A stretch of 35,159 nt of DNA from a virus: positions 1 to 35,159 of IMG/VR virus record IMGVR_UViG_3300014838_000044, one strand, 5' to 3'. Positions within the stretch are counted from its first letter, which is position 1; the number at the start of each line of letters is the position of its first letter. Shown here one piece after another: positions 1 through 35,159 of the stretch. The translations under genes and the position numbers were made by a program. The notes under the pieces are model-generated. The model made no database searches. It saw nothing but the letters and a program-made list of their open reading frames with translations, and had not been told where the DNA came from.

Positions 1-1
1 A

Positions 2-2641
2 GCAAATGAGGAAATGGAGGAGCTGGAAGCTACAGCGGACAAGTTTGGTATTTCATTTGAAAATTTAATCCCAATCAATCAGCGGTTTGCTGCGTTTGGC
101 TTAACGGTAAAGCAGACCGCTGAAATGATGCACTTGGCGATTGAAGCCGCTGCTGCGCTGAATGGCAGCGTAGAGAACACTGGGAGAGCTTTGGATCTTG
201 TTGTCTCTAGTGGCATTGTTAGCAGGAGAATGCTGCAAACCTTGGGAGTCAGCCTTGGTGACGTAGCGAAGGCGATGCACGTTACGGAAGACGAGGCTGC
301 TAAGGTATTCCGGTCCCTCGATATTGAGGACAGGGTTACAGCTATCCAAGCCGCCATGGAGAAATTTGCCGGTGCCGGGGAAAAGCAGGCAGAGGGGCTG
401 AGCGGCTCTTGGGCTAGATTCGGAAACGCGTTTAAGACTACGCTCAGGGAAAATGGTGATGCTTTAGCTCCCTTTGCAAAATGGCTCACTGATGCGGCAA
501 CTGCACTTCTCAACCTGGACAGCACCTGGCCTAACTTAGGAAATGGGTTAAAGGGAGCTGGTGACGCTGTAGTTTCCTTTGAAAAAAAGCTAACTAGCGT
601 GCAAGGGGTTCTTGGGGTTGTACTTGGTCTATATGAGAAGTTGTTTGTAGCTTCGACAAAGCCATTATTGCCACCCCAACCACCCGATAAATCTCTTGGT
701 GTATACCCTGAAGGGAAGTCAGAACAAAAAGCAGCGCAGGACAAGCTGATTGCCGACGCCGCCGCCGCCCTCGAACAGGAGCTTGCCGATACCAAAGAGA
801 AGATCAGGAAGGAGGCAGCATTAGCGGCGCTGGCACAGGAAAAGGAAAAATATGAGGATGAGGCAAAGCTTGGTAATCACTCTCAGGAGGAAGAGATTGC
901 CGCGCTCATCAACTTCAACAATCGGAAGGCGCAGATAGAGGTAGACAGCATCAACCGGCTCCAACACCTTCCGGGGCGCATGATTAACGGCGAGCCGGAA
1001 GCCACAACCAAAAGAAACTTGGATCTGGAAGCCGAGAAGAAAAAAGTTCAGCAGGATGCTCAGCTTGAGAACATTAAGATTGCTGCTAGAGAGCCCGAAG
1101 AACTACGTAAAATTCAGGAGTTGATAATTGTTCAGGAGGAAGAACATCAGAAAAACATTATCGACATCAAACGTCAGGGGGCTGAAAGCGCAATCAAGAC
1201 AGGTAGCATAACTGAAGAAGCAGGAATCCAACAGCTCAAAACCTTAAACCAGGAGGAGCTGGATGTTACGTTGGCATCGCTCGCTCAGCAGAAGAAGCTC
1301 AAGGGGAAGAACGCCGAGGACTTACAAAAGATTGATGAGTCAGAAACAGCAGCCAGGGACGCTAAGGATAAAAGAGATGCTGCGTTGGATGAGCAGTCCG
1401 CAGCATATCGGCTGTCACTTACTAACGATGTGGTAAAGGCCAACCAAATTATTGAGGATGCCGCCGACACGCATAGCCGTAACATGATTAGTGCTAGCCG
1501 TAAGATGAATGAGTCTTTGCTGAGCGACCATCGTCTTACAAATGCCGAGTGGTTAGACCAGGAACGAGCGCTAAACGCTCAGGAAGATGCTCTAGACAAA
1601 GCCGAGAATACGCGGCAGCTTGCAGAACTCAAGGCTAACCTGGATCGGAACCTGACTACACAGAAAGACTACCTATCCAAAAAAGCGGAGTTAGAGGCAA
1701 AGGGGCAGGGGCAGGCTGACAAGTCTACTGCGCGGGATCAGTCTCTCGATATCAAAGAGCAGGATGCTGCATGGAAAGAACTTGGGATGACCAGCACCAC
1801 AGCCCTTCAGAAGCAACTTGAGAGTGCTCAACTTGCCAGGGAACAGCTTAGGTTAGAGGGGGCGTCTACACAACAGCTTGGGGAGTCGCTGGAAAAGGTA
1901 TTGCAGGACCAGATAGCCCTTAACACGGCTCAGGGTAAAGGGTCAAACGACGAAATGATTGCGTTAGCCAATATCAAAATCCAAATGAAGTTTCAGGATG
2001 ACGCCCTGAACTCTACCGCCAAAGCATACACCGCTTTAACGGATGGACTGATGAACACCTTCGACACAATAGGTTCTAAGATCATGCAGTCCATCTCCCA
2101 CGCTAAGAACTTCGGGGATGCCATGAAACAGATTGGCAACAGCATTAAAGATGAACTCCTTGGAGCCATCGGCAAGGCGTTTGACGAACTAATCAAAGGT
2201 TTTATCGCCAACCTGCTCATTGTGAAGAGTGCTCAGGCGGCAGCAGCTACAGCGAGTATATCCACGTCTGCCTCGGAAGGCGCAGCTGCCGCATTTGCTT
2301 CTGTTATGGAAGCAGTACCCTACCCTGCCAACCTTATCCTCGCTCCCCAGATCGCCGCCTATACTTTGGCTGCTATTGAAGCTTTCAACATTGCGGCGTT
2401 TGAAACTGGTGGCGACATTAGAAGAACTCAGATTGCTATGGTTCACGCCGGTGAAACTGTTTTGTCTGCTGGTCAGACATCCAAAATGGGTGCCATGATC
2501 GACAACGGAGAGCTTAGCGCCAAAGGCAGCGACCGGGGTGGGGATACCCACATTCACATCAACGGCGCAACCAAGAGTCTGATGGACGAAGTTTGGAACT
2601 ACGGGGTAAAACAAGGCAGGCGCTCTGGCGTGTCCTGGTAG
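2..2641 (+). CDS. tail tape-measure protein, 5' truncated
   Basis: Probable tail tape-measure protein, which sets tail length and lies inside the tail tube. The frame is open to the window edge, so the ATG at 14 is probably internal and the N-terminus is missing. More than 875 residues are visible: a helical N-terminal part with hydrophobic stretches, a long Lys/Glu/Gln-rich coiled-coil middle (about residues 235-650), a hydrophobic Ala-rich stretch near 740-800, and a C-terminal segment with AMVHAGETVLSAGQ and THIHINGA. The pattern of an aromatic-glycine turn followed by H-A-G-E-x-V is common at the C-termini of phage tape-measure proteins. It is followed by the large tail genes, as expected for siphophages. 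Confidence 0.85.
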   Translation, partial: ANEEMEELEATADKFGISFENLIPINQRFAAFGLTVKQTAEMMHLAIEAAAALNGSVENTGRALDLVVSSGIVSRRMLQTLGVSLGDVAKAMHVTEDEAAKVFRSLDIEDRVTAIQAAMEKFAGAGEKQAEGLSGSWARFGNAFKTTLRENGDALAPFAKWLTDAATALLNLDSTWPNLGNGLKGAGDAVVSFEKKLTSVQGVLGVVLGLYEKLFVASTKPLLPPQPPDKSLGVYPEGKSEQKAAQDKLIADAAAALEQELADTKEKIRKEAALAALAQEKEKYEDEAKLGNHSQEEEIAALINFNNRKAQIEVDSINRLQHLPGRMINGEPEATTKRNLDLEAEKKKVQQDAQLENIKIAAREPEELRKIQELIIVQEEEHQKNIIDIKRQGAESAIKTGSITEEAGIQQLKTLNQEELDVTLASLAQQKKLKGKNAEDLQKIDESETAARDAKDKRDAALDEQSAAYRLSLTNDVVKANQIIEDAADTHSRNMISASRKMNESLLSDHRLTNAEWLDQERALNAQEDALDKAENTRQLAELKANLDRNLTTQKDYLSKKAELEAKGQGQADKSTARDQSLDIKEQDAAWKELGMTSTTALQKQLESAQLAREQLRLEGASTQQLGESLEKVLQDQIALNTAQGKGSNDEMIALANIKIQMKFQDDALNSTAKAYTALTDGLMNTFDTIGSKIMQSISHAKNFGDAMKQIGNSIKDELLGAIGKAFDELIKGFIANLLIVKSAQAAAATASISTSASEGAAAAFASVMEAVPYPANLILAPQIAAYTLAAIEAFNIAAFETGGDIRRTQIAMVHAGETVLSAGQTSKMGAMIDNGELSAKGSDRGGDTHIHINGATKSLMDEVWNYGVKQGRRSGVSW

Positions 2642-2644
2642 CGA

Positions 2645-2699
2645 GGTGGTGTAAAACCATCATCCAGCCCCTTCCGATTGATCCTAGGGCTCCGCAGGC
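2645..2699 (+). repeat. dispersed repeat, copy 1
   Basis: This element starts three bases after the tape-measure stop codon. It has a GGTGGT-gtaaa-ACCATC palindrome (2645-2661) followed by a conserved tail containing GATTGATCCTAGGGCTCCGC (2675-2694). Closely related copies lie at 17641-17696 (- strand) and 29649-29706 (+ strand). Copies 1 and 3 match over nearly the whole length, including ATTGATCCTAGGGCTCCG. It fills most of the 78-base gap before the next gene. The function is unknown. Confidence 0.7.
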
Positions 2700-2719
2700 G
2701 GCAATAAACCTACATTCCA

Positions 2720-5700
2720 ATGGGATATAAACCTACTCCAGCCAACGCACACGCGCTAACGATCTGTTTGGGCTATGTCAACACCCCTACGATTGGTGGC
2801 AGTCCACCGGCCCCAATTACCAACACCGGCTGCAATTTGATTGGTACGGCGTTTGCGATTGGGACCGGCCCCCCGGCCCCTGGGTTCACCCTTACAGCCA
2901 ATGACGTTGGGAATGTAATTATGGTGATGCAAGCCGGGGTGGGGGCTCCCGGCAGTGCCGCCCCCCTTTGGACGACGATTGCTACAGTAACAAGCGCAAC
3001 TTCGGGTACAACCACCGACGCGGCAATCAACAATGTTTCCCTTCAGCAAGCCATCATCTACAGGCCGCTAGTATCAACAAATACTTGGTACAACGGAGCC
3101 TTTGTGATGATGGGCTCCATTCACTATGACAGCAGCTTGACCACCAAGACCAGCTTTACGTTTCGCGTGCATAGCCCTAACGGGAGCTTTACGCCTGTTC
3201 CCGGTCAGCCTGTCCTTGCTTACCAAAATCAGGGGACTAACCTTGGGCCTTACAGTGGGGCAACCAACTACGCAATAAACTCTCAAGTATCTTACTACGG
3301 GCAGCAGTTCATTTCCCTGCAAAATGGTAATTACGGAAACACGCCAGTCTCAGGGACTTCCACGGCTTACTGGGCAACTCTTGACGTATTCGGCGGCATG
3401 ATCCAGCAGGCCAAACCCAGCAATGTAGTCGCTACCACCGTCATCGAAACCGATTGCGAATGTGTTTCCTGGGATATTCTTTTGACGCGAGCGGTGATTT
3501 CACTCCGCAGTCAGGGGAATCCCACTCGTGTTGATGGGTTTCAAGGTGATGCTTCTACAAAATCATGGGATCTGGCTTATGTTCCAATCACTGTTACCAA
3601 TGTGTCAGAGGTAAGTGAAAGCACGGTAACCATCAGCGGTTCAACAGTCACCAAGCTTAGCGGGCATGACTTCACCGATGTAGCTGTAGCGGATAACGTA
3701 ATCATAAATAGTGAGCCCTTCGTAGTAAATTCCATCATCGACGCGAATCATCTGACGCTGACCACCACTCCAGGAATGGGGGCAGGGCTGTTTACAATGA
3801 CTGGAACCTCTTGCAATTCAGGGACGGTTAATACAGGGTCTTATGCTTCACTGGTGTTCACGGGTTTCGTAGTTGGGGCAAGTGGAGACAACTTCTCCTC
3901 TATCCCCGCAGGTAACAGCATTTATGTAAATAATGCAACTGGCAATTCGTTGTCTACTCCTGCCGTGATTACAACAGTCCAAACTTCTGACAGCTTTTAT
4001 TCAACTTCGCCTCTCGGCGACAGGAACGGTGTTGGCTGGAGGGCTAACTATTTAATTGGAGGTGCTACGCTTCCGACCTTTGCAGTGGAGGGAAGCTCAA
4101 GCGATGCTCAGTATTACTGGACACCCAATTCAAACAAGATAACCATGAACGCTTCAGCGGCCCCGCTTGATTTGAACCGCACACTGCAAGTTACCTATAC
4201 CTATATCGGAGTTTCAAACTTTTACAATCAGCCGATGGGGGCTATTGCGTCAACTTTGATGACAGCTTTGCTGGCAGACGGTGTTTATGTAAATACAATC
4301 ACCGGCCCCACCATTACCAATATTGAGTTCTCCACTTCGGACTCCTTCGATACAGCACTCTCAGCACTGTGTCAGTTTGTAAGCAATGGATCTGTGAACT
4401 ACTGGTACTACATGGACGCTCGACGCGGAATTCACATCGAGGAGCAGGCTGTTACCAAAATAGCTCCTTGGAACATCAATGTTTCCGATACCAGTGATGG
4501 GAACGTGCTGCTTGAGGTGAGCAACACTCAGACCACTGAGAAGATGGCGAACGCAGCTTTGGTCACAACGAGCAACACGCTTGGTAGCAATAGTATTTCA
4601 GAGAACATCATCTGTGGTGGGACTACGCGAACATTCAACACTACTTGGCCGATAGGTCAGTTGATAAAACTAACCTATACCCCTGTTTGGACTTACAACG
4701 CGCCACCGATTGACCTCCCGTTTGCATTGCTGAACTCTGGCATAATTGCGACTGGAGTTTCCTATGGTCCTGGGCTGCCTGTGCTTGGAGGGTTCTACTG
4801 GACTTCCAACCAGACATTGCTTACAGAAGACCTTGGAGGTATTGCTATACCCTCTGGCACTCTGACGATAACCTACTTGCCCATCATCTCTACAACGCAG
4901 GCTTACTACAACGCCCCTGCGATCTACGCCCGTCAAGCTATCGAAGGTGGTTCTGGTGAATACGACGTTAGCCAGAAGCCTCAGTCCAACGCGCCATTGT
5001 TGCAGACCCTGAATATATCCCAAGTGATAGCAGAGTACTTCTCGCAGTTGAGCGAGAGTGTTGAAATTCAGACATACCGCTACGGGCTGGTTTCCGGTCA
5101 AGGTATTACGATCAATCTTCCAGGGATTGCCGGGCCGGGAACTTACGTTGTTGATAACATCCAGATGAACGACCAGGACAACGTACTCCATTGGACGATC
5201 ACGGCAGTTCGCGGGGCAGCTATTGGGGACTGGAAGACGGCTTTCCGTGTGCTAACAGGAGCAGAGGCTATCACAACAATCGGCGGCGGTCAGAACACGG
5301 GCACTCCCCCGGCTTGGTTGCCCAACTTTGAAATTCCAGTTTCCGGGGATGTTGTGGGCATAGCCCCTGGTTTTGGAATCGCTCCAACGTACACGGTAGA
5401 CGGAGGAGGCAACCCGGTTGTCGGCATCGGCGTTTACGGCAACTCGCCTGACCCGGAATACGATGTTGTGGTTAAGGTGTGGCAAGAGCTTGTAAGCGGA
5501 GTTTGCAATCAGATTGGGATTGTTGCCAGTCTGGGCAACGGAACCGGAACGATTTCCTTCGGCAGTGTGGGTGCAACTGCTTTTACTGGCCGCACCATTA
5601 CAAAAACAGCGAACTACTACGGTAGTGTTGCCGCTGGCTTGCAGGGGATACCGGGCGAGCTGTCCATCGTTGATTTCACTGTTACGGCTGACAATGGAGC

Positions 5701-6202
5701 AGGCGTATTCACCGTTACCCCTGATCCGGTTGCTGTAGGCTGCGTTACCGGGGACGTGTTCACAATACGCACTGGTGGGACCGGCACAGCCACGGTGTAC
5801 ACAGACTCCTTGTGGGTCAACCCTTACAACATCGGTGGGCTACAGGTGAATGGCAATGTGGGAAACTGGGCCTTCATTCAATCTGGAACTGGAGCCGGGC
5901 AGGTCCCGCAAAGCGTGACTGCCAACACCGCTACATCCATTACAGTGTCTCCGGGTTGGGCCACAGCGCCGGATGCTACAAGCGTAATTGTGCTATTCAC
6001 CAATTCACTGTCCCCGGTTACACTGCCTGCCGCGCAGAACGGCTCTACTTCTCTGGGAACTGTGCTTACTCCAAACTACAGCGGATTTGTTATTCGGGTG
6101 GAAGCCTACCTGGAAAATGCAGCAGGCGTTTTAGGGTTGCAGCAAGCTGTAGTCTTCCGGGAAATTTATTTATGGGGAACGCAAGGAACCCAAATAGCTT
6201 AA
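2720..6202 (+). CDS. large tail protein, probable tail hub/tip
   Basis: An 1160-aa protein directly after the tape measure, where siphophages encode distal-tail and tail-hub proteins. It is rich in Thr, Ser, Gly, Asn and aromatic residues, as in beta-rich virion proteins. Residues near 790-850 contain GPGTYVVDNIQMNDQDN followed by a Trp-Thr-Ile-Thr strand, which resembles tail-hub domains. The C-terminal third (from about 890) looks like beta-sandwich repeats. No enzymatic motif was recognised. The start ATG at 2720 lacks a good SD; the gap upstream is occupied by the dispersed repeat. The assignment as hub or tip rests on position and composition. Confidence 0.7.
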   Translation: MGYKPTPANAHALTICLGYVNTPTIGGSPPAPITNTGCNLIGTAFAIGTGPPAPGFTLTANDVGNVIMVMQAGVGAPGSAAPLWTTIATVTSATSGTTTDAAINNVSLQQAIIYRPLVSTNTWYNGAFVMMGSIHYDSSLTTKTSFTFRVHSPNGSFTPVPGQPVLAYQNQGTNLGPYSGATNYAINSQVSYYGQQFISLQNGNYGNTPVSGTSTAYWATLDVFGGMIQQAKPSNVVATTVIETDCECVSWDILLTRAVISLRSQGNPTRVDGFQGDASTKSWDLAYVPITVTNVSEVSESTVTISGSTVTKLSGHDFTDVAVADNVIINSEPFVVNSIIDANHLTLTTTPGMGAGLFTMTGTSCNSGTVNTGSYASLVFTGFVVGASGDNFSSIPAGNSIYVNNATGNSLSTPAVITTVQTSDSFYSTSPLGDRNGVGWRANYLIGGATLPTFAVEGSSSDAQYYWTPNSNKITMNASAAPLDLNRTLQVTYTYIGVSNFYNQPMGAIASTLMTALLADGVYVNTITGPTITNIEFSTSDSFDTALSALCQFVSNGSVNYWYYMDARRGIHIEEQAVTKIAPWNINVSDTSDGNVLLEVSNTQTTEKMANAALVTTSNTLGSNSISENIICGGTTRTFNTTWPIGQLIKLTYTPVWTYNAPPIDLPFALLNSGIIATGVSYGPGLPVLGGFYWTSNQTLLTEDLGGIAIPSGTLTITYLPIISTTQAYYNAPAIYARQAIEGGSGEYDVSQKPQSNAPLLQTLNISQVIAEYFSQLSESVEIQTYRYGLVSGQGITINLPGIAGPGTYVVDNIQMNDQDNVLHWTITAVRGAAIGDWKTAFRVLTGAEAITTIGGGQNTGTPPAWLPNFEIPVSGDVVGIAPGFGIAPTYTVDGGGNPVVGIGVYGNSPDPEYDVVVKVWQELVSGVCNQIGIVASLGNGTGTISFGSVGATAFTGRTITKTANYYGSVAAGLQGIPGELSIVDFTVTADNGAGVFTVTPDPVAVGCVTGDVFTIRTGGTGTATVYTDSLWVNPYNIGGLQVNGNVGNWAFIQSGTGAGQVPQSVTANTATSITVSPGWATAPDATSVIVLFTNSLSPVTLPAAQNGSTSLGTVLTPNYSGFVIRVEAYLENAAGVLGLQQAVVFREIYLWGTQGTQIA

Positions 6203-6209
6203 AATTCCT

Positions 6210-9200
6210 ATGTCAAGAAATCAACTTGCAGTCGATAAGACTTACCAGTTCAACACCGCCACGGCTAACACTGGAACTCTGGCTCTAGACGTTGCTCCGA
6301 TTACCAACCCGGTAGTAACGCTTCAGACCGGGCTTGCATCCAGCGGCAATACCGTAGTCCTGGCTTTTACGGCTACTGCCAATTTGCCCAACGGCGTATA
6401 CATCCAAATTGATTCAGAGAAGATGTACATAACAAGCGGCGGCGGGGCGATGGTCATTGGCAACAATACGCTGACGGTGACAAGGGGAGCTTGGAGCACG
6501 ACGGCAGCTTCCCATACAACCTCTGCAACGGTCACAGTCCCCGGCTACAAGCACCTCAACCTGCTTCCTATTGCGTCCGTACCCAATCAAAACTTCTACG
6601 GGTCTAAGGTAACTACCGATATCAACTATGTAGTTGTATTGGCAAACTCAGGGGCTGGAGATACATTCCCACAGGGAGCCCCTACTATCATCCTTGCTGA
6701 CAACTCCTCAAACTTGGGAACATTCCACTTAGTAGCCCCCGCTGGCTCACACATTTGGCTTCTCTCCGCAGGGGCGGGTGCAGCTGGCGCGTCTAGTGGT
6801 GGAGGTGGTGGTACAGCAACTCTGAGTGTGTCTTTCGCTGGTGGCCCGGCACTTGAAGGCTTAGTTTACTCCGCCGCTTTCATTGCTGTAGGGGGAACTC
6901 CACCTTACATATTCACAATTACATCTGGCTCTATTCCTACCGGCACAACACTGTCGGGAAATACCATCGCTGGCACGCCCACGGCTTTAGGAACATTTTC
7001 CTTTATCGGTAAGGTGACTGATAACGTTGGAGCTACAGCCACTGTTTCGGCGTCTATTGCAGTAACTCAGATTGGCGGTACACCTGCACCGAACGTTTCG
7101 TCAAGCACACAATCGCTAATCACTGAGTCCTGGGGCAATGGTACGTGCTTTAGCTACACAGGCACGGCCACACTGCCGAGTACCTGGGCGCAAATCACCA
7201 GCTTGGTTATCAACGCCATCAGCCCTACCGGACAGAGTATCGAGATTGGGCAGTACACTCCAGCCGGTACAAGCTTGACTTGGACCGGGACTTTCTCCAG
7301 TTCGATGCTGATGGGCGCGGTGGCGCAGACCGGGTGGTCGCTGCAATTTGTCTGCTATAACTCGGCGGGAGTGCCGACGGTGTCTCCGTACACGATCAGT
7401 GGCATCACGGTTCCGGCCATCGGCATCAGCGCGCTTACTGGGTCTGAAATCGGGCTATGGGCCGTCCAGACCGGAGGCCAGCTACAGGCGCAATTGCAGG
7501 CCAGCATTACTGTAAGCCAGCCAGGGACCTACAGCTTATGGACAATCGGGACCGTTAGCGGCACGATCTATCACGGGTTTCGACAGCTACCCTCTGGCGC
7601 GTCCAACATTCAGATCGGGGCGCAAGGCGATCCCCTGACAAGCTTTCCCGCGCCCACCACGGCCAATGACTCCGTAACGTTCGTCGCGGTTCCGGGTGCT
7701 GTAAATTGGCAGACTGGCGGCGTGAATCCAACTACGTTGACTGGGGCGCTTCAGAGCTCAGCTTTCACGGTATCAACGCCCGCTGCCAACTCCACAATGG
7801 CATCGGCCTGCTATGCAGATGTGATCCTCTACACCAAGACTGGATCGGGCGGCGCTTATACGTGGAGCGTCCCGAACATGTACGCCACGTTCCAGCGATT
7901 CATCGCCGGTGTGGCAAATCCGAACTGGTTTTATGGGCGGCTGTACTGCCAGCAGGGCGCGGGAGTGGGGGCGGCCTTCGTTCCACTTTCCGGCAGTTCA
8001 GTAGCGATTGTAAGTGATGATAGCTCCACGGCGAACTCCGCGCAGACCGGGCCGAACACTTCAGATATTAAAGATATCCTCAATTGGGGTGTTCCGTCCG
8101 ACTTGAATACGACGTTTCGCTTCTGGTGGACCTGCGCTTCCAGGCAGGGCACGAATGCTGGCGGCGGGCAGGCCGTTGAGGTCCAGCAGAATTGCTGGTC
8201 GAGCGGATACGCTGGAACACCATACACGGATGGGAGCAGCAATCAGTGGTATGACATCGTTGTTGATCCTACGAAATCACAAATAGCGACGGACGGAACG
8301 ACGACCACTATCAACTCGGCTGGACAGGTCGTGGCTACCCAGTCTGCCGGGTTTGTAAACGGCGGGTTTGAGCAAGGGTTGGTGGGGTGGACAGCATCGG
8401 GAGCGTGGGCTTCGAGCACAGCGCAAAATCACACTATCGGAGGCACTCACAGCGCGAAGTGCCCGACTATAGGGTCAGGTGTTGCTCTGCTGTACCAGTT
8501 CTTCACGGCCATTCCGGGGCAAGTTGTTGCCGCAAACGCTTGGGTATATGGGGACAGCGGAGCCACGGCTGCTGGCGTTTACCTACAGGCAGATTGGTTT
8601 AACTCGGTTGGTGGCTCGCTTGGTAGTTCCGCATACTCTAGCTCGCTAACAGCGGGTGCCGCCGCGTGGACGCGGTTCACCTCCCTGGTCACCCTGGTGG
8701 CTCCGGCCGGAACAGCTTCTCTCCGACTGGCTTGTTTTATTTCAGGCCCTACATCAGGCAACTGGTATTTCGACGACATCACGGTGCAGGTGCAGTCGGT
8801 CGATGGCCCTAACTACGTAGACACCAATGGAGCCCTCAACACCCACATAGACGGCACCACGATACACCTGGATGGCTCTAACAATATAGTCCTTAATACG
8901 TCAAATCTGGCCAATATGGTGCTGAACTCCGGCTTTGAAACCGGGGATCTGTCAGGATGGGCAAATGGCGGCAGCGGGGGTGTCGCGGTTGTCACAACGC
9001 CCGTCTACAGCGGTGCGTATGCGTGCCAGTTGACGCCAGCCGGGACTGGAGTCTCAGTGGTTGGGGAGGCTCAGTACCACGCGTGCGTCCCTGGTAACCA
9101 GTTTTACGTGGAAGTGTATGTACGGTCCACCTCCTCCGCAGTGGGACAGCCCGTAATCGCCACTAACTATTTCGACGGATCAGGCGGGTTCGTTTCAGCC

Positions 9201-10223
9201 AACAACATTGCGCTTGCTGCGGGGGCCAGAACTTCCTACGTGAAGCTCTCCGGTAACTTCACGATTCCATCTGGATGCTCCCAAGTGGGGCTGCAAATAT
9301 ACTGTCAAAGCGAAACTGGTACCGGAGCGCTGTGGTATGTGGATAGCGTGTGGCTGCAACCGCAGACGAGCACTGGGTCTGGTATGCAGCCGAACGGGAG
9401 TGGGGGCGTGGAGCAATACCTGGCTCCGCTGGGGGGCCTGGCGTTTGACGGTTCCGGACGCACTGAATCGAATCTTGGCTACACCATGCAGGTCAACGCC
9501 AGCAACCAGATTGTGTTGTCTAATTTGCCTGCCGTTGCTGGACTGCCATTTGTGCCGAGTGCGACCTACCCTGCTGGGTCGGTCATCTGCGATACTGTTG
9601 CGGGCACTGATCCAAGCACTGGGTTGGCAACTCCCGCTTACACGTTGTACCGGAATCCAACCGGAAGTCAATGGGTAGCGAGCCACACACCGGCAGATAT
9701 GGTGGCTGGTGCCATTGCAACTGGTGTGACGCTGGCGGCGGCCCAGATCACGGCGGGGACGCTGGTGTCGGGAGTTGTGTATGCAGGGCAGATCAATTGC
9801 AGCCAGCTGAACGCGGGGACAATTGCGGCGGCGATCTCTCTAACTTCGCCCACTATTTCAGTGACGGGCGGGAGTCCGAATTATGCCACCGTTGAGATTG
9901 ACAGCACAAACGCTGTGAAGGTGACGGACAACTTCTCGAACAGATACTATGCTCTGGTATTGCCGGGCAGTGTTGGAGTTAGCGGGACAACTGGCGGCTT
10001 TGTGACTGTCAATATGGTCAGTAGTTCCGGTGGATATTCTCAGGGGCAGCTTAAGCTGACTGATGGGAACGGTGGCGCGGGTTGGTCTCTCCTGGCGCAC
10101 CTGATTAGCAGTGCGCGGGGCGGCGGCGGCGGTGTTATTGTGCCATCCACAGCGGACGGATATATTACGGGGACTTTGATTCCATCGGGGACTTCCATAG
10201 CGATTCCCTACTACGTAGTTTGA
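6210..10223 (+). CDS. tail fibre / receptor-binding protein with Ig-like and carbohydrate-binding-like modules
   Basis: A 1337-aa protein beginning seven bases after the tail-hub-like gene, probably exposed on the virion and involved in host contact. Residues about 215-286 form a putative Ig (He_PIG-type) module, recognisable by GGTPPYIFTITSGSIPTG and the following G-T-P-T-A-L-G-T-F turn. Two jelly-roll-like modules start with NGGFEQGLVGW (about residue 716) and NSGFETGDLSGW (about 906); such N-x-G-F-E-x-G-x-x-x-W openings are typical of CBM4/9-like domains. The C-terminus is Gly-rich and ends ...SIAIPYYVV, a motif shared with the protein at 11178-11648. The spacing suggests co-translation. 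The SD at the start is poor. Confidence 0.75.
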   Translation: MSRNQLAVDKTYQFNTATANTGTLALDVAPITNPVVTLQTGLASSGNTVVLAFTATANLPNGVYIQIDSEKMYITSGGGAMVIGNNTLTVTRGAWSTTAASHTTSATVTVPGYKHLNLLPIASVPNQNFYGSKVTTDINYVVVLANSGAGDTFPQGAPTIILADNSSNLGTFHLVAPAGSHIWLLSAGAGAAGASSGGGGGTATLSVSFAGGPALEGLVYSAAFIAVGGTPPYIFTITSGSIPTGTTLSGNTIAGTPTALGTFSFIGKVTDNVGATATVSASIAVTQIGGTPAPNVSSSTQSLITESWGNGTCFSYTGTATLPSTWAQITSLVINAISPTGQSIEIGQYTPAGTSLTWTGTFSSSMLMGAVAQTGWSLQFVCYNSAGVPTVSPYTISGITVPAIGISALTGSEIGLWAVQTGGQLQAQLQASITVSQPGTYSLWTIGTVSGTIYHGFRQLPSGASNIQIGAQGDPLTSFPAPTTANDSVTFVAVPGAVNWQTGGVNPTTLTGALQSSAFTVSTPAANSTMASACYADVILYTKTGSGGAYTWSVPNMYATFQRFIAGVANPNWFYGRLYCQQGAGVGAAFVPLSGSSVAIVSDDSSTANSAQTGPNTSDIKDILNWGVPSDLNTTFRFWWTCASRQGTNAGGGQAVEVQQNCWSSGYAGTPYTDGSSNQWYDIVVDPTKSQIATDGTTTTINSAGQVVATQSAGFVNGGFEQGLVGWTASGAWASSTAQNHTIGGTHSAKCPTIGSGVALLYQFFTAIPGQVVAANAWVYGDSGATAAGVYLQADWFNSVGGSLGSSAYSSSLTAGAAAWTRFTSLVTLVAPAGTASLRLACFISGPTSGNWYFDDITVQVQSVDGPNYVDTNGALNTHIDGTTIHLDGSNNIVLNTSNLANMVLNSGFETGDLSGWANGGSGGVAVVTTPVYSGAYACQLTPAGTGVSVVGEAQYHACVPGNQFYVEVYVRSTSSAVGQPVIATNYFDGSGGFVSANNIALAAGARTSYVKLSGNFTIPSGCSQVGLQIYCQSETGTGALWYVDSVWLQPQTSTGSGMQPNGSGGVEQYLAPLGGLAFDGSGRTESNLGYTMQVNASNQIVLSNLPAVAGLPFVPSATYPAGSVICDTVAGTDPSTGLATPAYTLYRNPTGSQWVASHTPADMVAGAIATGVTLAAAQITAGTLVSGVVYAGQINCSQLNAGTIAAAISLTSPTISVTGGSPNYATVEIDSTNAVKVTDNFSNRYYALVLPGSVGVSGTTGGFVTVNMVSSSGGYSQGQLKLTDGNGGAGWSLLAHLISSARGGGGGVIVPSTADGYITGTLIPSGTSIAIPYYVV

Positions 10224-10232
10224 GGAGGTGAA

Positions 10233-10574
10233 ATGAAGTATGTACGGAGCTTGGTTTTGCTGTTCGCTTGCGCGGCGCTGTTCGCGCAGGCTACGGGGGG
10301 ATTCGCTGTCACAGCGACTCCTGGGTTCATTGGAAATCAGCCAGGGATCGTGGTGGCGTTTTCCACCGACAATCTGAGGATCGCGGGCGTGCTGCTAGAG
10401 ATCTCCTGGGTGCAGGATGGAGTGCTGCACCAAATGACGGAGCTGCCGCGATTCGAGGGGCGACCGACACAGACCCTATTTTACAGCGTGGGTAGTGTTA
10501 GTTCGGTGACGGTTGTGGCCCGTGAGATTGTGAGCTTTGGGCGGTCGGCGGGAAGCGGCGGCGCAACGGAGTAA
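10233..10574 (+). CDS. small secreted protein (Sec signal)
   Basis: A 113-aa protein starting after a strong SD (GAGGAGGTGAA). Residues 1-19 form a Sec signal peptide (MKYVRSLVLLFACAALFAQA), so the mature protein of about 94 residues should be exported. The mature part is beta-rich and has no known domain. It lies nine bases after the fibre gene. It resembles the protein at 11660-11995 in size, signal peptide and pattern (F-x-V near the mature start, a final A-R-E-I-V-S-F-G against A-Q-E-V...A-F-G), suggesting an ancient duplication. Its job is not known; export of a free protein is unusual in a virion gene block. Confidence 0.75.
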   Translation: MKYVRSLVLLFACAALFAQATGGFAVTATPGFIGNQPGIVVAFSTDNLRIAGVLLEISWVQDGVLHQMTELPRFEGRPTQTLFYSVGSVSSVTVVAREIVSFGRSAGSGGATE

Positions 10575-10579
10575 GGAAC

Positions 10580-10963
10580 ATGCCAATCACGGACGAACAG
10601 ATTGATGCAATTCTGACTGAAAATGACGACCTGATAGCCGTGGCCATGCGGTTACAGGAGCGCAAGCGGAAGCGGGCGCACGCAGCGGCAAAGGCGGCGC
10701 AGCCGGAGTTGGGTATACGCTCGACGGCGGCGCATGACGCGCTTCTGGCAAAACTGAAGGCTGCGTGGGATGCGCCGCTCACCGTCGTAGAAAAAGGCGC
10801 GGAGCAAGGCGATTTCGAGTATCTGGTGCTGACCATTCAAGACTGCGTAGACTCGGGCGACGTGGAGGATCTGATCTTCGCGGCACTGCGATTGTCCCGC
10901 AAACTTCTGGCCCGAAATCCGCATCTATGGCGCAAACAAGACATGACGACAGCGCAGAAATAG
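10580..10963 (+). CDS. small hypothetical protein
   Basis: A 127-aa protein with no family I recognise. It begins five bases after the preceding stop, with a modest SD (GTAAGGAAC). The N-terminus is acidic and helical (PITDEQIDAILTENDD), followed by a basic stretch RLQERKRKRAHAAAKAA and a helical C-terminal half. There is no signal peptide or membrane segment, so it is probably cytoplasmic or packaged. It occupies the third place in the fibre-tip / secreted-protein module, like the gene at 11988. Confidence 0.65.
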   Translation: MPITDEQIDAILTENDDLIAVAMRLQERKRKRAHAAAKAAQPELGIRSTAAHDALLAKLKAAWDAPLTVVEKGAEQGDFEYLVLTIQDCVDSGDVEDLIFAALRLSRKLLARNPHLWRKQDMTTAQK

Positions 10964-11115
10964 CGCGTCCTTCCACGAGCGTCGCGGCGACGAGATTAAG
11001 GGAATGGCGAGCGCGCGACGGGTGCCGTGAAGCACCTGGTGGAGGGGAATCCCCCCACCAAGTGGCCAGGTCAGTTTTCCGATCAAAGCGGATGACTGGG
11101 CTGGCTGCCTGGTAG
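10927..11115 (+). CDS. possible small protein overlapping the previous gene
   Basis: A 62-aa reading frame that overlaps the last 37 bases of the preceding gene and runs to just before a strong hairpin. It contains RPSTSVAATRLREWRARDG, a basic, helical stretch that looks protein-like. The ATG at 10927 has no convincing SD, and base composition here is GC-rich, which lengthens open frames by chance. If it is not coding, 10964-11145 is an intergenic stretch with nothing else recognised. Confidence 0.3.
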   Translation: MAQTRHDDSAEIARPSTSVAATRLREWRARDGCREAPGGGESPHQVARSVFRSKRMTGLAAW

Positions 11116-11145
11116 TGGAATTTCCGGCCTAAGTTGGGCTGTCGA

Positions 11146-11177
11146 AACGGGCGTGCTGCGAATGCGGCACGCCCGTT
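11146..11177 (+). terminator. strong hairpin, probable terminator
   Basis: Perfect 11-bp inverted repeat AACGGGCGTGC / GCACGCCCGTT (11146-11156 and 11167-11177). It can extend inwards by three more pairs around a GAAT loop. It is followed by TGTGTGTTTA rather than a clean T run, so intrinsic termination may be partial. It separates the first fibre/secreted-protein module from the second. Confidence 0.6.
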
Positions 11178-11648
11178 GTGTGTTTAACGATTGGACCGTC
11201 AAGCGTGGCAATCGTGCAGGGATCTCTTTCGCTTAGCCTGAACGGCATCACTACCACGCTCGGAAATATATACTGTTCTGGAATTTCGGATTATGGTTTG
11301 CAGATCCAGAACAATTCGGGGCCTAACATTCGAACCGTGATCAGCGATTATGGGATCTTCTCCTTTACGGGGACTACGGGGGCGCAGGCAACCGCGCTGT
11401 CAGGGACTGCCGCATCCGGTGGTGTTCTTGAGGTGTACGACGCTTCAGGCAATGTGACTATGAGTTTTCTGGGCTATAACAGCCTGCTGTCGATTACGAA
11501 GGGCGGCAACTCCATTCAGATATCGGCGACCACTGTGACGGCAGGTTCAGCGACGGCTGGATCGCAGACGCTTCCCAGTAACCCGGCTGGGTTCTGGACC
11601 ATCTCGCTAAATGGGAGTACCGCGAAGATTCCATATTACAATTTCTAG
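11178..11648 (+). CDS. fibre-tip-like protein
   Basis: A 156-aa Ser/Thr/Gly-rich protein. Its C-terminus (...GSTAKIPYYNF) matches the end of the 1337-aa fibre protein (...GTSIAIPYYVV), suggesting a detached or duplicated fibre tip. The start is uncertain. GTG at 11178 sits at the foot of the hairpin and has no SD; GTG at 11205 or 11214 are alternatives, and the frame is closed upstream at 11130. It is followed closely by a secreted-protein gene, as the long fibre gene is. It may be a separate tip subunit or a remnant of a longer fibre. Confidence 0.6.
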   Translation: MCLTIGPSSVAIVQGSLSLSLNGITTTLGNIYCSGISDYGLQIQNNSGPNIRTVISDYGIFSFTGTTGAQATALSGTAASGGVLEVYDASGNVTMSFLGYNSLLSITKGGNSIQISATTVTAGSATAGSQTLPSNPAGFWTISLNGSTAKIPYYNF

Positions 11649-11659
11649 GGGGTGGAACG

Positions 11660-11995
11660 ATGAAACGACTGGCATTGCTTTTCTTGGCGGGTTGTTTGAT
11701 GGGTGCGAGAGCGCAGGCACCAGAATTCACGGTGGGGATTGAGGCGCTGGGCAATGGCTACGTGCGAATAAACTTCATCACAAACGACCCCGTGGTGGGG
11801 TTTGTGGGGGAGTTCGAATACCAGCCGGTGGCTGGCGGAAACTGGGTTACGAGCGAGTTTTTCGCCCATCACTGGCTTCGGACCGGCGGCTATTTGGTGA
11901 TGCCGTGCGGGGCGTGCGCTGGCCTCTATGTGACGGCACAGGAAGTGACGGGCCTGGGGCTGAACGCCGTGGCGTTTGGAGGACAAAATGAATAG
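11660..11995 (+). CDS. small secreted protein (Sec signal), paralogue-like
   Basis: A 111-aa protein with a strong SD (AGGGGGTGGAACG) and a Sec signal peptide (MKRLALLFLAGCLMGARAQA). The mature part is beta-rich and has a Cys pair in MPCGACAGLY. Size, signal, position after an IPYY-ending gene and the spacing of conserved residues suggest a paralogue of the protein at 10233-10574. The C at position 12 of the signal peptide (LAGC) could alternatively be a lipobox, giving a lipoprotein. Function unknown. Confidence 0.7.
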   Translation: MKRLALLFLAGCLMGARAQAPEFTVGIEALGNGYVRINFITNDPVVGFVGEFEYQPVAGGNWVTSEFFAHHWLRTGGYLVMPCGACAGLYVTAQEVTGLGLNAVAFGGQNE

Positions 11996-12188
11996 TGCGG
12001 ATACCAAACTAGTCCCAGAGGAAAAAGAGTACCAACCTGACACCTCTGAGCAGGCTATGCTCGATGCCATCGGATCGCAGATCCAGGCGCTACAGAGCGA
12101 TTTACAGGCCGTGCTGCGGGCGATCTGCAACGCACGGAAGCTCCAGGGAAACTGGACCTGGGACGGTGCGAGGTTTGTGAAGACGTAA
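11988..12188 (+). CDS. small hypothetical protein
   Basis: A 66-aa protein whose ATG at 11988 has a good SD (TTTGGAGGACAAA) inside the end of the previous gene; the two genes overlap by eight bases, so translation is probably coupled. An in-frame TTG at 11976 is the SD itself and is unlikely to be the start. The middle is an amphipathic helix (AMLDAIGSQIQALQSDLQAV), a likely short coiled coil, followed by GNWTWDGARF. No family recognised. Confidence 0.65.
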   Translation: MNSADTKLVPEEKEYQPDTSEQAMLDAIGSQIQALQSDLQAVLRAICNARKLQGNWTWDGARFVKT

Positions 12189-12218
12189 GCTTCCCAACGG
12201 CGTAAGGAAAATAAAAAA

Positions 12219-12482
12219 ATGAAAAGCAGCCCGTCAACAATCAATTTTCCAAACATCACACCGGCTCGATGGCAAGAAATTTGTACTGCCGTCAGCGCCA
12301 AAGGATTTACAATAACCGGCAACTCCGGTTCTGGCTCTAAGTCAGGTGTTACGATTCAATACATCTATGTACCGGACTCTCAACTCCTTGAACTTGTAGT
12401 TAGCCGGGAGTGGTATGACCCGTCTATACAGTCTATCGAGGCTGAACTTACTGCATTAGTGAACTCAACCCAAGCCCTCTAA
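12219..12482 (+). CDS. small hypothetical protein
   Basis: An 87-aa protein starting after GTAAGGAAAATAAAAAA. It has a soluble composition with a mixed alpha/beta look: a helix near residues 14-28, a Ser/Gly-rich turn, strands around TIQYIYV and LLELVVS, and a C-terminal helix. There is no signal peptide and no family I recognise. It lies 16 bases before the papain-like gene and is probably in the same transcript. Confidence 0.65.
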   Translation: MKSSPSTINFPNITPARWQEICTAVSAKGFTITGNSGSGSKSGVTIQYIYVPDSQLLELVVSREWYDPSIQSIEAELTALVNSTQAL

Positions 12483-12498
12483 CAAAGGAAGTGAAAAA

Positions 12499-13317
12499 AT
12501 GGTAAAACGAATCACCCATTCATCCGGCAAGGTATTCTGTCTTGGCCGCAACCGTCCCAAGCCCGGCCAAATGAAACTGCACATGCGGAATGTTTTGAAC
12601 CTGTCAAAACTTCCTACTCCCCCGACTACCTGTAGCTACAGTCCAGCAGCGGCCACGGCTTTGAGTCAGATGTATCTGAACGATCAGTATGGGGATTGCG
12701 TAATTGCCGGGATGGCACACACAGTTGGGGTGCTAACCGGAAATTCTGGCGTGGGCTCTACTATTTTTACACCGGCGCAGATTGTCTCGCTGTACAGCGA
12801 CATTGGCGGGTTCAACCCCGAAAATCCACAGGCTACTGACAATGGCTGCGATGAAGTAACAGCTTGGACCTATTGGAAAAATACAGGAGCACCCGCAGGA
12901 GCTAACAAGATTGCCGGTTGGATTAGTGTAGACGGCACTAACCCGGCAGAGTATACGGCGGCTTGCTGGCTGTTTGAAAACTTGCTGTTCGGTGTTGAGC
13001 TGCCTGATTCCTGGATCAGTCCTTTCCCTTCAGAGCCTGGGTTTGTTTGGGACGCAGGCGTATCCGACCCTGACAACGGTCATTGCTTCCTTGGTGTCGA
13101 CTACTACCCGGATGGAAGCGTTGCTATCGACACCTGGGGGATGCTTGGCCGTATTACCCCGGCAGCGATGGCTAAGAACGCTTCTACTGCGGGGTCTGGT
13201 GAGTTGTACGCAGTTGTCTCGCAGGAGTCGCTGATCAAAGCCACCGCTAAGGCACCTAGCGGTTTTGACTGGGAGCAGACGTGTGCCTATTTTGAAGAAA
13301 TGGGAGGGGGGCTTTAA
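12499..13317 (+). CDS. papain-like (cysteine-peptidase fold) protein
   Basis: A 272-aa protein with the arrangement of a papain-like peptidase: NDQYGDCVIAG (Q63, C67) for the oxyanion Gln and nucleophile Cys, DNGHCFLGVDYY (H195) for the general base, and AIDTWG (D211) where the third catalytic residue is expected. Known families use this Gln-Cys-His-Asn/Asp order for peptidase or amidase activity. There is no signal peptide. Its place just upstream of the lipoprotein-like, holin and endolysin genes would fit cell-wall degradation, virion maturation or cleavage of a host protein; none is shown. The SD is AAAGGAAGTG. Confidence 0.6.
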   Translation: MVKRITHSSGKVFCLGRNRPKPGQMKLHMRNVLNLSKLPTPPTTCSYSPAAATALSQMYLNDQYGDCVIAGMAHTVGVLTGNSGVGSTIFTPAQIVSLYSDIGGFNPENPQATDNGCDEVTAWTYWKNTGAPAGANKIAGWISVDGTNPAEYTAACWLFENLLFGVELPDSWISPFPSEPGFVWDAGVSDPDNGHCFLGVDYYPDGSVAIDTWGMLGRITPAAMAKNASTAGSGELYAVVSQESLIKATAKAPSGFDWEQTCAYFEEMGGGL

Positions 13318-13318
13318 C

Positions 13319-13405
13319 GTGGATACTACTCTGTGGTGGGCCATTGTTAAGCTGCCATTTCGCTACATTTGGGCGCTCATCAAAGGCACAGTAGGTAAGC
13401 CGTAA
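13319..13405 (+). CDS. small hydrophobic peptide
   Basis: A 28-aa frame (GTG at 13319) two bases after the previous stop, with a very purine-rich SD (GGGAGGGGG) about nine bases upstream. The peptide starts MDTTLWWAIVKLPFRYIWAL and is hydrophobic and basic, long enough for one membrane helix. It sits just before the lysis genes. It could be a small membrane effector or just a translational link; only the SD and the tight spacing support it. Confidence 0.45.
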   Translation: MDTTLWWAIVKLPFRYIWALIKGTVGKP

Positions 13406-13415
13406 AAGGAGACTT

Positions 13416-13988
13416 ATGATTTTGACTAATTCACTCAAACGTTACGCGGCACTGATCTGTCTGGTGGCTTCCACCGGGCTGATGGTAAGCTGCACTCAGT
13501 CCCAGGTTTCTTTTGCCTTCACTGCATTCACTGACGCCGTTGAAGGCGGCTCTATCGTAGCAACTGCCTTCTGCGGTGCTGGCACCATCCCCGCGCCAAT
13601 TTGCACTATCCTGCTTCCGGCACTATCCAACGCGGCAGCGGCTGCCCCGCAAATTCAAACAGAGTTGGCTTCCTCGGACCCGCTGGCGCTTCAGGTAACT
13701 AAGTGCATTGCACTGCTGGCCCCCTTTGTAAATCAAACAATTTCGGGGAGCCCGCTTGCGCAAGAAATCATCGCAGGCATCGGTGTTGCAGCGCAGGCTT
13801 TGATTGCAGAGCTGCAAAAACTGATTCCGGCTGCTCAGGCTTTGGACCGTATGAACGCACACGTCGGTGCTCCGGCGCATATCCCTTATGCCTGGAAGGA
13901 TCGTAGGACGCTTTCAGCGGGGGTCAAGAAATCTCAGGAAGCATTGGCGCGTATTGCTGCATATCAAGCTGCACACCCGGCAAAGTAA
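13416..13988 (+). CDS. probable lipoprotein
   Basis: A 190-aa protein with a clear SD (AAAAGGAGACTT). The N-terminus is a basic plus hydrophobic signal (residues 1-25) ending LMVSC, a slightly atypical lipobox, so C26 may be lipidated. The rest is Ala-rich and mostly helical, with a basic C-terminal tail. Its position immediately upstream of the holin and endolysin suggests envelope work during lysis (perhaps spanin-like) or exclusion of other phages. No family match was recognised. Confidence 0.6.
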   Translation: MILTNSLKRYAALICLVASTGLMVSCTQSQVSFAFTAFTDAVEGGSIVATAFCGAGTIPAPICTILLPALSNAAAAAPQIQTELASSDPLALQVTKCIALLAPFVNQTISGSPLAQEIIAGIGVAAQALIAELQKLIPAAQALDRMNAHVGAPAHIPYAWKDRRTLSAGVKKSQEALARIAAYQAAHPAK

Positions 13989-13989
13989 A

Positions 13990-14403
13990 ATGGACCCCAA
14001 CTTGACTAACTCAACGCTGATGCTCCACCTGGGAGCAGCTTTTCTTCTGGTTCACGGGCTTCAGATTATCAAGTCGTGGGCCAAGATTCCATGGATCTCA
14101 AAGCACACCGATAAGGCCAATATGCTTATCTCCGCATTGTGGGGGTTTGCCAGCGCCAACGGAATTATTCTGGTAGCCTCCCCGGATGGCTGGCTGAGCG
14201 GGGGCGGGACTGTTCATGTTCCCCCCATTGCTCAGTTGGGGGCAGCATTGCTGTCTTCTTTGGGACAGGTCATGTTACAACAAGCGTACTATCACGGCAG
14301 CGTAAAGACTGGGGATGCACCCACGTCTGCTTCTATAGCGCAAGAGGTTATGAAGGCGCTGCCTGCCTACTCAAAAGAAGGAGTAAAGAATGTCGGTGTT
14401 TAA
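13990..14403 (+). CDS. candidate holin
   Basis: A 137-aa protein with three hydrophobic segments (about residues 12-30, 44-63 and 80-100) and a soluble C-terminal tail. I chose ATG at 13990, one base after the previous stop codon, because a longer open frame would overlap the lipoprotein-like gene by over 120 bases without an SD. It overlaps the endolysin gene by 14 bases. Holins are diverse, but a small multi-span membrane protein directly before the endolysin is the usual arrangement. It would time lysis by forming membrane holes. Confidence 0.65.
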   Translation: MDPNLTNSTLMLHLGAAFLLVHGLQIIKSWAKIPWISKHTDKANMLISALWGFASANGIILVASPDGWLSGGGTVHVPPIAQLGAALLSSLGQVMLQQAYYHGSVKTGDAPTSASIAQEVMKALPAYSKEGVKNVGV

Positions 14404-14881
14404 TTTAGCCGTTCAAGCGCTGCTTACAGAAGAAGGTGGGGCCTACGTTCCTAACGATAACGGACGCGGGCCTTCGAGATGGGGGGTCACTCTGATGACC
14501 TATCAAGCGTTTTACCCATCGGCAGTTGCTAAGGACATTTTTGGTTTAACACCAGAGGAAGCAATCGCTTTCTACCGTGCTGCATACTGGGTTTTCTACC
14601 AGTTGGGATTGATTGACGATCAAGACGTAGCTACCAAGATGCTGGATCTGACTGTTAACGTCGGACGCCCTGCAATTTGCTGGCTTCAGAATGCTGCTGG
14701 CGTAGTTGAAGACGGGATGCTCGGCCCTGTAACTGCCGCTGCGGTCAACGCCATGGTTCCGCAACAAGTTTTGACAGTGGTGCGGAAAGCAGGGGCAACC
14801 TACTACAACAATCTGGCTGTGCAAGACCCGGCAAAGTATGGGCCGGATTTGGCTGGCTGGCTAGCGCGTCTCGCCAAGTAA
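14390..14881 (+). CDS. endolysin, glycoside hydrolase 108-type
   Basis: A 163-aa peptidoglycan hydrolase. The N-terminal EEGGAYVPNDNGRGPSRWG (E14/E15) is the GH108 signature, with the catalytic Glu in the E-G-G motif, as in phage N-acetylmuramidases. The C-terminal half (about residues 80-163, including NAAGVVEDGMLGPVT) looks like the PG_binding_3 domain that usually accompanies GH108. There is no signal peptide, consistent with release through a holin. The SD is GAAGGAGTAAAG. Its last 21 bases overlap the end of the opposite-strand helicase gene, marking the junction between the two transcription blocks. Confidence 0.9.
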   Translation: MSVFNLAVQALLTEEGGAYVPNDNGRGPSRWGVTLMTYQAFYPSAVAKDIFGLTPEEAIAFYRAAYWVFYQLGLIDDQDVATKMLDLTVNVGRPAICWLQNAAGVVEDGMLGPVTAAAVNAMVPQQVLTVVRKAGATYYNNLAVQDPAKYGPDLAGWLARLAK

Positions 14882-16294
14882 GTCCAGCACACGGGAGGCG
14901 TCTCCCACCCAGGTGTCATGCACAACATGAGTGCAGACTTCCTGGAGTGCCTTCGCCCTCATTTTTGCCGCCCATGAATGTTGGTCGGCAATGTCAATGT
15001 ACCAGAGAACTTTATTCCCCGATTTCCTTACCCCTCTACCGTACCGCTGAATTGCCCCGTCTCTCCCCGGCATTGCGCTGGCGTCGATGATCATATCGAC
15101 GGTCTGCACGTCCACACCTTTTCCAAACACCTTAGAAGCCAAAATGAGCGGAAGCTCCCTGGCATCCATAGCTTTCATGGCGGCAAGCCTGTCTTCAGAT
15201 TCGCGCTCCCCGCTAAGAGCCTGATGTGGGATGTCTTCCAGCCGCTTTGACAGCACGCGCAGATGAACCCGGCGCTCGACCAGCACCACTACCCTGCGTC
15301 CGCGTTTCACGCCCTCCCGTGCCAGAGCTTCAACACAATCATTGCGTGCCCGGTTGAGTGCAATATGGTAGCGGTACTCAGCTTCCCGCGTTCCTCGTTT
15401 GATCCACTTACCTTCTGAAAGATATCCTGGCGCGGTGTCGCATAGGGGGTCATTGAAAGCAAGATGGCAAACTATGCCTGTGCTTAGATGGCCCTCCTCG
15501 ACACCCTCCTGAATTGTGTACTCAAACAGCACCGGCCCGGCTAAGGCGATAGCAGGAATGTGTATGTGCGGCTTTCGCATCTGAAGTGTAGCAGTCAAGC
15601 CATACACAGCCTGCGGCCTGATCTGAGTAACGATGTCGATGTTACGCTTGTTCAGAGCTACATGAATTTCGTCAATGATCAAAACGTTCAGGGACTTAAA
15701 CCATTTCTGGAATGCAGGGTTGCGACGGTGCTTGCTTAGCGTCTGAATTGTTGCGACCGAAACCCGCTTCGGGCGAAACACGCTGTGACCAACAACTCCA
15801 ATCTCCCCCCCGACAACACTTTCAATTTGCCTGCGGGACTGTTCCAGCAAAGTTAGCTCATCACAGATGAACACTGCGGTGCCACGCAGTCGTTTGAGAA
15901 ACCCACCTGCTAACTTAGTCTTACCGGCCCCAGTCGCTGCAAGGACAATGCCGCCCGTATTGCTGGCGGCTATCATGGCTTCGATGGCTTCCTGCTGGTA
16001 GTCTCGAAGGTCGTCGTCGCTCGCCGGGTTAAAAGCCAGTGACCTGCGCGTATCAGTAACAGCAAAGCGAAATCCGGCCTCCTCCAGACTGGCGTGTTTA
16101 TCCAGCCACAGACCAGTTGCTACCCGGCCCCGCGCCATCATGTTTTTCACACCATCCCAACCAGGGGACTTGAAGTTGGCACTAGGGTCTTTGTAGGCGA
16201 AGTATGGTTTGATTTCAACCTGGGTATCCGGTGAACAGATGAAAGTAGTCCATCGGTTGCAGACTTGGACCGGGATTGTGGCTAAAGGTGGCAT
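14861..16294 (-). CDS. SF2 DNA helicase, UvsW-like
   Basis: A 477-aa superfamily 2 helicase. Visible motifs: a Q-type RDYQ (97-100), Walker A AATGAGKT (119-126), Walker B DEIH (208-211), motif III TAT (234-236), and in the second RecA lobe KVFGKGVDVQTVD and QRYGRGVRKSG (motifs V and VI, with the arginine fingers). T4 UvsW and RadD/XPB-like relatives unwind branched DNA and R-loops, which fits the recombination genes upstream. The start ATG at 16292-16294 shares a base with the stop of a possible upstream frame (TAATG). A TATAAT on the coding strand lies nine bases before the ATG. Confidence 0.9.
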   Translation of the reverse strand: MPPLATIPVQVCNRWTTFICSPDTQVEIKPYFAYKDPSANFKSPGWDGVKNMMARGRVATGLWLDKHASLEEAGFRFAVTDTRRSLAFNPASDDDLRDYQQEAIEAMIAASNTGGIVLAATGAGKTKLAGGFLKRLRGTAVFICDELTLLEQSRRQIESVVGGEIGVVGHSVFRPKRVSVATIQTLSKHRRNPAFQKWFKSLNVLIIDEIHVALNKRNIDIVTQIRPQAVYGLTATLQMRKPHIHIPAIALAGPVLFEYTIQEGVEEGHLSTGIVCHLAFNDPLCDTAPGYLSEGKWIKRGTREAEYRYHIALNRARNDCVEALAREGVKRGRRVVVLVERRVHLRVLSKRLEDIPHQALSGERESEDRLAAMKAMDARELPLILASKVFGKGVDVQTVDMIIDASAMPGRDGAIQRYGRGVRKSGNKVLWYIDIADQHSWAAKMRAKALQEVCTHVVHDTWVGDASRVLDLLGETR

Positions 16295-16563
16295 TAATTG
16301 GGAATTATATCGCAGTTTTCCGCCGTGGCGACGCGAGCAGACGGGCGAAAGTCACTTAGTTTTTTGCTCCTCGTTCCACAGCCTGCAGCGGTCCCCCAAC
16401 TTGCAGCCGTCCCCCAACTTGCAGCCGTTCCCCAGCACGCAGCTGTACCCCAGCTCGCAGCTGTACCCCAGCAGGGATGATCTGATGCTGTGGCAGATAT
16501 CCGGTGCCGGGCAGGGATTTGAACCCTGTTGACGCCGACTCGCACTCTCGTAGGATTTCGCAA
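16294..16563 (-). CDS. possible hexapeptide-repeat protein upstream of the helicase
   Basis: An open frame with no certain start (a TTG at 16563 has no SD). Its middle is five copies of a W-G-T-A-A-S/C/G hexapeptide, encoded by the 18-bp repeat at 16386-16475. Of the five variable positions between copies, four are third-codon positions and silent in this frame. The frame ends at a TAA that overlaps the helicase ATG, a common operon joint. Against it: the 5' part overlaps a tRNA-like sequence, there is no good start, and another frame (GTG at 16574) is also open. Function unknown. Confidence 0.35.
   Translation of the reverse strand: MRNPTRVRVGVNRVQIPARHRISATASDHPCWGTAASWGTAACWGTAASWGTAASWGTAAGCGTRSKKLSDFRPSARVATAENCDIIPN
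16386..16475. repeat. 18-bp tandem repeat, five units
   Basis: Five contiguous 18-base units with the + strand pattern CAGCNGTNCCCCARCNNG, for example CAGCCGTCCCCCAACTTG at 16404-16421. Units 1-2 and units 4-5 are most alike. It lies between the tRNA-like RNA and the helicase gene. Confidence 0.9.
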
Positions 16564-16660
16564 TGCTCCGTCACTCCAGTGGAGCGCTACTCACCTTCAT
16601 GGCGTCTATCTTGCTACCCATGCGGTCGGTTCTTGATTGATACCCCAACTGTCCCGGCGC
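16501..16660 (-). ncRNA. tRNA-like structured RNA (3' half matches a tRNA)
   Basis: On the - strand, 16512-16528 form a perfect T-arm, CAGGG-TTCAAAT-CCCTG, followed by CCCGGCACC like an acceptor 3' strand. A matching GCCGGG lies at 16653-16658, five bases after a TATAAT box, so a transcript could start near 16660 and close an acceptor-like stem. GACGCC (16601-16606) can pair with GGCGTC just before the T-arm, in the place of the tmRNA P2 helix. The total is about 156-160 bases, too long for a normal tRNA, and I could not fold a convincing anticodon arm. It may be an interrupted tRNA, a tRNA-like or tmRNA-like RNA, or a tRNA 3' end used as an attachment site. Confidence 0.4.
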
Positions 16661-16664
16661 TTTT

Positions 16665-16670
16665 ATTATA
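16665..16670 (-). promoter_or_regulatory. -10 box upstream of the tRNA-like RNA
   Basis: A perfect TATAAT inside AACAGTATAATA. The same 12-mer recurs at 34381-34392 on the - strand. It overlaps the stop of the frameshifted gene and is placed so that transcription would begin at the 5' side of the acceptor-like stem. No good -35 is visible, so an activator or a different sigma factor may be used. Confidence 0.45.
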
Positions 16671-16964
16671 CTGTTGAAGTTCTTTCTACTGCTCTTGCGT
16701 GCATCGCCTCGGCCTCTTCCCAGGTAGAGCAACGTTCCTGGTAGCACTCCTCGCCCTCTGAAAAAATCATAGTCTCAAACAACAGCGGAGTGGCACCCCC
16801 CCCCCCCAAAATTGTGATTCAAACCAAGGAACACAGTGGAGACAAATTTACCATTCACAGTTTCCTGCTTAACAATACGGTTTGGCTTCAAAATTGCTCT
16901 CGCCCACTTTTCCACATTATGCTCCGGTACGGCTTCATGGCCGACAAGAATAATAGTAGATCAT
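16666..16964 (-). pseudogene. frameshifted phage protein (V-S-T-V-F-L-G-L type)
   Basis: Reading three frames in turn gives one coherent protein of about 98 aa. It starts M-I-Y-Y at ATG 16964 and passes through GHEAVPEHNVEKWARAI, VSTVFLGLNHNFGGG, PLLFETMIF and STWEEAEAMHA. This pattern is common in small phage proteins of unknown function (typically ...STVFLGLDHNF...LFETMVF...TWEEA...H). Two single-base excesses break it: an extra T in CTATTATTC near 16949, and the 12-G run, where 11 G would be in frame. Removing both leaves exactly 99 codons. The SD GGAGGG overlaps the end of the upstream gene. It could be a decaying gene, an assembly error at the homopolymer, or a slippage switch. Confidence 0.65.
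16796..16807. repeat. 12-base C/G homopolymer
   Basis: Twelve consecutive C on the + strand (G on the coding strand) inside the frameshifted gene, at the point where the reading frame is lost. It is the longest single-base run I noticed in the window. Confidence 0.95.
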
Positions 16965-16967
16965 TAA

Positions 16968-17552
16968 TCATTGCCCTCCTCTTTTGATCCTTACTAAAAC
17001 TGGAGCCCCCGTGTTTCGATACTGGGTGGCAATATGGTCCTGCATCTCTTTGGTCATCCGGTCAAACAGCTCAGTGATCTCCCATTCTTCCTCGGTCAGA
17101 GACGCGGCTCCGTTCCTGGTAGCGGCGCACCATTCAGGCTGGCCCGATATCCGCGATAGATCAAATTTCACAATCGGCTCTGGAGCATTAAGCCTGGGAA
17201 GAACGGGTGGCGGGGTAACAATAGGCTGCTGTTTGATCGGCACTGGTGGCTTCGTGTTTACACGAATTGGTTCTGGTGGTGGGGTGCCATACTGCAAGCT
17301 TCCTAATGGCTTCTCCTCACGATGGCTGTTGCCACGATACCCCATTCCACCGACACGTCCGGTTGGGATCGGTGCATCAGCGGAAGCTTCATCTAGATGT
17401 TTACAACTAACCGCCAGGAGGTCGAGCGCTTCGTTGGCATCGGCAGATCCGGCATCCCAGTCCCCATCGCGTACCGCACTAATGGCAGAGTTCAACTTCC
17501 CACAAATGATTTTGAGGCGGTAGGCAGCTTCCGCACGGGTGATAATGGACAT
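16968..17552 (-). CDS. hypothetical protein, coiled/proline-rich
   Basis: A 194-aa protein with the common SD of this region (AATAGGAGAGTAAAAA). The N-terminal 60 residues are helical and acidic (RAEAAYRLKIICGKLNSAIS). The middle (about 75-125) is rich in Pro (TPPPEPIRV, VTPPPVLPRL), and the C-terminal 60 are charged and helical with TEEEWEITELFDRMTKEMQ. No family recognised. It follows a repeated leader and precedes the frameshifted gene by only a few bases, so they were probably co-transcribed. Confidence 0.75.
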   Translation of the reverse strand: MSIITRAEAAYRLKIICGKLNSAISAVRDGDWDAGSADANEALDLLAVSCKHLDEASADAPIPTGRVGGMGYRGNSHREEKPLGSLQYGTPPPEPIRVNTKPPVPIKQQPIVTPPPVLPRLNAPEPIVKFDLSRISGQPEWCAATRNGAASLTEEEWEITELFDRMTKEMQDHIATQYRNTGAPVLVRIKRGGQ

Positions 17553-17624
17553 TTTTTACTCTCCTATTCCCATCTGCGTTTTATCCGGGCTGTGGACCGG
17601 CTTCCTAGCTGGAAGGTCGCATTA
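17553..17624 (-). promoter_or_regulatory. repeated leader, copy 1
   Basis: The untranslated leader of the 16968-17552 gene. Reading the - strand it has TAATGC, then a CTTCC/GGAAG hairpin, then CCGG-tccacagc-CCGG (17585-17600), GATAAAACGCAGA and the SD AGGAGAG. Related leaders precede the genes starting at 22131 and 23314. The shared order suggests a common control element, such as a promoter or an RNA-binding site. Confidence 0.55.
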
Positions 17625-17640
17625 GAATGGTCGAATTTGG

Positions 17641-17696
17641 CCCCTACGGAGCCCTAGGATCAATTGGGAGGGGTGGGATGATGGTTTTATACCATC
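17641..17696 (-). repeat. dispersed repeat, copy 3
   Basis: Related to 2645-2699. The - strand reads GATGGT-ataaa-ACCATC (17680-17696), then ATCCCACCCCTCCCAATTG and ATCCTAGGGCTCCGTAGG. Here the palindrome is the tip of a longer hairpin that follows the 17714-18418 gene, and the element leads into the repeated leader of the next gene. Confidence 0.7.
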
Positions 17697-17706
17697 CCAC
17701 CCCTCC
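17667..17706 (-). terminator. long hairpin after the DUF3489-like gene
   Basis: Perfect 13-bp stem GGAGGGGTGGGAT / ATCCCACCCCTCC (17667-17679 with 17694-17706), with an inner GGT/ACC extension and a 3-base bulge. An outer CTAGGA/TCCTAG pair can close it around the stop codon region. No T run follows, so it may stop transcription with a factor, or protect the mRNA end. Confidence 0.55.
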
Positions 17707-17713
17707 AGCCGTC

Positions 17714-18418
17714 CTAGTTGATGCGGTAGGACCGTTCTCCCTTGGGGTTCAGGAAGGACTCAATATCAGTCCCCGCCTTGCGCAGGTTGCTCACCATGCC
17801 GGTGACCGTCTTTTCAATCCAGCCAAACTTCTTGGCAATTTCCGCCAGGGTTGCACCAGTCTTCCGGCTCATCAGTTCAACCGCCAGAGCCTGCTTGCTC
17901 CCTGCTCTCAGTTCCTTCGGGGGGGATGATTTGGTTGCCGCCTTTTTCGGGGCGGGAGATTTCTTGGTCGTTTTCTTCGGCGCTTTTTTGTTTTTCATGG
18001 TGTTCACTTTCTTCGGTTCCGGGTCGCCAGCCGCAATCGGGCTTTCGTCGGCTGTTGCTACCGGGTTGGTTTCGTCGGACATAATGTGGTTTCCTTCTTT
18101 CTCCATGGTTTCGTAGCACTCGTTACCGCAATACTGGCCGTATCTTCCTTTCCAGCTAACGTGGATTGGTTTGCGGCACTCTGGGTTATCACAGATTAGC
18201 CGGGTGACCCCGGAACTACCGAACCCTTCCGCTTTCACTTCCATAGTGTAAGCCCCCTTGGTCTTGTTATGCAAGTTTTTCTTTAGATCGGTCAAACGGT
18301 GCCCCCAAGCGGTGTCAACACAGGCACGGGAGCAAAACTGTTCTGGCTTATTGGCTATGGCGTAAGGCACCATGCCAATGGGTTTCCCGCAGCCGGGCAG
18401 GTCACAGGTTTTGCTCAA
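17714..18418 (-). CDS. two-zinc-finger protein with DUF3489-like HTH
   Basis: A 234-aa protein with three parts. Two Cys clusters lie in the N-terminal half: CDLPGC...CSRACV (residues 4-33) and CDNPEC...YCGNECYE (about 75-100). A Lys/Ala/Pro-rich linker follows (about 130-165). The C-terminus GATLAEIAKKFGWIEKTVTG...YRI matches the DUF3489 pattern (G-A-T-x-x-E-I-x-x-x-x-G-W-x-x-x-T-V), a winged-helix-like domain common in phages. It probably binds nucleic acid. The stop is followed at once by the long hairpin. The start overlaps the upstream gene by four bases (ATGA). Confidence 0.75.
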   Translation of the reverse strand: MSKTCDLPGCGKPIGMVPYAIANKPEQFCSRACVDTAWGHRLTDLKKNLHNKTKGAYTMEVKAEGFGSSGVTRLICDNPECRKPIHVSWKGRYGQYCGNECYETMEKEGNHIMSDETNPVATADESPIAAGDPEPKKVNTMKNKKAPKKTTKKSPAPKKAATKSSPPKELRAGSKQALAVELMSRKTGATLAEIAKKFGWIEKTVTGMVSNLRKAGTDIESFLNPKGERSYRIN

Positions 18419-18705
18419 TGTCGAGCCTCTAAAAGAAAAAGCGGATGCTCCTTAATCCATGCCACCACCAGAGCAACGGCTGCGCGGTATTGGCTCCATG
18501 GCTGGCACTCTGGATGGTCTGCTAACTCTGCCGGGTCTTCCGGTCGCATCCAATACTCAATATCATGGATGACACAACCAACACCTACCTGTGTTAGAGA
18601 GTACGGATATACCAAGTACGGCTTGGCGCTTACCTTGTTACCATTCGGCAGGACCCGCCAGCCGTCTTTACCCGGTTTTATCAAATATATTTCTTCAGTT
18701 GTCAT
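18415..18705 (-). CDS. hypothetical protein
   Basis: A 96-aa protein. I place the start at 18705 because GGGAGGGAGTAAAC is a good SD; an in-frame ATG at 18732 would overlap the upstream gene and lacks one. It is rich in Trp, Tyr and Pro (KPYLVYPYSLTQVG, DIEYWMRPEDP) and has a helix near AAVALVVAWIKEHPLF. No family recognised. It overlaps the next gene by ATGA. Confidence 0.7.
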   Translation of the reverse strand: MTTEEIYLIKPGKDGWRVLPNGNKVSAKPYLVYPYSLTQVGVGCVIHDIEYWMRPEDPAELADHPECQPWSQYRAAVALVVAWIKEHPLFLLEARH

Positions 18706-18707
18706 GT

Positions 18708-19259
18708 TTACTCCCTCCCAATCTGTGTGCATGATGGTGGCGCAATTCGGCTCAGCTCGTCAATAGCCTGAAGACGTGATACGCTGGCTGCTGCCGGGGA
18801 GACAACGCACCCTCGCGCAATGATGTTGCCATCCGTTGTTTTAACCACGGCGCGAACATCGTTCGATGAGGGCTTGCGCTGGAACGTAAGTGTATAACCA
18901 TTGCCTAGGTCTTCCGCCGCTGGAATCACTGGCTCAGTAACTCCTTCCTCCTGAAACAGCTTACCCTCACCGCTATTCAGCGACATGAGCAAGTTCATAA
19001 TACTCGGCTCTACTTCATCCCAGGAGTAGGTTGGGACTTTGACGACCATCAGGCTGTATGGGGATGCCGCTGCCAGATGAACGCCAGGAACTTGAAGTGC
19101 ATACTCAACTACTGGCGCAATGAACTTATCATGGTCCTGTTCTTCCCCGCGAGTGACGGGGGAGCAAATCTTTTCGGTTAGTTCAGTACGGCTAAAATAC
19201 AAGCGGGTGTCTTCATTTTCAGGAACGACCATCCGCTGAACTGGTGCTGGTTGGTTCAT
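18708..19259 (-). CDS. hypothetical protein with a domain shared with 19637-19984
   Basis: A 183-aa protein starting at ATG 19259 after AAGGAGAGCAAAAA; the upstream in-frame ATG at 19286 has no SD. Residues about 121-165 contain DLGNGYTLTFQRKPSSNDVR followed by A-V-V-K and I-I-A-R-G. This is clearly related to DLGSGYTLSFQSKPGTDQVR in the gene at 19637-19984, so the two share a domain. The N-terminal part is unrelated and unrecognised. No membrane segment or enzyme motif was seen. Confidence 0.75.
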   Translation of the reverse strand: MNQPAPVQRMVVPENEDTRLYFSRTELTEKICSPVTRGEEQDHDKFIAPVVEYALQVPGVHLAAASPYSLMVVKVPTYSWDEVEPSIMNLLMSLNSGEGKLFQEEGVTEPVIPAAEDLGNGYTLTFQRKPSSNDVRAVVKTTDGNIIARGCVVSPAAASVSRLQAIDELSRIAPPSCTQIGRE

Positions 19260-19434
19260 TTTTTGCTCTCCTTCTGAAATTGTCAATCTGTATGATCATA
19301 CGTCTGGCCCGGCGCATTCGATGCGCTTGGTAGCGCCGGGCTACCCAGTCTGTAAGTAGCATCCAGCCCAGTGCCCAAATTAATAGGGCGCACACGATGA
19401 TGACGTAGAGTGCAATCCATTGATCGGTGGACAT
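19219..19434 (-). CDS. small membrane protein
   Basis: A 71-aa protein with one membrane helix (about residues 7-29, rich in Ile, Leu, Ala and Trp) followed by a strongly basic cytoplasmic tail containing RRYQAHRMRRARRM. The start at 19434 lies four bases after the upstream stop. It overlaps the next gene by 41 bases and contains that gene's SD, so the two may be translated in competition. The role is unknown; small membrane proteins in phage early regions often act on the host envelope. Confidence 0.6.
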   Translation of the reverse strand: MSTDQWIALYVIIVCALLIWALGWMLLTDWVARRYQAHRMRRARRMIIQIDNFRRRAKNEPTSTSSADGRS

Positions 19435-19438
19435 TGGG

Positions 19439-19621
19439 CTACACCGCCGCGCCCGACGCTGGTTTCATTTCACAATCCCGCACCAGATAGAACCCTCCGC
19501 ACGATGCTTTGGGGTCATCCATCATGATCACGGAAATGTTGCCATCTTCATTATTATAAATTTTGGCAATGTACCCCGTGCCAATGCCAGGGATGGTTAC
19601 TCGATCTTTCACGTTGAACAT
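19439..19621 (-). CDS. small hypothetical protein, SH3/KOW-like
   Basis: A 60-aa protein with the regional SD AGGAGAGCAAA. The sequence (VKDRVTIPGIGTGYIAKIYN, then strands around ISVIMMD and GGFYLV) has the look of a small beta-barrel such as an SH3- or KOW-like fold, with the G-x-G-x-V/I turn after the first strand. That is a structural guess from the pattern only. It is part of a run of small genes, each with its own SD. Confidence 0.65.
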   Translation of the reverse strand: MFNVKDRVTIPGIGTGYIAKIYNNEDGNISVIMMDDPKASCGGFYLVRDCEMKPASGAAV

Positions 19622-19636
19622 TTTGCTCTCCTTTTT

Positions 19637-19984
19637 TTAGTAGTCCTCTCGCGCCTGATCATAGTGGGTGTCCCCGTCGTCTTCCGGGTCGTCTTCCGGG
19701 TCGTCTTCCTCCTCCTCCTCCTCCTCCTCGTCTTCCTCCTCCTCGTCTTCCAGGTCATTGCCGTTGTCTACAGCACCCTTCATCCACAAACAAGACTCGG
19801 CACTCGATAGGCAATCGAGTTTGGACTGGAAAGCGCAGTCTTTTGGAACCACGCCGCCACGCACTACAATATCTCCGGCTGCGTTCTTAACCACGGCTCG
19901 GACTTGATCTGTGCCGGGTTTGCTTTGAAAGCTGAGCGTGTAACCGCTGCCCAGGTCGGATGGTGTGATGTCGTCAGGTTGCAT
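19637..19984 (-). CDS. small acidic-tail protein, paralogous domain
   Basis: A 115-aa protein with SD GGGGGAGGAAAAACAAA. The N-terminal 45 residues carry the domain shared with 18708-19259 (SGYTLSFQSKPGTDQVRAVV). The C-terminus from about residue 75 is an extreme acidic tract of Glu and Asp, encoded by TCC/TCT-type triplet repeats on the opposite strand. Acidic tails can mimic DNA or bind basic proteins; whether this one does is unknown. Confidence 0.7.
   Translation of the reverse strand: MQPDDITPSDLGSGYTLSFQSKPGTDQVRAVVKNAAGDIVVRGGVVPKDCAFQSKLDCLSSAESCLWMKGAVDNGNDLEDEEEEDEEEEEEEEDDPEDDPEDDGDTHYDQAREDY
19679..19756. repeat. GAG/GAC triplet tract coding an acidic tail
   Basis: A low-complexity stretch of TCC, TCG and TCT triplets on the + strand, plus a repeated TCTTCCGGGTCG unit. 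It encodes the Glu/Asp tail of the 19637-19984 protein and is prone to length change. Confidence 0.85.
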
Positions 19985-20002
19985 TTTGTTTTTCCTCCCC
20001 CT

Positions 20003-20275
20003 TTACCTTGTCGCTGGCGGCGGGTATATGCCGATCCAGGTACATGCTGCAATTTGGTCGTTCTCCCGCGTCGTAATATCCGAAACCTTCTTGTCGATGG
20101 TTGCGTTATAGACGGCGGCACATTTTTCAGTAATGGTCGTCGGGGCCTTCACAGGCTCCGTGGTATCGGGCATTGAGGTTGCAGCACTGAAGCTCTCGCG
20201 GCTTCGGGTCACGGTTCCTAACAGAATCATCAGAAGGAACAGTAGTGCAACTGAAAGTAACACTATGGCTTTCAT
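20003..20275 (-). CDS. small membrane-anchored or secreted protein
   Basis: A 90-aa protein with SD CAAAGGAGAAACCTA. Residues 4-22 are a hydrophobic signal anchor (IVLLSVALLFLLMILLG), followed by a Thr/Pro/Lys-rich region and a C-terminal segment with two Cys (C52 and C79) that could form a disulphide outside the membrane. No lipobox. A TATAAT at 20293-20298 on the coding strand overlaps the preceding stop and could be its own promoter. Function unknown. Confidence 0.65.
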   Translation of the reverse strand: MKAIVLLSVALLFLLMILLGTVTRSRESFSAATSMPDTTEPVKAPTTITEKCAAVYNATIDKKVSDITTRENDQIAACTWIGIYPPPATR

Positions 20276-20297
20276 TAGGTTTCTCCTTTGTATTACA

Positions 20298-20537
20298 TTA
20301 TACGCCTTTTACTTCTACGGTTCGCTTGCCAATTGTCCAAGCGTTGCGACCGGCGTCCCACCGCACGTAGCAGAAGGCACCCGGCCCCTCTTCCACAATG
20401 AAGAAGCTTCGGTCCTTCGCTATGGACACCAGCGGGAGTACAGCACGGTGACCACTAGAGTGGATGACTACCTTACGGTTAAGTTTCTTCACAGGTTGCC
20501 TCTTTCTGGTCCAGACTTGGGACTGAACCTTGTACAT
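20298..20537 (-). CDS. small hypothetical protein
   Basis: A 79-aa protein if it starts at ATG 20537. That ATG is only three bases after a perfect hairpin and has no SD between. An in-frame GTG at 20492 has a better-spaced SD (AGAGGCAACCT) and would give 64 aa. The core (HRAVLPLVSIAKDRSFFIVE and AFCYVRWDAGRNAWTIG) looks like a small beta protein. No family recognised. Confidence 0.55.
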   Translation of the reverse strand: MYKVQSQVWTRKRQPVKKLNRKVVIHSSGHRAVLPLVSIAKDRSFFIVEEGPGAFCYVRWDAGRNAWTIGKRTVEVKGV

Positions 20538-20540
20538 TAA

Positions 20541-20560
20541 ACAGCGGGTTTCCCCGCTGT
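20541..20560 (-). terminator. perfect hairpin with GAAA tetraloop
   Basis: ACAGCGGG-gaaa-CCCGCTGT on the - strand: eight perfect pairs and a GNRA loop. It lies between the 20574-20849 gene and the ATG at 20537. It could end the upstream transcript or block the ribosome site of the next gene. Confidence 0.6.
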
Positions 20561-20573
20561 CCCCTCTGTATTT

Positions 20574-20849
20574 TTACTGCGCCATTCCTCTGATCGAACC
20601 GCCAAACAGCGGCTCAGACTTGACGATCTTTGCCGTCTTCAGTTTCTTCTCATCCATGAACTCACTGGCTACACGAACAGCCCGGCCCCATGCTTCGGGT
20701 GAGTCTACCCTTACGGTGTAGCTCCCATTGCCACTGTCTATTACATGGCAGCGGACTTGATTAGGCGGTAGCACTAGTTGGCCAGCCAAGTCGTAGGCTT
20801 CCTGCTCTACGACAGTGTTAAACAGATCCAACTTCGCTTTTTTTATCAT
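20574..20849 (-). CDS. small hypothetical protein
   Basis: A 91-aa protein with SD AAGGGAGAGCAA. It is soluble, with an N-terminal helix (KKAKLDLFNTVVEQEAYDLA), central strands (VRCHVIDSGNGSYTVRVDSP) and a helix before a Lys-rich segment. The order strand-turn-strand-helix suggests a compact alpha/beta fold. No known family. It follows a 240-base non-coding stretch and so may start a transcript. Confidence 0.65.
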   Translation of the reverse strand: MIKKAKLDLFNTVVEQEAYDLAGQLVLPPNQVRCHVIDSGNGSYTVRVDSPEAWGRAVRVASEFMDEKKLKTAKIVKSEPLFGGSIRGMAQ

Positions 20850-21090
20850 TTGCTCTCCCTTTTACGCGGTGGGCTTAGAAACCTCCGCAATCTTTGTAAT
20901 CCCTATGGCAGTTCGGTTAAGATTGAATGCTTGCGAGGCATTGCTGGAAGTCAAACGGGGCGTCCCCCGAACCTTTATATCCCTTGGTAGGGCGGGGAAT
21001 TTATCTGGCGCACCAGCTATTCTTACCCTAACTTACCAGCAACACCTCGTAGGCACTCAGCCTACGTTTCTTTGCTCTATCCTCTGCGAT
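20850..21090. other. 240-base intergenic region with several hairpins
   Basis: No coding frame found on either strand. Hairpins: CGTAGGC/GCCTACG (21048-21066, with a T-rich stretch following on the + strand), CGGGG/CCCCG near 20957-20970, and AATGC-ttgcgag-GCATT near 20925-20943, which has tRNA-anticodon-arm geometry but no T-arm consensus beside it. This may be a control region or an unrecognised RNA. Confidence 0.4.
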
Positions 21091-22131
21091 TTAGGCAACC
21101 TGCGATACAGGCTTGCACGATATGATACGGCCACCAGTGGGCCGGGAGAAGAACCCAAACTTGGGGTCTTTGTCGCTTGGTTGCACCGTGGCGCGAAAAG
21201 CGATGTAGTCCCCAACTTCAGCAGGCGGCTCATAGGTCCCCGCAGCGCCCGCAGCAGCGTCGTGCATAGCCATAAGCGAACCCCACACCTTATATCCGGT
21301 ATCGTGTTTTACGAGGATCTTGATGGATGGCCCGAATTGGTAGGAGTTCTGAAGTTTGATGCTCAGAACAGTGCCTTCGATATCAACGCGTCCGATGGGG
21401 CAGTCGGCGGCGCTGGCTGCTTCGGCTGCTTTCTTGGCAGCGCGTTCTGCGTCGAGTTGCGGCTGGATCTTGGCCCGGTCCAGTAACGTCCGCAGGAAAT
21501 TGATCTGCTTGTCACTAATCGAACCATATTTAACCAGCTTCACCACGATGTCGCGGATGATAGACTCGTTTTTGTGGGTGCTCAGAAAGTCACTATAGAG
21601 CCTCCAATAATCGGCCCGGTCAGCATCGGTCCATGGCGTCCCATCCATGCGGGTGGGGTTGCCGTCAGCGTCCAACTTGTAGGCATAGCTGAACCCTGCA
21701 TAGCCGCCAGCGTAGATAGGCCAGCAGTCGGACAAGCCAGCGTCAGCCAGGATCTTTTCGGCCTTGCGCTTACCAGCCCGATTCTTGGTAGCATCCTTCA
21801 CGGCGGTCTTGAACACTTCGGCGTCAACCATTCCCATGCTCATCTTTTCAGCGCAGTCGAGGCCGGTACGGATGTAGGCATTGGTTTTGACGTGGTAGAA
21901 CAGCGCGGTATAGATGCAATGGGCTCCGCAGACCATACAGTTACCACCGTGGTCATGCGTAGCATAGGTGCCCCCCGTGGTTGCCATGTGCCGCGTGATC
22001 CGCGCCCGGCACTCCAGCAGGAAGGCGTTAACCCCCCAAAAGCCGCAGTTATACGGATGTTCGTAGCTTACAAACTGGTAATCGGCGGGGACGATTACCG
22101 AAGGACAGTGAATATCGGTTCTGGTAAACAT
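21091..22131 (-). CDS. phage protein with zinc-like N-terminus and OB-like C-terminus
   Basis: A 346-aa protein starting at ATG 22131 (SD AAAGGAGAGCAAACCTA); an in-frame ATG at 22191 lies inside the leader repeat and is unlikely. A likely metal site CMVCGAHCIY lies near residues 65-74, with H60 close by. A segment YGSISDKQINFLRTLLDR sits near 203-220, and a C-terminal beta domain contains PIGRVDIEGTVLSIK, YKVWGSLMAMHD and PKFGFFSRPTGG. This architecture is frequent in phages and usually annotated hypothetical; the C-terminal pattern suggests an OB-like nucleic-acid-binding fold. It may act in DNA metabolism. Confidence 0.75.
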   Translation of the reverse strand: MFTRTDIHCPSVIVPADYQFVSYEHPYNCGFWGVNAFLLECRARITRHMATTGGTYATHDHGGNCMVCGAHCIYTALFYHVKTNAYIRTGLDCAEKMSMGMVDAEVFKTAVKDATKNRAGKRKAEKILADAGLSDCWPIYAGGYAGFSYAYKLDADGNPTRMDGTPWTDADRADYWRLYSDFLSTHKNESIIRDIVVKLVKYGSISDKQINFLRTLLDRAKIQPQLDAERAAKKAAEAASAADCPIGRVDIEGTVLSIKLQNSYQFGPSIKILVKHDTGYKVWGSLMAMHDAAAGAAGTYEPPAEVGDYIAFRATVQPSDKDPKFGFFSRPTGGRIISCKPVSQVA

Positions 22132-22193
22132 TAGGTTTGCTCTCCTTTGTCCTCTGCATTTATCCGGGCTTGGAACCGGCCATGGCTGCATTA
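22132..22193 (-). promoter_or_regulatory. repeated leader, copy 2
   Basis: Leader of the 21091-22131 gene. The - strand reads TAATGCAGCCA, then CCGG-ttccaagc-CCGG (22164-22179), GATAAATGCAGAGGA and AAGGAGAGCAAA. It matches the leaders at 17553-17624 and 23315-23377. Confidence 0.6.
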
Positions 22194-22195
22194 CA

Positions 22196-22216
22196 ACCGG
22201 CCCCCAAAGGGCCGGT
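22196..22216 (-). terminator. hairpin after the DUF2924-like gene
   Basis: ACCGGCCC / GGGCCGGT, eight perfect pairs around a five-base loop, starting seven bases after the stop of the 22223-23314 gene. The following sequence TGTAATG has only a weak T stretch. Confidence 0.6.
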
Positions 22217-22222
22217 GAAGGT

Positions 22223-23314
22223 CTATAGTCCGAAAAACTTAAAACCGTTAGTGGACGCGCCGGTAATCACTTTGCCGATAGCGCTCAGCGACGAGTAGAA
22301 CTGTCCGTTGCTCAGCAGCTCAAAACTGTTATGCGCCGCGATCCTAACTTGGTAGGTCGTGCCTTTGTGCGTCTTGGTCAGGATCGTGCCGTCCACAGGG
22401 AGGCGCGGGTCGCGGCCACCAGGGGTCTTCGGTACGTAGGTACGGGTTTTAGGGGCTCCCGGCGTGGCCGATGCAGCCACGGAGCTAGGTGCCGCTACGG
22501 GGCTAGGTGCCGTCGCAGTGGGCATAGGCGCAACCTTGCCAACGGGCTTGAATGCGTCCCGATCCATGGTGGTTGCCCAGTTGCTAACCTGTGTGGTCAT
22601 CAGCGGGAGGACAGTCATGAACTTGCCGCCATCCAGCTTATAGCCGTTAAACTTTGGGTCAGCCGGGTCTTTACCGACGAACTTCTGGCTAGCCACCATT
22701 GCGGCTGGTTTCAGCTCGTCGAGCGCCAGCTTCAGCGCCGTTACCCCAACCAACTGGTTAAGCTCTGCAAGGGGAAGGATAATCTCTGGCTGATCAAACC
22801 GATAATCGCGCTCCGTGGCGGTAAGCGAAAAACTGTAGCGGATATGCGGCCCAAGTGCTTCGTTAAGGTTGTTGATGACCCTCTGCATAGCCAGCACAGA
22901 AGGCTTAGCCTTGGCAGCAAGGGCATCATCCAGTTTGGGAAGGCCCTTCGTGGCCCAGACCTTTTCAAACAGGTGCAGGGCTCGATTCCACGCCGCGCTC
23001 CTCTCACCGGGCATATTGTAGCCGTCATTGCCAAGGTTGGCGCACTTTACGGCGGTTTCATACGTCTTCTGCCGGTCGGCATCCAGCGGGGCTTGGTAGA
23101 GCAACTGGATTACATGGTTTGAGTACCAGTCCACAGCGGCCTTAAGGCCAACCATGGGAGTCGTGGGAACCCATTCATACGCCTGCTTAAGAACGTCTAA
23201 GTCCAGTTTCGGACCAGCGTTCACAATAATAGGCGGCGGGGGTGCGTAAGTACTCTGGTAAGTGCTGGATGAACGTCGTCTACGGGGCGGTGCAAACGGG
23301 TTGCGGCGTGCCAT
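22223..23314 (-). CDS. DUF2924/RAMA-like C-terminal domain protein
   Basis: A 363-aa protein. The N-terminus is very basic (RRNPFAPPRRRRSSS). A central region of about 250 residues is mostly helical and unrecognised. A Pro/Ala linker follows (about 270-300). The C-terminus (about 302-363) reads RDPRLPVDGTILTKTHKGTT...SLSAIGKVITG...NGFKFFGL, matching the DUF2924 or RAMA-type pattern G-x-x-L...G-x-x-x-x-V...Y-x-S-L-S-A-I-x-x-x-I-T-G...N-G-x-x-F-F-G-L. RAMA domains occur beside restriction and DNA-modification functions and may bind DNA. It is sandwiched between a VWA protein and the zinc/OB-like protein, all with the same SD; they probably act together. Confidence 0.7.
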   Translation of the reverse strand: MARRNPFAPPRRRRSSSTYQSTYAPPPPIIVNAGPKLDLDVLKQAYEWVPTTPMVGLKAAVDWYSNHVIQLLYQAPLDADRQKTYETAVKCANLGNDGYNMPGERSAAWNRALHLFEKVWATKGLPKLDDALAAKAKPSVLAMQRVINNLNEALGPHIRYSFSLTATERDYRFDQPEIILPLAELNQLVGVTALKLALDELKPAAMVASQKFVGKDPADPKFNGYKLDGGKFMTVLPLMTTQVSNWATTMDRDAFKPVGKVAPMPTATAPSPVAAPSSVAASATPGAPKTRTYVPKTPGGRDPRLPVDGTILTKTHKGTTYQVRIAAHNSFELLSNGQFYSSLSAIGKVITGASTNGFKFFGL

Positions 23315-23377
23315 AAAATTTGCTCTCCTTCCCTCTGCAATCTCTACACGGGCTTGGGACCGTCGTTGGCTGCATTA
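23315..23377 (-). promoter_or_regulatory. repeated leader, copy 3
   Basis: Leader of the DUF2924-like gene. The - strand reads TAATGCAGCCA, then ACGG-tcccaagc-CCGT (23348-23363), then TTGCAGAGGGAAGGAGAGCAAA. The outer pair differs from the other two copies on both arms (A-T instead of C-G), so the hairpin is kept by a compensating change. Confidence 0.6.
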
Positions 23378-23385
23378 AAGGAAAT

Positions 23386-23420
23386 ACCCGGCCAGTCCCG
23401 TTATAGAGGAAAGGCCGGGT
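23386..23420 (-). terminator. hairpin after the VWA gene
   Basis: ACCCGGCC / GGCCGGGT, eight perfect pairs with a 19-base loop, followed on the - strand by ATTTCCTTT. A probable terminator or processing stem between the VWA gene and the next leader. Confidence 0.55.
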
Positions 23421-23431
23421 CAGATACAGGG

Positions 23432-24187
23432 TCAGGCGGGAGGCAATGCAACGGCGGGGGCAGGCAGCATCAGGCGTGCAACCGCCAGTTTGAACTGCGT
23501 TTCGAAGTCGCGCTCCGAGTTGACGGTGACAAACTCGCCACCCAAGGCCAAGCACGCAGCTTTCAGACCGTCATTGGCACTCTCACACCCAACGTGGATG
23601 TAATCCATCACCACACCGGATGCCTTGAGCGCCGGGACCCAGGAACCAATCGTGTTATTCGCGTGGTAATCCTCACCGTCGCTGACGATGATGAAGTGAT
23701 GCAAACCTACTGGACTGGGCTTTGCGCGGCAAACGTCGATAGCCTTACGAATCGCACCCAGAATGTTGGTGCCACCACCAGTAGACTGCTCATACGTGCC
23801 ATCCAGTGAGAAGCAGGTTTTCAGCCTATCCAAAGCAGACCATAAGTCTTTCGGGTCACCATCGTCAAATAGAACCACTGGGCGATCACCGAAGGGGATG
23901 ACTGAAATCTTCGAATTGGGGTACTTTTTGAAGCGGTTTTCAAGCTCTTGCTTTGCCAACCGCTTTACAAGGTCGATGCGGATGGGCTCTTCATGCCCTG
24001 CAATTAAGGCCAGTGGATCACCAGCCACTTGACTGTTCATACTGCCGGAACAGTCGAACAGGAAAACCAGCTTGGCGTGTTCATCGTAGATGCCGCCAAG
24101 TTTCTTCAGGACCGAGTTGCTTTTAGCAACATCGGTATGGCGCAGGGTAATCTCACTGCCGCCGTCGAAGTCTTCATTCAGTTGCAT
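23432..24187 (-). CDS. von Willebrand factor A (VWA) domain protein
   Basis: A 251-aa protein. It carries the metal-ion-dependent adhesion site: FLFDCSGSMNS (D45, S47, S49), a Thr in GGGTNILGAI, and IIVSDGEDY. VWA domains mediate Mg-dependent protein binding and often work with an AAA ATPase or act as assembly scaffolds. No ATPase of the MoxR type is visible here. There is no signal peptide, so it is probably cytoplasmic. The SD AGAGGAGAGCAAATTTT matches that of the next two genes, suggesting a functional group with the DUF2924-like and zinc/OB-like proteins. Confidence 0.85.
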   Translation of the reverse strand: MQLNEDFDGGSEITLRHTDVAKSNSVLKKLGGIYDEHAKLVFLFDCSGSMNSQVAGDPLALIAGHEEPIRIDLVKRLAKQELENRFKKYPNSKISVIPFGDRPVVLFDDGDPKDLWSALDRLKTCFSLDGTYEQSTGGGTNILGAIRKAIDVCRAKPSPVGLHHFIIVSDGEDYHANNTIGSWVPALKASGVVMDYIHVGCESANDGLKAACLALGGEFVTVNSERDFETQFKLAVARLMLPAPAVALPPA

Positions 24188-24250
24188 AAAATTTGCTCTC
24201 CTCTTTCCCGTTTAGTTGGTTATCCAGCCGCACCATCGTGGAGGTAGGGT

Positions 24251-24424
24251 TTAGCGGCCAAGGGCGACACGGCTTAGCAGCGGTGTGCCCTGAACTTTTT
24301 GGTTTGTTTCGTCGCAATTGAGATTTAACTGGTACGCACCAACAATCGCTCTTGTGGAGCCGGATGCGCACTTCATCAGGCGCTCAATCGTGCTTCGCCT
24401 TTCCGATGACAGGATGCCGCTCAT
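24251..24424 (-). CDS. small hypothetical protein
   Basis: A 57-aa frame in what would otherwise be a 520-base gap. ATG 24424 has a well-spaced SD (AAAGGGGAAGCGCCG) and lies in a CCGATGA/TCATCGG hairpin that could hide it. The product (STIERLMKCASGSTRAIVGA...) is basic and soluble, with no known family. The same region is open on the + strand, so coding is not certain. The 64 bases after it hold only the leader and SD of the VWA gene. Confidence 0.4.
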   Translation of the reverse strand: MSGILSSERRSTIERLMKCASGSTRAIVGAYQLNLNCDETNQKVQGTPLLSRVALGR

Positions 24425-24711
24425 CGGCGCTTCCCCTTTCGGCTACTACCACGGCATTGGCGATTTATCTTCTTTTGCGCGATGCAGAATTTATTAAGTC
24501 CAGGAAGGACTGCATCATTGGCTCAGGTACGCTGCTTGTGGAGGGTTCGCTTACTCAGTCTGGCTATTTGGTTTTCAGAGATCAGGCAGGGAAGGTTTGG
24601 CCGGGGGGCCGGTCCCAATCGCTTCATCTCCCTACAACTCTATAATATAATAGTCAGGGCCTGAAGCACAAGGTTTTAGCCAATTTATTTTGCCACCTAA
24701 AGCTTGTATTT
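24425..24711 (-). other. 287-base gap after the RuvC-like gene
   Basis: It holds a possible promoter, a GGCC-rich inverted repeat near 24597-24612 and short frames without good starts (for example a 34-codon ATG frame at 24626 whose SD-like AGGGAG is too close). A + strand frame across 24352-24645 is open but has no SD and runs against all neighbours. I see no convincing gene here. Confidence 0.35.
24644..24671 (-). promoter_or_regulatory. possible promoter after the RuvC-like gene
   Basis: TTGTGC (24666-24671), a 16-base spacer and TATATT (24644-24649) on the - strand. It would drive the small protein at 24251 and the VWA cluster. The match to the sigma-70 consensus is moderate. Confidence 0.35.
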
Positions 24712-25212
24712 TCACAGGCTTGCAAACTTTCGTCTTAACCACTCAGCTAAAAGCAAGGCGTCAGCTCGGCCATCCATGGTATCCACACGCCCCCGGTCTT
24801 TGCGAAATGAAGCTGTGGGAAATAGATGGCTGGCACACACGATGGATGCCGACTTGTCGCTGCCGCTGGTGATGCCCATTTCACGTTTCCACTTTGCAGG
24901 CTCGATTTTTTCATACGGCATTCGTAGGGCGGCAAGAATGCCAAGCCACAAGCCGAAGCCGCTCCCCATCGAAAACATACTCGTAACACCCTGACCCGGC
25001 ATTGCGTGTACGTTCTCAATCCCCACCAACCGCACATTTTTAGAGAGCCTTTCCAGGATTGACACCATTTGGGACTCTACGTATACACGCTTATGGCCCT
25101 TCGCTTTTTTGACGGTGAGGGTTGGCGTATCATCGAGGGCAACCATATTTCCCTTATGATCAATCACAGCTACTGCACCGGACAGACCGGGGTCGATTCC
25201 GACGTAGATCAT
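24712..25212 (-). CDS. RuvC-like Holliday junction resolvase
   Basis: A 166-aa RNase H-fold nuclease of the RuvC type. Motif I is VGIDPGLSGAVAV (D7), motif II is LVGIENVHAMPGQG (E66), and the C-terminal acidic motif is DGRADALLLAEW (D147, D151). The middle KIEPAKWKREMGI (about 102-114) is typical of phage RuvC proteins. It would cut four-way junctions made by the recombination genes upstream, before packaging. Its ATG overlaps the stop of the HicA-like gene (ATGA), so it is translationally coupled. Confidence 0.85.
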   Translation of the reverse strand: MIYVGIDPGLSGAVAVIDHKGNMVALDDTPTLTVKKAKGHKRVYVESQMVSILERLSKNVRLVGIENVHAMPGQGVTSMFSMGSGFGLWLGILAALRMPYEKIEPAKWKREMGITSGSDKSASIVCASHLFPTASFRKDRGRVDTMDGRADALLLAEWLRRKFASL

Positions 25213-25355
25213 AGTAATCTCTTCAAATCAGAAATTGTGTTCAGGATAGCTCGACTGTCACTCGGTGTTTTCGCCAGAACAAGCTTCTTGCCATTTGGTA
25301 GTTCATACACCGCGTGCTTATTCTGGCGAGTTAGCTTGGCTCCGGTTTCCTTCAT
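25209..25355 (-). CDS. HicA-like small protein, start uncertain
   Basis: The C-terminal sequence (KLTRQNKHAVYELPNGKKLV, then PSDSR) has the HicA-like pattern of a strand, a G/H turn and a strand of the small dsRNA-binding-type fold. ATG 25355 gives 48 aa, but the recognisable domain seems to begin about 12 residues earlier (PEQRLAQL), overlapping the end of the previous gene in another frame where no start codon exists. A GTG at 25631 in frame would overlap that gene by 268 bases and has no SD. A rare start or a frameshift fusion with the upstream gene is possible. It ends with an ATGA overlap to the resolvase gene. Confidence 0.5.
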   Translation of the reverse strand: MKETGAKLTRQNKHAVYELPNGKKLVLAKTPSDSRAILNTISDLKRLL

Positions 25356-25363
25356 CAACTGAG

Positions 25364-25834
25364 CTAGGCGCTGTTCTGGGTTGCGGATGTAAGATGGTGT
25401 CGGTACTTTTGTGCTGCATCTGTCGAGTTGAACAGGATTGCTCCTAACGTTGTTGTCTGAATCTGGTATGCCGCTGCCAGCGTTCTTCGCGTCTCGATTG
25501 TCTTGTCTTTCTCCTGGAGGCTGAAGTAGTGGTTGCGAATTTGCTGTTTCTGCTCTAGCGTCAGCTTGGTTGTTTCCTTGTGGTTGCGATGTTTTTTCAG
25601 TGGTAGGGCTAGCAGCGGCTCCCCTCCCCACGGTGGAGCTGGCGCTACCACTTGGGGCAAGCCTTCGCTGGCGTCGAAAGGGGGAGGCTCAGAGGCACCA
25701 CCTCCTGTGGTTTGTCCCATGAGCACCATCAGTGGGGTTAGGTCGATGTTTGCCATTTTGCTCAGCTCGTCTGAGTACGACTTGAGCATGTCGCTCATGT
25801 CTCGCATGTCACGAGCTAGTTGTTTTAGATTCAT
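25364..25834 (-). CDS. hypothetical protein
   Basis: A 156-aa protein. The N-terminal 30 residues are a helix with Met/Leu heptads (MRDMSDMLKSYSDELSKMAN). A Pro/Gly-rich linker runs from about 45 to 75 (ASEPPPFDASEG), and a C-terminal helical part contains LTLEQKQQIRNHYF and ETRRTLAAAYQIQTTTLGAI, which resembles a helix-turn-helix (an A-x-x-Y-x-I/V step before a T-T-x-x turn, as in transposase-like or sigma-like HTH). It may bind DNA. It overlaps its upstream gene by ATGA. Confidence 0.7.
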   Translation of the reverse strand: MNLKQLARDMRDMSDMLKSYSDELSKMANIDLTPLMVLMGQTTGGGASEPPPFDASEGLPQVVAPAPPWGGEPLLALPLKKHRNHKETTKLTLEQKQQIRNHYFSLQEKDKTIETRRTLAAAYQIQTTTLGAILFNSTDAAQKYRHHLTSATQNSA

Positions 25835-26055
25835 TCTTTGTCTCTTTCAATTGCAGCAATCGCCGCATCCCAATGTTTTTTAGTAAGCACAAAAGTGTGC
25901 TGCCCATTTTTGGCGTTGGTTACTATCACAGCAGGCTCAAGATAGGAGTGCAGTGACAGTGTTCCAAATATAGCGTGGCGAGCTTTCGCATAGGCCACAA
26001 ATGGTTCCAGCGCCATCCTAAGCTTTTCGATCTCGGTTGCTTCCGGCTTCGTCAT
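25831..26055 (-). CDS. small hypothetical protein
   Basis: A 74-aa soluble protein joined to both neighbours by overlapping stop and start codons (TAATG upstream, ATGA downstream). The pattern TEIEKLRMALEPFVAYAKAR, then strands AVIVTNAK and HTFVLTKKHW and a C-terminal helix AAIAAIERDKE, is one often seen in short phage proteins of unknown function. No motif recognised. Confidence 0.75.
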   Translation of the reverse strand: MTKPEATEIEKLRMALEPFVAYAKARHAIFGTLSLHSYLEPAVIVTNAKNGQHTFVLTKKHWDAAIAAIERDKE

Positions 26056-26417
26056 TATTTGCAGGGCTCCTTAGCAAGCCACCGGCTACGGAGCCACTTG
26101 GCAATGTAGTCAGGTAGGCTCTTAACCAGCGGAAACTCTTTGTCGCCCGTTACACCGCTGGGCTCAAAAGCCATCAACTCCAGCTTCTCAACAATTTTCC
26201 CCAAGGGTACACCGTGCTGCAACGACAGAGAAATCATCACCGCTAGAGCGTTGCACAGGCCGCGTTCAAAGCTACCCACCCGCTTGGAAACCAGAAACAC
26301 TTCACCCGGCGTCCCATCTTCAAGAAGACCAACGGTGGCATAGCATTTGAAGTCCCCGATGCGGAATTTTTTAGTCACAGCAGGCCGTTCTTCCGGCATC
26401 TTTTTGCGAGCTGGCAT
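26055..26417 (-). CDS. free-standing TSCPD domain, as in the C-terminus of NrdJ
   Basis: A 120-aa protein that aligns by eye with the C-terminal domain of class II (B12-dependent) ribonucleotide reductases: FKCYATVGLLEDGTPGEVFL, then RGLCNALAVMISLSLQHGVP and FEPSGVTGDKEF with YIAKWL. In NrdJ this domain lies at the end of a large catalytic chain. Here it stands alone with no reductase gene in view. It may bind a phage or host reductase, or nucleotide or cobalamin, or have been reused. The start overlaps the upstream stop (TAATG). Confidence 0.75.
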   Translation of the reverse strand: MPARKKMPEERPAVTKKFRIGDFKCYATVGLLEDGTPGEVFLVSKRVGSFERGLCNALAVMISLSLQHGVPLGKIVEKLELMAFEPSGVTGDKEFPLVKSLPDYIAKWLRSRWLAKEPCK

Positions 26418-26566
26418 TACGACACCTTTACTTTAGCAAACACATGCCCATACTTGAATTTTTCCAGCCGGAAGCAAAGTACATTCAACTCCGCTTCTAG
26501 CTTTTCAACTTGCTCTTCGGTTAGATCCACTTCACTGTCAACAGATGCAATCAGCTCTACAAACAT
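26417..26566 (-). CDS. small hypothetical protein
   Basis: A 49-aa protein starting at ATG 26566 with SD AAGGGAGATTTGAAA; the SD lies at the end of the SbcDC-like gene. It has an acidic helical middle (EVDLTEEQVEKLEAELNVL) and a basic C-terminus ending AKVKVS. It is coupled by TAATG to the TSCPD-domain gene. No family recognised. Confidence 0.65.
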   Translation of the reverse strand: MFVELIASVDSEVDLTEEQVEKLEAELNVLCFRLEKFKYGHVFAKVKVS

Positions 26567-26568
26567 TT

Positions 26569-29385
26569 TCAAATCTCCCTTACAGTAGTTATACCCTTTT
26601 CCTTTACGCACTCAAGCCGGTAGTCGGGTTCCAAAGCACCCAATATTTGTTCAGAGTGAGCAATTACCATCACGTGACCGAAACGCTCCACGACGGAATT
26701 CAGGCCCTGCGCAAAGGCCACGGCATTGACCGGATCGAGCCCATTAGCGGGTTCGTCCAAGATCAGTAGATTGTGCCGCACCAAAGCGTCACGAAAAGCA
26801 AAGGCAGCAATCAATGCAGCCAGCCGGGTTTCCCCCTCTGACTGATCCTTAATTGTTTTGCCACCGTGAAGATTATGAACGTGAACATCAATATCGCCAT
26901 CGGCAATATCGAACTCAATGTTGATTTCACCTTTAGAAAATATCTGGCTGTAGCGGGAGGCAGCAGCATTAAGGTGCGGGGCCGCAATGGAGCACAAGTA
27001 GGCTGGCAACCCATTCCGGCTTACGGTGACACCGCAAAACTCCACGAACCGCTTTTCATTCTTGATGGCTTCAATAGCCTGCTCATGAACAGACTGCACA
27101 TTCAAAAGGTCGGCAACCCGCCGGTCCCTTTGTTCCAATGTTGCCTTCAACTGTGCTCGAACGACTGCCTGATCATGAAGCTTAGCTATACTCTGTCTAA
27201 GCTCATCCAGTTCTGCCTGCACCGTGCGATTCTCTGACCGCCACTCTTGGATATTGTCCAGACGCTTCTGCCGTTCGGCTCGATTGGCATTCCCTAAACT
27301 CTCAGCATAATCGGCGGCGGCAATGTAGGTTTGAATCTGCCCTTCTAAAAGAATTGTAAAATCCTCCAATGCAGACGCCAGCACCTTGCCACCGCAGGTT
27401 GGACATTTCCCCTTCCCCTTCAACCCAATCGCAGCATCCTGTTGCTTTCGTAATTCACTGGCGGCGCTTTCAGCCCGAATCCGTTGATCCAGCAGAGCCT
27501 CAAACTTCTTTTGGTTTTCCTTGAGTACTGGTTCAAGATTGGCAATGTCCTGGTCGTTGGCGCGAATATGATTTTCACACAGAGCTAAATGTGCCATCAT
27601 AGCTGATTGAGATTTAGGATCTTCCTTTGGCAGTTCCGCTAGCGACTTGTACACCTCGGCCCGCTCTTTCAAAGTTTCTGCCAGCACCCGCTTGGTGGCC
27701 TCCAGTTCACCCTCTGTTTCGTCAATCACACGCTGGATGCGGAGCACCGCTTTGCGGATAGATTCATGCGCGGCTAGAAACCGATCAAGGCCAAGCAACC
27801 GGCTAAATAGCTCCTTGCGTTCTTTCTCCGTGCCAAATACCGACCCGATTTCCCGCTGCCCAATATAGACAGAGTTTGTAAGCACATCCCAAGTTAGATT
27901 GGTGATGGATTCAATCATCCGCTGGGTGGTGTTCTTATCGCCCATCGAAATCTCTTTGCCATCACGCCATACCTGCACACTAGCGGGGCGGCGACAGCGG
28001 ATAATAAGCAATTCGCTGCCGTCAGGGAGGATGGTGATAGACCGAATACTGGCTGTCTTCTTGGAGTTCAGCCGCGCCCAGCCATCGTCAACTTGCCCCT
28101 TGAACGTCTTGCCGGTAAGCGGAAGGAATGGCAGCGTCACTAAGCTCGACTTCCCACTCCCATTACTTATATCTCCCTGGTCACTATCCCAATCCAAATT
28201 CCGCCCGGTAACCACGGTAAGCCCTTTGCGGTCCAAGGCTAACTTGACGTGCTCGAAACATAGGGTGTTGGTAGCTTCAAAAGATTTGAACCGCAACCCC
28301 TGTACACCCATCAATCCAATATGCGGTAGATACTCTTTAAGGTAGTCAACCACCTGATCGGCGTCGGCCCCCTCTGGCACTATAGAGCGGGAAAGATAGT
28401 CACGCAGAATATCTTCGTCGGACCCTTTGATATCAAGGGTACCTGTGACCGGCGCGGCTTTCTGAAAATCAGGAATAATATGAAGGATAGCCCCCTTATA
28501 TTTAGCAGCAACGCGAGCGCGGACTTCCTCAATTTCCTTGACGGGATCTTTATAGACAGGCACTTTGAACCGGACGTGTGCTTTATCCCAGGACGCGGGC
28601 GCGTGAAATCCGGGGGCAGTCGGGTCATACCAACTAGGTATGGTAGATGGAATTCGCGTAGTGGAGATCACCCGGCGCTTTTCCTCACCAGTAATCCTTT
28701 CGGGGATGCTTAAAATGAGAAAAGACTTTTCCTGGTTTGCCTCTCCCCAATCCATACAAAATGGGGAGCCAGCATAGTGGATGTTTGGCTTGATGGTCTG
28801 AGCTTCATGGATGTGCCCACCGATGCAAATGTCATAGTTAGCAGCGCAGATGTCATCCGCCGTAAATGCTTTGCCTTTGGAGTAGCCACCTTTACATCCG
28901 CGTATTTCGTTGTGAAACACCAGGATGCGCAGCCCCGGCTGTTGTAACTCCCAGGACCGATGAAACGCTTCCACCTGTCGGTTATGGTCGCGGAAGTAAG
29001 GAACCATGTGCAGAAAAACCCAGTATGGAAGCTTTACTACGTCAACATCCTCAAAGATTGTAGCGCCTGCTGCCTCAAGCGTAGGCAGAAGGGTAGGGAC
29101 GTTATCTTGAGTAGCAATGTTGTCATGGTTACCGCGAAGGACGTAGAAAGCTGCTGCGCCTTCTCCATACCGTTGACAGGCTGTAAGAATTTCTGTGGTG
29201 GCACGGACGAGGAAGTTGGTTACCCTAACATCAACCGGGTTGAAGGCGTCTTTGACATCACCCAAATGAACAACGTGGGAAATATTCTCCCTGTAGATTA
29301 GCGCGAGTACTTGCGCGAGCGTCTGTTCGCAGCGGTCCAGGTTGCCAAGCGCAGCTTGCCAATCACCTGTAAATAGTATTTTCAT
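26569..29385 (-). CDS. single-chain Mre11-Rad50 (SbcD-SbcC) nuclease-ATPase fusion
   Basis: A 938-aa protein joining two subunits that are normally separate. Residues 1 to about 350 are an Mre11/SbcD phosphoesterase: GDWQ (D8; the usual His is Q10), HLGDVKD (D43, D46), RGNHDN (N86, H87), FHNE (H158), GGHIH (H191, H193). Residues about 360 onward are a Rad50/SbcC ATPase: Walker A SNGSGKSS (408-415), a zinc hook CPTC near 661 within short coiled coils, signature QSEGE, Walker B LLILDEPANGLDP, and an IAHS switch. T4 gp47/gp46 is the separate-gene equivalent and makes single-strand tails for recombination. It is coupled to the HTH gene by ATGA. Confidence 0.9.
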   Translation of the reverse strand: MKILFTGDWQAALGNLDRCEQTLAQVLALIYRENISHVVHLGDVKDAFNPVDVRVTNFLVRATTEILTACQRYGEGAAAFYVLRGNHDNIATQDNVPTLLPTLEAAGATIFEDVDVVKLPYWVFLHMVPYFRDHNRQVEAFHRSWELQQPGLRILVFHNEIRGCKGGYSKGKAFTADDICAANYDICIGGHIHEAQTIKPNIHYAGSPFCMDWGEANQEKSFLILSIPERITGEEKRRVISTTRIPSTIPSWYDPTAPGFHAPASWDKAHVRFKVPVYKDPVKEIEEVRARVAAKYKGAILHIIPDFQKAAPVTGTLDIKGSDEDILRDYLSRSIVPEGADADQVVDYLKEYLPHIGLMGVQGLRFKSFEATNTLCFEHVKLALDRKGLTVVTGRNLDWDSDQGDISNGSGKSSLVTLPFLPLTGKTFKGQVDDGWARLNSKKTASIRSITILPDGSELLIIRCRRPASVQVWRDGKEISMGDKNTTQRMIESITNLTWDVLTNSVYIGQREIGSVFGTEKERKELFSRLLGLDRFLAAHESIRKAVLRIQRVIDETEGELEATKRVLAETLKERAEVYKSLAELPKEDPKSQSAMMAHLALCENHIRANDQDIANLEPVLKENQKKFEALLDQRIRAESAASELRKQQDAAIGLKGKGKCPTCGGKVLASALEDFTILLEGQIQTYIAAADYAESLGNANRAERQKRLDNIQEWRSENRTVQAELDELRQSIAKLHDQAVVRAQLKATLEQRDRRVADLLNVQSVHEQAIEAIKNEKRFVEFCGVTVSRNGLPAYLCSIAAPHLNAAASRYSQIFSKGEINIEFDIADGDIDVHVHNLHGGKTIKDQSEGETRLAALIAAFAFRDALVRHNLLILDEPANGLDPVNAVAFAQGLNSVVERFGHVMVIAHSEQILGALEPDYRLECVKEKGITTVREI

Positions 29386-29627
29386 TGCGTCTGCCGTCCC
29401 AAAAGCCTTACCAAGATATCTACCCGGCCCGATACCCTAAGCTTTCGGTAGACCATTTTGGCATGCTGCTGATATGTGTCATGGTTAATCATAAGCTGCT
29501 TGGCTATCTGATACCCGGTTAGAGAAGTTTGGACAAGTAGCGCGTACACTCGCTGCTGGGCAGGAGTCAGCTCAACGGTATGCTCCCCCCTCATTCTTTG
29601 TGGTTGCCGAATCGCGGCGGTTGCCAT
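29382..29627 (-). CDS. LuxR/GerE-type HTH protein
   Basis: An 81-aa protein that is almost entirely a GerE-like DNA-binding domain: LTPAQQRVYALLVQTSLTGY, IAKQLMINHDTYQQHAK and VYRKLRVSGRVDIL. Free-standing LuxR-type HTH proteins often regulate transcription, here perhaps of the recombination operon. The SD before the ATG at 29627 is weak (CAGGCAGGCTACAA), and ATG 29594 is an alternative start. The dispersed repeat copy 2 lies just upstream on the opposite strand and could be an operator. It overlaps the nuclease gene by ATGA. Confidence 0.75.
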   Translation of the reverse strand: MATAAIRQPQRMRGEHTVELTPAQQRVYALLVQTSLTGYQIAKQLMINHDTYQQHAKMVYRKLRVSGRVDILVRLLGRQTQ

Positions 29628-29648
29628 TTGTAGCCTGCCTGTTGAAAG

Positions 29649-29706
29649 GGTGGTGTAAAACCATCAGCCTGCCTGTGAGAATGCAGCCTAGAGCCTCCCA
29701 GCGCCA
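29649..29706 (+). repeat. dispersed repeat, copy 2
   Basis: Contains GGTGGTGTAAAACCATC (29649-29665), identical to copy 1 over these 17 bases. After a diverged middle come GCAGCCTAGAGCCTCCCAGC and GCCAATAAAAC, matching the CCTAGGGCTCC and GGCAATAAACC of copy 1. It lies in the gap between two - strand genes, and its direction opposes theirs. Confidence 0.65.
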
Positions 29707-29719
29707 ATAAAACAGTCCT

Positions 29720-29884
29720 CTAGCGGTCTAAAATAGGCTGTTTGGGCTGAGCAATCTGGTTTAACATTTTCTGGAGCATGCCCCATTTCGGGTGGGCCTC
29801 CAGGATATACAACTCTTCCCTGTTGTGTCGGATGCTCAACTTCCCATCGACCAGCTTTACTACGGTCCACTTATTTGGTTCCAT
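29720..29884 (-). CDS. small hypothetical protein (54 aa)
   Basis: A short gene easily missed because of its length. ATG 29884 overlaps the end of the previous gene and has an SD, AAGAAGGACGCAA. The product starts MEPNKWTVVKLVDGKLSIRH and continues with a hydrophilic helix (KWGMLQKMLNQIAQ). Another frame over the same bases (about 29688-29870) is open but has no SD. No known family; the beta-hairpin-like N-terminus suggests a small folded protein. Confidence 0.6.
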   Translation of the reverse strand: MEPNKWTVVKLVDGKLSIRHNREELYILEAHPKWGMLQKMLNQIAQPKQPILDR

Positions 29885-30053
29885 TTGCGTCCTTCTTTCG
29901 ATTTATCACCATCTGCACCGTGGTTAGAGAAACCCCTAGTCTAGCCGCTATTGTCTTGTGCTGTAGCCCCTCCAGATACCGCTTCCAGATAATATTGTCC
30001 CGTTCGACGGACTGCTCCAGAGTCAGCTTTCTACCTCGTGGGCTCGTGTTCAC
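29871..30053 (-). CDS. small HTH DNA-binding protein
   Basis: A 60-aa protein with GTG start at 30053 and an excellent SD (AAAAGGAGGATTT). The body is one helix-turn-helix: YLEGLQHKTIAARLGVSLTT followed by V-Q-M-V-I-N-R, the classic A-x-x-L-G-V-S-x-x-T-V pattern. It probably regulates phage transcription. It lies 12 bases after the clamp-loader gene and overlaps the 54-aa gene, so all three are likely co-transcribed. Confidence 0.8.
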   Translation of the reverse strand: MNTSPRGRKLTLEQSVERDNIIWKRYLEGLQHKTIAARLGVSLTTVQMVINRKKDANGTK

Positions 30054-30065
30054 AAATCCTCCTTT

Positions 30066-31061
30066 TCAGGACTGCCCCCCTCTATATCGCTTGCAAATTT
30101 TGTACAGTGTACCCAACAACCAAGGCATCATCGAGCTTTCATCGAATGGTGAATTACTCAAGTCGAGTAGCCCGGCAGCGGCTCGTTCCTGGCCGGGTGT
30201 GGACGCCTCCCGAATTAAACATCCGCGCAGCCAACCTGCCATGGAAGCGCGAATCCACCGGGCTTCATCTGGCTGGGCATCCTTCATAATGCCTATCGCT
30301 GTTTTCCAAGTACCCGCTGTAACCGCTTTGCACAATCGGAGTGTGTCGATAGTTACTCCGTCAACGCCAGATACAGCTTCATCTGCGCTTGTGCCTGCCG
30401 CATACTTCTCAAGAGACTGTAGTAGCAACGCGGGGGCGTTTAGCTGCATCAGATGGCAAGCTTCAAACAGGTCAGCCAGTGGACGAGTTATCCCTGCCTT
30501 CGCTGCTTGTGCTATGAGAAAATTCTCAGCAGCGGTAATGCCCAGCCCCTTAAGCTGGTAGCTGGTACACCGGCGTCTTAAGGTGAGCAGAAGCTTAGTT
30601 GGTTCAGTGGTGCAGACGATCCAGATAGTTGACGCTGGTGGCTCCTCAAACGGGGTAAGAAGCATATTCTGCGCGGCGTTGGAAATCTTCTGCGCCTCAT
30701 CCAAAATAATCACCCGCTTACCATCAGGGTTAATCGGCTTGTACCGGCTCTGCTGGACTACCCGGCTAAGCTCATCCACCCCGCTTACGTCGCTGGCGTT
30801 AATTTCATGGATGGCAAAGTCAGATCGTTTCCTCCAGCAGTCGATGCAAGGATCACCCCACAATGTTTGGTGTTCACATTGATAGGCAATGCTCAGAATC
30901 CTAGCAATAGTTGTTTTCCCACTACCAGACGGCCCGTGAAACATCCAAGCCCGTGGGGGTCGCTTAGCAACGTGGTTACGAATTGCTTTAACAGCGGCTT
31001 CTTGCCCATACAAGTCTGACAGCCTTCTTGGACGTAGTTCTAAGCTAAGTATTTGGCTCAT
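30066..31061 (-). CDS. clamp-loader AAA+ ATPase (DnaX/RFC-like)
   Basis: A 331-aa AAA+ protein of the DNA polymerase III gamma/tau type. Visible: Walker A FHGPSGSGKTTIAR (about 41-54), Cys cluster C62...PCIDC (C72, C75) of the DnaX zinc module, Walker B VIILDEAQKI (about 117-126), a sensor segment WIVCTTEPTKLL, and RRRC in place of the canonical S-R-C. Such proteins load the sliding clamp on primed DNA. The clamp and polymerase genes are not in this window. It starts 65 bases after the RecA-like gene. Confidence 0.85.
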   Translation of the reverse strand: MSQILSLELRPRRLSDLYGQEAAVKAIRNHVAKRPPRAWMFHGPSGSGKTTIARILSIAYQCEHQTLWGDPCIDCWRKRSDFAIHEINASDVSGVDELSRVVQQSRYKPINPDGKRVIILDEAQKISNAAQNMLLTPFEEPPASTIWIVCTTEPTKLLLTLRRRCTSYQLKGLGITAAENFLIAQAAKAGITRPLADLFEACHLMQLNAPALLLQSLEKYAAGTSADEAVSGVDGVTIDTLRLCKAVTAGTWKTAIGIMKDAQPDEARWIRASMAGWLRGCLIREASTPGQERAAAGLLDLSNSPFDESSMMPWLLGTLYKICKRYRGGQS

Positions 31062-31126
31062 CTTTGATCGCTACCGACCCCTTTTGTTCTGCAATCCATG
31101 CAGCCACCAGCGCAATAGCTGTTCAG

Positions 31127-32083
31127 TTAATACTCTTCTTCTTTTTCTTTCGAGCAAGCTATTTTGGCATTGACGAATTCAATCGGACCTTTGAACATGA
31201 TGCGATATCCAATAGCTGACTTCTCCACCCCACCACATTTATTTTTGTTGTTCTCAAGCAGCCCGGTAATACCAATCACCTCGCCTCGCTGCACAATCCT
31301 GCTGCCCTTCACACGCCGGGCACGCCCCTGAATATGAGCGTAGAAACGGATGGCATTGCCCCCTGTGGCATACGTCTTAGTCATGCCTGAACGTAGCTGA
31401 TTAACCAGATAGATGATGGCGTTACTAGTCTGCGCCAGAGAAACCCAACGGCGCATGAGCCTACCGACGAGCTTAGGGTGTTCCATATCTGTCTTGTAGC
31501 TTCCTCCCAGCCCGGCAGCAGAGTCGCCTTCAGTAAGCAGCGCGGCGATAGAGTCCACAACTATCATGTACTTAGGTTTTCTAAGCACGTCAATACAGGT
31601 TTCCACCTCCGATAGAAGCTCTTGAGCCGATGATAGCCGTGACTCACGTTCCTTTCCAAACTTACCTACAAACGGTTGGATCAGGATAAGTTTCTCAGGG
31701 TCAAGGCCGCATGTCGGTGACTTACTGCCACCGCAATTGGAGCAGTCGGCTTCCTTCACCAAGCCTGTCCCGCTACATTTAGGACAGGCTTGCATCTTTC
31801 GCATCAAAGCCCATACAGGGTCGAATGAGTTTTCCAGGTCGCACCAGATTACCACCGCGCCATCGTGCTGGGCTAACGCAGCGATAGCCATAGTTAAGGC
31901 ACTTTTCCCTACAGACTCCCAGCCAGATATCTCTGTAATCTTTCCATAGGCAATGCCTTTATCCCGGTGGCCCAAAACACCGTTCAGATTCGGCATACCC
32001 GTGTTAAGCCACTGCGTCGGTTCCCACTTTAGAGCAACATGCCCTAAAGTCTGCCGAATCTGATCCAATGTTTTGCTGGTCAT
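31127..32083 (-). CDS. RecA-like recombinase with inserted zinc cluster
   Basis: A 318-aa RecA/UvsX-type strand-exchange ATPase. Walker A is GWESVGKSA (54-62), the catalytic-type Glu is in WCDLENSFD (E84), Walker B is YMIVVDSIAAL (172-182), and YLVNQLRSGM and YATGGNAIRFYAH follow, as in RecA. Between the Glu segment and Walker B there is an extra C-x2-C...C-x2-C motif (C100, C103, C114, C117, with C125 nearby), like a zinc ribbon or DnaJ-type finger. Bacterial RecA lacks this. It would form filaments on single-stranded DNA made by the Mre11-Rad50 fusion. The SD is AAGGTAGGAAAAACC. Confidence 0.88.
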   Translation of the reverse strand: MTSKTLDQIRQTLGHVALKWEPTQWLNTGMPNLNGVLGHRDKGIAYGKITEISGWESVGKSALTMAIAALAQHDGAVVIWCDLENSFDPVWALMRKMQACPKCSGTGLVKEADCSNCGGSKSPTCGLDPEKLILIQPFVGKFGKERESRLSSAQELLSEVETCIDVLRKPKYMIVVDSIAALLTEGDSAAGLGGSYKTDMEHPKLVGRLMRRWVSLAQTSNAIIYLVNQLRSGMTKTYATGGNAIRFYAHIQGRARRVKGSRIVQRGEVIGITGLLENNKNKCGGVEKSAIGYRIMFKGPIEFVNAKIACSKEKEEEY

Positions 32084-32091
32084 GGTTTTTC

Positions 32092-33111
32092 CTACCTTCG
32101 TCTGGGAGGCGGGGCCGGTGCCGGGGTAGACTTCTTAGCGGGAGGCGCAGCCGTCCTTCCCGCAGGGGCCGGTACGGGCTTCCTTACGGGGGCCGGTACA
32201 GGGCGTCTGGGCGGGGGAGGCGGCGCAGGTTCATCTTCGGGTTCCGGTTCAGCCTCTTCCACTACATACTCCTCCTGCTCCGGTTCCGGGTCTGCTGCAT
32301 ACTCCTCCTGATCAGGCTCAACGCCTTCAGAAAGTACTTCGTCAGCAACAGCAGTGTCTTCTTCAGATGTGTTCTCAGCCTCATCGTCAACCAGGACCTC
32401 TGCTTCTGCCTCTGCTTCTGCCTCTACCTCATCCCGGCGCGGACGGCCAAAATAAGCCGACTTCTGATCTTCCTCGTCATAGGCTGATATCAAGCTATCC
32501 AGAGATTTCACAGCTGCCAGGATTGCAGCAGGGGCACTGGTGGGCGCGTCATCAGTATCAATCTCCGGGTAGCGCCGCTTCATCCCCTCGCCGGTGGCTG
32601 TTACGTTGATGTTATAACCCTTCACCGGGTCAATGATGTCTTTCTTGCCGTTGAGAATCCGCGATTTGATACGGATGCCCAAAGACAGCTGCCCACCAAG
32701 GACCATTTTCCACGGCTTAGGCAGGGCAAACTTTTGCGTGTCGGGGTCGATCCTGCTGGCGTTCACGATAAACTGATTCTTGGCCGTAAGACGTTCGGCA
32801 ATAGCAGCCTTCTTCGCGTCACCAGATGCTTCCAGCTCAGGAATTTTTACATCACAAAGCCAGCATGGACCCATACCGTCTTCATTTTTACCGCAAGGAA
32901 GGATAGCTTCGTCAGGGCCGATCCCGAAATGCACACGCACCTCCCGGCAGGGCTTATGCAGAATTCCTTTGGGGCTAACCTTCCCGTCAGGTGTCAGGTC
33001 TTTTTTGTCGGGAAGGATTCTAACGGTGTTAATTCCGACAGCCAGTGACAAGCTATGACCGGCCATCTGCTCTTTCAGGCGTTCTCTCTCTTGGGACTTC
33101 CAATCGCTCAT
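32092..33111 (-). CDS. gp32-like single-stranded DNA-binding protein
   Basis: A 339-aa protein starting at ATG 33111 (SD AAGGAGTGTTCAAA; a GTG nine bases upstream is less likely). The first 200 residues resemble gp32-type phage SSBs: basic/aromatic strands and a zinc-like PCGKNEDGMGPCWLC, with H68 upstream. Residues about 230-295 are strongly acidic, as in gp32 tails that recruit partners. Unusually, a further Pro/Ala/Arg-rich basic tail (PAPVRKPVPAPAG...) of about 45 residues follows. It lies directly upstream of the recombinase gene, as expected for a cooperating pair. Confidence 0.75.
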   Translation of the reverse strand: MSDWKSQERERLKEQMAGHSLSLAVGINTVRILPDKKDLTPDGKVSPKGILHKPCREVRVHFGIGPDEAILPCGKNEDGMGPCWLCDVKIPELEASGDAKKAAIAERLTAKNQFIVNASRIDPDTQKFALPKPWKMVLGGQLSLGIRIKSRILNGKKDIIDPVKGYNINVTATGEGMKRRYPEIDTDDAPTSAPAAILAAVKSLDSLISAYDEEDQKSAYFGRPRRDEVEAEAEAEAEVLVDDEAENTSEEDTAVADEVLSEGVEPDQEEYAADPEPEQEEYVVEEAEPEPEDEPAPPPPPRRPVPAPVRKPVPAPAGRTAAPPAKKSTPAPAPPPRRR

Positions 33112-33269
33112 TTTGAACACTCCTTATTTTTGGGACTGCTGTTTGACTCCAGATTCAGCATCGCAGCCAGACTCCGACGCTTCTCCTGGAAGTAGGTTTT
33201 GACAACTGACCGGGCTATGATCCAGACCAGGGCCAGTGCAATTACGATTAGTATAACGGCTTGGATCAT
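33108..33269 (-). CDS. small membrane protein (53 aa)
   Basis: A 53-aa gene filling the gap between the 33276 gene and the SSB gene. ATG 33269 has an SD (CCCAGGAGAATAG), and its stop overlaps the SSB start (ATGA). The product begins MIQAVILIVIALALVWIIAR, a single membrane helix, followed by a basic amphipathic segment SVVKTYFQEKRRSLAAMLNL. The position suggests coupling with SSB production. Function unknown; it may anchor replication proteins at the membrane. Confidence 0.65.
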   Translation of the reverse strand: MIQAVILIVIALALVWIIARSVVKTYFQEKRRSLAAMLNLESNSSPKNKECSK

Positions 33270-33275
33270 AAGAAA

Positions 33276-33752
33276 CTATTCTCCTGGGAATTTTTCCTTC
33301 ATCTTACGCCGCAGTTCCGCAGCCTTCTCCGCGCCAGCTTCGGCAGAACGTTGCAGACCAATTTCATCACGGGTCATCTCCCCAACAATTTTCAGGCAGT
33401 CCCGGCGCATACGGAAAGCCTCAACTACCAGCTTTGAATACTCCTCCTGGATGTCTGCCTTGGCACACGCCAGATCCAAACCGCTGACACGCTTGTCAGT
33501 GAGGAGTAGTGCGGCAATACCATCTTCAGTCGTCTTAACTCCATTGTCCCTGGCATCCTTACGAATTTCCAAGCTCCGCTCGGCCCGTGATTTCTCCCAC
33601 TCCATTTTGGCATTGGTGCTAGCCTCCAAGCATTCCAGACGGAAGTGGATGGCTTCGACGAACAGAACAGCATTCTCGGCGGCAGCGTCTACTACACGGT
33701 CAGGGGAGAAGCCAATTTTGGTTAGTAGCGACGTGATTGTAGTTTTGGGCAA
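33276..33752 (-). CDS. hypothetical coiled-coil protein
   Basis: A 158-aa, largely helical charged protein upstream of the SSB gene. I choose TTG at 33752 because AAAGGAGGAAATATTT is an excellent SD for it. A GTG at 33797 lies inside a terminator hairpin and has no SD. The sequence has long amphipathic helices (SRAERSLEIRKDARDNG, AGAEKAAELRRKMKEK). No family recognised. Its place suggests a part in DNA replication or recombination. Confidence 0.65.
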   Translation of the reverse strand: MPKTTITSLLTKIGFSPDRVVDAAAENAVLFVEAIHFRLECLEASTNAKMEWEKSRAERSLEIRKDARDNGVKTTEDGIAALLLTDKRVSGLDLACAKADIQEEYSKLVVEAFRMRRDCLKIVGEMTRDEIGLQRSAEAGAEKAAELRRKMKEKFPGE

Positions 33753-33779
33753 AAATATTTCCTCCTTTGTTTTGAAAAT

Positions 33780-33809
33780 GGGGCCAGCCGCTGCCACGCG
33801 ACCAGCCCC
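33780..33809 (-). terminator. 12-bp hairpin, probable terminator
   Basis: On the - strand GGGGCTGGTCGC pairs with GCGGCTGGCCCC through 12 pairs including three G-T wobbles (loop GTGGCA), followed by ATTTTC. It ends the transcript of the 33825-34013 gene and separates it from the SSB/recombination operon. Confidence 0.65.
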
Positions 33810-33824
33810 TGTTTATATTCGATT

Positions 33825-34013
33825 TCAAGTCGAATTGTGGATTAACGCTTTAAGTAGTTCTGTCACTCGCTGCCGATAGTCCACTGTCTGCGACGCCACG
33901 CCAAGGAGGTAGGACGCACGGAGTTCCAGTGCCCTCACAATCGTCGGGCGCGATCTGTTCTCGCGGCGAATCCACGCGGCGAAGGCGCTTAGTTCACTTA
34001 TGCAGCAGCCCAT
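33825..34013 (-). CDS. small hypothetical protein
   Basis: A 62-aa protein with SD CGGAGGAAAGACC. It is basic and helical (RRENRSRPTIVRALELRASY, VDYRQRVTELLKAL) with a Cys pair at positions 3-4. No family recognised. It is followed by the hairpin at 33780-33809. Confidence 0.65.
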   Translation of the reverse strand: MGCCISELSAFAAWIRRENRSRPTIVRALELRASYLLGVASQTVDYRQRVTELLKALIHNST

Positions 34014-34070
34014 GGTCTTTCCTCCGAGTTCCGTTTGATTTCATCACCTTGCCGGTCAACTGGAACAAGC

Positions 34071-34307
34071 CTACGCCATCGTGGTAACTACGAACGATTG
34101 CGATAGATCGGTCATCATCCCCATCAACCCGTCTCCCAAGCAAATACACCCAGGCGGGATATCGTAGAGAGATTTAGGGTTAGCGCAAGTGTTTTCTGGT
34201 TCTGGGTCGATGGCTGAATAGTCCGGGTACCCGCTTGATGTCGCAGGCGTGCCGCCCTTGACCGCGATCAGCTCGTGTAATTTGGGATGTTTCTTTGTGT
34301 CAGCCAT
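34071..34307 (-). CDS. small hypothetical protein
   Basis: A 78-aa protein starting at ATG 34307 with SD TTGGAGAAA; an in-frame TTG nine bases earlier is part of the SD. It contains KKHPKLHELIAVKGG, PDYSAIDPEPENTC and two further Cys in IPPGCICLGDG. No family recognised. Its leader follows a TATAAT box at 34382-34387, so it may be the first gene of an early transcript. Confidence 0.65.
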   Translation of the reverse strand: MADTKKHPKLHELIAVKGGTPATSSGYPDYSAIDPEPENTCANPKSLYDIPPGCICLGDGLMGMMTDLSQSFVVTTMA

Positions 34308-34381
34308 TTTCTCCAACTTAAACTTTTTGGTGGAGCCTACTTCCCTTTCGGGTTTCAGCCCCTCGTTTTGCCTACGTCAGT

Positions 34382-34387
34382 ATTATA
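34382..34387 (-). promoter_or_regulatory. -10 box upstream of the 34071-34307 gene
   Basis: TATAAT within AACAGTATAATA, the same 12-mer as at 16664-16675. It lies about 74 bases before the ATG, leaving a leader with a CCCgaaaGGG hairpin and two GTAGGC words. No clear -35 was found at either site. Confidence 0.45.
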
Positions 34388-34459
34388 CTGTTTTGGTTTC
34401 TCTTAGAGCGGCGTTTTGCTTGATTGAGCCCGACTCCTTAAACTGATCAGCGATAGACT

Positions 34460-34783
34460 CTAAAAAGTCTTCCTCCCAGTGACCGCCAAGAAGAAATCCT
34501 TGAGCGTGTCTCCAGCCATGCGAGATAATTGCGCTTCGTTCGCTTGAGCCACTGCCAACTGCTCTTTCAGTGCGGCGTTCTCGGACTTCCAGAGCTCACG
34601 CTCTTGCTTGTTGTTGGATAGCTGAAGTTCGAGTTCCAACTCCAAGCCTTTTACTTGCGCGGATAGCTTGGCGTTCTCTCGCAATGAGTCGGATAGTTGT
34701 GCGTCAAGCATGACGTAACCTTCCTTCTCAGCCTTGAGGTCATCCACCAACTGTTGCCAGTGCTCGATGTTTCTAGTGTCCAT
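34460..34783 (-). CDS. coiled-coil hypothetical protein
   Basis: A 107-aa protein starting at ATG 34783 with SD GGAGGTGGGACCG. Residues about 10-85 form a continuous coiled coil with leucine heptads (SLRENAKLSAQVKGLELELE). The C-terminus has LKDFFLAVTGRKTF. It overlaps the HicB-like gene by 11 bases. Coiled coils of this kind occur in many phage accessory proteins; no specific role is visible. Confidence 0.65.
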   Translation of the reverse strand: MDTRNIEHWQQLVDDLKAEKEGYVMLDAQLSDSLRENAKLSAQVKGLELELELQLSNNKQERELWKSENAALKEQLAVAQANEAQLSRMAGDTLKDFFLAVTGRKTF

Positions 34784-35159
34784 CGGTCCCACCTCCAATC
34801 ACCTTTGCCAGCGCTGCGATCTTGTCCTCAGCGGATGCATGTAAAAACTGCTTGCAAAACTCGTTGGTAACACCGCCGCGCACGCTCACCCAAAGCTCAT
34901 CTTCCCACTCTTCCACCCAATCGCTGACGAGGAAATCGCGCTCACCGCCCGAGAGCAACGCTGCTTTCAGAGCGTAAGCGTGATATCGCACGCGATGGAG
35001 GAGCGGCGATGGGCGCGGCACCAACCCAGCGGGATCATCCCCTTGAAACGCAACCGTGAGGTATCCGACCATTGCCGTGTGCAGCGATTCGAACGCAGCG
35101 TGAGGCGTATCACCTCTCACCACGAGATTGAGGTCGACGCATTCGGCGGTGTACACCCC
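34773..35159 (-). CDS. HicB-like domain protein, 5' truncated
   Basis: The frame is open to the window edge, so the N-terminus is probably missing; a GTG at 35156 is the last possible internal start. The visible N-terminal part, YTAECVDLNLVVRGDTPHAA, then AMVGYL, has the HicB pattern (strand, V/A-x-C-x-D/E-L, G-D-T/S-x-x-E/H-A, helix). The C-terminal 65 residues are unrecognised and acidic/Trp-rich (WVEEWEDELWVSV). HicB proteins neutralise HicA toxins, but no HicA gene is adjacent. It may be a HicB-fold protein with another role. Confidence 0.5.
   Translation of the reverse strand, partial: GVYTAECVDLNLVVRGDTPHAAFESLHTAMVGYLTVAFQGDDPAGLVPRPSPLLHRVRYHAYALKAALLSGGERDFLVSDWVEEWEDELWVSVRGGVTNEFCKQFLHASAEDKIAALAKVIGGGTDGH

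Follow-up and report, generated by a model that had tools for sequence, protein, structure and literature searches.

Does the viral DNA analysed here (hereafter the window, a linear record of 35,159 bases that is probably a fragment) encode a true single-chain Mre11-Rad50, and can such a protein act as a nuclease when glutamine takes the place of a histidine in its first metal-binding motif? The gene is present in a single copy, as an uninterrupted minus-strand frame of 938 codons in which Mre11 comes first and both domain sets share one frame (Table 1); stops occur throughout the plus strand across 26569-29385. The protein matches Pfam Metallophos at residues 1-194 (6.6e-11), PHROG SbcD at residues 1-353 (1e-26) and PHROG SbcC at residues 362-937 (2e-54), so the first-pass annotation, which had placed the Mre11 and Rad50 motif sets in one 938-aa chain, was right on this point.

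Table 1. Features of the fusion gene and of its neighbourhood in the window. Residues are those of the fusion protein; neighbour counts refer to 29 clade loci with limited flanks.
Feature	Positions	Strand	Basis or remark
Fused Mre11-Rad50 (SbcD-SbcC) gene	26569..29385	-	938 aa, coordinates including stop codon
Mre11 nuclease (calcineurin-like) domain, residues 1-226	28708..29385	-	Pfam match and SbcD alignment
Motif I, D8-W9-Q10 (most relatives have D-x-H)	29356..29364	-	alignment
Motif II, G42-D43-V44-K45 (Lys45 is the clade marker)	29251..29262	-	alignment
Motif III, G85-N86-H87-D88	29122..29133	-	SbcD alignment
Ligand H158	28912..28914	-	SbcD alignment
Motif G190-H191-I192-H193	28807..28818	-	SbcD alignment
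Mre11 capping domain and C-terminal helices, residues 227-353	28327..28707	-	SbcD alignment and model
Junction/linker, residues 351-362	28300..28335	-	low model confidence
Rad50 N-terminal head lobe with Walker A (SNGSGKSS), residues 363-533	27787..28299	-	motifs and model
Coiled-coil hairpin, residues 534-787	27025..27786	-	model and arm measurement
Zinc hook C661-P-T-C664	27394..27405	-	motif
Rad50 C-terminal head lobe, residues 788-938 (signature SEGE, Walker B, H-loop)	26572..27024	-	motifs and model
Clamp loader ATPase	30066..31061	-	adjoins fusion in 28/29 clade loci
UvsX/RecA-like recombinase	31127..32083	-	in 27/29 clade loci
Single-strand DNA-binding protein (SSB)	32092..33120	-	in 21/29 clade loci
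RuvC-like Holliday junction resolvase	24712..25212	-	same strand as fusion
UvsW-like helicase	14861..16294	-	same strand as fusion

The first-pass annotation had named as evidence against a fusion a stop or frameshift missed at residues 340-365, or homologues that are always two genes, and had proposed a search for further phage SbcD-SbcC fusions. Relatives were found in 29 other IMG/VR contigs, 28 of them carrying the same one-frame fusion, which gives with the window a clade of 30 contigs and 29 single frames; this count includes near-duplicates and comes from scans independent of both fusion state and motif I. The junction aligns among the relatives without a stop, and no intergenic-like sequence was found there. 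An assembly or sequencing artefact, in which a lost stop or a frameshift joined two adjacent genes, is therefore extremely improbable, even though a case of that kind can be cited: the 1009-aa fused exonuclease annotated in Listeria phage LMTA-57 (L002, 2899-5928; KJ591605.1, 59521-62550) exists only through one base missing relative to A511, where it takes the form of two genes. That difference is likely a sequence error or a strain indel, and we rejected LMTA-57 as a precedent for a fusion. A free Rad50 produced from an internal start is not expected either, since Met359, close to where the Rad50 half begins, lacks conservation among the relatives and no Shine-Dalgarno-like stretch was found before it.

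The relatives include a 974-aa protein with 44% identity to the window fusion (L015), contigs from alignment-based scans of viral contigs (L112, L116, L117-L120) and 22 more from a scan with a single pattern in the Mre11 half. No relatives were found by single-protein pattern scans with the window fusion in viral and genome contigs, by a scan with a RecA query, or among GTDB genome contigs. The window clade forms a single branch in both the Rad50 tree (99/95) and the Mre11 tree (99). Further Mre11-Rad50 fusions, about 1000-1340 aa long and of phage or prophage origin (L072, L077, L084, L094, L104, L111 and L148), lie outside it; the comparison in the Rad50 tree covers the first six of these, all from IMG/VR. 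The fused state needs five changes on that tree, a count that does not give the direction of change. Within the window clade the fusion is shared by descent, separately from the other phage fusions sampled.

Both halves are complete. When aligned with 11 SbcDs that phages and plasmids encode as separate proteins, residues 1-353 correspond to an entire SbcD as far as the natural C-terminus; D8, D43, N86, H87, H158, H191 and H193 are retained and Gln10 replaces His, so that the canonical D-x-H of motif I reads D8-W-Q10 in the window fusion. All elements of the split ABC head (Walker A, signature, Walker B and H-loop) are present in residues 363-938. The coil arms from head to hook measure 125 and 128 aa vs 121 and 126 aa in T4 gp46; the coils were described in the first-pass annotation as short for the family, but since their arms match those of T4 they are of ordinary length for a phage. 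An AlphaFold2 model (mean pLDDT 89, pTM 0.54) places the nuclease and capping domains first, followed by two helices, an ill-defined linker at about 351-362, and the Rad50 head with its coiled-coil hairpin. Model residues 1-306 superpose on E. coli SbcD (Z about 26) and residues 362-938 on Rad50 (Z up to 29.6, 3qf7), and the pTM does not support any relative placement of the two halves.

One relative is no longer a single frame. In L112 (5001-8627) the break follows residue 225 and so separates the nuclease from the capping domain, not Mre11 from Rad50. The gap of about 860 bp is filled by four small ORFs: the first encodes a 78-aa helix-turn-helix regulator, and for the next three (72, 70 and 57 aa) no matches were found. 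Several ORFs overlap end to start, among them at the stop codon of the nuclease, which an ATG straddles, and at the GTG start of the downstream ORF; this last ORF (694 aa) contains the capping domain and Rad50. An intron was considered and rejected, as there is no Rfam intron match and the insert consists of the small ORFs. Because its tree neighbours are intact fusions, the split, known from this one contig, is most simply explained as a later insertion. A 1:1 ratio and a tether between nuclease and ATPase, as the first-pass annotation proposed, do follow from one chain, but L112, where the nuclease domain is an ORF of its own, suggests that the complex can do without the tether.

The glutamine of motif I, which the first-pass annotation had read as GDWQ, is confirmed (G7-D8-W9-Q10) and is shared by 27 of the 30 clade contigs. 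Lys45, in the GDxK45 of motif II, also marks the clade: it occurs in 29/30 clade contigs, whereas a dereplicated set of 67 other phage SbcDs has no example of it. The three members with His10 (L117, L123 and L137) are nested in the clade and require three changes on the tree. When eight members were available, a strict coupling of Gln10 and Lys45 seemed real, since L117, then the sole His10 member, is also without Lys45; it was dropped with L123 and L137, which have His10 together with Lys45. Outside the clade, glutamine at position 10 was found in two of the 67 other SbcDs (L054 and L056), non-fused and with intact motifs, and in the distant 1166-aa fusion L148.

The loss of the canonical D-x-H residue in most of the clade could mean that Gln10 inactivated the nuclease, so that the Mre11 half would now serve Rad50 solely as structure or to hold DNA. 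We consider a dead nuclease very unlikely because the remaining metal ligands are all retained: across the 29 aligned clade members, at 25-48% identity, none of the seven further active-site positions examined varies, and both the nested His10 members and the non-fused SbcDs with glutamine argue in the same direction. It is also rather unlikely, to a lesser degree, that Gln10 and Lys45 together reshape the catalytic site (to one metal with the lysine, for example) and give it a different metal use or cutting preference; the presence of Lys45 in nearly the whole clade but in none of the 67 other SbcDs and the joint absence of both residues in L117 would agree with such a site, while the two members combining His10 with Lys45 do not. 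For the same reading in its wider form, an Mre11 catalytic subclass defined by D-x-Q plus GD-x-K with metal site 1 rebuilt around Gln/Lys, we have a similarly low expectation. Judging from the sequences, the clade nuclease is most likely active and accepts either Gln or His at one of its ligand positions, Gln10 most likely being a weaker metal ligand that stands in for His. The residue at position 10 serves D-x-H enzymes as a metal ligand, and a glutamine there could lower or change the activity.

The conserved neighbourhood of SSB, UvsX and clamp-loader genes points to end resection for recombination-dependent replication, in which T4 gp46/gp47 function (PMC3175470). Main use of the protein in the degradation of host DNA for nucleotide supply, rather than in phage end resection, seems quite unlikely: T4 46/47 are annotated as needed for host-DNA degradation as well as for recombination, but the linkage to UvsX, SSB and the clamp loader points first to replication and recombination, and the two roles are not exclusive. 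Taking everything together, we regard as likely an active one-chain Mre11-Rad50, equivalent to T4 gp47 plus gp46, which acts in recombination-linked end trimming and whose fused state is shared by descent. Two fused chains would dimerise through their Rad50 heads and Mre11 domains, with the coils paired by zinc hooks and ATP governing access to the nuclease; the complex would then trim or clip phage DNA ends, from which UvsX and SSB could start recombination-dependent replication and repair.

Other elements were observed around the fusion. Directly downstream of it lies a stand-alone TSCPD domain (26055-26417, minus strand), also present near the fusion in L113; some ribonucleotide reductases end in such a domain. 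The UvsX/RecA-like protein has at residues ~94-121, inside the RecA domain, a CPKC...CSNC segment that looks like a zinc finger of the DnaJ type (Pfam PF00684, E 1.7e-4, under its cut-off), and the same type of segment occurs in the RecA-like ORF of L112 (within 1845-3245). Four twister ribozyme matches lie between early genes on the minus strand (22146-22197, 23327-23381, 17566-17628 and 20511-20570), three of type P1 (E 7e-10 to 4e-8, under the gathering score) and one of type P5 (above it), and a further P5 match lies at 12200-12252 of L113, a related contig.

The first-pass annotation had given the nuclease and the ATPase as separate proteins in bacteria, archaea and T4, but they are not universally so, and the fusion as such is of a known kind: fusions were published in 2011 from Mimivirus, a Bacillus phage, plasmids, bacteria and eukaryotes, among them Mimivirus R555, Bacillus phage 0305phi8-36, C. 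kluyveri plasmids and a Deferribacter megaplasmid (Yoshida, Claverie and Ogata; PMC3175470). That work also argued from the T. maritima complex, where the Mre11 C-terminus is near the Rad50 N-terminus. The fusions named here, like that of the window, combine an N-terminal Mre11 and a C-terminal Rad50 in one chain and belong to mobile elements or viruses. R555 has a ligand change too, Asp for one His, but is much longer (1351 vs 938 aa), and 0305phi8-36, by its description, does not have the complete Rad50 and capping region of the window fusion (PMC3175470). The D-x-Q plus GD-x-K signature of the window clade is unmentioned for the 2011 fusions (PMC3175470).

Among two-gene systems, T4 gp47/gp46 and the SPO1-like SbcD/SbcC pairs (Listeria A511, Staphylococcus Twort and Bacillus SBSphiJ) have the same domains, recombination-gene neighbours and likely the same role, and the T4 coils are equally short; they differ in their separate genes, in the D-x-H of motif I and in sequence (~20-25% identity to the window fusion). 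E. coli SbcCD shares the nuclease/capping and ATPase head folds, but consists of two proteins, and its SbcD has D-x-H and GDVF. In the open literature, outside which most subscription papers fall, no later paper on the window clade or on a D-x-Q Mre11 was found. What is added to the known fusions is a large phage clade (~30 uncultivated phages), its active-site signature and the re-split gene of L112.

Mre11-Rad50 is a universal machine for DNA-end processing, whose assembly from two chains complicates studies of its mechanism. A natural single chain of ~930 aa with short coils would be handy for structural and single-molecule work. The clade also offers natural Gln/His variants at a metal ligand for probing metal use and, in L112, a naturally occurring form whose nuclease domain is set apart from the capping domain and Rad50.
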